From positions 21,552,955 through 21,616,954 of the forward strand of contig NC_088305.1 of assembly GCF_032854445.1 (NCBI RefSeq): DNA of 64,000 nt. Reading direction: 5' to 3'. Under the pieces are notes generated by a model. The model was not told the origin of the DNA and did not search any database. It was given only the letters and a program-made list of their open reading frames with translations. The translations under genes and the position numbers were made by a program. Every line of letters begins with the position of its first letter. Position 1 is the first letter of the stretch. Shown here piece after piece: positions 1-64,000 of the stretch. This DNA is from Liolophura sinensis (lineage: Eukaryota > Mollusca > Polyplacophora > Chitonida > Chitonidae).

Positions 1-504
1 TTGCTTAAATCCCGTTACCAATAAGTATGTAGCTCCTATGCGCTTTCATCATTCTGAATTAAGATAAATACCTAGTGTATTCCTGTATCCAGCCGAGTTT
101 CTTCGGGTTATGTTTATAGCAGTAAAATCAACACCCTATGACATCTCCACTCGTAGGATGTGTGAAAGTTATTTGTGCCATGGAGGAAAAGTGAGTGAGC
201 GGAGTACTTCAAGTATCGACCTTTGCCAAGTTATACTGGCAAATAGAATATATGTACGTCACATTTCCGGGGAGTTTATTGCAAGACTACACCAGGGAAG
301 GGATTGGATCTATTTGGGTTTAAAGTTGCTATCATTTCTGTCATCACCAGTGCTGCCTCACTGCAACGCATTGTCGAAGACAAGACACCACGTTATACCC
401 AGTTAAGTGCCGACATCCGACAGACCAGTACTTGGTATATTCTTCATACCACCAAACGAGATAATGCCGAGATTACCGATGTCTTTGGTAGGACTCGCCT
501 CGGA

Positions 505-605
505 ATTGAATCTTGAAAATTCCTTGTGCTAGTAGGGGACTGAACCCACGTTTCGGTTTTGAAAGTCTGTGGTATGATCTCCGGTCTCCACACTTCAAGG
601 ACGTT
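505..605 (-). repeat. SINE-C fragment
   Basis: Shares the AAAGTCTGTGGTA...CTCCGGTCTCC arrangement with the SINE-C copy at 12995-13334. Degenerate, tail missing. Confidence 0.4.
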
Positions 606-749
606 AGTGTTGCAGGGTACCTTGGAAAGAAACCTTTGTTGCACTTTTGTTGCGTGTGTGGACAGCTTTCGTTATATAAAATAAAAAAATAAAAAATCTT
701 CAAAATCAACCCAAACCAGATGTTTTAAGACATGGCGATTTGTGGCATT

Positions 750-755
750 TTTATT
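750..755 (-). terminator. Candidate polyadenylation signal of the nucleoplasmin-like gene
   Basis: AATAAA on the minus strand, about 160 bases beyond the TGA at 914-916. Position is reasonable for a short 3' UTR. The hexamer is common in AT-rich DNA, so support is weak. Confidence 0.35.
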
Positions 756-913
756 CCACAAGATGAACAATACGATGGTGAGGAATAATTAACAAGTGTG
801 ATTGAACTGGCTAATCCAATAGGGCATTCTACAGGGTACATGTAGCCCGCCTCACAGGAAAGGACTTCCGAGCAGGAACGGATTAACGCCTCATAGAAAA
901 TGATTTCTGCGGT

Positions 914-3900
914 TCACGCCTTTGCCTTCTTTCCTTTCTTGGCTGCCTGCTGCTTAAAGACGAGATAAAACGAAGAATAAATACATTTTCAAAATTAGGA
1001 GATATTTCAGTTCGTGTTGATATTTCTTGAAAATACGATTGCGTAATAGAAATACGGTGTAAAAATCACCAAAACACACCAATACGGTGCAAGCATCTTG
1101 TAGCAGCATGCATGTGATTCTGGGTAAGGTACATTTGAAATTTGTGTAACATTCTCAGTTTTCATACATTTGACTTTAAATGTGGCCAAAAAGTGGTACA
1201 TCCATCTCCGGTTTTATGAATACAATAACGTCAATATTATTACCTTAGGCTCATTTCTATTTCCTGTTTTTTTTTAATTTATATATATCGGGCGCCATTT
1301 ATGGCCTGCATTCGAAATGAAATCCCGAAAAATATTCTAAAGTTTAAACCGGAGTGATTATGTGAAATATCTCAACGAAGAAACAATGGTTTCTCACCGA
1401 TAAGTTTCCAAACTTAAACCTGCCTTGAAATTTACGATTTATTTATTTATTTGATTTGTGTTTTACGCCGTACCCAATACTTGACTTATACGGCGGTGGC
1501 CAGCATTGTGGTGGGAGGAAACCTGGCAGAGCTTGGGGCAAGCCCACGACCATCCGCAGGTTGCACTCACACTTTCCCATGTACCCAATTAGGTAAAATA
1601 AAGTCCAGTGACGGGAATGGGAATATATCCGTCACTTGTTTAGGAATACTCAAAATGTTGTGTTGTCATCGCATTTGATTTACAGCGTAAATCACCAATT
1701 AAATCAGTGAAATTGGTCAGGTCAAATTTCATTTCTATGGCCGAATCATGTCTAAAATAGTATTTTCAAATCTTGTCACCCGCGCTGTCGTCAAAGTGCT
1801 AAAGATGTACGCGATGAAAACCGGTTTCTCGTAATCTTGAAGTATTTCTGAATTCATATTTCATGATGCGTTATTTCATTATGAATAATTTAGTGTATAG
1901 CGTCGTAATTAATCGAAATATAACCGACGCATCCACTCGGACATCGGAACTTCGCAAACCACGATTTCGAATGATGTTCTAGTTTGAACTCAACCGAGTG
2001 AGTGCGTGCGTGCTTGGGGTTTAACGTCGTACTCAATTTTTCAGTCATATGACGACGAAGGAATTAGGGTGCATGTACGTGTAATGTGCCTCCCTTGTTG
2101 CAGGACGGATTTCCACCGCTCTTTTATTTAGTGCTGCTTCACTGAGGCGACTTACCGAAGGCAAGTAATTTGCCCCGCCCGAGCCATTATACTGATACGG
2201 GTCAACCAGTCGTTGCACTATCCCCTTCATGCTGAACGCCAAGCGAGGAAGTTACAACTTCCTCTTTTAAAGTCTTAGGTGTGACTCGATCAAGGATTGA
2301 CCCTAGATCTACCGGTCCCGAAGCGGACGCTCTACCAACTGTGCTATCCGGGCCGGTCTCAACCGATCTTAGCTACGTTTACGTGTGACCATTTGTCAAT
2401 CATCCCACTGTCGTCACTGCTCTAGTTTTTCTGTAGACTTCTGTATTCAAACCAAACTTGTGTAGTCTTACCTTGCCATTGGCAGATTTGACTGGTTTCT
2501 TTGCTTTAGCACCATTGGCTTTGTTCTGAAAGGAAAGTTGAAGCCAGTGAGTATTTCAAACCGAGCTGATAAAGCTTGTCAAGTAAACCACTTTGGTATA
2601 AATATGGATAAAGCGCACTACAGGTCACATGACTACATGTACAATGGCGGAGGAATATTGGTGTCTTTCTAGTACCGATTTCAGGCGACTTTCAAGTATC
2701 TATTCAAAGAATAAAATCTGGGCTATGTCTATGTATAGTTTTTCAGAATTATTAATCATTTTTTGTTTCATGTGGTTCACAACGTATATTGTCTCTGGAG
2801 GGGTCAGATTTCAACAGGTGTTGTCTGTTTAATACACATTCCGGCGACATGCTTATAGAATGCATTGGTTCAAGCCAGATAATATACTCTTACAATATAT
2901 GTACATACCTTGGCGCTTTTCTGACTTTTAGCCTTTGACCTGTGCAAAAAAAAAATATAACGGACGGAAATAGGATTTATTTATATGTTTATTTCTTTGG
3001 TGTTTTACGCTGTACTCAATATTTGACTTTTACGACAGCGGTCAGCGTTATGGTGAGAGGAAACCCGGCTAGGGGAAACCAACGACCATCCGTAGGTTGC
3101 TAGTAGACCTTCCCACTTACGGCTGAATACGAGGATTCAAAAGGAATACAGCTTACACAGCGTCATGGGTGAGTATCTCGCATGTGTATCTACCTGATCA
3201 GTGTATCCCAGGCAGACTTACCGAGATCCCCTCTAATAATGCAGGATGGGAGCTACAAAATCTCACAAAATTTAAGTTTTAACTGAACTTTAATCTAGAC
3301 CCCTGAAAACCTGCGTACTTTTTTGGCGGACTTTCCTCCTCTTCCTCGTCTTCGTCTTCATATTCATCTTCGTCATCTTCGTCGTCGTCTTCATCTAAAT
3401 CATCGTCATCTTCCTGTGGGCAGTTATTTGATTGGTGTTAAACGTTATATAATTATTCACTGTTTTGTAACGTCATAGTCTAGATTTTTCTCTTACATGA
3501 TGACGTCTTATGTTTAAAAACTAGTTTGTTAGGGTTTGTTATTTTTCTATGTATTTATTTGATTGGTGTTTTACGCCGTACTCAAGAATATTTCACTTAC
3601 ACGACGGTGGCCAGCATTATGGTGGGTGGAAACCGGGCAGAGCCTGGGGGAAACCCACGACCATCCGCAGGTTGCTGGCAGACCTCAAGAGTTATTTTTC
3701 TAGGCAGTGTTTAAAGGATACATGAAATGGAACTATAAGACAAAGATTATGTTTCTATACCAAATGAAGAAAATTATTCCCCTGAATTTGTTTTAATTCA
3801 TTCTGGAACTATTTTATACCTGTTAATTACCCCTCTATTGTGCATATTTTCCGTCAACGGTTGAAAAATTTGTACTATTATATGTTATTACACATGATAA

Positions 3901-6900
3901 TTTGCACATTAAGTAATACCAAAGCGTTTCACGTATCCTTTAATTATCTTTCACACGGATATGTACTTTATTATTGTTTTCTTTACCTTCCACGCCGGTG
4001 TTATAACATTACCTCGTCCATACTCTCCTCTTCGGAACCGTCGTCTCCAATACTGGCGTCAAGTTTGCCTTTCTGTATAAACATGACAAACATGTCGTTT
4101 GTCAGCACGGACTTTTTTTTTTACTGGCGTTTTTGATTTCGTACTCCAAAACTTTTTACTCCTACGTCAGCGGTAAGGATTTCGATTGGAGAATAAATAT
4201 CTGCAGTAATCTACCGTGCTTAATTCACCTGGCGTGACTAGCAAATCTGGTGTATGTAAGAATTTTTGGATTCAAAGTACTTTACTTGCCAGGATTAAAA
4301 ATCTAATGTTTTTTCATTGCGATCAATTATATCCAAGTTCTCCAAGTCTTTGATGGAATAAGCGAGTTATGGCAGTTTCCGATATGAACAAGATCCATCT
4401 ACAGTGACAGGTGGTGAGAAGACAGGACCGCTTTAGAGAACTAAGCCAACGATGGACCCTACTTTGGTTTTAAGGAAAGAACCTTTGCCTTGGCCGCTTT
4501 TTGTGTTCCAGCTTTCCTCTTCTTGGCCATTTTGAGGGGCGATTCTTCCTCATCTTCCGTGTTTACCTCCGTCGTTCTGTACAGTTCGTCCACGCCTTCC
4601 TCCACTGATGCCTCTGCAACGCAGTCAATTCGGAACACGATTCATTCACTGTTGTTGGACGTCATCTTAAAGAATTTTTTCTTTTCACTTATACAATGGC
4701 GACCATTTATACGAGTGAAGGAAACAGGAGTACCAGAGGCAGACAACTGTGACGAACAAACTTTGAGCCGGTTCCATGAACCTCACTTAGCTAAGATTCG
4801 CCTTAAATTGGCATGAAGACGTATGTCATAGAGCTACAAACCGAGCTACATACCGCTCCTAACGAGAAACAGGAATTCTGAACACTCAGAGACCGATTCC
4901 GCAAAGCTATTTAGGAACTATGTCAATTTGTAATACAATTTGTTGTCTCTTGAAATTAAAATTTTGCCAATCTTATCCATGTTGTGTGAAGACAAGTTTG
5001 TCAAAATTTATCCTTTCATCACAAAACACACTAAGCATTGTGAGGTTGTTTCAAATTTGGATTTATCAAAACTGGCTTTGTAGAATAGGCCGAAATTTAA
5101 ATGTCAACATGCATTTGTTAAATACTTTATCAACGTGTCGGTTTTCGTTGTGAAAATACCTAAGTATTTTCCTTACAAATGTAAATGTTACATTTTTCAA
5201 TGTAACATGCGAGAAACGTCAACGCCTTATCTTTGTTTGAAACGTCGCAACGTCATTGGTGGTGCTTTCAAAACTTATGTTCTGAGACTGATGGTTATTT
5301 CAACAGAATATAAATATGTTCGTTTATTAGGAAACTGTGTGTTCGTAACATTATGTTGCAGTAATAACCTGTTCTTAGCATCACTCACAAAATAAAATCA
5401 TATTTAACAGCTTGGTTTTTAGAATATACTCACCCGTTAAATGTTGCGCTGTTATACAAACAGGAGTTCTGTATAACAGCCGCAACATTTAACAGGGTAA
5501 ACGATCCCCAAAACTGACGTCTAAGAAGCACTGTTATATCAAAAACATGAGTAATATTTATTTGATTGGTGTTTTACGCCGGACGCAAGAATATTTCACT
5601 TATACGAAGGCGGCTAACATTATGGTGGGAGGTAACCGGAGAGAGCCCGGGAGAAACCCACCACCATCCACAGGTTGCTGCCAGACCTTCCCACATACAG
5701 CCGGAGAGAATGCCAGCATGAACTGGACTTAAACTCAGAGCGACCCCATTGGTTGAGGCTCCCGGATCATTGCGCGGCTGGAGTGCTACCCCTCTCGGCC
5801 ACGGAGGCCCAAAAACATGAATAAGCAATAAAACGAAAGCCTAAATAACCAATCCAAAATCAAATAGGAAAGATTCCAAGGAAAGTGGTGGCAGAAAAAC
5901 CAGTAAAAAAATGCTTTTGGGGGTTGGGAATGGACCAAACATCCTTGAGTTTAACGATGTTATAACACTTCCCGGACTACAAGACTGTCCCGACCACATA
6001 CGATTGTGCCCCAACAATACAACTTACGCAATCATTCAGACCGAGAGTTAATGAAAAGAGCGGTTGTGAACATGAATCGCCGTCAAAATTTGTGGTTTCC
6101 ACTTGGACCAAATTCCTTTCTCCTTTGACTGCCTTTGGACCGAGGACCGCCTGTAAAATAACATAAATACTGGAAGTCTAAATACCGGGCCAAATACAGG
6201 AAAAACAATAGGCTGGAGACCAAATTACGGGAGATAATTTACCAGGATTCTGATTATCCGAGTTCCTCTCTGTCTGAATAGCAACCTGTTCGTGAGCTTC
6301 TGGTGTCAGCCCGGTTTCCTCTGGCCGCCATCGTATAAGTGAAACATTCTTGAGTATGGCTTAAAACACCAATTACATGAATAAATTATCGGAAGATTAA
6401 ATAAATGGGAAATTACATAGAAAAAGGTGTATATAAATTTATTTCTATAACAAAATATCAGTTTAGGGCCACGAAGCCCTAACCTAGTCCTGTTTTGGGG
6501 TGAACAATGTAAAATTATCCTAGCATACAAAAGGTATTTTGTACCCATCCAGGGTAACCCAATTTTTTTTTGGTCAAATGTCTCAAATGTAACTTGGTTA
6601 GAAGTGGCTAAAATCAGGAAGCAAATCTTATGGAGATTGATTTGAATGGTGTTTTACGCCGTACTCAAGAATATTTCACTTATACGACGGCGGCCAGCAT
6701 TATGGTGGGAGGAAACCAGGCAAAGCCCGGGTGATGTAACAACCCACGACCATCCGCAGGTTGCTGACAGACCCAGTGGAGTTTGAGTACTTTTCTTTAT
6801 ATTACACCCCATGATAGCTCTGAATTGTACCTACATTTTTCAGAAATAACGTATGTGTGAGAAAATCTCGGTCACCGTCCTCTTGATCCACCGACCAGGA

Positions 6901-8449
6901 TACCGCGGGTTTATCTGTCGTCAGCTGACAGCCTGGGTACAGTGTGAGAAAAGAAAAACCCATTTAGTGATAATTCCATAGTACATTCTGAACCTCTGGA
7001 CTAACTTTTCACCAAGCCAGATGAAAGATTTAAAATATGTGTCTAACACTGAACACCTATATGTAAAACATACATGTATGTAAAACGATCAATGTTTAAG
7101 ATTGAGCGAACAATGTGTTATAACACTGACATGGAATGAAACTTGGCTAGGTTTCTCTTAATCATAAGCACGTATAAATTATATACAATATTCCTTATGT
7201 CGGCAGTTGTGAGTGAATGCTTGGGGTTTAACGTCGTGCTTAATTTTTCAGTCATATGACGAAGAGGGATTCCTTAGAGTACATGTACGTGTACGTGTAA
7301 TGTGCCGCCTTGTTGCAGGACGGATTTCCACCGCTCTTTTGTGTAGTGCATTTTGGGAAGGCAAGTAAACCGCACTACCCGAGCCATTATACCGATACGG
7401 GTCAACCTGCCGTTGCACTATCCCCTTCATGCTGAACGCCAAAACAGGAAGTTACAACTTTTATGGTCTTAGGTGTGACCCGACCCAGGATTGGCCCTGG
7501 ATCTACCGCCTCCAGCAGTGGTGTTAGCAGTTGTAAAGATTGAGTTTGTCCAATTGTTAGTCAATGAGCCCATTCTCATGTGTTACTTGTGAAAAGCTGG
7601 TTATTCAATGAAGTGACGTTAATTATGCACGTGATGGCAACCTTAACTTTCAATATCCCCCAGGTCTATCTAGGGCACCCACCCTCGAGTTTTACCTAAA
7701 GCATCACAGTTTATATCACTAACCAGCTTAAGACATGTAACCAACATGAACTTTAAATCGACACGGTAGCCAGAAATATACAAATAATATGGACAGGGCG
7801 CCCTAGAGAGATATCGGTGCCAAAGGCCTGTTTTATGTCGTAGTCTTGGTGGTGATGTAACAAATCTACAAAAGCATTACATGTTCTCGTCAATGTCATT
7901 GTTGTACAAGATGAGTCAGAACTGGAAAAATCAGTGTGTAGTCTTGATACGTTCTGTATATCCTATGTATTCTGAAACTTATTGTGATGTTGTATATTCT
8001 TGTGTTGTATATGTTGTATAAAATAGGGACCACGACGGTGCAAAATTGGGACAAAGACGGTGTAAAATAGGGGCCTGCAGATTTTCCTTTTCTGACAATT
8101 TTAACGTATGGGTGTATGCCCTCACATTTTTTTAACATGCCCCCGGTGTAGGTCATTGTATTTGGCATTTATTTTCCTTTTGAGTTTCAGATTCTTCAGT
8201 TCATTGAAGATTCTTGGATTCAAAATGAACATTTAAAGAAGTGGATCGATCACAAACAACTTTCCGTAACCCCAATTTTACCACTCCCTAGATTTCTTAG
8301 TATGATTATTGGGCATAATTCTTTAATTATATTGCTTTATGAACAGTTCAAAAGCCAAAAAGCTCTTCAGAAACCTTACCCCAAAAATATTCATAATTTG
8401 CATCCGTCAGACGACCGCTGAGGTTCGCAGCTTTCATGTCGGCGGACAT
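914..8449 (-). CDS. Nucleoplasmin-family histone chaperone (NPM-like), ten coding exons, with an in-frame stop in exon 4
   Basis: Coding exons in 5' to 3' order are 8380-8449, 6835-6932, 6028-6150, 5434-5530, 4483-4613, 4013-4072, 3319-3413, 2909-2939, 2472-2525 and 914-952. All join in phase, for about 265 codons. Exon 1 ends in NYEYFWG, the usual start of the nucleoplasmin core. Exon 2 (CQLTTDKPAVSW, HTLFLKN) and exon 3 (AVLGPKAVKGERN, VQVETTNFDG) continue the core beta-barrel. Exons 5-7 carry acidic tracts and exons 8-10 a basic Lys/Ala-rich tail ending KKGKKAKA. Exon boundaries match, as I recall them, those of vertebrate NPM1 (FG/CEL, SLRT/VSLG). Family role: pentameric nuclear chaperone for core histones, with the acidic tracts binding basic histone tails. 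The oddity is exon 4, where codon 14 is TAA, predicting a stop after about 110 residues unless the exon is skipped or the base is wrong. Whether the gene is functional is therefore open. Confidence 0.87.
1437..1585 (-). repeat. SINE-A, 5'-truncated copy
   Basis: Starts with a TTTA-rich tail complement, then the GTTTTACGCCGTAC core, GGTGGGAGGAAACC and CCACGACCATCCGCAGGTTG blocks. The tRNA-like head is missing. Lies between nucleoplasmin exons 9 and 10. Confidence 0.8.
1995..2354 (-). repeat. SINE-B, near full length
   Basis: On the minus strand a tRNA-like head carries an A-box-like TAGCACAGTTGGTAGAGCG and a B-box-like GGTCAATCC. It is followed by a long body and a tail with CATATGACTGAAAAATTG and GACGTTAAACCCCAAGCAC. 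The head looks like a Pol III promoter. It is not a tRNA gene: no cloverleaf closes. Confidence 0.75.
2385..2450 (-). repeat. Dispersed fold-back repeat fragment
   Basis: Shares GTGACCATTTG...ACTGTCGTC...TGCTC with the repeats at 23776-23990 and 24483-24575. Degenerate. Confidence 0.4.
2472..2525 (-). CDS. Nucleoplasmin-like exon 9, basic tail
   Basis: Eighteen codons in phase 0, NKANGAKAKKPVKSANGK, between a TTCAG acceptor and a GTAAGA donor. Lys/Ala/Asn-rich, like the basic C-terminal tails of invertebrate nucleoplasmins. The final exon (914-952) adds QQAAKKGKKAKA and a TGA. Confidence 0.78.
2974..3130 (-). repeat. SINE-A, 5'-truncated copy
   Basis: Diverged core (TTTTACGCTGTACTCAATAT) plus the GGAAACC and CGACCATCCGTAGGTTGC blocks. 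Lies in the intron between nucleoplasmin exons 7 and 8. Confidence 0.75.
3319..3413 (-). CDS. Nucleoplasmin-like exon 7, long acidic tract
   Basis: Thirty-one codons plus two bases, almost all Asp and Glu with one Leu and one Tyr, ending ESPPKK at a GTACGC donor. This is the A2-type polyacidic tract of nucleoplasmins that contacts histones. It joins exon 8 (SKAKSQKSAK, 2909-2939) by completing a Lys codon. Confidence 0.82.
3550..3690 (-). repeat. SINE-A, 5'-truncated copy
   Basis: Well conserved TTTTACGCCGTACTCAAGAA core, GGGCAGAGCCTGGGGGAAAC block, truncated after the CCGCAGGTTGCTGGCAGACC block. Confidence 0.85.
4483..4613 (-). CDS. Nucleoplasmin-like exon 5, first acidic tract and basic stretch
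   Basis: Reads ASVEEGVDELYRTTEVNTED then EEESPLKMAKKRKAGTQ and KAAKAK. ASVEE corresponds to AVEED of human NPM1. The acceptor is doubled: AG dinucleotides at 4614-4615 and 4612-4613 give entry in phase 1 (after exon 4) or phase 0 (directly after exon 3). The donor is unusual: AAG/GTTCTT, or four codon-bases earlier a GC-type AAG/GCAAAG. Exon 6 can be joined in frame with either. KMAKKRK is a plausible nuclear localisation signal. Confidence 0.8.
5434..5530 (-). pseudogene. Nucleoplasmin-like exon 4, disrupted by TAA at codon 14
   Basis: Exactly 97 bases: 32 codons plus one, entered in phase 0 after a CAG acceptor and left in phase 1 at a perfect GTGAGT donor. Exon 5 resumes in the matching phase (G plus AG gives Glu). 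The start reads CFLDVSF and the end TPVCITAQHLT, which fit the family's LDLSF and GPVHISGQHLV segments. The middle (codons 12-21) fits poorly and contains the TAA. That middle is almost the exact reverse complement of the exon's last 25 or so bases: plus-strand arms 5436-5458 and 5470-5493, with an 11-base loop. Exon identity is well supported by order, length and phase. What caused the lesion is inference. Confidence 0.75.
5544..5811 (-). repeat. SINE-A, full-length copy
   Basis: Runs from the ATTTATTTGATTGGTG tail complement through all body blocks to the tRNA-like head (complement of GGCCTCCGTGGCC). It sits only about 15 bases from the acceptor of nucleoplasmin exon 4, so it occupies the branch-point side of that intron. 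Confidence 0.85.
6308..6388 (+). repeat. SINE-A, 3' fragment
   Basis: Contains CGGTTTCCTCTGGCCGCC, ATCGTATAAGTGAAACATTC and AAAACACCAATTACATGAAT. Only the 3' part of the element remains. Confidence 0.7.
6637..6778 (-). repeat. SINE-A, 5'-truncated copy
   Basis: Conserved core and GGTGGGAGGAAACCAGGCA block, ending near the GGTTGCTGACAGACC block. It lies just upstream, on the plus strand, of nucleoplasmin exon 2. Confidence 0.82.
7209..7515 (-). repeat. SINE-B, partial copy
   Basis: Same tail (CTTGGGGTTTAACGTCGTGC on plus), CATATGACGA, GCCTTGTTGCAGGACGG and CATGCTGAACGCCAA blocks as the copy at 1995-2354. The head is degenerate. Confidence 0.75.
8380..8449 (-). CDS. Nucleoplasmin-like exon 1 (start codon)
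   Basis: Seventy coding bases, 23 codons plus one base (phase 1), beginning MSADMKAANL and ending NYEYFWG at a GTAAGG donor. The ATG is chosen because it gives the short leader typical of the family before the YFWG motif. The reading frame is open further upstream without another convincing start context. Confidence 0.85.
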
Positions 8450-8690
8450 TGCCTTTCTTTTTCTTCTTTTCTGAATAAAATTACACCTGTTCTTCCAAAC
8501 CTTATCGCCAAAATGGTGCTCCCGTGTCGAAAAATGTCGCAAATGAGTTGTCACATGGTCCCCACGTTGCCAGCTCTGCGCCTGCGCAGTCCGGAAAATG
8601 TAGTCGATATGGAAACGCTATGCAAATGACCTAGTAACTTTTAGGGCATTTCACATGCCTCACATGTAGGGAATGTCCAATCAGACAGGA
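8450..8690 (-). promoter_or_regulatory. Candidate promoter of the nucleoplasmin-like gene
   Basis: About 130 bases upstream of the start codon is TGCGCCTGCGCA (8577-8588), one mismatch from the palindromic NRF1 site, in a locally CpG-richer patch. An inverted CCAAT box (CCAAT on the plus strand) lies near 8672. NRF1 and CCAAT elements are typical of housekeeping promoters. No TATA box was recognised. Confidence 0.45.
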
Positions 8691-9031
8691 TACAGGCATT
8701 CATATCACAGGGTTCACTACCTGAAATGCAAGGTAACGAAAATGGTGTCATGTTGCATGAAGGAAAATGTGAAATTTGACCTAGGCATGTATTCGTTTAT
8801 TGGATACATTTTTGCAATAGTATTTTTTCCAAAAGTATATGTGTACTAAATGTTGGAATTGAAGTATCAGCAGAGGTTTCAAAATAAAACATCTGGAAAA
8901 TTAATGTAGACATTAAAACTACATGGGCCTATTCCACAGATGTCTGTGAAGACAGCCAGCGGTTACATCACAGACATGTTCCACACTTAAATGCTGAAAC
9001 GAGATCTTATGTTTCTCTTTGATCTGAGGGT
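8691..9031. other. Intergenic, nothing recognised
   Basis: AT-rich sequence upstream of the nucleoplasmin-like promoter. No coding, RNA or repeat signal was identified by eye. Confidence 0.4.
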
Positions 9032-9160
9032 TTTATTTATTTATCTATTTATTTGGTGTTTTACGCCCTACTCAAAAATATTTCACTTATACAACGGCGG
9101 CAGGATAATGGTAGGAGGAAACCGAGTTCAAAACCCACGACCATGCGAAAGTTGCAGAAG
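9032..9160 (-). repeat. SINE-A, truncated and internally deleted copy
   Basis: TTTATTTATCTATTTATTTG tail complement, GTTTTACGCCCTACTCAAAA core, then a body lacking the CAGCATTATG block. Confidence 0.75.
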
Positions 9161-10155
9161 GGGTAAAAAGAAGTCCTACAAGATAATCAATCCGAGCTGA
9201 AGTCATGGCCTTAAAGACGTCACTGTGTTTGGAAGACGCGTGTGGTAATGTCGAGACGTCAATATCCAAGTACGGCGTGTAATAGATAGCCTCTGTAAGT
9301 ATGAAGTTCGCCTGGGTAAATGGGCAGTCTTACATTAACATCGATATTGATTTTTGGTATTATTAGTATGCCTGATATACATATAACCGAATGTTGAACT
9401 TGGACCCTGGCATTTGTATGTCCCTACACACAGTTCTTTTTGTAGGCACAGATTCAATAACAGCTAGGTCTTACCCATCGGTCAGCACTTGGCACATTAC
9501 CATATCAGGCAAGTAGACAACGAAAGAGAAAAAAAAAGTGAGTTTTACACTCGATATTCGGCGCAGTGCTCCCTGTGCGTGTTTGGTGTATACCTTTTGT
9601 ATATTTGCTTTGTAAATTCCGTGCTCTCTATACAGTTCAAGGTGGTGAGTATTTGTACAGCAAAGCGACCGCTAAGCCATTGGTTTTGTCGAGCGAGCCA
9701 GGCTTTTGACAATTAAACAGCTATTCAATGCTGTCTTCTGTTATGACCATTTTGACAGCTGTGTAAACCTTGAACAAAAATTAACGGGAGCCAACCGTAT
9801 CTATGTACGTACACGGGTCACTGAGTCCGGGGTCGACCCTCGGATCTATATACCTTTAATAGTGGGATATGTGAAAAGATATCGGTATAAACAATATATT
9901 CGCAGTTGGACTGAGCGGCTAAAATACGCACTACACCATCACTTAGTCACAGTGAGGAATTAAACCTGAGGACTCAACTTAGACAGGTAAGTGAGCAAAC
10001 ACCGATGGATCTAGATACAGAAACTACTCGTTGTAATGACTATCATAATGTCTACAGTAGCGGTAATGTGTACATGGGTACAGTACCTAGGACTTCCAGG
10101 AGTAAATAAAAGGCTACTTTACAAACAGTATACTGGTATACGTAAATCGTGTTCC
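9161..10155. other. Intergenic, nothing recognised
   Basis: Contains short open frames of under 90 codons with no recognisable motif. No splice-flanked coding exon was seen on either strand. Confidence 0.4.
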
Positions 10156-11066
10156 TCAGTTTTACAAACATTAAAGGTACACAATTCGTTTTCCCCGGGC
10201 ACACATGTTGAGTATCTGCATGTACTAAAGGTACATACTTTGTGTATTAAAGCTATACAATTCGAGTTCGGATGAATACATGTACTAAAGGTATACAATT
10301 CGAGTTCCTTGGGTACACGTTTCAGCTCATTTTCTGTAATAAAGCTATATAATTCGAGTTCCTCGGGCACTCGGGTTAAGTACATGTACTAAAGGTATAC
10401 AATTCTAGTTCCTCGGGCACTCAGGTTGAGTACATGTACTAAAGGTATACAATTCGAGTTTCTCGGGCACACTTTTCGGCTCATTTTGTTTACTAGAAGT
10501 ATACAATTCGAGTTCCTCGGGTACACAGGCTGAGTACATGCACTAAAGGTATACAGTTCGATTTCCTTAGGCACACGTTTCAGCTCATTTTCTGTACTAA
10601 AGGTATACAATTCGAGTTCCTCGGACACTCGGGATGAGTACATGGACTATAGGTATACAGTTCGAGTTCCACAGGCACACGTTTCATCTCATTTTCTGTA
10701 CTAAAGGTACACAATTCGAGTTCCTCGGGCACTCGGGATGAGTACATGTACTAAAGGTATACAATTCGAGTTCCTCGGGCACTCAGGATGAGTACATGTA
10801 CTATAGGTATACAATTCGAATTCCACAGGCACACGTTTCAGCTCATTTCCTGGACTAAAGATATACAATTCGAGTTGAGTATATACACGTACTAAAGGTA
10901 TACAATTCGAGTTCCTGGCGCACTCATGTTAAGTATATGCACTTACTAAAGGTATACAATTCGAGTTCCTCGGGCACTCAGGTTGAGCATATACGTGTAC
11001 TAAAGGTATACAATTGGATGTCCTTGGGCGTACGTTTCAACTCATTTTCTGTACAAAAGGTACATG
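10156..11066. repeat. Minisatellite, about 50-bp unit, 17-18 copies
   Basis: The unit contains CTAAAGGTATACAATTCGAG, then TTCCTCGGGCACTCGG and TGAGTACATGTA. A variant second half, GCACACGTTTCAGCTCATTT, recurs irregularly, so two unit types are interspersed. Copies diverge by several percent, more at the edges. Lies between the nucleoplasmin-like and CNBD-like genes, with no coding evidence. Confidence 0.9.
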
Positions 11067-11244
11067 TATATATAATTTCCTTTCTTCGAGTAATTCAAAA
11101 CATGGACTTACTACCTATTTGTCTTCTAATTTAGTTCTTGTGACAAACCCATTTTTCAGAAGGAGGGCCCAAATGTTTAAAAGTGTTAAGGAATGAATTA
11201 TTGGGATAAGCAATATAGTCTTGACTTTTACAACATATAAAGAT

Positions 11245-11530
11245 TGAGTGAGTGAGTGAGTGAGTGCTTGGGGTTTAACGTCGTACTTAACAATTTTTCA
11301 GTCATATGACGACAAAGGAATCCTTGCAGTGCATGTAATATACCTCATTGTTGCAGGACGGATTTCAACCGCTCTTTTTTCACTGCTTAACTGAGACGCC
11401 TTACCGAAGGAAAGTAAGCCGCCCCGCCTGAGCCTTTCTACTGATACGGGTCAACCACTCGTTGCCCTATTCTCTTCATGCTGAACGCCAAGAGTGGAAG
11501 TTACAACTTCCTCTTTTAAAGTCTTAGGTG
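11245..11530 (-). repeat. SINE-B, partial copy
   Basis: Begins with a GTGA simple repeat, then GCTTGGGGTTTAACGTCGTA, TTTTTCAGTCATATGACGAC, GTTGCAGGACGG and CATGCTGAACGCCAAGAG. Head missing. Confidence 0.8.
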
Positions 11531-12335
11531 TTATAAAGATTGAACTAGCTTTTGTTACATGTCTGTACAACGGATCACCGCATACATACATGAGTTTATT
11601 ATAACTACGTTTTAAAAACTATGTTTTAACTTTCAGTAGACTTTTGCTGAAGTCTGTTATAACCACTAACTATTATATGACTGAAGTCTGTTGTAATTAA
11701 GAGCTACTTGGAACAAATTAGGGTTCTTTAATTATTCGCACATCTACAGAACGACCATTTGTATTTGTGTATCATTTATTGTAACAGATTTTGTTATGCC
11801 TTTCGTGGGCCTATAGTTCGAACATTTTAAGTCAGCTTCAAGTTATGCAAGTGCCAGAAGAACTAAACTAGAATAGACAGTAATAAAAGCTGTCCTCTCG
11901 TCTGCGATCTGATCTTATCTGAGAGTGACAAGGGACACTATACCACCCATATTTCCTTTGAAGACTTTGACACTTTACATTACGAGATATCACTCGTATT
12001 TTTTTTATTTGGAGCTAATTTCTTCCTTATCGATCAGTCCCTTCGCCGTTATGTGTAAACGAACCGGCAGGCCTAATCTTGTTCTGAAGAGCTAGACTAA
12101 CATCTGGTGTGCGAACAGATATACCACCGCCAGCTAACATCAGGGAGAAATGAACACTTCAGATAGCATTTAATTAGACCAGTTTTGCACGTTACCGATA
12201 TTGCATGACGGTACTCGTGCATAAATAATATTTCCTAGACCTATAAGATCCTCACCAGCGTCATATTTGTGAAGAATTTTTGAGTACGACGTTAAATGCG
12301 CCATTCAAATACAATAAAAAAACATGCAACCAATA
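11531..12335. other. Intergenic, nothing recognised
   Basis: AT-rich. No exon-like segment, RNA gene or clear repeat identified. Confidence 0.4.
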
Positions 12336-12575
12336 CATTATAGAAACTATGTTATACAAACAGTATCTTATACAAAATATATACATTATACAAACTACAC
12401 GTTATCATACTATACGTTATATAAACTGTACGATATATGCACTAAAAGTTATACAAGGAATATGTTCTACAAACTATGTAGGTTACAGAAATAGAACGCT
12501 ATATACAAACAATACGTTGTATAAACTGTACGTTATATAAACTAGGCGTTGCATAAATATACGTTGCATAAACAA
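12336..12575. repeat. Degenerate AT-rich tandem repeat
   Basis: Irregular repetition of short words such as TTATACAAACTA, CGTTATATAAACTGTACG and AACAATACGTTG, period roughly 16-22 bases. Too diverged to fix a unit. Confidence 0.6.
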
Positions 12576-12582
12576 TACAGAG

Positions 12583-12895
12583 CGCTTCGGTTGCCTAATT
12601 GTTAAAGCCACCGACGGATAGGACAAAAATTGGGCAGATCACACCAAAGACTTTATATATGGTACTTGCAGCTGCCTCGCTTGACGCTCAGTATAGAGAG
12701 CTTGGAGCAAGGAAACCTAACTGCTTGGCCTGAAGTCAATAAAATGTGACTGGGAGGGGTGTAATGTCTGGTGTCTTTGACATGGCGGCATGAACTCGCC
12801 CTGCCACAAGAGGACAGAGTACCAGTATATGTACACACATCTAATGACTCGTCATATGTCTGAAATATTGTTAAGCACAACGTTAAAGGGCAGGT
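12583..12895 (+). repeat. SINE-C, plus-strand copy
   Basis: Head GCTTCGGTTGCCTAATTG resembles a Pol III A box. The tail has CTCGTCATATGTCTGAAATA and GTTAAGCACAACGTTAAA. The body matches the inverted copy at 12995-13334 (GTCTGGTGTCTTTGACATGG). Confidence 0.75.
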
Positions 12896-12994
12896 ATACG
12901 ACGTAAAAGAACAAGCGTTTCCTGAGACGATTCAGACGTATAAATATATTTAATTATAACTCCATGATAAAACTAACCCTGTTTTAAGTATGTA

Positions 12995-13334
12995 TATATG
13001 TTTGGAATTTTGCGTCGTACTTAACAATTTTTCAGTCACATTACGATCATGAGTCATTAGGCGTGTGTACGTATATTGTCTTCTTGTGGCAGGGCCGTGA
13101 ATGTGGTGACGCCACTAAAGTATCATGCCAAAGACACCAGACATGACGCCCCACCTTCTCACATTATACTGACACCAGTAAGTCCTGTTTCCTTGCTCTA
13201 ACCTTCCGGTGCTGAGTGCCAAGCGAGACAGAAAAAAATATCAGTTTTAAAGTCTGTGGTAAGACCCAACTCGTTTGGTCTCAGGTCTCCCGACTTCGAG
13301 GCGGACGCTCTAACCATTAGGCCACCGAAGCGGT
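12995..13334 (-). repeat. SINE-C, minus-strand copy
   Basis: On the minus strand the head reads CGCTTCGGTGGCCTAATGG then TTAGAGCGTCCGCCTCGA, with body blocks GGTGTCTTTGGCATGATA. The tail shares CTGAAAAATTGTTAAGTACG with SINE-B. Forms a divergent inverted pair with 12583-12895. Confidence 0.78.
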
Positions 13335-13481
13335 TAGCCTTATTTTACAAGATGCATGTACATTGTTACTTCAGAAATGGGAGTGAAAAGTTTGGAAAAT
13401 ACTGCGTAAGTCAGTCCACATAAAAAACTTTCCAAGTACACAGTCCTTTCTTTAAAAGTTCCATTTGTCTTCTCTTTATAG

Positions 13482-13507
13482 TTCGACAAGTGTCCTGATG
13501 AAAAGAA
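13482..13507 (+). other. Possible small upstream exon of the CNBD-like gene
   Basis: A pyrimidine-rich tract ends in TTTATAG, then 26 bases (FDKCPDEK frame) and a strong GTGAGT donor. The start-codon exon at 13593 has only a poor acceptor (CTTAAG), so this may be 5' untranslated or spurious. Confidence 0.3.
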
Positions 13508-13592
13508 GTGAGTGAAGAAAGATGTCGGAAAGCTGTTCACTGCCTGCTCTGTGATTTCACTATATACGGGAGTTTACGTGACGAGTCTTAAG

Positions 13593-16500
13593 ATGTCGCA
13601 GAATGTAGACAGAGTGATTGAGGTGATCTCCAAGGATACCGGAAGTCGTCAGGATTACGAGATCGAGGCTATAGCGCCCTGGCTTCGGAAGAGAAGTCAG
13701 CTGTTGCAAGGTGTAGAAAAAGGTTGGTTAACAATTAGCGCGTTGGTGGGGTAATGTATACTTCTAACCACAAAAAAATAAATAAATACACATGTCTATA
13801 TACTAGTCATCAGCTTGTTTCCAGTGTTGTTTAGTTGTTGTTTTTTTTGTTGGGGGTTTTTTGGAGGTTTTTTTGGCTTTGTGGGGGAAGGATAAGTCGA
13901 AAGCTATATTGGTGGGTGGAATTTTTAATGGCAAGACACATATATGGGAGAATAAATTAGTGGACAGATAAACTAATTGAAAAATAAGGAGCTGATGAAC
14001 ATATTGACGAGGAGGTTGACCTGATTCCTTTGTTTTTAATATTATTTTATGTTAAACGTAAGGAAACACATCTAGCATTTTGAGTAATTTTAACCGTTGG
14101 GCGTCTAATAAATCGCAACTAACATCACTGCGAATTCTTTTTACCTAATTCTGATTATGCCATGTTGCTAGGGAACGCGTAATTTGTTACTGTTTAAGCA
14201 CTTATATGAACAGTTGGAATAAAACCCTCACTGAGGTAAACTGGCAAGAGGCCGGCTACCACACTGTGGTTGCTGGTTGCCGGTTTTACTCCCAATACTG
14301 TCCGAGTTTAATTATATTAGCTGATAAAATAATACATTGATAGTTGGAAGCTGAGAAAGGCTGCATTGTTTTCGTTTCTTTGTTGGTCTTCGATTGGATG
14401 TCAGATTTCCTATCTGAGAGTATTGCCTCTTTCCTGCTGGACTGTATCGCGAGCAAACATGGTCGGATGGAATACCACTCTGTTATTCAAATCTGATCAT
14501 TATGTTTTTTCATGTGTCACGAAGTTCAACATCAGAGATAAAGATAACTACACAATGTAGAGCGGACTCCATGGTCTGCTAACTTTAAACAATCCATATG
14601 TAGTAAAGGATGTGAAAGATATATACCTAATATAATTGAGGACGTACGATATACCTGCCTTCGCTGGATTTAATGGGTACCACAGAGTGTCCAGAGGGTA
14701 CAACTTATATGTACCCATATTTGTACAATACCAAAACGGTTTCCTGTTTGGCAGACTTTACAGCAAGAGGAACAGTTATAATTTTGACAATGTAAATTAT
14801 CCTTACGTATGAGTCCTACATATCTCGCTTTGTAGCATTTGGTACAACCTTTGTGTTATGTGACGATTTCAATCAACGCCACAAATCACTACTGCAAAAA
14901 TTAGTGTGTCAGGGTTATTCCATCAAACGACTTCACTCTGAGGTTTTATAATGAGTATACTTCTCTTGTAAGTAAATATGTACAGAGCGTGCAGAATCTC
15001 TGACACTCTGCTTCATGATCGTGTCTAATGCCGCACAACCAGGCGCGAGGGCTGTATATCCATTGTGCTGAATTAGATTGCCATGTTGGATATGCGGACA
15101 GTTGCAATCAAAGCGACACTGAGACACATATTTTATTGTCGACAACGTATATTCTGTCACGGTACACCATTTACAATACTGATTTCACTCTTTCACCTAG
15201 AACATTCCTGCGTCTTTCCAACATCATGCTACTCGTTGCATCATTTCGTCCTAACTTCGTACTTTGCATAGTTTCTTGGTTCTTTGGTGGTTTATGTTGA
15301 ACGTCGTTTTGGGGATTGGCCTTGCGATCATTGACCTGAAACGTCCATTCTGGTTGATGGATTAACTACGAATGTATGTTTCGACGGATAGTTTGTAGTT
15401 TACACCGGGTACATGTCTGTATATACATTTATACAGCTGCAAGCTACATTAGATGGCTTAGCATTATCATAGACGGTTAGCTGCGGAAGGTCGTGGGTTT
15501 CCCCCGGGCTCTGCCCGGTTTCCACCCACCATAATGCTGGCCGCCGTCGTATAAGTGAAATATTCTTGAGTACGGCGTAAAACACCAATCAAATAAATAA
15601 ATAAATCATAGACGGTTAGAAAGGAACAAAGACATCTTGTCTCATTTACTCTATCATTCTACTACTTCTAGCGGTGCTATAATTGTCAAGCCTTGCAATA
15701 TAATCCCTCATACAGATACCCGATAAGGGCATTAGACATAATACCTAGCTGACATTTATAGGCTTAATGAAACCATTTTTAAAACAAGAAAATTTGTCCG
15801 CAAAATTTTCTAATTTACCAATCACGATCTATATCATAGATTTTGTTATACACTCACTATGTAGACGCGTAGATCATACAAGGAAACAAGTCATTGTTCC
15901 GATCTCCCCAAGCATTTATTCACTGGCCTGTGCCTTGTTATAAATAATGGAATTTTATTTCTCCAGCGGTTGATTACCTTCGGCCGCCATCGCTGTATAG
16001 TGGGTATGTCTTTGTATCGTACACTATATTATATTGCAACCAGAAACGGCTAACACTGTCAGACTGCATTCCTCATGGCATTAATATAGGCTGGCTTGAT
16101 TGCCCCGAACAAAGGGCTCCTGCCCCTATATCCAATATCAAACCGTGTATCGTCCGACAGTCTAGCGAGTTGAAGCCATACGGGCAATTAAGTTGTTCAC
16201 GTGATCTCATGTTTCATTTAACTTAGGTGTAATATTACGATATATCTAGTGGTATGTGTATTGTTGGATGACAAAGCCTTATACGGGATATCATTAAGGT
16301 GTCCGGGTCTCACGAGTCTAAATTACTATAGTCACATCGTAATGTGACAAAAGACGTTTGCCTGTGAAGGAGTTTAACGAAAGTTCACGTTGTGCGATTT
16401 TGTCGTAAATCGAATGTAAATATGACACACGCTGAAGCCATGTAGACATCATGCGATTGTCGAGTCGACCCTTGACCAGAGCCGTCGAATTCATCCAGTC

Positions 16501-19500
16501 GAATTTCATACGATTTTTGGCATTGGACAAATGGCATCGTGTGGACGCGTCATATTTCATACGATTTTTGGCATTGGACAAATGGCATCGTGTGAACGTG
16601 GCATATTTCATACGATTTTTGGCATTGGATAAATGGCATCGTGTGGACGCGTCATATTTCATACGATTTTTGGCATTCGACAAATGGCATCGTGTGAACG
16701 TGGCATATTTCATACGATTTTTGGCACTGCACAAATTGCATCGTGTGAACGCGTCATATTTCATACGATTTGTAGCGTTCAACAAATGGCATCGTGCGAA
16801 CGTGGCATATTTCATACGATTTTTGGCATTGGACAAATGGCATTGTGTGAACGTGGCATATTTCATACGATTTTTGGCATTGGACAAATGGCATCGTGTG
16901 AACGCGGCTTATTTCATACGATTTTTGGCATTGAACAAATGGCATCGTGTGAACGTGGCATATTTCATACGATTTTTGGCATTGGACAAATGGCATTGTG
17001 TGAACGTGGCATATTTCATACGATTTTTGGCATTGGACAAATGGCATCGTGTGAACGTGGTATATTTCATATGATTTTTGGCATTCGACAAATGGCATCG
17101 TGTGAACGTGGCAAATGAAATACGTGTGGATTTGACCTGTTTTCATTCTGAAACCAGCATCGTGTGAACGCAGCTTTATGTTCCATTTTAAATCATACTC
17201 TTTTTCTTTCCTTCTGATGCCTTTCATGTAGTTATTTTTGCTTTCAGTCTGTTTTTTTTTTTCGTTGGCCTCCCTAATTCCTTTATCATGTTCCTTCTTC
17301 ACTTTACTGTCCATTTTAAATGATTATAAACTTCATTACCACATTTTTTTGCTTTAAACCTTAATTCTTTCCTTTGTCCCCTCTTTCCAATATCAGGTAC
17401 TGTTTTGTATGGAATGAAGAATAAAGAAATCAAGATGGCAGCACAGTAATTGGTTTTAATACAGTAAATTAATTAATAAAGCAGACAGGTCATCTAAATG
17501 TGATTAATCATTCCATCTATTTAACAGCCGTACTCTACGACATCTTGAGGAACTGTTACCACCAGCGTTCTCAGAAAGATGACGTCATCATCCGCCAGTG
17601 TGAAATCGGTGAAACGTAAGTAGGCCTACACTTGGATTTTATATACTATATCTGAATAGCTAGACTTAACTATCAAGTGAAACTGCAATGTCCCGTTTCA
17701 TAGAATTGAAAAATACATTGATTATGTGTGTGGAGTTTTAAACCAGTTTAGCGAAACTATAAAGTAGTCATTTACAATCCAAGTTTAGTTGACAGGTAAG
17801 AATTGGATTTTAATACTGTTGGAGATGGATAGCTTAGTGGAAAGCTGAAAGAAGATTGAGGGGCTTAGGCATTGTCTATCTCTACATCTGGAGATAGGAT
17901 ACCAGATGTAATCCAGCTGTTAGGGAAAACCTGGGTGTGTTCTTAGAATTCTCAAAACCAAAACCAGCTTGCTTAAATTTGGCTAGATTTATTATTTCAC
18001 CTTTCAAAAAAACCAGATTAAAACACACTTTTTTCAAAAAACAAAAAAACGATTAAAACACACTTTTAGACATATTGTGTATACTAGATAGGTTTAGTAC
18101 ATCATCTATGACTTGTAATGTGTCTGATAATATAAGGCAAACATGAACTGTTTTCCTTTTTTACCATATTCACCATATTTCACTTCTATGCATTTAGAAG
18201 CTGGTGGGTGACCAAATATACATTACAGAATACTTATATATGGACATCAGATTCTTCGATTATCGGTGACTATAATAAATGAGGCAGTTATTATCCATAA
18301 ACAATACCGTGTTTTTTTTGGTTTCTTTTTTTTTTGTTTTTGTTTTTTCTATATTTCTGAGGATAAGATTACGTGTGTAGCTTTTACTGAGGTAATTAAT
18401 ATTGATATATCACACGACTGAGGGAGAAAAATTGGTTGAGACAACCTTGGGTTTCGAACCAGCTATAGCTCAGAGTCAGACATTCTGGCGAAGGCGAAGA
18501 AGGCGAAGAAGAAAACATTCTGGGGACTGGGTGTTTCTGGTTCGCAACCCGATGTGGTATGAACGAATTTTTAGCCATAGGTCGCATAGAATCTCTGTGT
18601 TTACCAAGAATGTGAAACTCCCAAAATCTTCTTCTTTGTATAATAGATAGCTTATAATTTATCCAAAACCAGTTAAATGGATAACAGGCCACCAGGCTTT
18701 ACATTTACATCTGCTTAAAATGATACTGTGTTTTTCAAAAGGTTCTTTTTCTTTTCTTCTTTTTCCCACAGCGAGTAAGTATAGTCAAAAACTGTTGTGT
18801 CTGGTGTTACCCTTTTGCTATATGAATCTGTTCCTAGCTAAACAGCTGACGGTATTCAAATAAAATGGAAACATGCCATCGTTTTTCTTTTTGCACGTTC
18901 TGACTTACTGCACAACTCTTTTATTCTTCGTCTGGTTTTAAACTTGACCTAATTTTTGTGAACTGCAGGCAATATGGTTCTTTCCATCAAGGAAATCGCT
19001 TGTCGTTGTCACGTTTGATTGTGTTGACTGGCATAACTTCACACATTAAACCTTGTTTGCACCATGCATGCTCAGTGCACCTCTTGTTTCTTTCCTCACG
19101 CTATATATCCACGCAAATTTATTCGTAACAATTTTTTTAACACACGCATAGTAACACATGTGTATTCAACAATATCAAATGTTGCATTGGTTCCTGTTAT
19201 ATATATGCCGATTTTCTTGATAAAAAGTACTCACCCAAACTATATGGCTATCTTTTCTTTGAAATTAATCTCTTATTTATTTATTTTTTTGTGAATGATA
19301 ATTTGCTTGCATTGAATACAGTGTTTGGATGAACCAGTTCTTTAGTAATACGTGACATGTAATTGAGTTATCCATTTGGTTGGATAGATTAAAGGAATGG
19401 AGAGTAAATAAATAAATAAATTTCGTTTGTGTCGGGTTGTTTATTTGATGGAATATTCGGTGTCAGGCAGTGTAATTATATACATATCTGTAAGCATCCT

Positions 19501-22500
19501 AATAATCTGAATTAATGAACTGACGACGAAAAGAAACTTTACAAAGAGTTCAAATCAATTTATTTTGTCAAAGCGAAAAACAGGATGACTGAAGTTTAAT
19601 ATATTGAAAAGACCAATGACTTTAGATATTGAAAGTCTTGAGTGAGAACGGACAAAGCAGCTCTCAAATCATTTTACAAGTGAACAAACAGAGCAGTGGT
19701 AGAGAAATAGCCATTCCATCTTGGTTAACACTGGGCAGAGCATACAAAAAGTTGATTATTTTTAAAATCAGTCAATATCAAATCCAATCAATATCGCATG
19801 TGGCCACCCCTTGCTTCAGTGCATGCAAAAACTCTCCGACGCATAGAAAAAGTCAGTCGTCTGATGAGATGACGTGGGATTCTTTGCCATTCATCTTGGA
19901 GAGCGAACGCCACTTCTTGTCGGTGTGCTGCAAGGTGTGGCCATTGTCTTACTCGAAGACCCATGATATCCCAAAGGTGTTCTCTGGGGTACATATCTGG
20001 GGAACGTGCAGGCCACGGCAAGACGTTGACATCGTTGGCGTCCAGAAAGTTATGCACAGCTCGAGCTGTATGGAGTCTGGCGTTGTCATGCGGGTACAGG
20101 ACAACAAGTGGCTGCTGTTGATGGAATGGCAGGACAACAGGACGTAGAATTTCCTCCACTTAATGTTGAGCTGTTAGGTTCCCGTAGATGATGACCAGTG
20201 GTGTCCGTTTCTCTCCACAAATCCCAACCCACATCATCACGCTGCCGCCACCAAACGGTACCACCTCCTGGACGCATGATGCAGCCGTTCGTTCGCCTCT
20301 TCCACGGTAAACTCGCTGTTTGTCATCTGCTCGGAACATTCAGAAGCGGCTTTCATCCGTGAAAACAACACGTTGCCAACGGCGTACAGTTCGAGCCCAT
20401 CGCAACCTCTGGATGGTCGATAGGCCCTAATTCCGTGAGCCATGAATCTCCTGGGCATGGTCTACCGACTGACCCGGTGACCTAATTCATCGATTGACGA
20501 TGACGTCACTGTCAGGAAGCGGTTCCTCAGGTGTAAGGTGCACACGTATCCGTCTTCTCTGGGCGTAGTTACCCTAGGCCTGCCTCTTCTTGGCCTGTTA
20601 GATGTCTGCCCTGTCTGTCTGCAATCAAGTTTGACACAGTTACACGAGAGCAGTCGAAGGTCCTTGCAATGTGGGATGGGTGTCAGAGTACAAGTCCAGC
20701 ACACTGTGTGTAACGTTTTTATACACTTATTACACGTGCAGTTGCGACCATCCATGGGTCACTTGATTTCTCAACTTTCTTCGTTGTCTCAAAACAAATT
20801 CGTGTGGGCGTATATGACGCTTGCTGAACATGGGAATGTGCTTCGTACAATGTTTTCCAAAATAATTTGGTATTAATTTGCTGAAAAGACTGGTTAAATT
20901 TAACTCACGGAGTCATAAAGTTTCTTTTGGCCGTCAGTTTATAAAACGTACTCTCTTAAAACGAAAAATTCAAAATCTCAGAGGTTCCCAAGAACTGATA
21001 CATTTAAAATGTTGTCAAATGTGATTGCTAACATTCTTATTTAATTTACTTATTTGATTGGTATTTTACGTCGTAGTCAAGAATAATTCACCTAAACGCC
21101 AGCTGTCAGCAATTTGGTCGGAGGAAACCGGGAAGCCAGCATGAACTGGACTTGAACTCACTCCGATCGCACTGGTCAGAGGCTTCAATGCTAACTCGGT
21201 CATTTTATTACGCGACGTACTAACTGTTTGGAGGTTCCGACATTATGTCAGATTGTGAGATTTTTATATGACTTTATTGGTTAATTTGACATAAAATAGT
21301 GTTAAGTTCCAAATTTCCTCTGCATTTTGTATACAAAGTATTAAATTTCATGACAAATAATAATATTCTCCTGATATTTATACATGCTTTCCTCTTCCAC
21401 CATACACTGCCAAATCCTTGGATTTAACATGATTAAAGTTGTATCTAACATTTCAGTTTTAAGTAAGAAACTCCTGTCTAAAGTGATATTTATACATGCT
21501 TTCCTCTTCCACCATACACTGCCAAATCCTTGGATTTAACATGATTAAAGTTGTATCTAACATTTCAGTTTTAAGTAAGAAACTCCTGTCTAAAGTGTCA
21601 TAGCCATGATGAGTAGGACAGGAGACTTAAATTGGAAATTTTATTACGTATCATATTAATGTTTATACATGTGGAATTATTTAATATGTTTCATATAAAT
21701 AATTAAAATGAATTTGTTAATTTTATCAGAAAGTATGTTGTCTGAGCGATGCTAGAATGTATTCCGTTATAATAACAATTCTGTCATATTCAAAAAAATA
21801 TTCTGGTAGTCTCACAGAATCTTTATGTTGGATTAATGGAATATGCGTATTATATTTACCAGAATAACCCGAAGCAATAGCAGAACACATTCTAGCATCA
21901 CTCAGACAACAGATTTTCCGTTAAATTCAACAAATTATTTTTTGAGTGTACTATGTTTCATAACAGATATTTATATCTTTCATGTTGATACATATGACTT
22001 TATTCTTATATAAGTTCCGTGCAAATATTTAAAATGTAACCATGCAAACTAAATATAATAGAAAATTTATTTATTTGATTGGTGTTTTACGCCGTACTCA
22101 AGAATATAAATATAATAGAAAAAAATCTAATATTTTTCTCTCGGAAAAGTATTGCCATTCATGCATAAAATCCCAAAATTTGGCCATTTTCAGTTTTTAC
22201 ATCATCCTTCGCGGCACGGTGTCTGTGTACATCGACTCCCAGATGAGCGGAGAGGACAGCATACCCACGGTCGGGGCTCCTGTTAAGGGCGTAGAGATAG
22301 ACAGGCAGTCTAAGAGGCGGAAGGCTCCTGCCAAACCTCAGTCCCCGGTCAAGAACATCAGCGGAGCACACAGGGCCAAGTTTGGAAAATTCATCGTTAA
22401 ATTTGGTCAGTTTTTTTTTTCATAAGTACAGAGAATAAGAATCCTTTAGCATTACAGCACAAGCATAGACAACTGGGAAAATGAATTTCACCAGGGAAAA

Positions 22501-25500
22501 CAACCTATGATATTGAGAAGAAAAGCGCGTTTTGCCTTTTGTCATGACAGTTTCTGTTTCTTCTATGATGTGCTGAGACCTATACGATTTTACATACTGT
22601 GAATAAATTGATTCATTCCGTTACTCCATAAGCTGGAAAGACACACATATGCATCACTGAGTACAATAATCTACACCCAGTATATTAGACGTTCCCATGC
22701 CTTTGATCTTGCAGAGCCGGGAAAGAGTTTTGGTGAGATAGCTCTGCTAACCAAGGGAAGCATCAGAAACGCTTCCATTATCGTTGACGAAGAAACAGAT
22801 TTTTTGGTCGTGCATAGAGATCTCTTCAACCGATGTCTCAAGGTAGACACATCTTTTTCCAACATGAAGTGTTCAACGTATACGTCTTAAAAAGCTAAGT
22901 AAATATGTTTCAGTCGTACATATATGTCATTGAAGACCTCTTCAGCTGAATTCTTCAGGTAAACAGCTATCAAGTTGTAGATCTGAGGCGCCAAGTTGCT
23001 TAAGCAATTCAATCAAAAGAACAAACCTGACGCTCCGCTCGCTGGCTCTGTTGAACCTTTTAATTATGCATGATATTTTATATCTCTGCACGTAATTTGT
23101 ACAACGAAACAAATGAAAATTAAGCGGATTTTCGCATAACATGCTCTCAAACAAAAATCTGATAAATTCTATAGAAATTCTGATGGTGGATGATGCTAGA
23201 ATGTATTCTGTGCGCAAATAATTCTTTTACATATAACACACATGCTTTATTAATTCAACACAAAGAATGCACTAGACTAACAGTATATTACGTTGAATAT
23301 GACACCATAATTTATTATAATAACAGAATACATATCTAGCATCAATCATACAACAGACTTTCAGCAACAGGGTCATTGTTTAAGTTTGAAGGTATCCCTT
23401 TTCATTGTATTCCCAGGAACACGAAGAGCGCGAGTTCGCGGCGATCCGGGATTTCGTGGACACGCATCCATTCTTCGGCCAATGGCAGCGTCGCTTGAAG
23501 CGCTTCTTGGAGATGAGCGTGAGGAAGGAAGTTTACGAGTACAACTCTGTTATCGTCAAACAAGGGGAACCAGTCACAGCCTTGTACTTTATATATCGGT
23601 GTGTATACTGAAGAGTAAATGAAATTATGCATCTAGTGTTAAAAACCACCATTTATGTATATGGGTATCACTTTTCTGGGGATTTGCGCACATTGACATA
23701 ATTAATTGACATAAATAATTAATAATCTCAAGAAAAAGCCATGTGTGTTGACAAGAAACATAATGATAAAAGACTTACAGCATGAGATTATAATCAAAGC
23801 AGCGACGACACTGTGATAGTCTGCAAATGATCAGACGTAATCGTTGAAATACGGCTTCTAACTTTTAGCCTAACTGTTCATTTAAATTTTTAAATAATAA
23901 CAAATTGCACGGCTCCAAGCGTGACCATTTGCCAACTATCACGCTGTCTCTGCTCCTGTGGTTTTACTCCGTATGCCGTAGTCTTTCTATAAAGTATTCT
24001 GTATACACTAATCAAGTAAAGAAAAACACAGAAACTTACCAATAAGTTACAAATATACAGTTCTGCACTCATGGTCCATGTGACCGTATAATGACATTTA
24101 TTGCAGATAACCAAACTAAAAATAAAAAATCAAATAAACTGGAGATTTGAGTGGTGTTTTGTGCCTCACTCGAGAATAATTCACTTATATGACGGCGGCC
24201 AGCATTATGGTGTAGGAACCGAGTATAGCCCGGGGTAAACCCATGACCATCCACAGGTTGCTGACAAAATTTTCACTTTAAGGGGAAAACTTGAACTCAC
24301 ATTGTCCTTTACGTGTAATCTGCAGTTCCCTATTTTATTTCAGGGGACAGGCCAAAGTTTTGATTGATCCGACGAAACATAAGAATCAGTACCGTCGATT
24401 GTGGCCGTTCGAAGCCGTTTCAGATTTGTATGCCCAAGAGTTTGAGTGGTTAAGGTATGTAATATGCCTGTGATAAAAAAAAATTACAGCATAAGGAATA
24501 AAACCAGAAGAGCGACAGCACTTGGACAGCTGGCAAATGGTCACCAGTAACCGGCGAAATACGGTTTCTTGCATCAGTTTACCTCAGTTAAGGTTTTATT
24601 CTCATGCTTATATGGTAAAAAGTTACCATGGGACCATGGCTTAAATCGAATTAGTTTTAAGAAATACAGTGATATCAACTGCAATTTATTTCACGTCAAT
24701 GATCTAGAATGACTTCCAAATGGTTCCCTCAACTTAGCCGGTTTGCAGTCAGGTGTTGGGCACACACCTGGATTTGGTTAAAGCACATGGACATTTTCTT
24801 TGTCTACGGACAATCGAATTGAGATTTGAATGGTTTACTTGTCATAACATTAGGTATGTAAATGCTGAAATACATGTCATTAATCAATGTGTTCTGTCTA
24901 CACGTATGATGTTTACGAAAACGAGCGTATTGTTACTATACCCATAATAATTTGAGTTTATATCTGTTTTTTTTTTCCCCACAAAATAATGAACAGACAT
25001 ATCGGTAGGCATGAGCTAAATAAACTTGGTTTCAGCAGTACTACCATCTGTTATTCTCGGGAATTAAAGGCATTCAAAACGTAAATTCAGATTTAAATTG
25101 CAACCGCTTGCTTGCAGAGTAAACCAATGTGAGACAAGCTATGCAACAGTAAAACGTTGAAATCGTTTCTTTCGTTTTAAACAGAGAAGCGCGGAAGCAG
25201 GCAATTGCTAAGAAATATAGTCAGGATCCAACTGTCCTTCAGACAAAAAACGAGAACTTACTAGTCCGTCGATCAGAGGGATACGCGGCTGCTGAGAAAC
25301 TTATTCATGGGAGAACGATAACTCTGTGCACTGTGAACAATATGGAGGTCATAGGTGACGCAGAGGTCATCTCCAAACTGGACACCTACATGCAAACTGT
25401 CGTCTGCACATCCGGTACCCAAGTCTACATCCTGGACATGAAAAATTATGAAAGATTAGTGCTTAAAAAGAACCCTGCCACTCTTCAGGTGATAAAAGAT

Positions 25501-28500
25501 ATTGTGAGTGACAAACTTTTCGGTAGGATGAGCTCTCATCAAGGAAAGCAAATTCCTCTTTTAAAATACCTTCATTTTAAACTCAACGAGGAAAATTACC
25601 AGTCTTCCAAAGAGTTACCTCCCTTAAAAACCACAAAGACTCTTCCTGATTCCGAGCTGCTGCAAAAGTATTTGGTGAAGGCCTTTGTTGAAGGTAAATC
25701 TCAGATCTGTGAGCCTCATGTACCAGGCATGACATATTACAGAGAGCTAATGCAAGATAAAGCCAGAATCAGAGAGAACATCCGGACAAACCAAGGTATA
25801 AAGCGCCATCGGGAAAAACTTTACTCAGAAAAACTTAAGAACAGAAAACCTCGTAGTTCTGCAGCCCTAAAAGATGCGCTAAACCTGATGGAAGAAGACG
25901 ACATGGTAGCTTGGAGAGAACAGATCGGAAAAGATTTCCTAGAAATGATTGTTCCTCCCTCTAAAAACATTTCAAAGGGGAAAGAAACTTCCCACACTGG
26001 GAAAGGCTTACAAAACTATAAAGGTGAAAAGAAGCCACAAAATCTGACCTTCCATTTTGCCTCTCAGGAGAATGCCAAAGCGGGTTCCCAGTCACCCACG
26101 AGTGTTGAAATCCCTGCGGATGAACCAAACGTGACGTCTGTTCTGAACAAGCCTTTACCTCCTGAGATGAACCAAAATGAAAATGAACCAATCTCTGCGA
26201 CTAACTGTGAAGAATTGAATCAAAGAGGAGAAAACAGTGAAATTTTGGAACAAAAAGAAATGCAGGCGGAGACGAATCCCGATACTGAATTCTCTGAGAA
26301 AACGGAGGGGCAAGACGCCGATGATCCGAAAGCTAGGCAAAGTAAGAGCAAGCAAAATAAGACCGTCATGGTGACGCATCTGACAACCATCCGAGAGGAG
26401 AGTTATATACACCCAGAGCCCGATGAGTCGCTTGTGGAACATCGGTCAGAGACGGAGCAGACAGAAGCGACACTGTCTACAGAGCCAGTGCTTCACAAAG
26501 AGAAGCGCGGCGAGGAAACGACAGCGACTGATGAACAAGTAATGGTGCGTGCGGAAGATGAGCATGATGAGGTCACAACTAGAGCTGTTTCGCCACAAGA
26601 GACTAACGAGAACTTTGGGGCGCGTAGACCCGCACCTGATGTTAATGGTGAGACACCCGTGGAGGAAAATGTGTCTGCAGGGGCCCGTGCATGGAGTCTA
26701 ACGCGACAATTCGTGCAGCAGAAGATCGAGAGGAAGAAGCAAGAAAGCACGTTGTTTGACGACCGCTACACGGAGTACAAGGATTACGAGACGAGTGAGA
26801 GGACGCTGACATTCCTTGAGAACCGTCTAAAAGCCTTTCACCTTAAGTACAGCACAAGCAGACGACCAATTAAACTACCGAAGCTGAGGCGGTTCAGAGT
26901 CGAACAGGTGAGATAACATTGCTCATGTTCCACTTGTAAACGGATAAAACAAAAGTAGTTATCTTCTAATGATGAACGGATAAGGTCCTACATTCTTGTG
27001 TCCCTGCGAAATGCAATGGAGGCTTTGTGCCCTTCTGAAAAATAGGTGAGAAAAAATCGTTGTGTTGCAGTAGGTAACAGGTAAGATACAAGTCCCTGTC
27101 TCCTGCTGAAGAACAAGTCAAGCCCTAAGTCCTTGTATCCCTATGAAAAGCAGGTGTGAGACAGAAGTCCGTATCCTCTGTTGAGGAAGTCCTAAGTCCT
27201 TGTAAAGCGATTAATGGAGACAAAAGTCAATGTGTCGCTCTGATAAGCAGGAAAGACAAAGCCCCTTGTGTTCCTCTACAAAACAGATGACACAGTCTGG
27301 CAATAGCCATTGTGTTCGATTGATAAATAAATGGTAATCTTTAGATCCAATTCAAATAGTCGCATTTTCAGGGTAGCTGTTAGCACAGTGAGCGGTACGC
27401 GAATAGTTGAGGCACGTGTAAACAGATGATCATCAAGGAGGATTGACTCTTCAAGATGTTGTTTTACTCGTTCTCTCTGATTCTATGCAAAAAAAAAATC
27501 ACGGCATTGTTTCATGCGCACCCAGTCTGAGTCCTCGATCCCGTTACAGGAGTTTTTATCTAGGCGTCAAAATAGACATTCGTATACCAGCCGTCAACCA
27601 AAATGGACGTTCCAGGTCAATAATCAATAGGCCAATTCCTTAAACAACGTCAAACACAAATCACCAAAGAACTATATTTATTTATTTATTCGATTGGTGT
27701 TTTACGCCGTACTCAAGAATATTTCACTTATACGACGGGGGCCAACATTATGGTGGGTGGAAACCGGGCAGAGCCCGGGGGAAACCCACGACCATCCGCA
27801 GATTGCTTGCAGACCTTCCCACGTACGGCCAGAGAGGAAGCCAGCCAAAGAACTATAAGAAATTATACAAAGTATGGGATTAAGACGGGTTGCTGTAAAG
27901 GAAAACAGTTGTTGATGATGGAAAGACGCAAGGAATGTTCTAGGCGAATAAATGAAATCTGTATCTGAACTGTGTACCACATTAGCTTAAAAGTTGTTGA
28001 TAATAAAAATATGCGCTTTGAATGCAGTTGCTCGTATATCCAACGAGGTGATCTAATTCAACACGAAGAATATATGGTCCATAACCGTAATGACCAAAAT
28101 TAGATGCGAGCTGATCAGACTTTTGTGCCATATTTAACGTCAAAATCTGGTACTATTTTCCACAAAGTTAGTAGTCACTGAGATCATGAGCTTTGTGATC
28201 AGACGGTTAGACACTTTAGGCTCGGTATTAGGCAATATGCATATGCCAGGCATTCACACATGAACATTTGACGTTTGTGTGGAGATTGATTTTAAGGCCT
28301 GTGTGGGCAAAGATGTTAGCACGCCAGCACGGCGAAATGATCCAGGAGCCTGCCACCAATGTGCCCTCTTTTAAGTTCAAGTCCAGCTCATGCTGGGTTC
28401 CTCTCCGACCGTACGAGGAAAGATTTACCAGCAACCTGCGGATGGTCGGGCGCTGCCTTGTTTCCTCCTACCATAATGCTGTCCCGCAGTCATATAAGTG

Positions 28501-28917
28501 AAATATTCTTAAAATACGGCTTAAAACACCAATCAAATAAACAAATAAATTAATAAAATTCATTTGCACATGAAGTATATACTGCATATTGAATGCATTT
28601 AGTTTATTTACCATCATAAACATGAGTATATTTTCTATTTTTTTAATTTCTTCTTTTTCTATTTCAAGGACGAATTATACAAGTCCATGAGGAAAGGTGG
28701 TCGCGTGAGAATTAAGCGGCGCGCTTGCGAACTCAGCCAAACAGAATACAAGATAAAGGACCATCAGCACGTGCACTATCACATGGTTCCAAAAATTGTT
28801 GAAGTTCAGGACATGAGAAAGACTCGGATGGTGATGCAGTTTATTGTTGATAACCCTGCGAGAAGAGAAACTGGAGATATGTTTGTGATTCCAACGGGGA
28901 ATAACAGTGACCGATAG
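13593..28917 (+). CDS. CNBD1/CNBD2-like protein with two cyclic-nucleotide-binding domains
   Basis: Eight exons: 13593-13722, 17528-17615, 22194-22405, 22715-22842, 23417-23598, 24344-24454, 25185-26907 and 28669-28917. All join in phase, giving 2823 coding bases (940 residues plus TAG). Residues 1-45 form a helical lead (RQDYEIEAIAPWLRKRSQLL). The first cNMP fold runs about 45-190: DDVIIRQCEIGETFYIILRG, a roughly 60-residue basic insertion, then the phosphate-binding cassette PGKSFGEIALL and IRNAS. A second fold starts near 205 (NSVIVKQGEPVTALYFIYRG), but its cassette region (VIGDAEVISKL, near 339-350) lacks the usual FGE and Arg, so it probably does not bind nucleotide. Exon 7 then adds a long Glu/Lys-rich, low-complexity stretch. 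The overall plan resembles CNBD1/CNBD2 rather than PKA regulatory subunits or channels. Role unknown here; CNBD2 is linked to sperm in mammals. The true 5' end is uncertain. Confidence 0.85.
13723..15477. other. CNBD-like intron 1, left part
   Basis: No exon, RNA gene or repeat recognised apart from T-rich runs near 13840-13870. The short frames near 15000-15300 on both strands have no family resemblance. Confidence 0.4.
15478..15606 (+). repeat. SINE-A, 5'-truncated copy
   Basis: GGTCGTGGGTTTCCCCCGGG through GTATAAGTGAAATATTCTTG to AACACCAATCAAATAAATAA. A very well preserved 3' half. Confidence 0.88.
16504..17117. repeat. Minisatellite, 51-bp unit, 12 copies
   Basis: TTTCATACGATTTTTGGCAT recurs every 51 bases from 16504. 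The rest of the unit is TGGACAAATGGCATCGTGTG and AACGTGG(C). Because 51 is divisible by three and the unit has no stop in most frames, open frames of 160-207 codons arise on both strands (for example YFIRFLALDKWHRVNVA per unit). These are best seen as a by-product of the repeat, not genes. Lies in CNBD-like intron 1. Confidence 0.93.
17616..19510. other. CNBD-like intron 2, left part
   Basis: AT-rich with T runs near 18310-18345 and a small GAAGGC repeat near 18486-18515 (Arg-rich if read). No gene recognised. Confidence 0.4.
19513..20943 (-). mobile_element. Tc1-like DNA transposon, decayed
   Basis: Inverted ends share AACTGACG and AAAAGAAACTTTA (left near 19518-19541, right near 20919-20939), next to TA dinucleotides as expected for Tc1/mariner target sites. 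Length about 1.43 kb is normal for the group. It encloses broken transposase fragments on the minus strand. Sits in CNBD-like intron 2, opposite to the gene. Confidence 0.8.
19788..20760 (-). pseudogene. Tc1-like transposase remnant
   Basis: Reading right to left: a helix-turn-helix part (RPRRGRPRVTTPRED, LRNRFLTVTSSSIDELGHR) at 20462-20620, then a part broken by frame changes near 20237-20458. The clear C-terminal DDE part at 19788-20159 has PHDNARLHTARAVHNFLDA, LPWPARSPDMYPREHLWD and the closing RRRVFACTEARGGHMRY. The frame is lost at least twice and a stop interrupts near 20160, so it cannot encode an active enzyme. Confidence 0.85.
21042..21200 (-). repeat. SINE-A, internally deleted copy
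   Basis: TTTGATTGGTATTTTACGTC core joined, after loss of the central blocks, to GAAGCCAGCATGAACTGGAC and part of the head. Confidence 0.75.
21373..21596. repeat. Perfect 112-bp tandem duplication
   Basis: The segment from GATATTTATACATGCTTTCC to CTCCTGTCTAAAGT occurs twice back to back with no difference that I can see (second copy starts at 21485). Either very recent or an assembly artefact. Confidence 0.9.
21729..21919. mobile_element. MITE-like element, copy 1
   Basis: About 190 bases with inverted ends: TTGTCTGAGCGATGCTAGAA on the left and, read on the other strand, TTGTCTGAGTGATGCTAGAA on the right. No coding capacity. The same ends recur at 23182-23365. Confidence 0.7.
22066..22110 (-). 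repeat. SINE-A, minimal 3' fragment
   Basis: Only the tail and the TGGTGTTTTACGCCGTACTC core (about 45 bases), ending about 85 bases before CNBD-like exon 3. Confidence 0.8.
22715..22842 (+). CDS. CNBD-like exon 4 with phosphate-binding cassette
   Basis: Forty-two codons plus two bases, GPY-type acceptor TTGCAG and donor GTAGAC. PGKSFGEIALL holds the conserved Gly-Glu that contacts the ribose. SIRNAS supplies the Arg that contacts the cyclic phosphate in PKA-type domains. DFLVVHRDLFNRCLK forms the closing strand and helix. Binding competence is inferred, not shown. Confidence 0.85.
23182..23365. mobile_element. MITE-like element, copy 2
   Basis: Left end GGATGATGCTAGAATGTATT and right end complement TTGATGCTAGATATGTATTC, with an internal TTATTATAATAACAGAATAC that also matches copy 1. 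Lies in CNBD-like intron 4. More diverged than copy 1. Confidence 0.65.
23776..23990. repeat. Fold-back (inverted) repeat pair
   Basis: A plus-oriented copy (23776-23870: GCGACGACACTGTGATAG, GCAAATGATCAGACG) faces a minus-oriented copy (23905-23990: GTGACCATTTGCCAACTATC, ACGCTGTCTCTGCTCCTG). A third copy follows at 24483-24575. Probably a non-autonomous DNA element. Confidence 0.6.
24146..24272 (-). repeat. SINE-A, diverged truncated copy
   Basis: TGGTGTTTTGTGCCTCACTC core, GACGGCGGCCAGCATTATGG block, CATCCACAGGTTGCTGACA end. Confidence 0.8.
24483..24575 (+). repeat. Dispersed repeat, third copy of the fold-back family
   Basis: TTACAGCATAAGGAATAAAA, AGAGCGACAGCACTTGGACA, GCTGGCAAATGGTCACC and GCGAAATACGGTTTCTTGCA match the units at 23776-23990. 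Confidence 0.6.
25185..26907 (+). CDS. CNBD-like exon 7, large exon with acidic low-complexity region
   Basis: 1723 bases, 574 codons plus one base, the longest open stretch in the window. The first third is well ordered (SKLDTYMQTVVCTSGTQVYI, NPATLQVIKDIV). The middle is rich in Glu, Lys, Gln and Thr and looks disordered. The end is basic (LKYSTSRRPIKLPKLRRFR). Codon use is more GC-balanced than the surrounding introns. Leaves in phase 0 at a CAG/GTGAGA donor, so it can join either 28669-28917 or the candidate exon at 33169-33255. Confidence 0.88.
26985..27330. repeat. Degenerate tandem repeat in CNBD-like intron 7
   Basis: Recurring words (AAGTCC, CTTGTGT or CTTGTATCC, GAAAAGCAGG, GACAGAAGTCC or GACAAAAGTCA) spaced about 55-65 bases. 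Old and irregular. Confidence 0.45.
27675..27846 (-). repeat. SINE-A, 5'-truncated copy
   Basis: All body blocks well preserved to ACGTACGGCCAGAGAGGAAG. Head missing. Confidence 0.88.
28318..28556 (+). repeat. SINE-A, near full-length copy
   Basis: Begins within the tRNA-like head (AGCACGCCAGCACGGCGAAA), B-box-like AGTTCAAGTCCAGCTCATGC, then the body and the AAACACCAATCAAATAAAC tail. Lies about 110 bases before the last CNBD-like exon. Confidence 0.82.
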
Positions 28918-29088
28918 GATCATGAATAATCACAGTGGTAACCATTCCATTCTACGCAAACTGCTGGTACTACCAACGATTTGTTTTGTACCAGCAAATG
29001 TACATGTCACAAATGAAAGACTTTCACGGAATTCCTTAGATGAAGTATCCACAAATAGAAAGAATGGTCTAGAGAAGGATTTTACGTG

Positions 29089-29205
29089 TTTATTTATTTA
29101 TTTATTCATTTATTTATTTATTTATTTATTTGATTGTACAGTTTTACGCCGTACTGAAGAATATTTCACACAACAAACCGAGCAGAGCCCACTGGAAACA
29201 CACGG
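29089..29205 (-). repeat. SINE-A fragment with expanded TTTA tract
   Basis: About ten TTTA units precede GTTTTACGCCGTACTGAAGA. The body is degenerate. Confidence 0.7.
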
Positions 29206-29219
29206 ATATGCTTAGGTAT

Positions 29220-29470
29220 GTTTGGATTTTGCTGGATAATGTTTCCAAAAATAGTAACAGTTATGTGGAGAAGGCATCTCACGGAAATGCTTACAAGGCA
29301 TTTTACGCATTCCCTTTGTGATTGTTCCAAAAATAGTTATACAATGGTGTGGAGAAGGCATTTTACGGATTGCCCTAGCGATGTTTCAAAAAATAGTAAC
29401 AATGATCTGGGGAAGCTATTTCACGGATTCCTCTAGAGGTGTTCCCAAAAACAGCGACAATGGTCTAGAA
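29220..29470. repeat. Degenerate tandem repeat, about 65-70-bp unit, four copies
   Basis: Repeated pattern TTCCAAAAATAGTAAC, GTGGAGAAGGCAT, CTCACGGA or TTTACGGATT. Follows directly on a SINE-A fragment. Confidence 0.65.
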
Positions 29471-30227
29471 CCTTTTAAAGCCCACAACTTTTCCTTTCAA
29501 TGTGAAAAAATGCACGTGACGTTCCATGCCTTACAGGGGTTTGGACGCTAGCCAAGTAAAGGATGTTTTACGCAATATATTTGATTGCTGTTCAATGTCA
29601 TATACTCTAGATATTTTTACTTATACGATGGGGGTCATAGCTGCCAATGGAGTATAAACAGTGGGAGTGGGGAGATCTACAAATTCCCTGTCCAGGGCGG
29701 GATATTGAGCCCGCACCTGGTATCAGGAATCCCGTGCTTTGCACACAATGCTACATTTGGTTGCCAATCCAATGAATACATATTGTCACGGAAACATATT
29801 GCTAATTGAATAGTTACATTTAGGTATATCTACGCTCAAATGAGAAAAAAAATTCGCTTCTGCATACATGTATGCCCTTGAGCGACAAGTATTTCATAAT
29901 TTTGTAACGGACTTGGCTATGACCCCTCAACGACTGAATATATATGAGTAAGCTCCCCTTTCACCATGCGGATTCCAGGAGAGCGGAGAGAAAGAGAAGA
30001 AAGAGATATTCATTTTAAACAGTTTACTAGAATGAAAAAGGTCATATACAATAAAACGGTATCTGAAAATATAAGCATTTGTAGATAGCTAAACGAAATC
30101 TTCAGGGCTGGCCAAGCTCTCCCCTTCCGGATGGAACACTGTTGCTTCATTAAAACGACGGATGCCCATGGGCCGTAATTCCCCGTACAACAGATGTCGG
30201 GGTACGTGCGACGTAGGCAACGAAATA

Positions 30228-30482
30228 TATTTATTTATTTACTTGATTGGTGTTTTACGCCGTACTCAAGAATATTTAACTTGTACGACGTAGGCCAGCA
30301 TTATGGCGGGAGGAAACCGGGCACAGCCCAGGGGAAACCCAGGACCATCCGCAGGTTGCTGACAGACCTTCCCACGTACGGCCGGACAGGGAGTCAGCAT
30401 GAGCTGGATTTGAACTCACAGCGACCGCATTAGTGCGAGGCTCCCGGGTCATTACGCCGCGCTAGCGCGCCACGATGGGGGA
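30228..30482 (-). repeat. SINE-A, full-length copy
   Basis: Tail complement TTTATTTATTTACTTGATTG through CACGTACGGCCGGACAGGGA to the head (complement of GCGCTAGCGCGGCGTAATGA). Confidence 0.88.
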
Positions 30483-31748
30483 GCGAGTCCTCGACAAAAC
30501 ACTCCTCGCAAAGCCTTGTATTGTGGAGGCCAAATCTGAATAAGTATTTGTTGGTCCGTAGATGACCAGATAAAAGTCGAAATAATAGTATTTCATCCTG
30601 ACGACGATTAAGCGACAGGTCATAGCATACACTGACAGATGCGTTACGTTCATGGGTAAACCTCTCTTTCTCCGAATTATCCCATTCGTTCTGCCAAATA
30701 CCTGTGATCTTTGGCCTCTTCCAACGACAAAGTGACAGTGAGGGTTACGTCAGGTATCACAAGTGCCTGTTTCGCCAATCTGTCAGTCAGCTAGTATACA
30801 AGTATAGGCTACCAATATGACCCAGCACCCTGCCAAACATGTGATACTTCGTAGTCATAAAGCGTGGAACACTGGTACATTGATAATGTGTTTCGAATAT
30901 TAGTATAGATGGCTTGTTCACCACCTGTTAACAAGATGTTATTGACAACGCAACCAATTACGCGTTCCATGTCACAGGCAGAATTGAAGGCGGTCACCCG
31001 TATTTCTTTTCAGTGTGCTCCTACTAAAAGTCTTTGAATTATACAGTTATTTTGAATAACAATACCAAAGAAATTATCACGTACAATAAGACGGTTTTTA
31101 CATGGTTTTTAACGTGATTGTTTAGTCGATTGTTAGATTGTTTGGTGCTGTAAATTAAGGAGAATTACTAGTTAATTAAGATATCGATGAATGTAAAACA
31201 GTTTGCTGAACTGGCTCCCCTGGGGTCATCACAACTTCGTGCAACTTAACTTACACGTGATATGTCACAGTCTTTGATTATATAGCCGTTGTGAATTCTG
31301 GATGTTCGCTATAGCATGAACTGACATCTTGCGAGCATTTGTTTAATACTGGTGGTTTCGTTTTTGTGAACTGTCTTACCCTTTGCTAGGAACCGCATGG
31401 TTTGATTCAAGTCAGTAATGCTCAGTTTAGGTTTTTAATTGTTATACCACTCTCAACCAAAATGTGTACATATCTATATATGGTGCGCTTTTCTCTGTGC
31501 TTCAATTCGGCCCCCTTACAATTATCATATTTCTTCCATTTTACATTACCCATGACCACCTTCCCGTTTCTCTGTTATGGTTTAACCCAAAATTTCGTTA
31601 GTGTTTGTGCTCATTGTGAGAGTTGTATATTGATCTAAAAAGGTGTTTTGATTTGAAATGATGTGATTACCGTAAATGACCTAAAATTTCGCCCACAAAA
31701 GTGCATTTTTTAGAGGTAAATCAATGTCACAAAATGTTATTTTTGGTG

Positions 31749-31820
31749 CTGAAACTTAAAATTTTCCAGTAAAATATCATTCATATCTGAAACTTAAAAT
31801 TTTCCAGTAAAATATCATTC
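31749..31820. repeat. 34-bp direct duplication with 4-base spacer
   Basis: CTGAAACTTAAAATTTTCCA plus GTAAAATATCATTC occurs at 31749-31782 and again at 31787-31820 without visible difference. Confidence 0.85.
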
Positions 31821-32187
31821 CGCATTCTAAACAAACCACAAAACACCTTTGTAAAATCAATGGAACTCTCAGAATCAGGAAAAATGAATGAGGTTAGTCA
31901 TTAGTTAAATATTCTTGAGAACCGGTACCACATAAAACACCAAGCTTATATAGTGGGTTGTATTTTTGTTTTTTGTTGTTGCTTTTTTTTTCTTCTTGGC
32001 GATCTTTTTGGCATGCTATCTTTTAACATCGGCATTTCATTTAACATGGGGTCTGAGTGTAAGACGACACGAATGTTTACCTTTGTTTATTAATTTCGTC
32101 TTTTGTTGTTGTAATTATCATTATACGCTATCAAACTGGAAATGGGATAGCCACATCTAAGCATATGACACTTTGAGAATCATGCCG

Positions 32188-32332
32188 ACCTGCGGATGGT
32201 CTCGGGTTTCCTTCGGGCTCTGTCCGGTTTCCTCCCACAATAATGCTGGGCGTTGCCGTATAAGTGAAAAGTTTTTGAGTACGGTGCAAAACACCAATCA
32301 AATATATAAATAAATAAATCAATCAATCAAAC
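32188..32332 (+). repeat. SINE-A, 5'-truncated copy
   Basis: CTGCGGATGGTCTCGGGTTT, CGGTTTCCTCCCACAATAAT, GTATAAGTGAAAAGTTTTTG and the CACCAATCAAATATATAAAT tail. Confidence 0.83.
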
Positions 32333-33168
32333 TCCATGTTAAACCAAAATGCAAAAATTTCTATTTTTGACAAAGGGTCGCAACTTAGAAGTCATGTAAC
32401 TGTATGCAGTTCTGGTTTAGTTGTTTTTAACGCCACGCTGAATAAATTTTCGCGTATACAATAGTGGTCATTGTTAAGAGTGCAGAAAAGCGGAGTGACC
32501 ACGGTATATAAAACCTCTGACCTCTGGCGAGTTACTGACTGGGTGATGATTTTTCGAACACGTCGTCACCATACAGATATGTACACTATGCAAATGCTAC
32601 AATTAAACATAGATTTCATCGAACAGGCTATAATGTTGGCTATAACATTTACAACGATACTAAAATCGTTGCTTTATTACCCGCACACATGCACACCCTT
32701 ATGTTATATGTTAAAACATATAGGCAAACATTTATTTGGATCGATATTACGCCTCGGGGGTATCTTTGTGGCCTTAGAACCTCAACTAAATTTACAGAAA
32801 TGAAAAGGGGATGATAGTGTCGTTAATTTAGACTGCTAAATACCTTTTCATAAATTGTATTTGCGTTGAGAAAAACGCAAATCACATCATTATTCATGCT
32901 GAGCCTGTATTTTATGATGATTTATACCGTCATGTCGAACGCGTCTTGGTCCGCGGTCCGCTTTTTAAATACGCACCACTGCTGGAGAATTAAGAATTTT
33001 GTAAGACCCCAGATTTGCAGACGACCAGGCGTTGTTGCTGATAATGTTGTTGATGACAGTAGAAAGGCTAATAGGTATTTCACAATTGTGATATGTTGTC
33101 AAACGACGTAGGGATTAGAACATTTAACTGCCACATTATCAGTTCCAGTCTATGTCGGTTTATTTCAG

Positions 33169-33255
33169 ATCAAACGTTGTCGCATGGAGCTGTTGAGCCG
33201 AGCAAGACCCGTTCCTGGTCCGAGAGGCGAGATTGCGGCCCTAAGGCTAACCTGA
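33169..33255 (+). CDS. Candidate alternative terminal exon of the CNBD-like gene
   Basis: After a GTTTATTTCAG acceptor, a phase-0 frame of 28 codons (IKRCRMELLSRARPVPGPRG then EIAALRLT) ends in TGA. It is noticeably GC-richer than its surroundings, and AATAAA follows about 305 bases on (near 33561). It has the right phase to follow CNBD exon 7. The other possibility is a terminal exon of an unseen gene, or chance. Confidence 0.35.
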   Translation: MKRCRMELLSRARPVPGPRGEIAALRLT

Positions 33256-33664
33256 ATAACGAATGACTACTATATATTTAGATGACTGCGTATTTAATAT
33301 AGGAAAACGAATGATATTTAAGAATTGTTATAGTTAAGGTGGCTGACAGCTGGTAAAGTGACAGCGTTTCATAATGAACATGTGAGAAAGGGCTCTTTGA
33401 CCACATTCCTTACAGTTTTCTGTGCTCGCTTTACATCACTGCCACAACTGCCACCACAAGGCTGGTTTGACCTTCGGAGACTGCACGATGCACATGGGCT
33501 TATTTCGACTTAGCTTCACCACTGGTGTCCTCACGCAGAACTATTTAATCAGCATTCAGCAATAAAATCGTTTCAGGTGTATGTTAGAATCATGTGAGTG
33601 TACTTTTGATAAAGATGTTACATGTGTATTTTTTTGTGTTTTCTGACACCACTTCCTGCCTAAT

Positions 33665-33797
33665 CACAATGATTTCAACCTGAGTGTTCCACAATGATTT
33701 TAACCTGGATGTTCCACGATGATTTCAAAGCGGGTGTTCCACTATGAATTCATAGCAGGTTTTCCACTATGATTTCAAAGTGGGTGTTCCACGATTA
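33665..33797. repeat. Short tandem repeat, about 25-27-bp unit, five copies
   Basis: GTTCCAC(A/G)ATGATTT alternates with CAAAGCGGGT or TAACCTGGAT. Lies in the presumed 3' flank of the CNBD-like gene. Confidence 0.75.
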
Positions 33798-33959
33798 CAA
33801 AATTTATTTGTTTATATGAGTGGTTTTTCATGCCATACTCAGCAATATTTTACTAATACGAAGTGACATTGGCATTGTTCCTCATTTCAGTACAAAATTT
33901 GCTAGTGGTGGCAGTGGTGTTAAGCGGACAAAGGACAAACCCATAGCCTTTGAAACTGC

Positions 33960-34735
33960 CGACACTGATATCACAGGGTGTGATACTGCATGAGATAACC
34001 TGCCATTCCGTCTAGGAACCAATCCTCTCAAGGGATATGTAATGACACTGATATCGCCTGTCATTTCCCCCTACACAACACTCCAGGAACCAATCTTACT
34101 CTCAGGATATGGAGTGACACCGACATCACCTGAAATGAGACTGACGTTACATGGAATGACACTGATATCACCTGTCATATCCCCCCTACACAACACTCCA
34201 GGAACCCATCCTACTCTCGGGATATGGAGTGACACCGACATCACCTGAAATGAGACTGACATTACATGGAATGACACTGATATCACCTGTCATTCCCCCC
34301 CTACACAACACTCCAGGAACCCATCCTACTCTCAGGATATGGAGTGACACCGACATCACCTGAAATGAGACTGACGTTACATGGAATGACACTGATATCA
34401 CCTGTCATATCCTCCCTACACAACACTCCAGGAACCTATCCTGCTCTCGGGATATAGAGTGACACCGACATCACCTGAAATGAGACTGACATTACATGGA
34501 ATGACACAGATATTATTGGTCATTCCACACTGTAACACTTCAAGGAAACATTGTTACTCTAGGGATGCAGAATGACACTGATATCACATGGAATGACACT
34601 GATATCACATGGAATGACACTGATATCACATGGAATGACACTGGTATCACCTGTCATTCCACACTACAACAGATCCTAGCAAACAGTGCTACCCTGGGAA
34701 TATGGAATGCCACTGATATCACATGCCATTCCATA
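33960..34735. repeat. Minisatellite, about 115-bp unit, with an embedded 20-bp sub-array
   Basis: ATGACACTGATATCACCTGT starts units at about 34046, 34156, 34271, 34386 and 34501. Each unit continues with CACAACACTCCAGGAACCC and ATGGAGTGACACCGACATCA. At 34572-34655 the fragment ATGGAATGACACTGATATCA repeats four times in a row. The array ends about 460 bases before the PEX10 start codon. Confidence 0.9.
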
Positions 34736-35193
34736 GTGCAACACACCTTAGATTTTATACTGTCTTTTCAGAACATTTGTTGTTCTTTTCCTTTGGAAAT
34801 GAACATTACAGTCCTTTGATATCCACTTATATTGTAGTACATGCAATAAAAATATTTTATAATGTTCTTACTTGTAAAAATCTGGAAAAAGTAGGTAGTT
34901 TCAAAAAGTTGCTGGAATGTCTTTAACCTCTTTAAACTAGTACAGTTTGTATGTAGAAGCTTAAAAATTAAATGTGTTTTTGGGTTACTCAGTATGTTCA
35001 GATACATGTAAATGTGCATGAGAAAATGAATCATACAGGAACATGTATGTCTTGTTAGTTGCTATTATGAGAAGTAAACAGTGTTGTGTCCATTGTTTTT
35101 CAGAACTTGATGTAGTGTAACAGAGACTGGGAATGGCAGTATGAGGCTGTGTCAGATGATTGATTGGTATCACTAGATGATTGAGTCTGAACG

Positions 35194-38100
35194 ATGCCAG
35201 TGTCATCAGCCGGTCAGGCTGAGATCATCAGATCTCATCAGAAAGATGACCTCTACCTGAACCACTTGAGGTCAGCAGTTGCGGAGGTCACACAGAGGCT
35301 GTTTGGTGAGCAGTACAATCAGGGCATGGTCTGGGCTGACTTTTAACCCTGTGTATCAGATTAAGCATTACTACAGATTGGGCACCAAAGCAAGGAAAAA
35401 AAAAAAAAGAAAGAGAGAAAATGACAAAGGGATATGTCAGGTCAAAAGGAAATGGTTAATTTTGATTGAAATACTTCCTGAAAGGCTTCATTTATGTGGC
35501 ATTTCTGTTTATATTGCCTTATTGCCTCACTATTTATTTAAAATTCCCTGCCAAAGACTGGGATTGAACCAGCATCGTGTCTGTGTGAGCGATTGAATTA
35601 ACCTGTCTTGAATATAAGTGAATTTTTTGTTTTGGTCTCTGAATGATGACATAATTATTGATTGCCTCTAGCCACGGAAAATAATTGTTTCAGGGGCTCA
35701 TACCTGGTTGTCCTGGCGATCGGAACTGGACTTGGTGGCAGATTTGGGCTATTTCCTGCTTACCACTTTTGCAGGTTCGGAATTGTACCTGTGTTTTGTG
35801 TATTCAGCCACATTTGGTGAATTGCAAGCAAGCTGTTTGCTTTGTCACACTTTAAACAATAGGAAACTTTTAAGTTTGAATTATTTTATTGCTTGGGTAA
35901 AAGTATTTCTGCTATATCAAGTGACCTGTCAGAAATTTTGGGCTACTGTTTTTAGTTACATATACTATAACCTGGATGTCTAATTAGGAGTAAGTAAACT
36001 AATTGAAGTAAGCAAATAATGTAGAATGCTGAAGAGTTCCCTTGTTTCTGTCCCTTGAATACAGTGAGACAGGCGGAAAGTTGCCTAACATTTTTGACAA
36101 GTCACATGGTACAGTAGGACTTTTTTTTTGTCTTTGGCGAGAAAGGAGTTCGATCTCAAAACTCCCCTATTACGACCCAACTGAATTGCCTCCTTTGAAG
36201 TCACAGACTTCCACCTATATGGCACATTTTTGGAGCCTGCTGTAGTTAGGTGGGACCATGCAGAACGTATTGAGAGATTTTAATCTGGGACCTTAGTATG
36301 CTGCAGAGCACTCAACAGCTAGCAAAAAATTGGAATAATTTACTTTCTGTATATATGTGTGATGTGACATCAATCAGTTTGCTGTCAGACTTCACACAAT
36401 GTTCGGGACTCATTGAAGAGTTACATTTAGTTTAGGAAAAGCAAATGGATGCATTTCCTTTTTGACCAGGTTTTGGTTTAAGCATATCTTGTGAGCATTT
36501 TTTTTCTGTGAAGCCCTGATCAAGGTGGCAAATCCTTTTGAGGTAAATGATCACCATAATCAGAAGATTAAAGGGGAGAAATTGCCTTCAGAGTTGCTCA
36601 ATGATACGTGTGGAAAGGTTGAAGACATGGGGTATAGTAGTGTGCAAAATTCAATTAAATTAAATTCCCAACTTTTCAGCAATATCGGAAATAGACCTCA
36701 GTGTTTAATCTAACACAACTATTATGTGCATAGCAGCTGGGCATCGATCATGGCTCTTAAAAGCAACTTCATGTTGTCATTAAAATGAAATCTAAACAAT
36801 GCAATAGCGAAAATGGCACAATTTCACCATGGCAGAATTTTACCTTGGGATAACATTCCAGTTTTTTGTTTTGGTTTTTTATGGAACTGGAAGGTTACAG
36901 TTATTTTCTTCAGCATTACATCATGTATTTTCTTCTGTCATATTAGTGGTTTTGTCAGCTGATGTCCTTGGAATGATCAACTGAAAGAAATTGCATTTTT
37001 TGACTTTTGCTGTAGGTTACCAGACTCTGGGAGAGGAGTATGTGAACACAATACAAGTGGATCTGACAAGACGAGCTGTGCCCTCAAAACTGGTAACTTC
37101 AGTAGAATGTTAATGTACGATGTTAGTACCTAATAATCGAGAAACATGGGATCAAACCCAGGTCGGGTCATACCAAAGAGTTTAAAAATGGTACTATTAG
37201 AATTATTTATGGAATTGATGTTTTACACCGTACTCAGGAATATTTTATTATAATATTTTTTTAACAGAGTATTTTATTTGATTTATTCATTTAATTGGTG
37301 TTTACGCCGTATTCAAGAATATTTCACTTATACGACGGCGGCCAGCGTTATGGTGGGAGGAAATCAGACAGAACCCGGTGGAAACCCATGATCATCCGCA
37401 GGTTGTTGCCAGACCTTCCCATGTACAGCCAGAGAGGAAGCCAGCATGAGCTGGACTTGAACTCACAGCGACCACATGGGTGAAAGTCTCCTGGGCCATT
37501 ACTCTGTGTTAGCGTACTAACCAACTGAGCCACAGAGGCCCCCACAATAGAGTATTATGGTGGGTTCAAACCAAGCAGAGCCTGATGGCAACTCATGATC
37601 ATTCATGAAATGAGATTCTTTTAATGCATGTATTTTTTATTATTTTTATGTCTATCAGAGAAGGCTGATCATGATACTTTGTCACATTGGTGGATGGTAC
37701 GGACTCAGAAAGACAGTTGATTGGCTTGAGAAGAAAGTACGGTCCGGGGCATTCCCTGACATGCCGGCAACGACAAGAGATGTTTTGTTGAAATGTCTGC
37801 CTGTTGTCCAACACGTTGTCACTATTGCTCACCGTTGTCACTTGGCTCTCTTCTACTTGAATGGAACATACTATCACATAGCCAAAAGACTGGCTGGAGT
37901 CCAGTATGTAAGTAGAAACTGCCCTTCTTGTAAGACCACACCAATTTAAATTGTTGTTCTACTGGTAGAATAAATCTTTTTTCAGTGTCAGGAGGGTATA
38001 AAGATAAAATAAAACTTGATCATCTAGTTTGTGGAAAATTTGGACTATCCCAGTATGTTTTCCTATTGAAGATGCATTAACATGATCAGAAAGCATTGAA

Positions 38101-41100
38101 AATGAGGAAAATTATAAAAAGATTGAACAAAATGGGATTTTCAGGTTTTTCCTGTTCCATTTTTGAGTGTATGCTCACCTGTAAAACGGAATAAAATTAA
38201 AAGAGCTTGATAACATTAAATGGTTATTTTGTACAATATTTGTTCCAGACTTCAGATTGTATCACGCTCATTATCTGATTGATGGCTGGATTTTATTTTG
38301 CCCCACTCAGATTCCATGGTGGTTTGATGTGCTAGAGCATGCAACTAAATTGTGTGGCCATTTGTGCAGTCTGTCATTTGTTAAAGACCACGTGTTTTGT
38401 GCCAATTTGTTGTACATTTCTGAATGTCACACATCGGAAAGTTCATTAGTAACTTGCCAAAGGCCATTGGTTTATTCAGTGCTCTTCGATTTCCTCCACC
38501 CATAAAACTGTCTTCTGTACAGTATTTGAAAAATTCTTGATTTGGACGTCAAATAAAAATTTTAGCCAAATGCATTTTTAAAATCCTGAGTTGAGGCATG
38601 CCTCAGACATCAAAATTAGCAATCTAGCAGCTTTGTTCCTAGGGGAAAACAACTAACAAAGAAACTGGTGCAGTCTCAATTAGTTATGATTATTAAAATT
38701 AATAATTACAAATTTAGTAACAGGCAATTCTCTGATGCTCAGGGTGCCAAATTTGTGTCAGCCTTATGTCAGTATACAGGGTTCAGAATGTTTGATGTTG
38801 TATTTGGAGTTTTTCATAATAATTCCCTCGTCAAAAATTGAGATCGTCAGATATGGTTTAAAGATGTAAAATGTGTTAGATTCCATCAATAAATGTTAAA
38901 ACAGACCATGGAAGTGGATAAATTACAACAAACAACCATTTATGTGTCTGAAATTATGAATATTATTAGCATGATAGAAAGTTATCCTTGCTAAGCTCAC
39001 TTTGAAGTCATAATTTTTATTTTAAGCTGTTAAAAACGAGTAAATTACCAAACATTTTAAGGCAGCGTCCTTGGTTTCATTTTAGCTTCAGTATCACACT
39101 GGGCCGATGGTCTCGTCAAACCGACCCAGTTTTCGTCTCCTAGGCTGGCTCTCTCTCATCCAGATCTGTGGTAGTGTAGGTGTAGAGGCATTTCGATTCT
39201 CACAGCGCTACCTGAAGGGAAGCTGGAAGAAGGGAGATAAACTTGAACAATGTGAAGATAATTGTGAAGAGTAAGTTGCCACAAATTCAAAGGAGTTGGC
39301 ATCATTGCCTTAGTAACAAGCTTGTTAGGCAGTGTTGCTAATATTTAAGTTCATCAATAACTTGCCAGAGGTCGGAGGTTTACTCTAGGTACTCCGCTTT
39401 CCTCCAGCTGTAAAACTGACTGGCATCAAGCAAGTGAAATATTCTTGAGTGTGACGTATCAAAAATAATGATATATATGTATGTTAAAGTGAACATAAAG
39501 CCCTCCACTACAGCTGAATTAATTAATAAAGTAGGATTCCAGAAATGTTTTATAAATATTGAAGAGATTCTGCAAAATAAATAGCAAATGGTCGTATGTA
39601 CCTAGCCGCTCATTTGGTGACGCCATTTTGCCATGTTATAAGTATCTAGTGATGTCAGAAAACCTAGGAGCATAAAAAGAGAAGACAAACAAAAAGGCCT
39701 GATATCAACCACAAAGTATCAGCTCATTTCCCGTGTTCAAAGGGCCGATATTTGTTTTAGTTTAGCGAGGATTAGGGAGATGTTTGTGGACACAAGTGTT
39801 GTGTTTTAGTGGTTCTATTTGTCGTGCCACATGGGTGTAAGCATTTGACCTAGCTGGCTGTACCGACTGGCTGTTCACTGAACATAGCAGGACCTTCTTT
39901 CTGATTGATGACAGACTCTTTCATTCAGATTTTGGTTAGATATTTTCAGAATAAAACTGACTTTGCTAAGGAAAAAACATGCAAAGTCACAATATTTTTT
40001 TTCAAGCAATGGCTCTCCCAAGGCAGTTTTCTGGCCAGCTCACCAGGACAAGTTACTGCAGTATCCTGCCCAACATGTACGCATTGTGACACTGGCAGCC
40101 GTTCTCAATTTCCTGCTCATAAATATGTGGTCCAAAATGCAGCAGTTTAACAGAGACTAGCAGCAAAATTCAGTTTTTTGCATCGGTATGTGTCTATTCA
40201 AAATAAGAAACCACATTGACACTCGATAGGTTTCTTGACGCTTTCAGCGCTTGTGATTGGCCTCTTAAGTTCATAAGGGCTTTTACAATATGGCTACTTG
40301 GAGTGAACTGTCCGTCAGTGCCGTATGCCCAACGCTGAACTTCCATCTTCTCGGCTTTCAAAACTTTATAACATTTTTTAACATATTTTTCTGTGACAAC
40401 TGTATCGTGTATCATTTTTTCTGTGTATATATAGTGCCAAACTTCATGCTCACTTTAATTATACGTTATGACAGATGCAGAGGCTGATTTCATGTGATTT
40501 CATTTCTGAAATGACTTGGAAAGAGAAGGTTTCCAGATGGAATATCTGACAAGCAAATCCTTTAATGCATCACTGGTGCCATTTCTCTGCATTATATTTC
40601 TCTTGGTTATGTACAGAAGACAAGAGTCTGAATATGTACCGAACTGGAAGAAGTGCTCTCTGTGTTTGGAGGGAAGAAAGGATGCCACAGCTACTCCTTG
40701 TGGTCATCTGTTCTGTTGGCAGTGCATCCATGAGTGGTGTCAAACCAAGGTGAGCCCTCAAATATTTAGAAATAAATTTAACGTGGATGGGAATGATGGT
40801 TGAGTTTCAGAAATACTCAAAAGATAGACTGAGACATTTAAAACATGTAAGAATTGGAAGTATTTGTACACTATGCTCAGATTTTTCAACAGTTTGTCAT
40901 TTGAAAGGGAATTAAGCTTTCATTTGGATGCAGTAAGTAGATTTATACGGGAATGTTTTTTTTGATTTTCCATCAGTAAGATAAGTGCTTTAACACTTCA
41001 GGTACATTATTAAGACAAGTGCCACTAGTATGATAAAACAGTTAGGCACAAAATTAAGATAATAGGGTAATCGTTTAGGCACATTTGATAAATAAAATGA

Positions 41101-41204
41101 TCTGTTTAAGAGTTTGGTAGTCCTTTTGTTTTCAGACAGAATGTCCACTATGTCGGGAGAAGTTTTCACCAAGCCGTCTGATTCATCTCCAAAATTACAG
41201 CTGA
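35194..41204 (+). CDS. PEX10: Peroxisome biogenesis factor 10, RING-type E3 ubiquitin ligase
   Basis: Seven exons: 35194-35305, 35694-35774, 37016-37092, 37659-37907, 39086-39270, 40617-40749 and 41136-41204. All join in phase, giving 301 residues, close to the family's usual length. Recognisable blocks are EIIRSHQKDDLYLNHLRSAV, TWLSWRSELDLVADLGYF, GYQTLGEEYVNTIQVD, LFYLNGTYYHIAKRLAGVQY and FRLLGWLSLIQ. The C-terminal C3HC4 RING has C248, C251, C263, H265, C268, C271, C282 and C285 (TPCGHLFCWQCI, ECPLCREKF). PEX10 works with PEX2 and PEX12 in the peroxisomal membrane to ubiquitinate the import receptor PEX5. The hydrophobic stretches in exons 2, 4 and 5 fit membrane helices. The first exon may be preceded by an untranslated exon (TTTTTCAG acceptor near 35103). 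Confidence 0.95.
35306..39085. other. PEX10 introns 1 to 4
   Basis: Intron 1 (35306-35693), intron 2 (35775-37015), intron 3 (37093-37658, holding a full-length SINE-A) and intron 4 (37908-39085). Apart from the SINE and a faint SINE scrap at 37198-37245, nothing recognised. Confidence 0.5.
37270..37541 (-). repeat. SINE-A, full-length copy
   Basis: Complete from the TTTAATTGGTGTTTACGCCG tail side to the head (complement of GGGGGCCTCTGTGGCTCAGT). Lies in PEX10 intron 3. Confidence 0.9.
40617..40749 (+). CDS. PEX10: PEX10 exon 6 with most of the RING finger
   Basis: ERQESEYVPNWKKCSLCLEG then RKDATATPCGHLFCWQCIHE. It is entered in phase 2 after GTACAG and ends at AAG/GTGAGC. The last two zinc ligands are in exon 7 (TECPLCREKF at 41136), as in vertebrate PEX10. 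Confidence 0.95.
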
Positions 41205-41377
41205 TAACATGAAAGGCTTCTCAATGTTTAAGAAACAAACTAATAAGACGCTCAGGAAATGTGCCAGTATGACCTTATAGTGGATGAGGGGACGTGTAAC
41301 TACATGTATTATGGTACATCTAAATTGAACTAAAACATGTGACATGTTTCCTCTCTGGTTGCATGTGGTAGGTCTGC

Positions 41378-41505
41378 TGGCAATGTGTGGATGGTTGTGG
41401 GTCTCCCTCTGGGTTCTTCCCACTGTACCACTGGCAAGAATAAGTGAAATTTTCTTGAATAACGGTACAGCTTAAAACTCCAATCAAATAAATAAATAAA
41501 ACACT
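41378..41505 (+). repeat. SINE-A, diverged 3' half
   Basis: GTGGATGGTTGTGGGTCTCC, GAATAAGTGAAATTTTCTTG, CTCCAATCAAATAAATAAAT. Confidence 0.75.
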
Positions 41506-43344
41506 AAATTTAGGTAATTGTTGTAGCATAATGTAAGCAATAGGATTCTCCTGCAGTAAATAAGCTTGGTAACTGGTGCATTATAAGCCAGGTCGCAGCT
41601 GTATTATAGGCTTAATAACTTGTGGCAGAATCAATACCTCGAATTCTGGAACTGGGGTCATACCTCTGCCAAGCTGACCTGTCTGGTTTATACATGCAAA
41701 GCAATGTGATGAGCTTTCTTAGATTTGTTGATATACCACATCTTGTTACATTTATAGCACATCAGAGTGTGTGGGCGGTATAATACCACACCTTCTGCTG
41801 TCTTGCAAACAAATCAAACACTGTTTTAAGCCTATCATGCGTATAATGTATGTGATGACGTCTGTTGAGTGTAGGTTCATTCACCATCTTATGATGGCAT
41901 GATATTGCTGTTGTTTGAAAAGTGCAAAATTGTGTCAAATAAGTTGTGTGTTCTGTACTAAAGTACATCTTGTCTTGTCTTGCATGAAACTGATTCTGAT
42001 TTCCAGTATTGGAAATCAGTATGGTAAGTAACTGTTTCACAGGTCTTGATTATTTCTCCTGTTACTATTATTATTATTAATTATTAGTTGTAGTATTGTT
42101 ACATGTACTCATATTTAATTCATCTTCAAAGAGTAACTGATTATGAGTGATGGACTGACTTGATAGATTGTCTTGAGGAATGACTTGATGTGAAAACTAA
42201 TATTCAGATTTTGGAAATTTTTATCAAATGTTTATTGCATGTTTAAGTACAGCATTTGTAATGACTGACTTATCGTGACAATTTCTGTGAATGGCTTGAA
42301 TGTGACATTAACTATTATGTATATGAATGAGAACTTTTATCTTCTGAGCAACTAATGTTAACCAAGTAAACCAAAATGGTAAGTTGTGATCACTTGAAAG
42401 TATAGAATCAATAAATTTTTATATTTTACCAATTAGAAAAGTGTTTCAGTTGGTTGATTGTTTACGTGCTTTTTCAAGTACCCATATTTAACATTTTACC
42501 AGTGTATACGTCTATGTTTATATATATTGTGTAGTTTTACAAGCCTCAAAACAGTCACCATGCAGTTTAATATGTCAGGTAACATATTGTATGTGCCCGT
42601 TGTGAGTTGTGGCAGCTTCAAGGAGTTTACCCTGAGGAACATGTTCTCTGACAAGACATCTGATGGCATACTGGAAATACAGACGTGTATGTGTGTGCAG
42701 GTTGTCGCATTTCATATGGCTCCCCCTTTTAGTTTTCGGATAGTTGAAAATGGCTTGTTTTCCATCAATATGGCATTCACATGTGGGAAAACTTGTAACT
42801 TAGCACAGGTTGGTTGTTTACAAAGGGCACTGGTTTCCTTCACCCATAAAACTGACTAGTATCCTGTAATTAAAAAATTATTAAAGAAGATTTAAACAAC
42901 AATCAAATAAACAAACAAACACTAAAGGGTAGTGCAGCTCTCCGGCCTTCCATGAGAAGGTCACCGGTGCTCTGCCAGTGGTTTACTAAGGGCACTCATA
43001 TTTCCTCCTCACACAAACTGATGGCCATCTAATGAGCGAAAAAATCTTTCCTTTCACTTTTAAAGATCATAACAAATTCAAATTATTTATACATGTAGGC
43101 CTACCTGACATTTAGCAAAACATCTAAACAGTTGAGAAAAAATGGCAGTCTTGTTTTCTTGGTTCCCACCGAAATGGGCAACTAACACTGGGGAGACTAC
43201 CTGCAGTATATGTTTACTGCCTCCTGTAAGTGATGAGTATGCTCTTATCACCTTCTTTTAACATTTGCATATGAACTGTAAACTTGTGCAAATTCAGACC
43301 TCTGCCAGGACAATATTATAGACCTTGTATACATGTAGACTGGG

Positions 43345-43590
43345 GACCATCATGGCCAAGATCATTGTGCAATGACCCGGGAGCCTTTCATCAATACGTC
43401 AGTGTGAGTTCATGTCTAGCTCAAGGTGGCTTCCTGTCCAGCTGTAAGTGGAAAGGTCTGGCAGCAACCTGTGGATGGTTGTGGATTTCCCCTGGGCTCT
43501 GTCTGGTTTCCTCCCACCACAATGCTGGCTATCGTCGTATAAGTGAAATATTCATGAGTATGATGTAAAAGACCAATTAAATAAATATAT
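43345..43590 (+). repeat. SINE-A, near full-length diverged copy
   Basis: Head-side CAATGACCCGGGAGCC, B-box-like GAGTTCATGTCTAGCTCAAG, body and the ACCAATTAAATAAATATATG tail. Confidence 0.8.
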
Positions 43591-44559
43591 GTAAATCAAA
43601 TAAATGCAGACCTACGTGTTTGCAAATACAACAGCTTTAATCCCCTTACCGGGGTGCTGTGAAGGAGGGTTATTAAACACATTTCAGGAGAGTTTGCTCA
43701 GAACTGTCAAGATAAAGCATCACTTTGTACACCTTCATAGAAACAAATCATGGAAACAAATTAAAAGACAAATTTGTCACACATGAGGCTCCTCCAGACA
43801 TTTTACTCACTCCATTTCCTCCCTTTTGTTCTCAATGTCTTTGAGACATCGAGAGGTGAAATATTTTCACTTCTTGCTTGACTTCTAACATATGTCATGC
43901 TCTGAAATTTTACACGTGTAGTTACATAATAAAACAGCCCTGTCACTTTTGGGAATGGTTTTCTAGGTTTAAGAACATATAAGTAAAAGAATTAATGTCA
44001 AAGTTCTCAAAACTTTTTCGGAACCATTCATTTTTTCTTTTAATTAGGACAATAAATCTTTTTAAATTGTGAAAAGTGGTGAGAAGAAAAAGCATGCATT
44101 TAAAAAGAGCCTTGATACTTTCACAATTTTGTCTTTTCACTAATGATATAAAAGTAAGCAAGTTTTAATTCAGCGATTTTTTATCTTCCACAATATATAT
44201 CATATATATATGATTATCTTATCCATATTTTGGACCACAAAATTGATTTTAGTGCGGGTTTACTTCTGACATTGAAGTCAACGAGGAGGTGAAGACATCA
44301 GCTGAAAACGAATTTATCTCTCTGCGAACATCCAATTCACATTCAACAGGTTTATCCAGTAATGGAACTAAATGCATGAGCTGCACAGGCGGTATAATCC
44401 GATTACAACGCTTAAGAATGCTAATCACCCGTATGTGATTTCATATTCCTATGAAGTGTTACGGTTATTTACACAGCGATAATGAAAGCGACCGCGCTAG
44501 CTCTGTGAAAGGAAAGTACATGTGAACATACAGGCAGACTGACCTACATTTTCTGTGAC

Positions 44560-44701
44560 GTTTGCGATGAACACACTGAAACTCATGACGTCACAACAAT
44601 ATCCCATGACGTTTTAAACAGCATCTTCAATATTTGATGCCATATCCAGGCATTTTGGTGTTCCGGCTGTTTTCTCAAGAGAAATTCAGAGATCGAGAAA
44701 G
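44560..44701 (+). promoter_or_regulatory. Candidate promoter and untranslated first exon of ZMYND11
   Basis: A consensus CRE palindrome TGACGTCA lies at 44586-44593, with a TGACG half-site near 44604. About 100 bases on, GATCGAGAAAG meets a strong GTGAGT donor (exon end 44701). The first coding ZMYND11 exon starts with an acceptor three bases before its ATG, so an upstream untranslated exon must exist, and this is the best donor noticed upstream. The link over 8.9 kb is inference. Confidence 0.35.
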
Positions 44702-46944
44702 GTGAGTTTCTTGTCGATATGGCCAAATGTCAGTAACCGTTTATTGTATCCGTCCTAGTAGGAGACTGGACTCCTTACGCATTTCATGGACAACTTAAAT
44801 TTTTGGACAGATACGGCGAATCGATAACAACAACAACGATTTCTAAAATTCGTACACTCTTTGAACTGAATTGAACGCATCTAATAAATAATTCTTTGAA
44901 CTGTGGAATTTGCAACATGATGTGCAAACCTTCCTGTCTATTTTCGTTTTTCTGAATTGCGCCATGGAATTCCTTCTGCAACAACAAGATTTAAAGTTCT
45001 AGTTTAACATGTAACCTGTGGCGTATGGGACTACAGCTGCAGGCTAAACACTGATTTACTCCTAGTAAACGAGCCTCTTTGAAAAGTACGTGTTGGATAT
45101 TAAATTAATTAGTGATGCTATAAATCTCAATGACAGTATTATTTGAACTAATCGAGTCAGAATATATTACAATTTCATAGTTCAGTGATTCAAAATGTAT
45201 AGCTATTCAGTTTTCACCCGTTACTATTTTTTTTCTTTGGAGGCAACATACTGTACTAGTCATTTAGATGAACTCAGTGTTACAATTTTAATATTTTGAC
45301 ACTCAGTGTAACACTGAATCCATCCCTATCTGTCAAAAAAAAAAAAAAAACAATTGTCATACATTTCCAATGCCAACTGGAAAGGAAATGGACTAAATGA
45401 GGTATGCTGTCATAGCACACAAACTTACTTCCATGAAAAAAAAAAACAGGGTTTTTTTTGTGTGTGTTCTTCTTGATTGAATTATGAAGATTGAAGTTGT
45501 GTCTATAAAGCGAATAAATTAATTTCATCGTTCAGGGTAGAAAGGGAGCATTCAAGATTCATTCAGAAAGTTACATAAAAATGAGGAAAAGAGAAGCAAG
45601 TTTAATGGCCATGAGAGGAAAGGAGGTTCGAGCTCTGCACCATATGTTTTTAAATGATAGGGATTAACTTAGACTTACAATGAATGTCAGAATTTGAAAA
45701 TAACACACTCTCGAGATGGACTACCACTATACATGTCTGCTCCAGTAGATCTAAGCTAAACTCATTGTTTATATTCCTTGCTGCTGTTGCTATAATTTGA
45801 GTCCATGGTGTACATCCTGAGTGAGTCGTTCATGACAGCTGCTTTATGTGCAAAGCCGGTTGGTTACATCTGAATTCATTTGTTTTTTGTTCAAAGAATA
45901 TTTTATGCAATGAAATGAACAAAGATTGACAAACAGCAGAGCCTGTATAAATTCATATTTAAAAATGGTCTAAACTGTATAAAGTCTTCGTTCGACTTGT
46001 TTACAGCTACTTAACTCAGTTTGTACCCATCGTGGTGTAGTGATTTTTCTGTATTTTATAACAGTTTATTATGTAATACGTGTCATTTCATCAGGTAACA
46101 AATCTAGGGACACCTACATTTTGAGAGCCTGCACAAATTGTTAGTGTAAAATCATGTAACTTATCTAGATGAGGAGCGTGAAATATGACACCAGAGTTGA
46201 AAACTTTGCACAAATATTATTGTTGTTGTATGTATATGCCTCACTTGCATATGAACTTACTGGCAGATTTAATTACCCTCGGTAGCACATGGCAAGCAAA
46301 CAAATTACACGTTACAATTAATCTCACTTTATTACAGCAATTTATACACATCAAGATCATACCATGATGAATGGATTACTTATTTATTGAGAAATTTCAG
46401 TTTTCTTGCCAAAAAATGCCCTTTTAGAATCACTTTGGTATCCGTTTTAGAATCACTTTGTTATCCATTTTTTTCACTAGTGTGTATTGCCACAATCTAT
46501 CAGTTGAAGAGAAACAAGAGCGCAGGCAGTTGCTGGCAGCATGTGTACAACAAAAAATGAGGACGGGTATTGTTCTATCTGAGATATAATAAGTATAAAA
46601 TAAGAACTGGCAATATTTAACTACTATATTCACATCAGCACTTGGCCAAACAGTTAGGATAGACTGCTGTGTGCCTATCTAAGTGTATGTAACATTGTTG
46701 TTGCCTAGCTATTCTTTTGAGTGACTGTTGATCAAGATTGCAGTGATATGTTACATTTGGTGGTGGAGAAGTACTGTGCCACTATACTATTTTCACCCAT
46801 GGAAATCATGTTTAAAAACAGTCAACTGAAAGAAAGTTGTTTGACACACTACAGCACATCCTTTGCAAACATAAGAATGCCTAAAACAATTTTCTGAACT
46901 GCTCTGAATTACATTAATTTCATGTGAGAGTAGGGATTTTTTTT

Positions 46945-46986
<42 letters not shown>

Positions 46987-47217
46987 GTATTCTTTCTTCA
47001 AAGTTGTTGAAAGGTTTGATAGCACGATGTAATAATTGATGCTGGAGTTTTAGCAACAAAATATTTTTATTACATTGTACTTTTATTTGCCTCTTAAAAA
47101 TGCAGCGTTTCATGTAGGTTTTATGTGGGATACAGTAGTCTTGGGTACATGTACATGGTTAGTTTTACCTGTATTGGATAAAGTGGAATTCTGTACTTTT
47201 TCCTGTACTTTTCTAAA
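44702..47217. other. Presumed ZMYND11 5' intron, AT-rich
   Basis: Contains a long T run at about 46937-46985 and A runs near 45335 and 45437. No exon, RNA gene or recognised mobile element. Confidence 0.4.
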
Positions 47218-47340
47218 ATTTATTTATTTATTTATTTGGTTGGTGTTTTATGCCGTACTCAAGAATATTTCACTTATACGACGGTGGCCAGCATTATGGT
47301 GGGTGGACACCGGGCAGAACCTGGGGGAAACCCACGACCT
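47218..47340 (-). repeat. SINE-A, 5'-truncated copy
   Basis: TTTATTTATTTATTTGGTTG then GTTTTATGCCGTACTCAAGA and GGGGGAAACCCACGACC. Truncated after that block. Confidence 0.87.
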
Positions 47341-48325
47341 TTTGAAAAATGAAATTACACACACACATATATATATATCATTGTTCAGTTATCAGAATTT
47401 ACAAAGTGAACTGTTCTCTGAGGCTGTCTCCAAAATGAAGTGAAAATTAAGCAGTTATTGTCTGGATAAATCTACAGTATTACCTTCGTGGGTGTTTATC
47501 TAACAATCCTGTTTTAAAGTGCTTCATTCAGAACATTGTGTTCAGTTGATACTGTGTGCATGTGATATGTATAGTGTGTGTGTGTCATTATGTACTTACA
47601 TGTAGATATACAACATTATACCAGTACTGTGGCGCATCGGTGCTCAACAAGGAAATAATGCATAATTTAGAGCTGCCACTCTCTGTAAAGAACTGGTTGT
47701 GGTTATATGATGTACATTATGCATTATATATAATAAACAATGCACAGTGTATTTCCATATACTGTACATATACATGTATTTGACCTAAAAAAATTCTCCC
47801 GAATTAATTTGCTCATTTTGGCTGGTTCTGATATCTCTGAGCCGTTTAATCTGTCTTTGAATGGTGTTTTGAGGTTTGTCATGTTTATTGTGTTTGTGGG
47901 ATAATATTCCACTTGAAAAATGTAAAATTCTGTGCCAATATTTTGTAACCTTAGTTATCCTGTTGCAAATTTTTACGACAAATACATAAAGCACATTTAT
48001 ATGTAAAGTTTTGTATAACCAAGGGTACTATAATAATAAAGCTTCTTAATGTGGGTTCTGGATACAGTTTTAAGCATGCACGATAAGTACATTTAGTTCT
48101 GACACAAACATGTGCTTAAACATTTAGTACTAAGTTAGGCAAGTTGTTTAGGGGGGAATGGAGGCAACTATTCATTTTACATGAAAAATTCTGGGGTAAT
48201 TAAGGTTTGGTACATATGGTTAGAAAAGTTGTCTCTGTGTCTTCATGAAGTGGTTGATAAACGTGCTTTTGTGATGTAGGCATCATTATAGTGAGAAAAT
48301 ACGCAATTTTTTTTTTTTTTTATCA
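47341..48325. other. AT-rich, nothing recognised
   Basis: A short CA/TA run near 47356-47380 and scattered TACATGTA palindromes. No coding signal. Confidence 0.4.
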
Positions 48326-48700
48326 ACATGAACCTGTACTGTACATGTGGCTGCCACATGCATGTACTGCATCTGGCTCCTTCATACATGTACTGTACAT
48401 GTTACTCCTACAGACATACTGTACATGTCCCTCCTACATGCATGTACTGTACAAACTGCTACTATATGCTAGTGCCGTACATCTGGCTCCTTCATGCTTT
48501 TACTGCATCTGGTTCCTACATGTACTGTATGTTTGCCCCTACATCTTCATGCATTTAAATAGCGTGTAAATATTGTATTGTAAATACATGTAGCTGCATC
48601 ATGCAGTACACTGCATTTTACTGCATGTACTGTATGTGGCACCTACATGCAGATATACATGTAACTGTACTGTCCTACTACATAATTGTACTGTACTGTA
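48326..48700. repeat. Degenerate repeat of TACATGTACTGTACATG words
   Basis: CATGTACTGTACATGT, CTGCATCTGGCTCCT and CTCCTACATGCATG recur irregularly. Probably an old relative of the 62-bp array that follows. Confidence 0.65.
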
Positions 48701-48960
48701 GGGGCCTCCGTGGCTCAGTTGGTTAGCGCCCTAGCGCAGCGTAATGACCCAGGAGCCTCTCACCAAGGCAGTCGCTGTGAGTTCAAGTCCAGCTTATGCT
48801 GGCTTCCTCTCCAGCCGTACGTGGTCTTCCAGCAACCTGCAGATGGTTGTGGGTTTCCACCGGGCCTCCCGCCATAAATCTGGCCGCTGTGTATAAGTGA
48901 AATAGTCTTGAGTACGGCGTTAAACACCAATCAAATAAATAAATAAATAAATAAATAAAT
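48701..48960 (+). repeat. SINE-A, full-length copy with target duplication
   Basis: Starts GGGGCCTCCGTGGCTCAGTT (A box GGCTCAGTTGG), then GAGTTCAAGTCCAGC (B box), body and an AAATA tail. TACTGTACTGTA flanks it on both sides, as for L1-type insertion, although the host DNA is itself repetitive. Confidence 0.9.
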
Positions 48961-49283
48961 ACTGTACTGTACACGACTCATACATGAATGTAGTGATATG
49001 GTTGCCACATGCTTGTACTGTGCTGTACATGTACACAACTTGTACATGAATGCAGTGATGTGGTTGCCACATGCTTGTACTGTGCTGTACATTTACACGA
49101 CTCATACATGAATGTAGTGATGTGGTTGCTGCATGCTTGTACTGTACTGTATATGGACACAACTCATATATGAATGTAGTGATGTGGTTGCTACATGCTT
49201 GTACTGTGCTGTACATGTACACGACTTGTACATGAATGCAGTGATGTGGTTGCCACATGCTTGGGCTGTACTGTACATGTACA
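48961..49283. repeat. Minisatellite, 62-bp unit, left block of about five copies
   Basis: The unit contains CTTGTACTGTGCTGTACATG, TACACAACTCATACATGAAT and GCAGTGATGTGGTTGCCACA. Continues beyond the inserted SINE at 49284-49496. Confidence 0.92.
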
Positions 49284-49496
49284 GGGGGCCTCAGTGGCTC
49301 AGTCGGTTAGCGCGCTAGTGCAGCGTAATGACCCAGGAGTCTCTCACCAATGCGGTCGCTGTGAGTTCAAGACCAGCTCATGGTGGGTTCCCCCGGGCTG
49401 TGCCCGGTTTCCTCCCACCATAATGCTGGCCGTCGTTGTATAAGTGAAATATTCTTGAGTATGGCGTAAAACACCAATCAAATAAATAAATAAATA
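49284..49496 (+). repeat. SINE-A inserted in the 62-bp array, internally deleted
   Basis: Head GGGGCCTCAGTGGCTCAGTC to the AAATAAATAAATA tail, but missing about 55 bases between GCTCATGGTGGGTT and the CCCCCGGGCTGTG block. Flanked by TACTGTACATGTACA on both sides. Confidence 0.9.
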
Positions 49497-50250
49497 CTGT
49501 ACATGTACACGACTCATACATGAATGTAGTGATGTGGTTGCCACATGCTTGTACTGTGCTGTACATGTACACGACTCATGCATGAATGTAGTGATGTGGC
49601 TGCCACATGCTTGTACTGTGCTGCACATGTACAAGACTCATGCATGAATGTAGTGATGTGGTTGCCACATGCTTGTATTGTGCTGTGCATGTACACAACT
49701 CATACATGAATTTAGTGATGTGGTTGCCACATGCTTGTACTGTGCTGTACATGTACACAACTCATACATGAATGCAGTAATATGGTTGCCACATGCTTGT
49801 ACTGTGCTGTACATGTACACAACTCATACATGAATGCAGTGATGTGGTTGCCAAATGCTTGTACTGTGCTGTACATGTACACAACTCATGCATGAATGCA
49901 GTGATATGGTTGCCACATGCTTGTCCTGTGTTGTACGTGTACTCAACTCATACATGCATTTAGTGATGTGGTTGCCACATGCTTGTGCTGTACTGTACAT
50001 GTACACGACTTGTACATGAATGCAGTAATATGGTTGCCACATGCTTGTACTGTGCTGTACATGTACACAACTCATACATGAATGCAGTGATGTGGTTGCC
50101 ACATGCTTGTACTATGCTGTACATGTACTCAACTCATACATGAATTTAGTAATGTGGTTGCCACATGCTTGCACTGTACTGTACATGTACACGACTTGTA
50201 CATGAATGCAGTGATACGTTTGCCACATGCTTGTACTGCAGACTGCTCCT
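49494..50250. repeat. Minisatellite, 62-bp unit, right block of about twelve copies
   Basis: Same unit as 48961-49283, with small substitutions (ACTC for ACAC, TTTAGT for GCAGT) recurring in several units. The overlapping 60-codon open frames in three phases are by-products of the repeat. Confidence 0.93.
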
Positions 50251-51870
50251 GTATGTGGAAGTCAGACAGGCTTGACATGGGTAATTATACATGTATGGTT
50301 ACAGTTGAAATACAGTCCGTCTCTTCACCACACTACATGTGTATACAGCCCTCTTCAGACTGTAATTGGTTTGATTAGATTTGTTTGCACAGCCGTCTTT
50401 GTCAGTTTATTTTCAGTACATCAAAGACTTCTAGCGAACCTCTGTCACAAAACTTTGTACATGTATGTAGAGATCTGCTGGGCCTTACATGTATTAAACT
50501 GTGTTGGTTTGGTATATACAGGAGGTGCTGATGTAAAGGTCACATTCCCATGAGGTTTTTTGGTGGATGTCATTTTGATGAAAACTGGAATTTGTATAGG
50601 AATACGTGTAATTTGCAGGAATTTTTTGGTTTTTTTTAAAGTAAGATGTAGCATTTGCAAAGTCCACATTTCAAGCAGAATTTCTACAAATTAGATGACT
50701 TGTTGTTGGTTTTTCTATACCCTACTCTGACATTGATAAAAGAGTTATTGTGCCTATTAAAATTGGTTTGTTAGCAAATTCTTGTTCCAGATGAATTTTT
50801 TCCTTATCTTTTTAAGTGCTATGTCAAACTGTCAATGTACTGTCGCAGTTCGGCGAAGACTTGAAGATTTCCTGGTAACTCTCATTTCCTTGTACTATTC
50901 ATAGTGAGAGAAAAAAAATTTTGATAAAGCCCCTCCCCCCCCCCCCCCCCAAAGAAACAGAAGAACTATCAAAATCATATTTATTCAGGTACATGTGTTT
51001 CGGGTCTGGTAGCTGGCTAACCCTCTGTCTTGAACTCAGGCGAATCATTAAATCAATGGTATGTTAAAAAGTAATTAAATGTTAAAATGTTAAATAAAAA
51101 AATATTAAAAGATAAGATAATGTCAAAATTATACAAACCCACTGACAGACAGACAACAACTTTAAGACCATCTTTTTGCATGTATGGAAAATATCAAAAT
51201 TTACTATCATATCTCCAGAATAGCAGTCATGTAAATGTGAGTGCAGATTTTATATCGACTTTCCAGTACAGTGTGAGGAGTGTCGCTGGAAACAGGTCAG
51301 CTTGATCTGTGTCAGAGGAGTTCATAGCAAACACAGGTGCACTTGGTGAGAGATATGACAAGGCATTGGAGTATATCTGATGTGTGGAATCTCAATTTCC
51401 AGGCTGTTGTTGGAGTTACATCATGACAAATTCTGATGTTGGTTCAAGGGTTTCCCCGGTAGAGGGCACCTGGAATGTTAACATTGAAAATAGTCCCTGT
51501 TTTCAGAGAATGGATGTACAGACCATCCTGTAGGGAAAAATAAAGCCAGTATTATGTGGATGATGGGCACAGGTATATGATAAATATGTGGATCTGATTC
51601 TTACACCTGCAGAATGTCAGTGTGTACAACACATGCACCTCTAGCTGATTTGTGTGTGTATCTTGCACAGGCCTACAATGTATTAACATACAGCAGTCAG
51701 GAAGTACATGGAATTGGAATGTGGTGTCAACGGTGATGCATCTCTGCAGTGTGGGGAGCCAGGGGAGTGGGGGAGGTGGGGGGGGGGGGGGGGAGAGTCT
51801 GAATGGAGTGGGGGCATTCCCGGGGAATTCAGCGATGTCACTTCTGAAAATTTATATATGTATGACAGCA
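50251..51870. other. Presumed ZMYND11 5' intron, no gene recognised
   Basis: Contains a C run near 50933-50951 and a G run near 51777-51793. No splice-flanked coding exon seen. Confidence 0.4.
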
Positions 51871-51879
51871 GTCATTGTG

Positions 51880-52042
51880 GAGGAAACCAAGCAATCCAGC
51901 CTTAGGAAAACCAAGCAATCCAGCCTTAGGAAAACCAAGCAATCTAGCCTTAGGAAAACCAAGCAATCTAACCTTAGAAAAACCAAGCAATATAGCCTTA
52001 GGAAAACTAAGCAATCAAGCCTTAGGAAAACCACCACATTCA
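51880..52042. repeat. 24-bp tandem repeat, about seven copies
   Basis: GGAAAACCAAGCAATCCAGC followed by CTTA repeats. The unit length keeps frames open (KQSSLRKT per unit on plus). No sign that it is translated. Confidence 0.9.
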
Positions 52043-53610
52043 GTTTACCAGGTACTTAAAATGCTTGGGATTGACATAAAGCGACAGCCTGCCAGTGGTT
52101 TGATTAGATCACAATACCTCTTTGTCAAGGGGATACCCACTAAATTGATTTTTTGTCAGTGTGTGCCTCGTTATCTTGCTGAACGAAACACAATAATAAT
52201 CTCCTAATGTGGAGCAGAGTCATGGAAAAGATACATGTATATATATGTACATGTACCGTATGTATATATGTATGTATATAATATGTGGCAAACAATGTAC
52301 GGCGCTAGTGAACATTACGCTATAAGATGCTTTTAAACTTGCGTATAAAACAGTATTAAAATGCACAGTGTGTTCTCGTGGTTATGGATTTGCCTGTCAG
52401 CCATCCATGAAAGCTGTCATGTGGCGTACAGGAAGTAAAGGAGCTCGTCAGGTGGTCACTTAAACCAGGTAGGCTTTCACCTCACAGGTGAACAGCAGAA
52501 ATCAATACCATATCCTCAGCCCTAAGGCATTCAGGTGAAAACAATTGGACCCAGATAGATATCGAGGAACCCTACGGATCTCCTTCATAATTACTGTATG
52601 TTCGTGTGTCAGTCAATACGTTTCTTTTCTTTCCACACCATGTACCAGGGCACTAGCTAAAGAAACAACTCTCCGTTTCATTCATCAGTTTCTTGGCCTT
52701 TATCAAAGCTGTCGTTTGTTATGTGTTCTGTCATACCACATCATTATATATCAGATGTCTTGTCTGAACGTAGAAACCCTAGGGGAAAGGCAACCTGTTC
52801 ATGATATTCTTTAATCCCCTAAGGTTGCGCTTACATTTATGTGAAGTAGGATCTCCAGCCATTGTTACATCAGGAAGTGTTTGTTGCAAAACACTCACAA
52901 ATGGTAAAGTGTACATTAGCTCTGAGATTGGTTGGTCATGTTCCCAGCTTGGCATTAACATTAGTTCTGAAAGCTTATCTGGGGAGAATGGAACAGATCT
53001 TAGATCTAAGTGTACATACTGTAACTCTTCAACCTTTACACATGTTGCCAAAGACGTTTATTCATGCATACATGTATTTGGAAGCCCTTATTCTGTGTTT
53101 TCTGATATAATTGTACTTTCTGTGAAGCCAGGACATTGGCCGATACAACCAATGTAGTTTTGTCTCGAGAATCAAATTAAAAATGTGTATAAATTGCACT
53201 GATAGTTGTCTTATATGCGAAAAGGCTGAGGAATTAGGGTACATGACTATGCTTCTATATAGAACTTATTACAGACTGACTTATGAGTTCACAGAGTCGG
53301 TTACGCTAGAAAATTAGAAAGTTACCAATACAACGGATTATACACAATTGTGACACACACATGTGGTAACGTATAGTCAGCCGGTTTAAACTGGTTTTGT
53401 CTGTTAAACCCTGTTATTTAGCATACATGTACATGTAGATTTGGCCCGAAATCATGAAATTCCAAATCAGAATGTCGCATTTTGAAATCTCTTCTGTGTT
53501 AATTTTGCCGCAGTAAGGTGTCTCAAGGACAGAGACACCCCACTGATTAAACCAACCAGTATGGTGATAAGCCAGTCCTCTCACAAGCGTGTTAATTTTG
53601 TTGCTTTCAG
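52043..53610. other. Presumed ZMYND11 5' intron, right end
   Basis: A 118-codon open frame at 52801-53157 has no recognisable motif and no splice or start context of note. Otherwise AT-rich. Ends at the TTGCTTTCAG acceptor of the first coding exon. Confidence 0.4.
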
Positions 53611-53613
53611 AGC

Positions 53614-56600
53614 ATGGTGAAGCCGACTAAACGACGCACGGCCTCCCTGGAGGTGGTCAAGAATCTAATCAAAGGTGTGGCTTACATCAAGCAGCAGAAG
53701 CAGGTGGCGAACTTTGATCGACTGGCCAAATACATGCAGCGAGAGTATGGCTTGAAGTACGGGGAGACCCAGAGAGAGGCTCATAATGCAGTGGAGGACA
53801 ACCTACTTGTCTCATACACCGCCATTGGCAACAAAGGGTCAAAGGTCGGCGTGGAGCAAGAGGGATTCAAAATACCCGATGAGGAATCCCCAGTGGTGAG
53901 GCATTTACATGTATATTCAGTCAAAAAGTAATACTGCCTTGAAATTTCCTGAAGTTAAAAACAAATAAATAAATGTACATTCTGCGTGTAAAGCTATAAA
54001 GGTGCTGCTGATATCAGGAGTCACTATGACAATACTCTGCCATCAAAGTAACACTGCATCAAAATTTCCAAAAGTTAAAAACAAATAAATAAATGTGCAT
54101 TGTGCGTGTAAAGCTATAAAGGTGCTGCTGATATCAGGAGTCACTATGATGATACTCTGCCATCAAAGTGACACTGCATCAAAATTTCCTGAAGTTAAAA
54201 ACAAATAAATAAATGTACATTCTGCGTGTAAAGCTGTAAAGGTGCTGGTGATATCAGGAGTCACTATGACGATACTCTGCCATCAAAGTGACACTGCCTC
54301 GAAATTTCCTGAAGTTAAAAACAAATAAATAAATGTGCATTGTGCGTGTAAAGCTATAAAGGTGCTGCTGATATCAGGAGTCACTATGATGATACTCTGC
54401 CATCAAAGTGACACTGCATCAAAATTTCCTGAAGTTAAAAACAAATAAATAAATGTACATTCTGCATGTAAAGCTATAAAGGTGCGGGTGATATCAGGAG
54501 TCACTATGACGATACTCTGCCATCAAAGTGACACTGCCTCGAAATTTCCTGAAGTTAAAAACAAATAAATAAATGTGCATTGTGCGTGTAAAGCTATAAA
54601 GGTGCTGCTGATATCAGGAGTCACTATGATGATACTCTGCCATCAAAGTAAGACTGCATCAAAATTTCCTGAAGTTAAAAACAAATAAATAAATGTACAT
54701 TCTGCATGTAAAGCTATAAAGGTGCTGCTGATATCAGGAGTCACTATGACGATACTCTGCCATCAAAGTAAGACTGCATCGAAATTTTCTGAAGTTGAAA
54801 ACAAATAAATAAATGTACATTCTGCATGTAAAGCTATAAAGGTGCTGCTGATATCAGGAGTCACTATGACGATACTCTGCCATCAAAATAAGACTGCATC
54901 GAAATTTTCTGAAGTTGAAAACAAATAAATAAATGTACATTCTGCATGTAAAGCTATAAAGGTGCTGCTGATATCAGGAGTCACTATGACGATACTCTGC
55001 CATCAAAGTGACACTGCCTCGAAATTTCCTGAAGTTAAAAACAAATAAATAAATGTACATTCTGCGTGTAAAGCTATAAAGGTGCTGCTGATATCAGGAG
55101 TCACTATGACGATACTCTGCCATCAAAGTGACACTGCCTCGAAATTTCCTGAAGTTAAAAACAAATAAATAAATGTACATTCTGCGTGCAAAGCTATAAA
55201 GGTGCTGCTGATATCAGGAATCACTATGACGATACTCTGCCATCAAAGTAACACTGCATCGAAATTTCCAAAAGTTAAAAACAAATAAATAAATGTGCAT
55301 TGTGCCTGTAAAGCTATAAAGGTGCTGCTGATATCAGGAGTCACTATGATGATACTCTGCCATCAAAGTGACACTGCATCAAAATTTCCTGAAGTTAAAA
55401 ACAAATAAATAAATGTACATTCTGCATGTAAAGCTATAAAGGTGCTGGTGATATCAGGAGTCACTATGACGATACTCTGCCATCAAAGTGACACTGCCTC
55501 GAAATTTCCTGAAGTTAAAAACAAATAAATAAATGTGCATTGTGCGTGTAAAGCTATAAAGGTGCTGCTGATATCAGGAGTCACTATGATGATACTCTGC
55601 CATCAAAGTAAGACTGCATCAAAATTTCCTGAAGTTAAAAACAAATAAATAAATGTACATTCTGCATGTAAAGCTATAAAGGTGCTGCTGATATCAGGAG
55701 TCACTATGACGATACTCTGCCATCAAAGTAAGACTGCATCGAAATTTTCTGAAGTTGAAAACAAATAAATAAATGTACATTCTGCATGTAAAGCTATAAA
55801 GGTGCTGCTGATATCAGGAGTCACTATGACGATACTCTGCCATCAAAGTGACACTGCCTCGAAATTTCCTGAAGTTAAAAACAAATAAATAAATGTACAT
55901 TCTGCGTGTAAAGCTATAAAGGTGCTGCTGATATCAGGAGTCACTATGATGATACTCTGCCATCAAAGTGACACTGCCTCGAAATTTCCTGAAGTTAAAA
56001 ACAAATAAATAAATGTACATTCTGCGTGCAAAGCTATAAAGGTGCTGCTGATATCAGGAATCACTATGATGATACTCTGCCATCAAAGTAACACTGCATC
56101 GAAATTTCCAAAAGTTAAAAACAAATAAATAAATGTGCATTGTGCCTGTAAAGCTATAAAGGTGCTGCTGATATCAGGAGTCACTATGATGATACTCTGC
56201 CATCAAGTAACACTGCATCAAAATTTCCTGAAGTTAAAAACAAATAAATAAATGTACATTCTGCATGTAAAGCTATAAAGGTGCTGCTGATATCAGGAGT
56301 CACTATGATGATAATCTGCCATCAAAGTAACACTGCATCGAAATTTCCTGAAGTTAAACATATAAATTATAAATGTGCATTCTGCATGAAAGGTGCACAA
56401 AATCACCATTGATTGGCAGGTGTAAGAGATAGGGAAGTCCAGGCTATGCCAAGGGTAAGCTGAATTTTAGGTATTTCACATTTATTCAAGTGTAATGAAA
56501 GCGGCTGGATTTAACTGACGAAATCCGATCACCACTGTCAGCTGTGATCATCGATTCTGTATGCCTTTACGTTAACTCACAGCCGATTTCAGGATATGCA

Positions 56601-59600
56601 ATCATTTCGTGCAAGAAGGGTATAGACCACATGGTCACTTTTGCCACATGGTGATTTTTTTAAAGTGTTACGTTACTGTGATACTCCAGTTTTACATCTC
56701 CTTAGAACATCTGATTCAAGCTGTCTCAAACTTTTAGTACTTCAGTTTAACAAAGAATACAAAGCCGTGCCACGCCAGTGGACGTGTACCGTATTGTCGT
56801 ATGCCACAGTGGATGTCAAATGTGTCTGCTGAATAGGCTGTTTCCCTGTGTTCAGTTGTGAAAACAATGCTCACATCACTGAAGCGATTTACCCTATACA
56901 TCAATCTTCTGGGCTGAATGGATGGCTCTTTTGCAGGATAATGGTTATTCATGGACAGGATATGTGGGAGTATTTGGTGTCAGTAATCCTTACATTTAGC
57001 CAATCCTGTCACTGAGTAGCCATCAGTTTTCTGTGGACAAAATGGTCACATTGAGGACATCATGGTGGTCAGATTCTGTATCAGATGTCATATTTAGGCA
57101 TCTGATTATGTACCTTTTTTTAGCTGGCAAAAGAAATGATATCACTATTTAAATGGTAATTTGTGGATACAACAGTCGGTCTTCTGAAGGAATACTAGTA
57201 GATCGTCTGTGGATAAATTCATGAATACTCAGCGACAGGACACAGAGATGATTTATACAAGGTCTGTAATTCTCATATTGGTCATGGCTGACACTATTTC
57301 ACCCATTATGGGGATGACAGTCAGATTTATTTGCATGTCAACATAATCTTGACAGACTGATGGTGTCACTAAGTAACCATGTAACTTATCATGTAGACAT
57401 CCACCCACCATAATGCTGGCCGCCGTCGAATAAGTGAAATATTCTTGAGTACGGCGTAAAACACCAGAAACTCTCATAATATGAGGGTTACTAACACCAT
57501 GTATTTCTGTGTCATATCACACAGTTACCATGTAAAGAATTTATTCTGCTAAAGACCCATTAATTCAGCACAAAAGACTGATGTATGGGCGAATCGCTTG
57601 ACTGATGTGGTCATTGTTTTTAGATTCTGCAGCAGCCTGCAAAGGGAGAAAACCTACATGTAATCAACAGACACATGTGATGCCACTATAGGGTAAGGAA
57701 ATATACACATCGCCCACGTGAAAGACGCTTATCAATGAAAAGCAGTATTTTGTCGCATAAATATACATATGTGTATGTTGTTGTTAGGTGGATGACGGCC
57801 ATGACTGGTACTGCTTTGAGTGCCACAAGCCTGGTGAAGTGCTGACATGCTCTGACTGCTGGAGAGTGTTTCACCCCGGCTGTACTGAGGAAGAATGGGG
57901 GAGTGGCATCAAGTTCTCCTGTCTCGCTTGTAAGGTGGGTTCAAACACACCTGTCCAACACATACCTGTACAGTACCTGTCTATTCCCTCAGACCCATCC
58001 ACAACCTTTAATAGTATTAACATCACAAAACTTTATGGATTCTTTCCACTTATTATTTTATTAACTTCCAAATGTCTCTATAAAGATAAGCCAGTTTGAT
58101 AACTGACATAATTATTCAACCTGTTACAAGCAGCATGTATACATACATTCTTACTTGGTATGGAACTCACCAATATTAGGTTTATCGGATCACTATGGAA
58201 TGCTTCTGCAGTATGGACAAGATTCCCAGTTTGATAACAAATACTGAATTATAAGTGCTGATTTAGAATACAGTTTTGTTAGTGGCTCGTGTGGCAGTGT
58301 AAAAGGATTTTTGTGTTGATTGGAAGCAGCCCACAAGCTCTTGGGTTTCCATCTTTAGGCTTCTGTGTAAAGACCCATGCTAGCCAATTACCCACAGACA
58401 CATTGTACAGTCTTTTTGATCTAGAAACTCGGCTGAACCTTTTTATGGATAATGTAAGTTTTTTTTTTCTTCTCTGAAATGTACATGTACCATAATGTGT
58501 AAACCATGTATTTTGAGATGTACAAATTGTAGTGCTCTTGAAGACTTAAATGGCTAAATTCTGAGCAAAATCTCTGGACACCTGTACCTCAGACAATCAT
58601 GTTTTGTTTTGTTTTTCGTTTCTGGTTGCGCCGTTGCCAGGATATTGAGGTATGAGACTTTTCTTTAGCAAGTCATCATGATCTCATATTATCATTATCA
58701 TCACTGTCATTGTCATCATCATCATCACCCTGAAATTTTGATATCACTTACATTGTAGATGATTAACATAGTGCTCACTTGATGGTGTCATCACAAGATT
58801 CTCCACCATGTGGCATGTGTGTGTAGTGCTAGTTTGTTACATTGTGTGTGGGATAATATTTAACCCTTCAAGACCTTCATTTTCATCATTGTTGTACAAC
58901 AAACTAAATGAATTTCCTTGGATTTACTTTACTGGAACCCACCAGAATCTAGTTCAAATGTAGTACTACAAAGTAGAAACCTGTACGAATGAAGGTTTTA
59001 ATACATATGAAAGTGGACAGCTTTTGAGTTGTCTGTGTTCCTAACTTTAATGATGAAAAGCTATAGATTTTCTATTTTTTTTTTTTTTTTTGTTTCTTTT
59101 TTTTTTAAAGAGGTTTTAAAATCCTGTAGTTTTAGTTTACAGGAGTTATGATATGAATGGGATTCCCATCGAGAGTTAAAACACCGCCTCGTCCTTTCTG
59201 TGCATTCCAATAACATTTACAGCAAGCATACACTGACCTGTAACTGGAAGCAGTAGGGTTAATAATAGCCGTGGGTTTTCCGTCAATTTAAGGCTGACAT
59301 ACATCGGCCCGTACACCTGACAACAAAACATTGCATTGCAAATTTCCACAAATTTTAGGTTTATTTAGTGGGCTAATGGATAAGATCTAACTCAAGCTAA
59401 TTTGCATGCAAAATAATGCATGGGCATTTTGTGGCATAAAACAGGTAATAAAAATGTTACCAGATTTCACCTAAAGTTTGGTATTTCACAACGCACTTTC
59501 AGAAGCACATTAAGGCGTTAAAATGATACTTTTGATGCCAACACTGAAGTTTTTCTGATAAAAAATGAATTGAATTTTACCGAAACACTCTAATATAAGA

Positions 59601-62600
59601 TGGATCAGTCCATCGGAATCGAGCCAAATGTTTCACGAGGAAAATGCTAAGCTTTAGGTGGAATACTGTGATCTGTAAGGTTCATTAATTGTCTAAACAG
59701 CTGATCTGCGGACAAGGAAAAGTGTACCCTACAGCGCAACCTGACATAAATCTCATTATCACCTCATTGCACTGCTTTCTCTTACACCTAGATGTGTTGT
59801 AATTTGTATGTCCATTTTATGTCACTTTTTTCCACATTCTGCAATGATTGCACGTGTACATGTTTACACCTGTAGCACTGGTAATCAGCATTCTCTTGTC
59901 TACAGGTACAGTGTAATTGTCATGCACAAAACTTAGAATACATGGCATGATTATTTAATTATGTTTTTTTTACGCCGTGATGAGGAATATTTCACTTAGC
60001 CAACAGTGGACTGTAGTATGGTGGGAGGAAACCAGGCAGAGCCCGGGGGAAACCCACGACCACCCACAGGTTGCTTACAGCTGGACTTGAACACACAACA
60101 ACTGCATTAGTGGGAGGTCATTGCACTGTGCTGGTGAGCTAATTCTCACCAATACAGTCACTGTGAGTTGTAAGCTCATGCTGGCATCCTCTCTGGGCGA
60201 GTAAGAAGGTCTGTCAGCAACCTGCGGATGGTTGTGGGTTTCCACCGGGCTCTGCCCGGTTTCCTCCCACCATAACGCGGGCCGCTGTCATATAAGTGAA
60301 ATATTCTTGAGTATGGTGTAAAACACCAATCAAATAAATACAATAAATAAATAAATTATTGCAGGTTGAATTTGCCCAATTGTTTCCATACATATATATC
60401 AATGGGAAAGCTCATTATTTGCATTGTATACATGGAAAGTTTAGGAAATAGAAAATAATAAATATCTTTTGATATCAGAAGAGTAACTTTAAAGTTGCAA
60501 TTATTGGTATAATGATAATAATGTACGTATTTAGGGAAGGATGCTTGATAAGTTTATTTATTAAAAAATTGTTATTTCTCTTCGCCTTCAAATTAAGTGC
60601 CATAATCAAGACTTTATTGTAACTGGTAGCAATAACACTGTGGATGTAAAAGATTAGATTACACATGAAAACACATCAGTCACACAGTTCAGTGTTCAGT
60701 GGGGCCTCAGTGGCTCAGTTGGTTAGCGCACTAGCTCAGCGTAATGACCAAGGTGTCTCTCACCAATGCGGTCGCTGTGAGTTCAAGTCCAGCTCATGCT
60801 GGCTTCCTCTCCGGCCGTATGTGGGAAGGTCTGTTAGCAACCTGTGGATGGTCGTGAGTTTCCCCCGGGCTCTGCCTGGTTCCTCCCACCATAATGCTGG
60901 CCACTGTCGTATAAGTGAAATATTCTTGAGTATGGCGTAAAACACCAATCAAATAAATAAATAAATAAATCAGTGTTCAGTGTACATAGTTTTGTATGTT
61001 ATATATGTACATGTAGATTTAAGAACCATGAGATTAACAGTGAAATAATATTTATCAAATGATGTTGAACATTTAAAGTTCACATCACTGTTGACAATAC
61101 TCATTCAAATTTGAGGTTACGCCAGGAATCATTAAGGTGATGTGAACAGTAGCACAGTATGTACCGTACTTCACGTTTTATGTGATCCGTATGAATGTTC
61201 TTCTTCCGATGTCAGTTTTGCCATTTTAACCTTTTGCAGAGTGGACGCAAAAAGAATACCCTAAATAAGAAATATCTCAACACATTGCTGGGCTACACCA
61301 TACTACGGCTGAAAGAGAAAGTAAGTCTGGCTATGATCTTGTGTGCTCGTTATTCTAGAACAACCTAAACTCATGAGAAACACTGCTAGTTAGATTTTTT
61401 ATCGCTTACTCAAGAACATTTCACTTGAGACACATTTTTTTTTTTAAGACTTTTGTTTTTTTTACAATTTTTTGTTACATAACAGAAAGTGACTACTGAT
61501 CCCTTTTATGGTGTAATGTTTTTGAGGGGGGAGGGGGGTGGGGGGGGGGGACATTGGAAACGCCGTGGCATGATGTCAGAAAAGCTTGCAGTGACATGAT
61601 GCACAAAGTTCAGAGATTGCTGTATCATTGTTTACATCACCAAAGTACCACACTGGGTCTTCGTGAAATAATCGTTATAATGGAGGCCAGGCTCATGAAC
61701 AGTGGTAAACCACACTGTACCTGACAAACCTCCAGACATAAGCCCGCGAAAGTTGGATTCATACACTTAACCTTATTGGTGAAGCCAGGGCTGCCTGTGG
61801 CCGAGGAGGTTAGCATGTCAACATGGCACAATGACCCAGGAGCCTCCCACACATGTGGTCGCTGTGAGTTCAAGTCCGACTCAAGCTCAGAAGCGAAGAT
61901 CTGCCAGCAGCCTGCAAATGGTTGTGCGTTTCCGCCCGGTTTCCTCCCACCATTATGCTGGTCGCAGTCGTATAAGTGAAATAGTCTTGAGTGCAGCGTA
62001 GATCACCAATCAAATAAATAAGTAAATTTTGGTGAAGTGGCTGACAGTCAAAAAGAATTTGAAACCCAGCATGTAGGTAATCAAGTCCAGTCTTGACATT
62101 AATACATGTAACCATTTTGTGTTGTTTTTTGTACTCTGCAGACAAAAGAGCTCCATCGCCTGGTAGTGAAGGATGAGGAGGAGAGCCAATGGCGGCGCTA
62201 CATTTACCGGCCGCGAGATTTGAACTCCATGGAGCAGGAGTTGACCAAACGTAAATACCATTCCATTGAAGAGTTCTTTGCCGACGCCAAAACCATTGTG
62301 CACAACGTCATCCTGGCGTTTGGAGGTAAGCTATGACGGCTAAGTTGACTGCCATTTTAGGGCCGTTTTTTTTTTTTTTATTATTATTTTTTTTTTTCCT
62401 TCTTGCGAATGCAATTGAGGCATGTTGATTTGCACCTGATGTATGTCTGTGTGTCTGTCCATGTGTATTTGTGTGTGTCTGTGTGTGTGTTACTTATAGA
62501 CACGATTTCTCTAAAACTGTTTGTCATAGGGACTTCAAATGGGATACACACATTCGGCTCACTCTTGTCATAACCTGATAATCCTGGTCATAATTTGAAA

Positions 62601-63171
62601 AAATTAGTTTTTTAGTATTTTTCTTACTTTCATAGATATTGAACTTTGTCATTTTTTTGAATCAGGAAATGTGTTACATGTGTCTTTTGGAAATGATTTC
62701 TCAAAAACCATTGATATGTTGATAGTAATGTCAGATGCAATGAAGGCAAAGGGGTGATTGTGTAAAACGTGATGTATTTACAGAATACAGTGGGATGGCA
62801 GAACTGGCAAGGATTATGATAAAGGACTGTAAATATGATGTAAGTAGCCTTAGTTTTAGTCTCTATACATACACAGAAATGTATGTTTATAAATATGTTT
62901 GTATGTTTTATAGTTCGCCACTACCCTCAGTTTCGCACAGTAAAACTTGATAAAACCATGCCGAGAAATTTTCAACATTTTTAGGATTTAAAGCTTTTTT
63001 ATTGCGGCTCGTTTTCTTGGTTCCATCATGTCAGTTGGACAGGAGCCTTAATTTATTTAGATAAATTCAATCTGTGTTGTTGTTGTGTTTCAGCTTGATG
63101 AGCTAAGGCAGTGCCCCAACTGTTACTACATGTCAAATGCTAAACCCAAAGACTGGTTTTGTCAGATCTGT
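53614..63171 (+). CDS. ZMYND11: ZMYND11 (BS69) chromatin reader, 5' half, continues past the window
   Basis: Exons 53614-53895, 57788-57934, 61240-61320, 62142-62325, 62784-62839 and 63094-63171 join in phase for 276 residues and stay open. Residues 1-92 form the SAMD1-like winged helix (KRRTASLEVVKNLIKG, GNKGSKVGVEQEGF). Residues 95-143 form a C4HC3 PHD finger (C103, C106, C115, C118, H123, C126, C139, C142). The bromodomain runs about 144-250 (SIEEFFADAKTIVHNVILAF), then a CPNC...CQIC zinc segment that precedes the PWWP domain in the family. PWWP and MYND should lie beyond 64000. In vertebrates ZMYND11 reads histone H3.3 K36me3 and restrains transcription elongation. The order and spacing match human ZMYND11 throughout. 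Confidence 0.94.
53936..56395. repeat. Minisatellite, 120-bp unit, about 20 copies, higher-order structure
   Basis: Each unit has AAATTTCCTGAAGTTAAAAA, CAAATAAATAAATGTACATT, AAGCTATAAAGGTGCTGCTG and ATATCAGGAGTCACTATGA. The first unit begins about 40 bases after the donor of ZMYND11 exon 1. Variant words (TGTGCATTGTGCG against TGTACATTCTGCG) alternate in the first six units, and rare variants recur 840 bases apart. The last units lose register by one base and decay. Confidence 0.96.
56396..57401. other. ZMYND11 intron 1, right part
   Basis: Unique-looking sequence; short direct phrases such as GTGGACAAAATGGTCAC and CTGTCACTGAGTAGCCAT hint at an old repeat. No coding signal. Confidence 0.4.
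57402..57467 (+). repeat. SINE-A, short 3' fragment
   Basis: CCACCCACCATAATGCTGGC, CGCCGTCGAATAAGTGAAAT and GTACGGCGTAAAACACCA. Confidence 0.85.
57788..57934 (+). CDS. ZMYND11: ZMYND11 PHD finger exon
   Basis: Forty-nine codons in phase 0: [20 protein letters not shown] then CSDCWRVFHPGC and FSCLACK, all eight zinc ligands present. Acceptor GTTGTTAG, donor AAG/GTGGGT. Confidence 0.94.
57935..59959. other. ZMYND11 intron 2, left part
   Basis: Contains a TCATCA simple repeat (about 58690-58727), a T run near 59073-59106 and the possible microexon at 58641-58649. Nothing else recognised. Confidence 0.45.
58641..58649 (+). other. ZMYND11: Possible 9-base microexon in ZMYND11
   Basis: GATATTGAG (Asp-Ile-Glu) sits between a pyrimidine-containing CGTTGCCAG acceptor and a GTATGA donor. 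Both neighbouring exons meet in phase 0, so it could be included without shifting the frame, between the PHD finger and the bromodomain. Confidence 0.25.
59960..60358. repeat. Inverted pair of SINE-A copies
   Basis: A minus-strand copy (59960-60135, TTTTTTTACGCCGTGATGAG core) is followed at once by a plus-strand copy (about 60136-60358, GTCAGCAACCTGCGGATGGT to AAAACACCAATCAAATAAAT). Together they could fold back over roughly 120 bases. Confidence 0.85.
60701..60970 (+). repeat. SINE-A, full-length copy with clear target duplication
   Basis: GGGGCCTCAGTGGCTCAGTT head, GAGTTCAAGTCCAGCTCATG B box, complete body and AAATAAATAAATAAAT tail. TCAGTGTTCAGTG flanks both ends in unique DNA. The best reference copy in the window. 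Confidence 0.93.
61788..62028 (+). repeat. SINE-A, full-length diverged copy
   Basis: GGGCTGCCTGTGGCCGAGGA head, GAGTTCAAGTCCGACTCAAG, truncated body, ATCACCAATCAAATAAATAA tail. Ends about 110 bases before the ZMYND11 bromodomain exon. Confidence 0.85.
62142..62325 (+). CDS. ZMYND11: ZMYND11 bromodomain exon
   Basis: TKELHRLVVKDEEESQWRRY, then MEQELTKRKYHSIEEFFADA and KTIVHNVILAFG. Corresponds to the human segment with [20 protein letters not shown]. The HN pair before VILAF is in the place of the conserved bromodomain asparagine. Confidence 0.92.
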
Positions 63172-63317
63172 GTAAGTACTTCGGCACTTTCTTGTTTGTT
63201 TTTTCTTATTGAATAATGTTATATGTTGTGATTGTTTTCATGTATGAGGAATTTGTAGTGCAGCCAGGTGAGAAATTCTCTCCTTGTTTATGCACCTAAG
63301 TTTAAGTATGTGTTTTT

Positions 63318-63475
63318 ATTTGTTTATTTTATTGGTGTTTTACGCCGTACTCAAGAATATTTCACTTATACGACGGCAGCCAGCATTATGGTCGGAGGAA
63401 ACCAGGCAGAGACCGTAGGAAACCCACGACAATTTGCAGGCTGCTGGCAGACCTTCCACGTATGGCTGTAGAGGA
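63318..63475 (-). repeat. SINE-A, 5'-truncated copy
   Basis: TTTTATTGGTGTTTTACGCC core, GACGGCAGCCAGCATTATGG, AATTTGCAGGCTGCTGGCAG. Confidence 0.88.
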
Positions 63476-63798
63476 AAGTATGTGTATCATACAGGTATCA
63501 TAACACTGGTGTTATTGAGAACTAGGCTAGTTCTTCAACCTTTTCTACCACCTGTGCAACCAAGGTTTTGAAACATTCCTAGAGAACTATAGGGGGTATA
63601 GAAATAATTTGCACAGTTATATGGACCTTGCATCTTTAGTGACCCAAAAGAATAATTTTTGTGTCATTTTCGTATTAATTGTATTCATAAATTCTACTGA
63701 AGACAAAGTGCTTTAGAAGATTAGTAGTGAACAGGAATGGTCTGTGCCAGTGTGCTGTACTCGGCTGGGTTGAACTTTATATTGGACAATTATTTTAA

Positions 63799-64000
63799 GC
63801 ATGTCAGGTAGCCGTATAAATATGTCATGTAGCGGTATAAATGTGTCAGGTAGCAGTATAAATGTGTCAGGTAGCAGTGTAAGCAGTATAAATGTGTCAT
63901 GTAGCAGTATAAATATGTCAGGTAGCAGTATAAATGTGTCAGGTAGCAGTATAAATATGTCATGTAGCAGTGTAAATGTGTCAGGTAGCAGTATAAATGT
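63799..64000. repeat. Short tandem repeat, about 20-21-bp unit, cut by the window end
   Basis: TGTCAGGTAGCAGTATAAAT and a TGTCATGTAGCAGTATAAAT variant alternate for about ten copies up to the edge. Lies in a ZMYND11 intron. Confidence 0.92.

Follow-up and report, generated by a model that had tools for sequence, protein, structure and literature searches.

The window, by which we mean the whole 64-kb stretch of DNA analysed here, carries on its minus strand (8449-914) a gene of the nucleoplasmin family made of 10 exons, whose borders were set by splice consensus, phase and likeness to the family. Once joined, the exons amount to 795 nt, or 265 codons, the last of which is a normal stop codon, and the only interruption of the reading frame is a TAA at codon 111, within exon 4. 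The first-pass annotation had described the other nine exons as open; indeed, none of the nine contains a stop, and the phases agree once the exons are joined. The exons are as follows:

8380..8449, minus strand: exon 1, from the ATG, encoding MSADMKAANLSGRLTDANYEYFW(G); refound by tblastn in the assembly
6835..6932, minus strand: exon 2, nucleoplasmin core; refound by tblastn in the assembly
6028..6150, minus strand: exon 3, nucleoplasmin core, phase 0 at its end; refound by tblastn in the assembly
5434..5530, minus strand: exon 4, 97 nt, with the palindrome and the in-frame TAA
4483..4613, minus strand: exon 5, with a basic stretch KKRKAGTQKAAKAK like the nucleoplasmin basic region, and a weak-looking donor, AAG/gttctt
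4013..4072, minus strand: exon 6
3319..3413, minus strand: exon 7, with a long D/E-rich acidic tract
2909..2939, minus strand: exon 8
2472..2525, minus strand: exon 9
914..949, minus strand: exon 10, lysine-rich end and normal stop TGA

The protein encoded by exons 1-5, read with an X at the stop, matches the Pfam Nucleoplasmin domain (PF03066) over residues 22-128 with 51.3 bits, for a cut-off of 25.8, and also matches seven distinct sequences of solved structure, all named nucleoplasmin, nucleoplasmin-like or nucleophosmin (best E 6.2e-07). The acidic tract of exon 7 and the basic region of exon 5, which we take to be a nuclear-localisation signal, are both encoded, as in the PF03066 family, and the basic ESPLKMAKKRKAGTQKAAKAK of exon 5 is aligned with ESPPKAVKRPAATKKAGQAK of 8vhi. 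Like nucleoplasmin and nucleophosmin (PF03066; 8vhi, 1xb9, 2p1b, 1nlq), the chiton gene encodes a core domain, an acidic tract and a basic tail; unlike them, it lacks the GSGP loop and its core is broken by a stop, the uninterrupted reading frame expected of PF03066 members being lost at codon 111 of 265. When exons 1-3 and the start of exon 4 were used to look for paralogues in the assembly by tblastn (E up to 10), three matches were obtained, namely the gene's own exons 1, 2 and 3 only; this is a weak search, as queries made with 8vhi and PF03066 missed even this gene and are uninformative on absence. Candidates for an alternative exon 4 were also sought by scanning the six frames of the window for the motif [GSA][ST]G[PA][VLI]; two sites came up, at 15667 (plus strand) and 2324 (minus strand), neither of them family-like.

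Exon 4 runs from 5530 to 5434, with an entry phase of 0 and an exit phase of 1, in agreement with its earlier description as an exon of exactly 97 bases with correct phases. Its codons read C F L D V S F G D R L P C (stop) M L R L L Y R T P V C I T A Q H L T plus one base, and the in-frame TAA that had been reported is located at 5491-5489. The splice sites had been called strong, which is true of the donor, CGG/gtgagt, since it fits the consensus at 8 of 9 places and is joint best with two others of the gene's nine. The acceptor, ending gatataacag, is only fair: 11 pyrimidines were counted in the 17 upstream bases, an average value given a range of 9 to 14 for the nine acceptors of the gene.

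The middle of this exon is nearly the reverse complement of its 3' end, and the two together form a palindrome with the following parts:

5432..5461, minus strand: source arm, 30 nt, coding for VCITAQHLT and reaching the donor GT, family-like
5462..5465, minus strand: hairpin loop, 4 nt (11 nt, 5459-5469, without the three innermost pairs)
5466..5498, minus strand: copy arm, 33 nt, near-perfect reverse complement of the source arm
5489..5491, minus strand: in-frame TAA, codon 111 of 265, inside the copy arm

All 30 bases of the source arm are paired, with no substitution across the 30 pairs, and the arms differ by three single-base extras, all of them in the copy arm, at 5469, at 5480 or 5481 (which are equivalent) and at 5494. 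The source arm extends 2 nt into the intron, 5432-5433 being the GT of the donor. The palindrome itself had been recognised by the first-pass annotation, with two gaps and an 11-nt loop; full pairing gives three extras and a 4-nt loop instead, and the earlier figures are right once the three innermost pairs are not counted.

Several measures place this palindrome beyond chance. Exon 4 has a gapped inverted-repeat score of 22, and none of 4000 dinucleotide shuffles exceeds 13; with its flanks the hairpin scores 24, and the sole other hairpin of at least 14 within the 64-kb window scores 15. When folding energy is computed in 66-base windows taken every 4 bases, the hairpin is the lowest on the plus strand and the second lowest on the minus strand, the mRNA-strand fold reaching -39.2 kcal/mol over 66 nt. 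In addition, the DNA fold of 5428-5502 has a z of -11.7, with 0 of 200 shuffles as good.

The assembly was then used as a reference for copies and for background. The version searched comprises 609,464,459 bases in 632 contigs, the published Liolophura japonica assembly being about 31 kb larger (609,495,693; PMC11068029). A 75-base hairpin query, searched on both strands, matched only itself, with no second copy found, and a 201-base query hit six places besides itself, each of them in a dispersed repeat that borders the query and lies outside the hairpin. That this search found no further match to the hairpin speaks against a mobile element. As for the background, 230,000 bases in 23 pieces of the assembly gave 16 peaks of at least 13 and 6 peaks of at least 22; among these six, three are (AT)n, one (L028) is a multi-copy fold-back repeat, one (L029) recurs about 0.7 kb away and one (L014) has no second copy found. 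Tight hairpins are a minor regular feature of this genome, and comparable ones are rare, not unique; it is nevertheless improbable to meet one this strong in a given exon of 97 nt.

Two of these peaks, and several repeats of the window, deserve description in their own right. L014:5288-5360 (C4:20005288-20005360), outside the window, is a tight palindrome with a score of 29, for which no second copy was found, and is another possible template-switch product. L028:8820-8920 is a MITE-like element that folds back on itself; diverged copies of it are numerous in the assembly, with 56 matches listed when both arms are counted. Within the window, a satellite-like array with a 120-base unit lies at 53925-56392 (20.6 copies, 94% matches), and a few kb from the nucleoplasmin gene, on its upstream side, there are two tandem arrays (16503-17113 and 10270-11062), whose units measure 51 and about 50-258 bases. 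A dispersed repeat, GGTGTTTTACGCCGTACTCAAGAATATTTCACTTATACGACGG..., occurs in both orientations in the nucleoplasmin introns and their surroundings (5560-5700, 3550-3700, 6640-6780, 15480-15600 and others).

Comparison with the family indicates which part of exon 4 is native. The 3' arm, PVCITAQHLT, aligns to PVYVSGQHL and PVHISGQHL of solved nucleophosmins and is therefore taken as the original sequence. The middle reads C-stop-MLRLLYRT where three aligned relatives have about ten residues ending in GSG, and the GSGP loop is missing, with MLRLLYRT-PV here versus RLKxGSGPV or GPL in all three of these relatives, which are distant and were compared at the protein level. By hand count, ten residues lead from the second proline of TPPV to the GSGP proline in the relatives and ten lie between LP and PV here, an equal spacing that makes a length-neutral overwrite possible; MAFFT instead opens two gaps, one of a single residue in the loop and another of two residues upstream. 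Both MAFFT and phmmer align MLRL with the invariant RL of the family, one codon off the hand count, so that the native middle may be partly preserved. As RL falls near that place in 2.5% of random middles, this is mild evidence that an RL-coding core perhaps pre-existed and was already partly complementary to the AQH codons. Pre-existing partial complementarity is described as the usual starting point of quasi-palindrome template switching (PMC8604942).

The best explanation for exon 4, and in our judgement a probable one, is a short-range template-switch (fold-back) mutation that gave rise to a null allele or a very young pseudogene. About 30 nt of the middle of the exon would have been overwritten, during DNA synthesis, by the reverse complement of the adjacent 3' end. 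In a within-strand switch the source is made before the copy, so the plus strand of the window would be the nascent one: if the nascent strand folded back, 5432-5461 would be copied first, the strand would then fold around 5462-5465, template on itself up to about 5498 and finally rejoin its proper template. Such a replacement would delete the conserved GSGP-loop codons and happen to put a TAA in frame, while leaving the phase intact, along with both ends of the exon and its splice sites. That copying went from the 3' arm to the middle is supported by the likeness of the 3' arm to relatives, which the middle does not share. Moreover, a random 30-nt middle of the same composition contains a stop in 43% of cases, so that the stop can be seen as a by-product, with no separate cause needed.

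A template switch had already been proposed by the first-pass annotation, and no other reading accounts as well for the palindrome together with the stop and the lack of a GSGP loop, the ancestral middle being inferred; the 3' arm was likewise said to have been copied backwards, and here the direction is retained and the clean copy is not. Copying between the switch points is indeed not exact, since all 30 source bases pair but the copy has three more. Because a simple switch copies perfectly, these extras lower the template-switch claim without deciding it. They could represent later insertions, error-prone synthesis on a folded template, or unconverted native bases; extras without substitutions sit badly with later neutral decay, which should give substitutions more often than indels. 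It also weighs against a switch that such tight hairpins arise otherwise in this genome, for instance in the L028 fold-back repeat, though the search found no second copy of the exon 4 hairpin.

The class of mutation is known, while the chiton exon 4 instance is new. In template switching, adjacent sequence is copied as its reverse complement and one event can make a hairpin (PMC8794818). The gold-standard switch events of great apes are given a median of 12 nt and a maximum of 128 nt, with 5.5% of them length-neutral, and are depleted in coding regions (PMC7954356). Exon 4 is like these ape short-range switches (PMC7954356), and like those producing RNA hairpins (PMC8794818), in that an adjacent reverse-complement copy would have replaced local sequence and makes a hairpin; a length-neutral outcome, possible for exon 4, is reported among them as well (PMC7954356). 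In contrast to the ape median of 12 nt, the copy in exon 4 is 30 nt long, sits in a coding exon and has three extra bases, and ape switches are called against an ancestor, whereas the ancestral middle of exon 4 is inferred (PMC7954356). Quasi-palindrome template-switch mutations are cited for T4 rII, E. coli rpsL and thyA, and yeast CYC1 (PMC8604942). As in these cases, inverted-repeat arms would have been made alike and a coding gene would lose its function, but unlike in them the arms of exon 4 still differ by three single bases and a pre-existing repeat is hypothetical (PMC8604942).

A variant of the explanation is that an existing imperfect inverted repeat was converted, its arms being homogenised outwards in patches by template switching. 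The ancestral quasi-palindrome would have consisted of ATGTTGCGGCTG, coding for MLRL, and CAGCGCAACAT, around the AQH codons, the extra bases would be unconverted native ones, and the gene would be broken here too. We hold this to be unlikely; it overlaps with the best explanation, being also a case of template switching, and the likelihoods given to the readings need not sum to one. In its favour, MAFFT and phmmer put MLRL on the family's [T/I/V][F/L]RL, where RL is found in only 2.5% of random middles, and homogenisation of arms in coding genes is described in yeast (PMC8604942). It needs, however, about one codon gained before MLRL and one lost after it, relative to the relatives shown, and an extra base in the core would be erased by one continuous copying event. 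A different possibility is that the individual carries a normal exon and that the palindrome is a library or consensus error, as might be thought of an assembly that is haplotig-purged and built from 14X HiFi only (PMC11068029), and in which a second version of exon 4 was not found. This is improbable: a fold-back of a single molecule should not outlast consensus, copy and source differ by three bases, and the same assembly has another tight palindrome without a found second copy (L014:5320).

The hairpin might also be functional as a dsRNA platform. ADAR could edit the UAA stop, located within the near-perfect 30-bp stem, to UGG; alternatively, the hairpin could be a newborn microRNA-like precursor. 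The exon 4 hairpin is comparable in size with microRNA precursors. Like those proposed to be born by template switching, it has small bulges, but it differs from them in lying inside a coding exon and in having no Rfam match at gathering score (PMC8794818). Coleoid molluscs are reported to recode through A-to-I editing (PMC8382921), microRNA hairpins have been proposed to arise by template switching (PMC8794818), and the Rfam matches with E up to 1 are microRNA families in nine cases out of nine (best E 0.0015). All nine, however, are under their gathering scores (27.1 bits versus 73 for the best), as any clean hairpin may be, and the GSGP loop stays missing even if the stop is edited. No paper listed by a search for de novo microRNA by template switching was on point, judging by titles and the opening lines of abstracts. 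A functional hairpin thus has no direct support and is very improbable; if it were true, the hairpin would carry its own remedy, nucleoplasmin output being gated by ADAR editing of UAA to UGG, or else a newborn small-RNA hairpin would have been caught at its origin within a coding exon. The least credible of the readings is that splicing avoids the palindrome, through an internal donor, 16 or 28 nt into exon 4, that is joined in frame to exon 5. Two of the eight GT sites of exon 4 do restore the full downstream frame, giving 237 or 241 aa, but these donors, gttttg and gtttac, are poor matches next to the standard one (8/9), and in the product the core would lack its GSGP region as well as its TAQHL end.

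Other routes around the stop were tried and discarded. A hairpin acting through exon skipping or readthrough had been suggested, a proposal for which we find no support; skipping exon 4 shifts the frame and gives a 113-aa product. Internal acceptors (17 AG sites in 300 nt of intron plus the exon) give 164 aa at best. Translation restarting at the ATG of TAAATG would yield 153 aa that lack the beginning of the core, and there is no reason to expect it.

Coming back to the consequence of the proposed template switch, the TAA truncates the predicted product at 110 aa, in exon 4 of 10. In the truncated protein the core would be left without its final part, and the acidic tract and basic tail would be absent; mRNAs with such early stops are normally degraded as targets of nonsense-mediated decay. 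This nucleoplasmin copy is probably non-functional. Its likeliest status is either that of a segregating null allele, retained when the diploid assembly was collapsed by purging, or that of a pseudogene of very recent origin. The assembly was made with hifiasm from 14X HiFi reads of one individual, haplotigs being removed by purge_dups, and the RNA for the L. japonica project was taken from another individual (PMC11068029). A null allele or young pseudogene had been among the readings suggested earlier, and it would remain the likeliest status given that there is no certain second lesion in the 795-nt CDS.

The age of the lesion can be estimated from the gene's own codons, in which 123 of 2367 single changes lead to a stop, and from its 39 splice and start bases, with indel:substitution ratios assumed to be 0.05-0.15. 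With these assumed ratios, an unconstrained gene would have a further lesion with 95% probability by a neutral divergence of 0.016-0.026, and at a divergence of 0.0124 the chance of no further lesion is 0.10-0.24. The lack of a certain second lesion thus points to a neutral divergence below roughly 2%, similar to the heterozygosity of 1.24% given for Liolophura japonica (PMC11068029), and the lesion is probably no older than the standing variation of the species.

One site nevertheless deserves mention as regards a second lesion. The donor of intron 5, AAG/gttctt (window 4477-4483), fits the consensus at 6 of 9 places, a count common to four other donors, and, unlike the gene's other eight donors, has no consensus match at +3 to +5; an in-frame GC donor, AAG/gcaaag, lies two codons upstream as an alternative. 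The intron 5 donor is possibly a weak or a decayed site, that is, a second lesion, and if it has decayed, the pseudogene would be older.

To our knowledge, template-switch mutations have seldom been catalogued in this animal group. Exon 4 would provide a readable example of how a single replication error alters about ten codons, builds a hairpin and kills a conserved histone chaperone gene. It also serves as a warning: when a diploid assembly is purged, the haplotype that is kept can be the one in which a gene is broken. Finally, if the lesion is segregating, it would offer a direct measure of the standing frequency of such null alleles in wild, highly heterozygous invertebrates.
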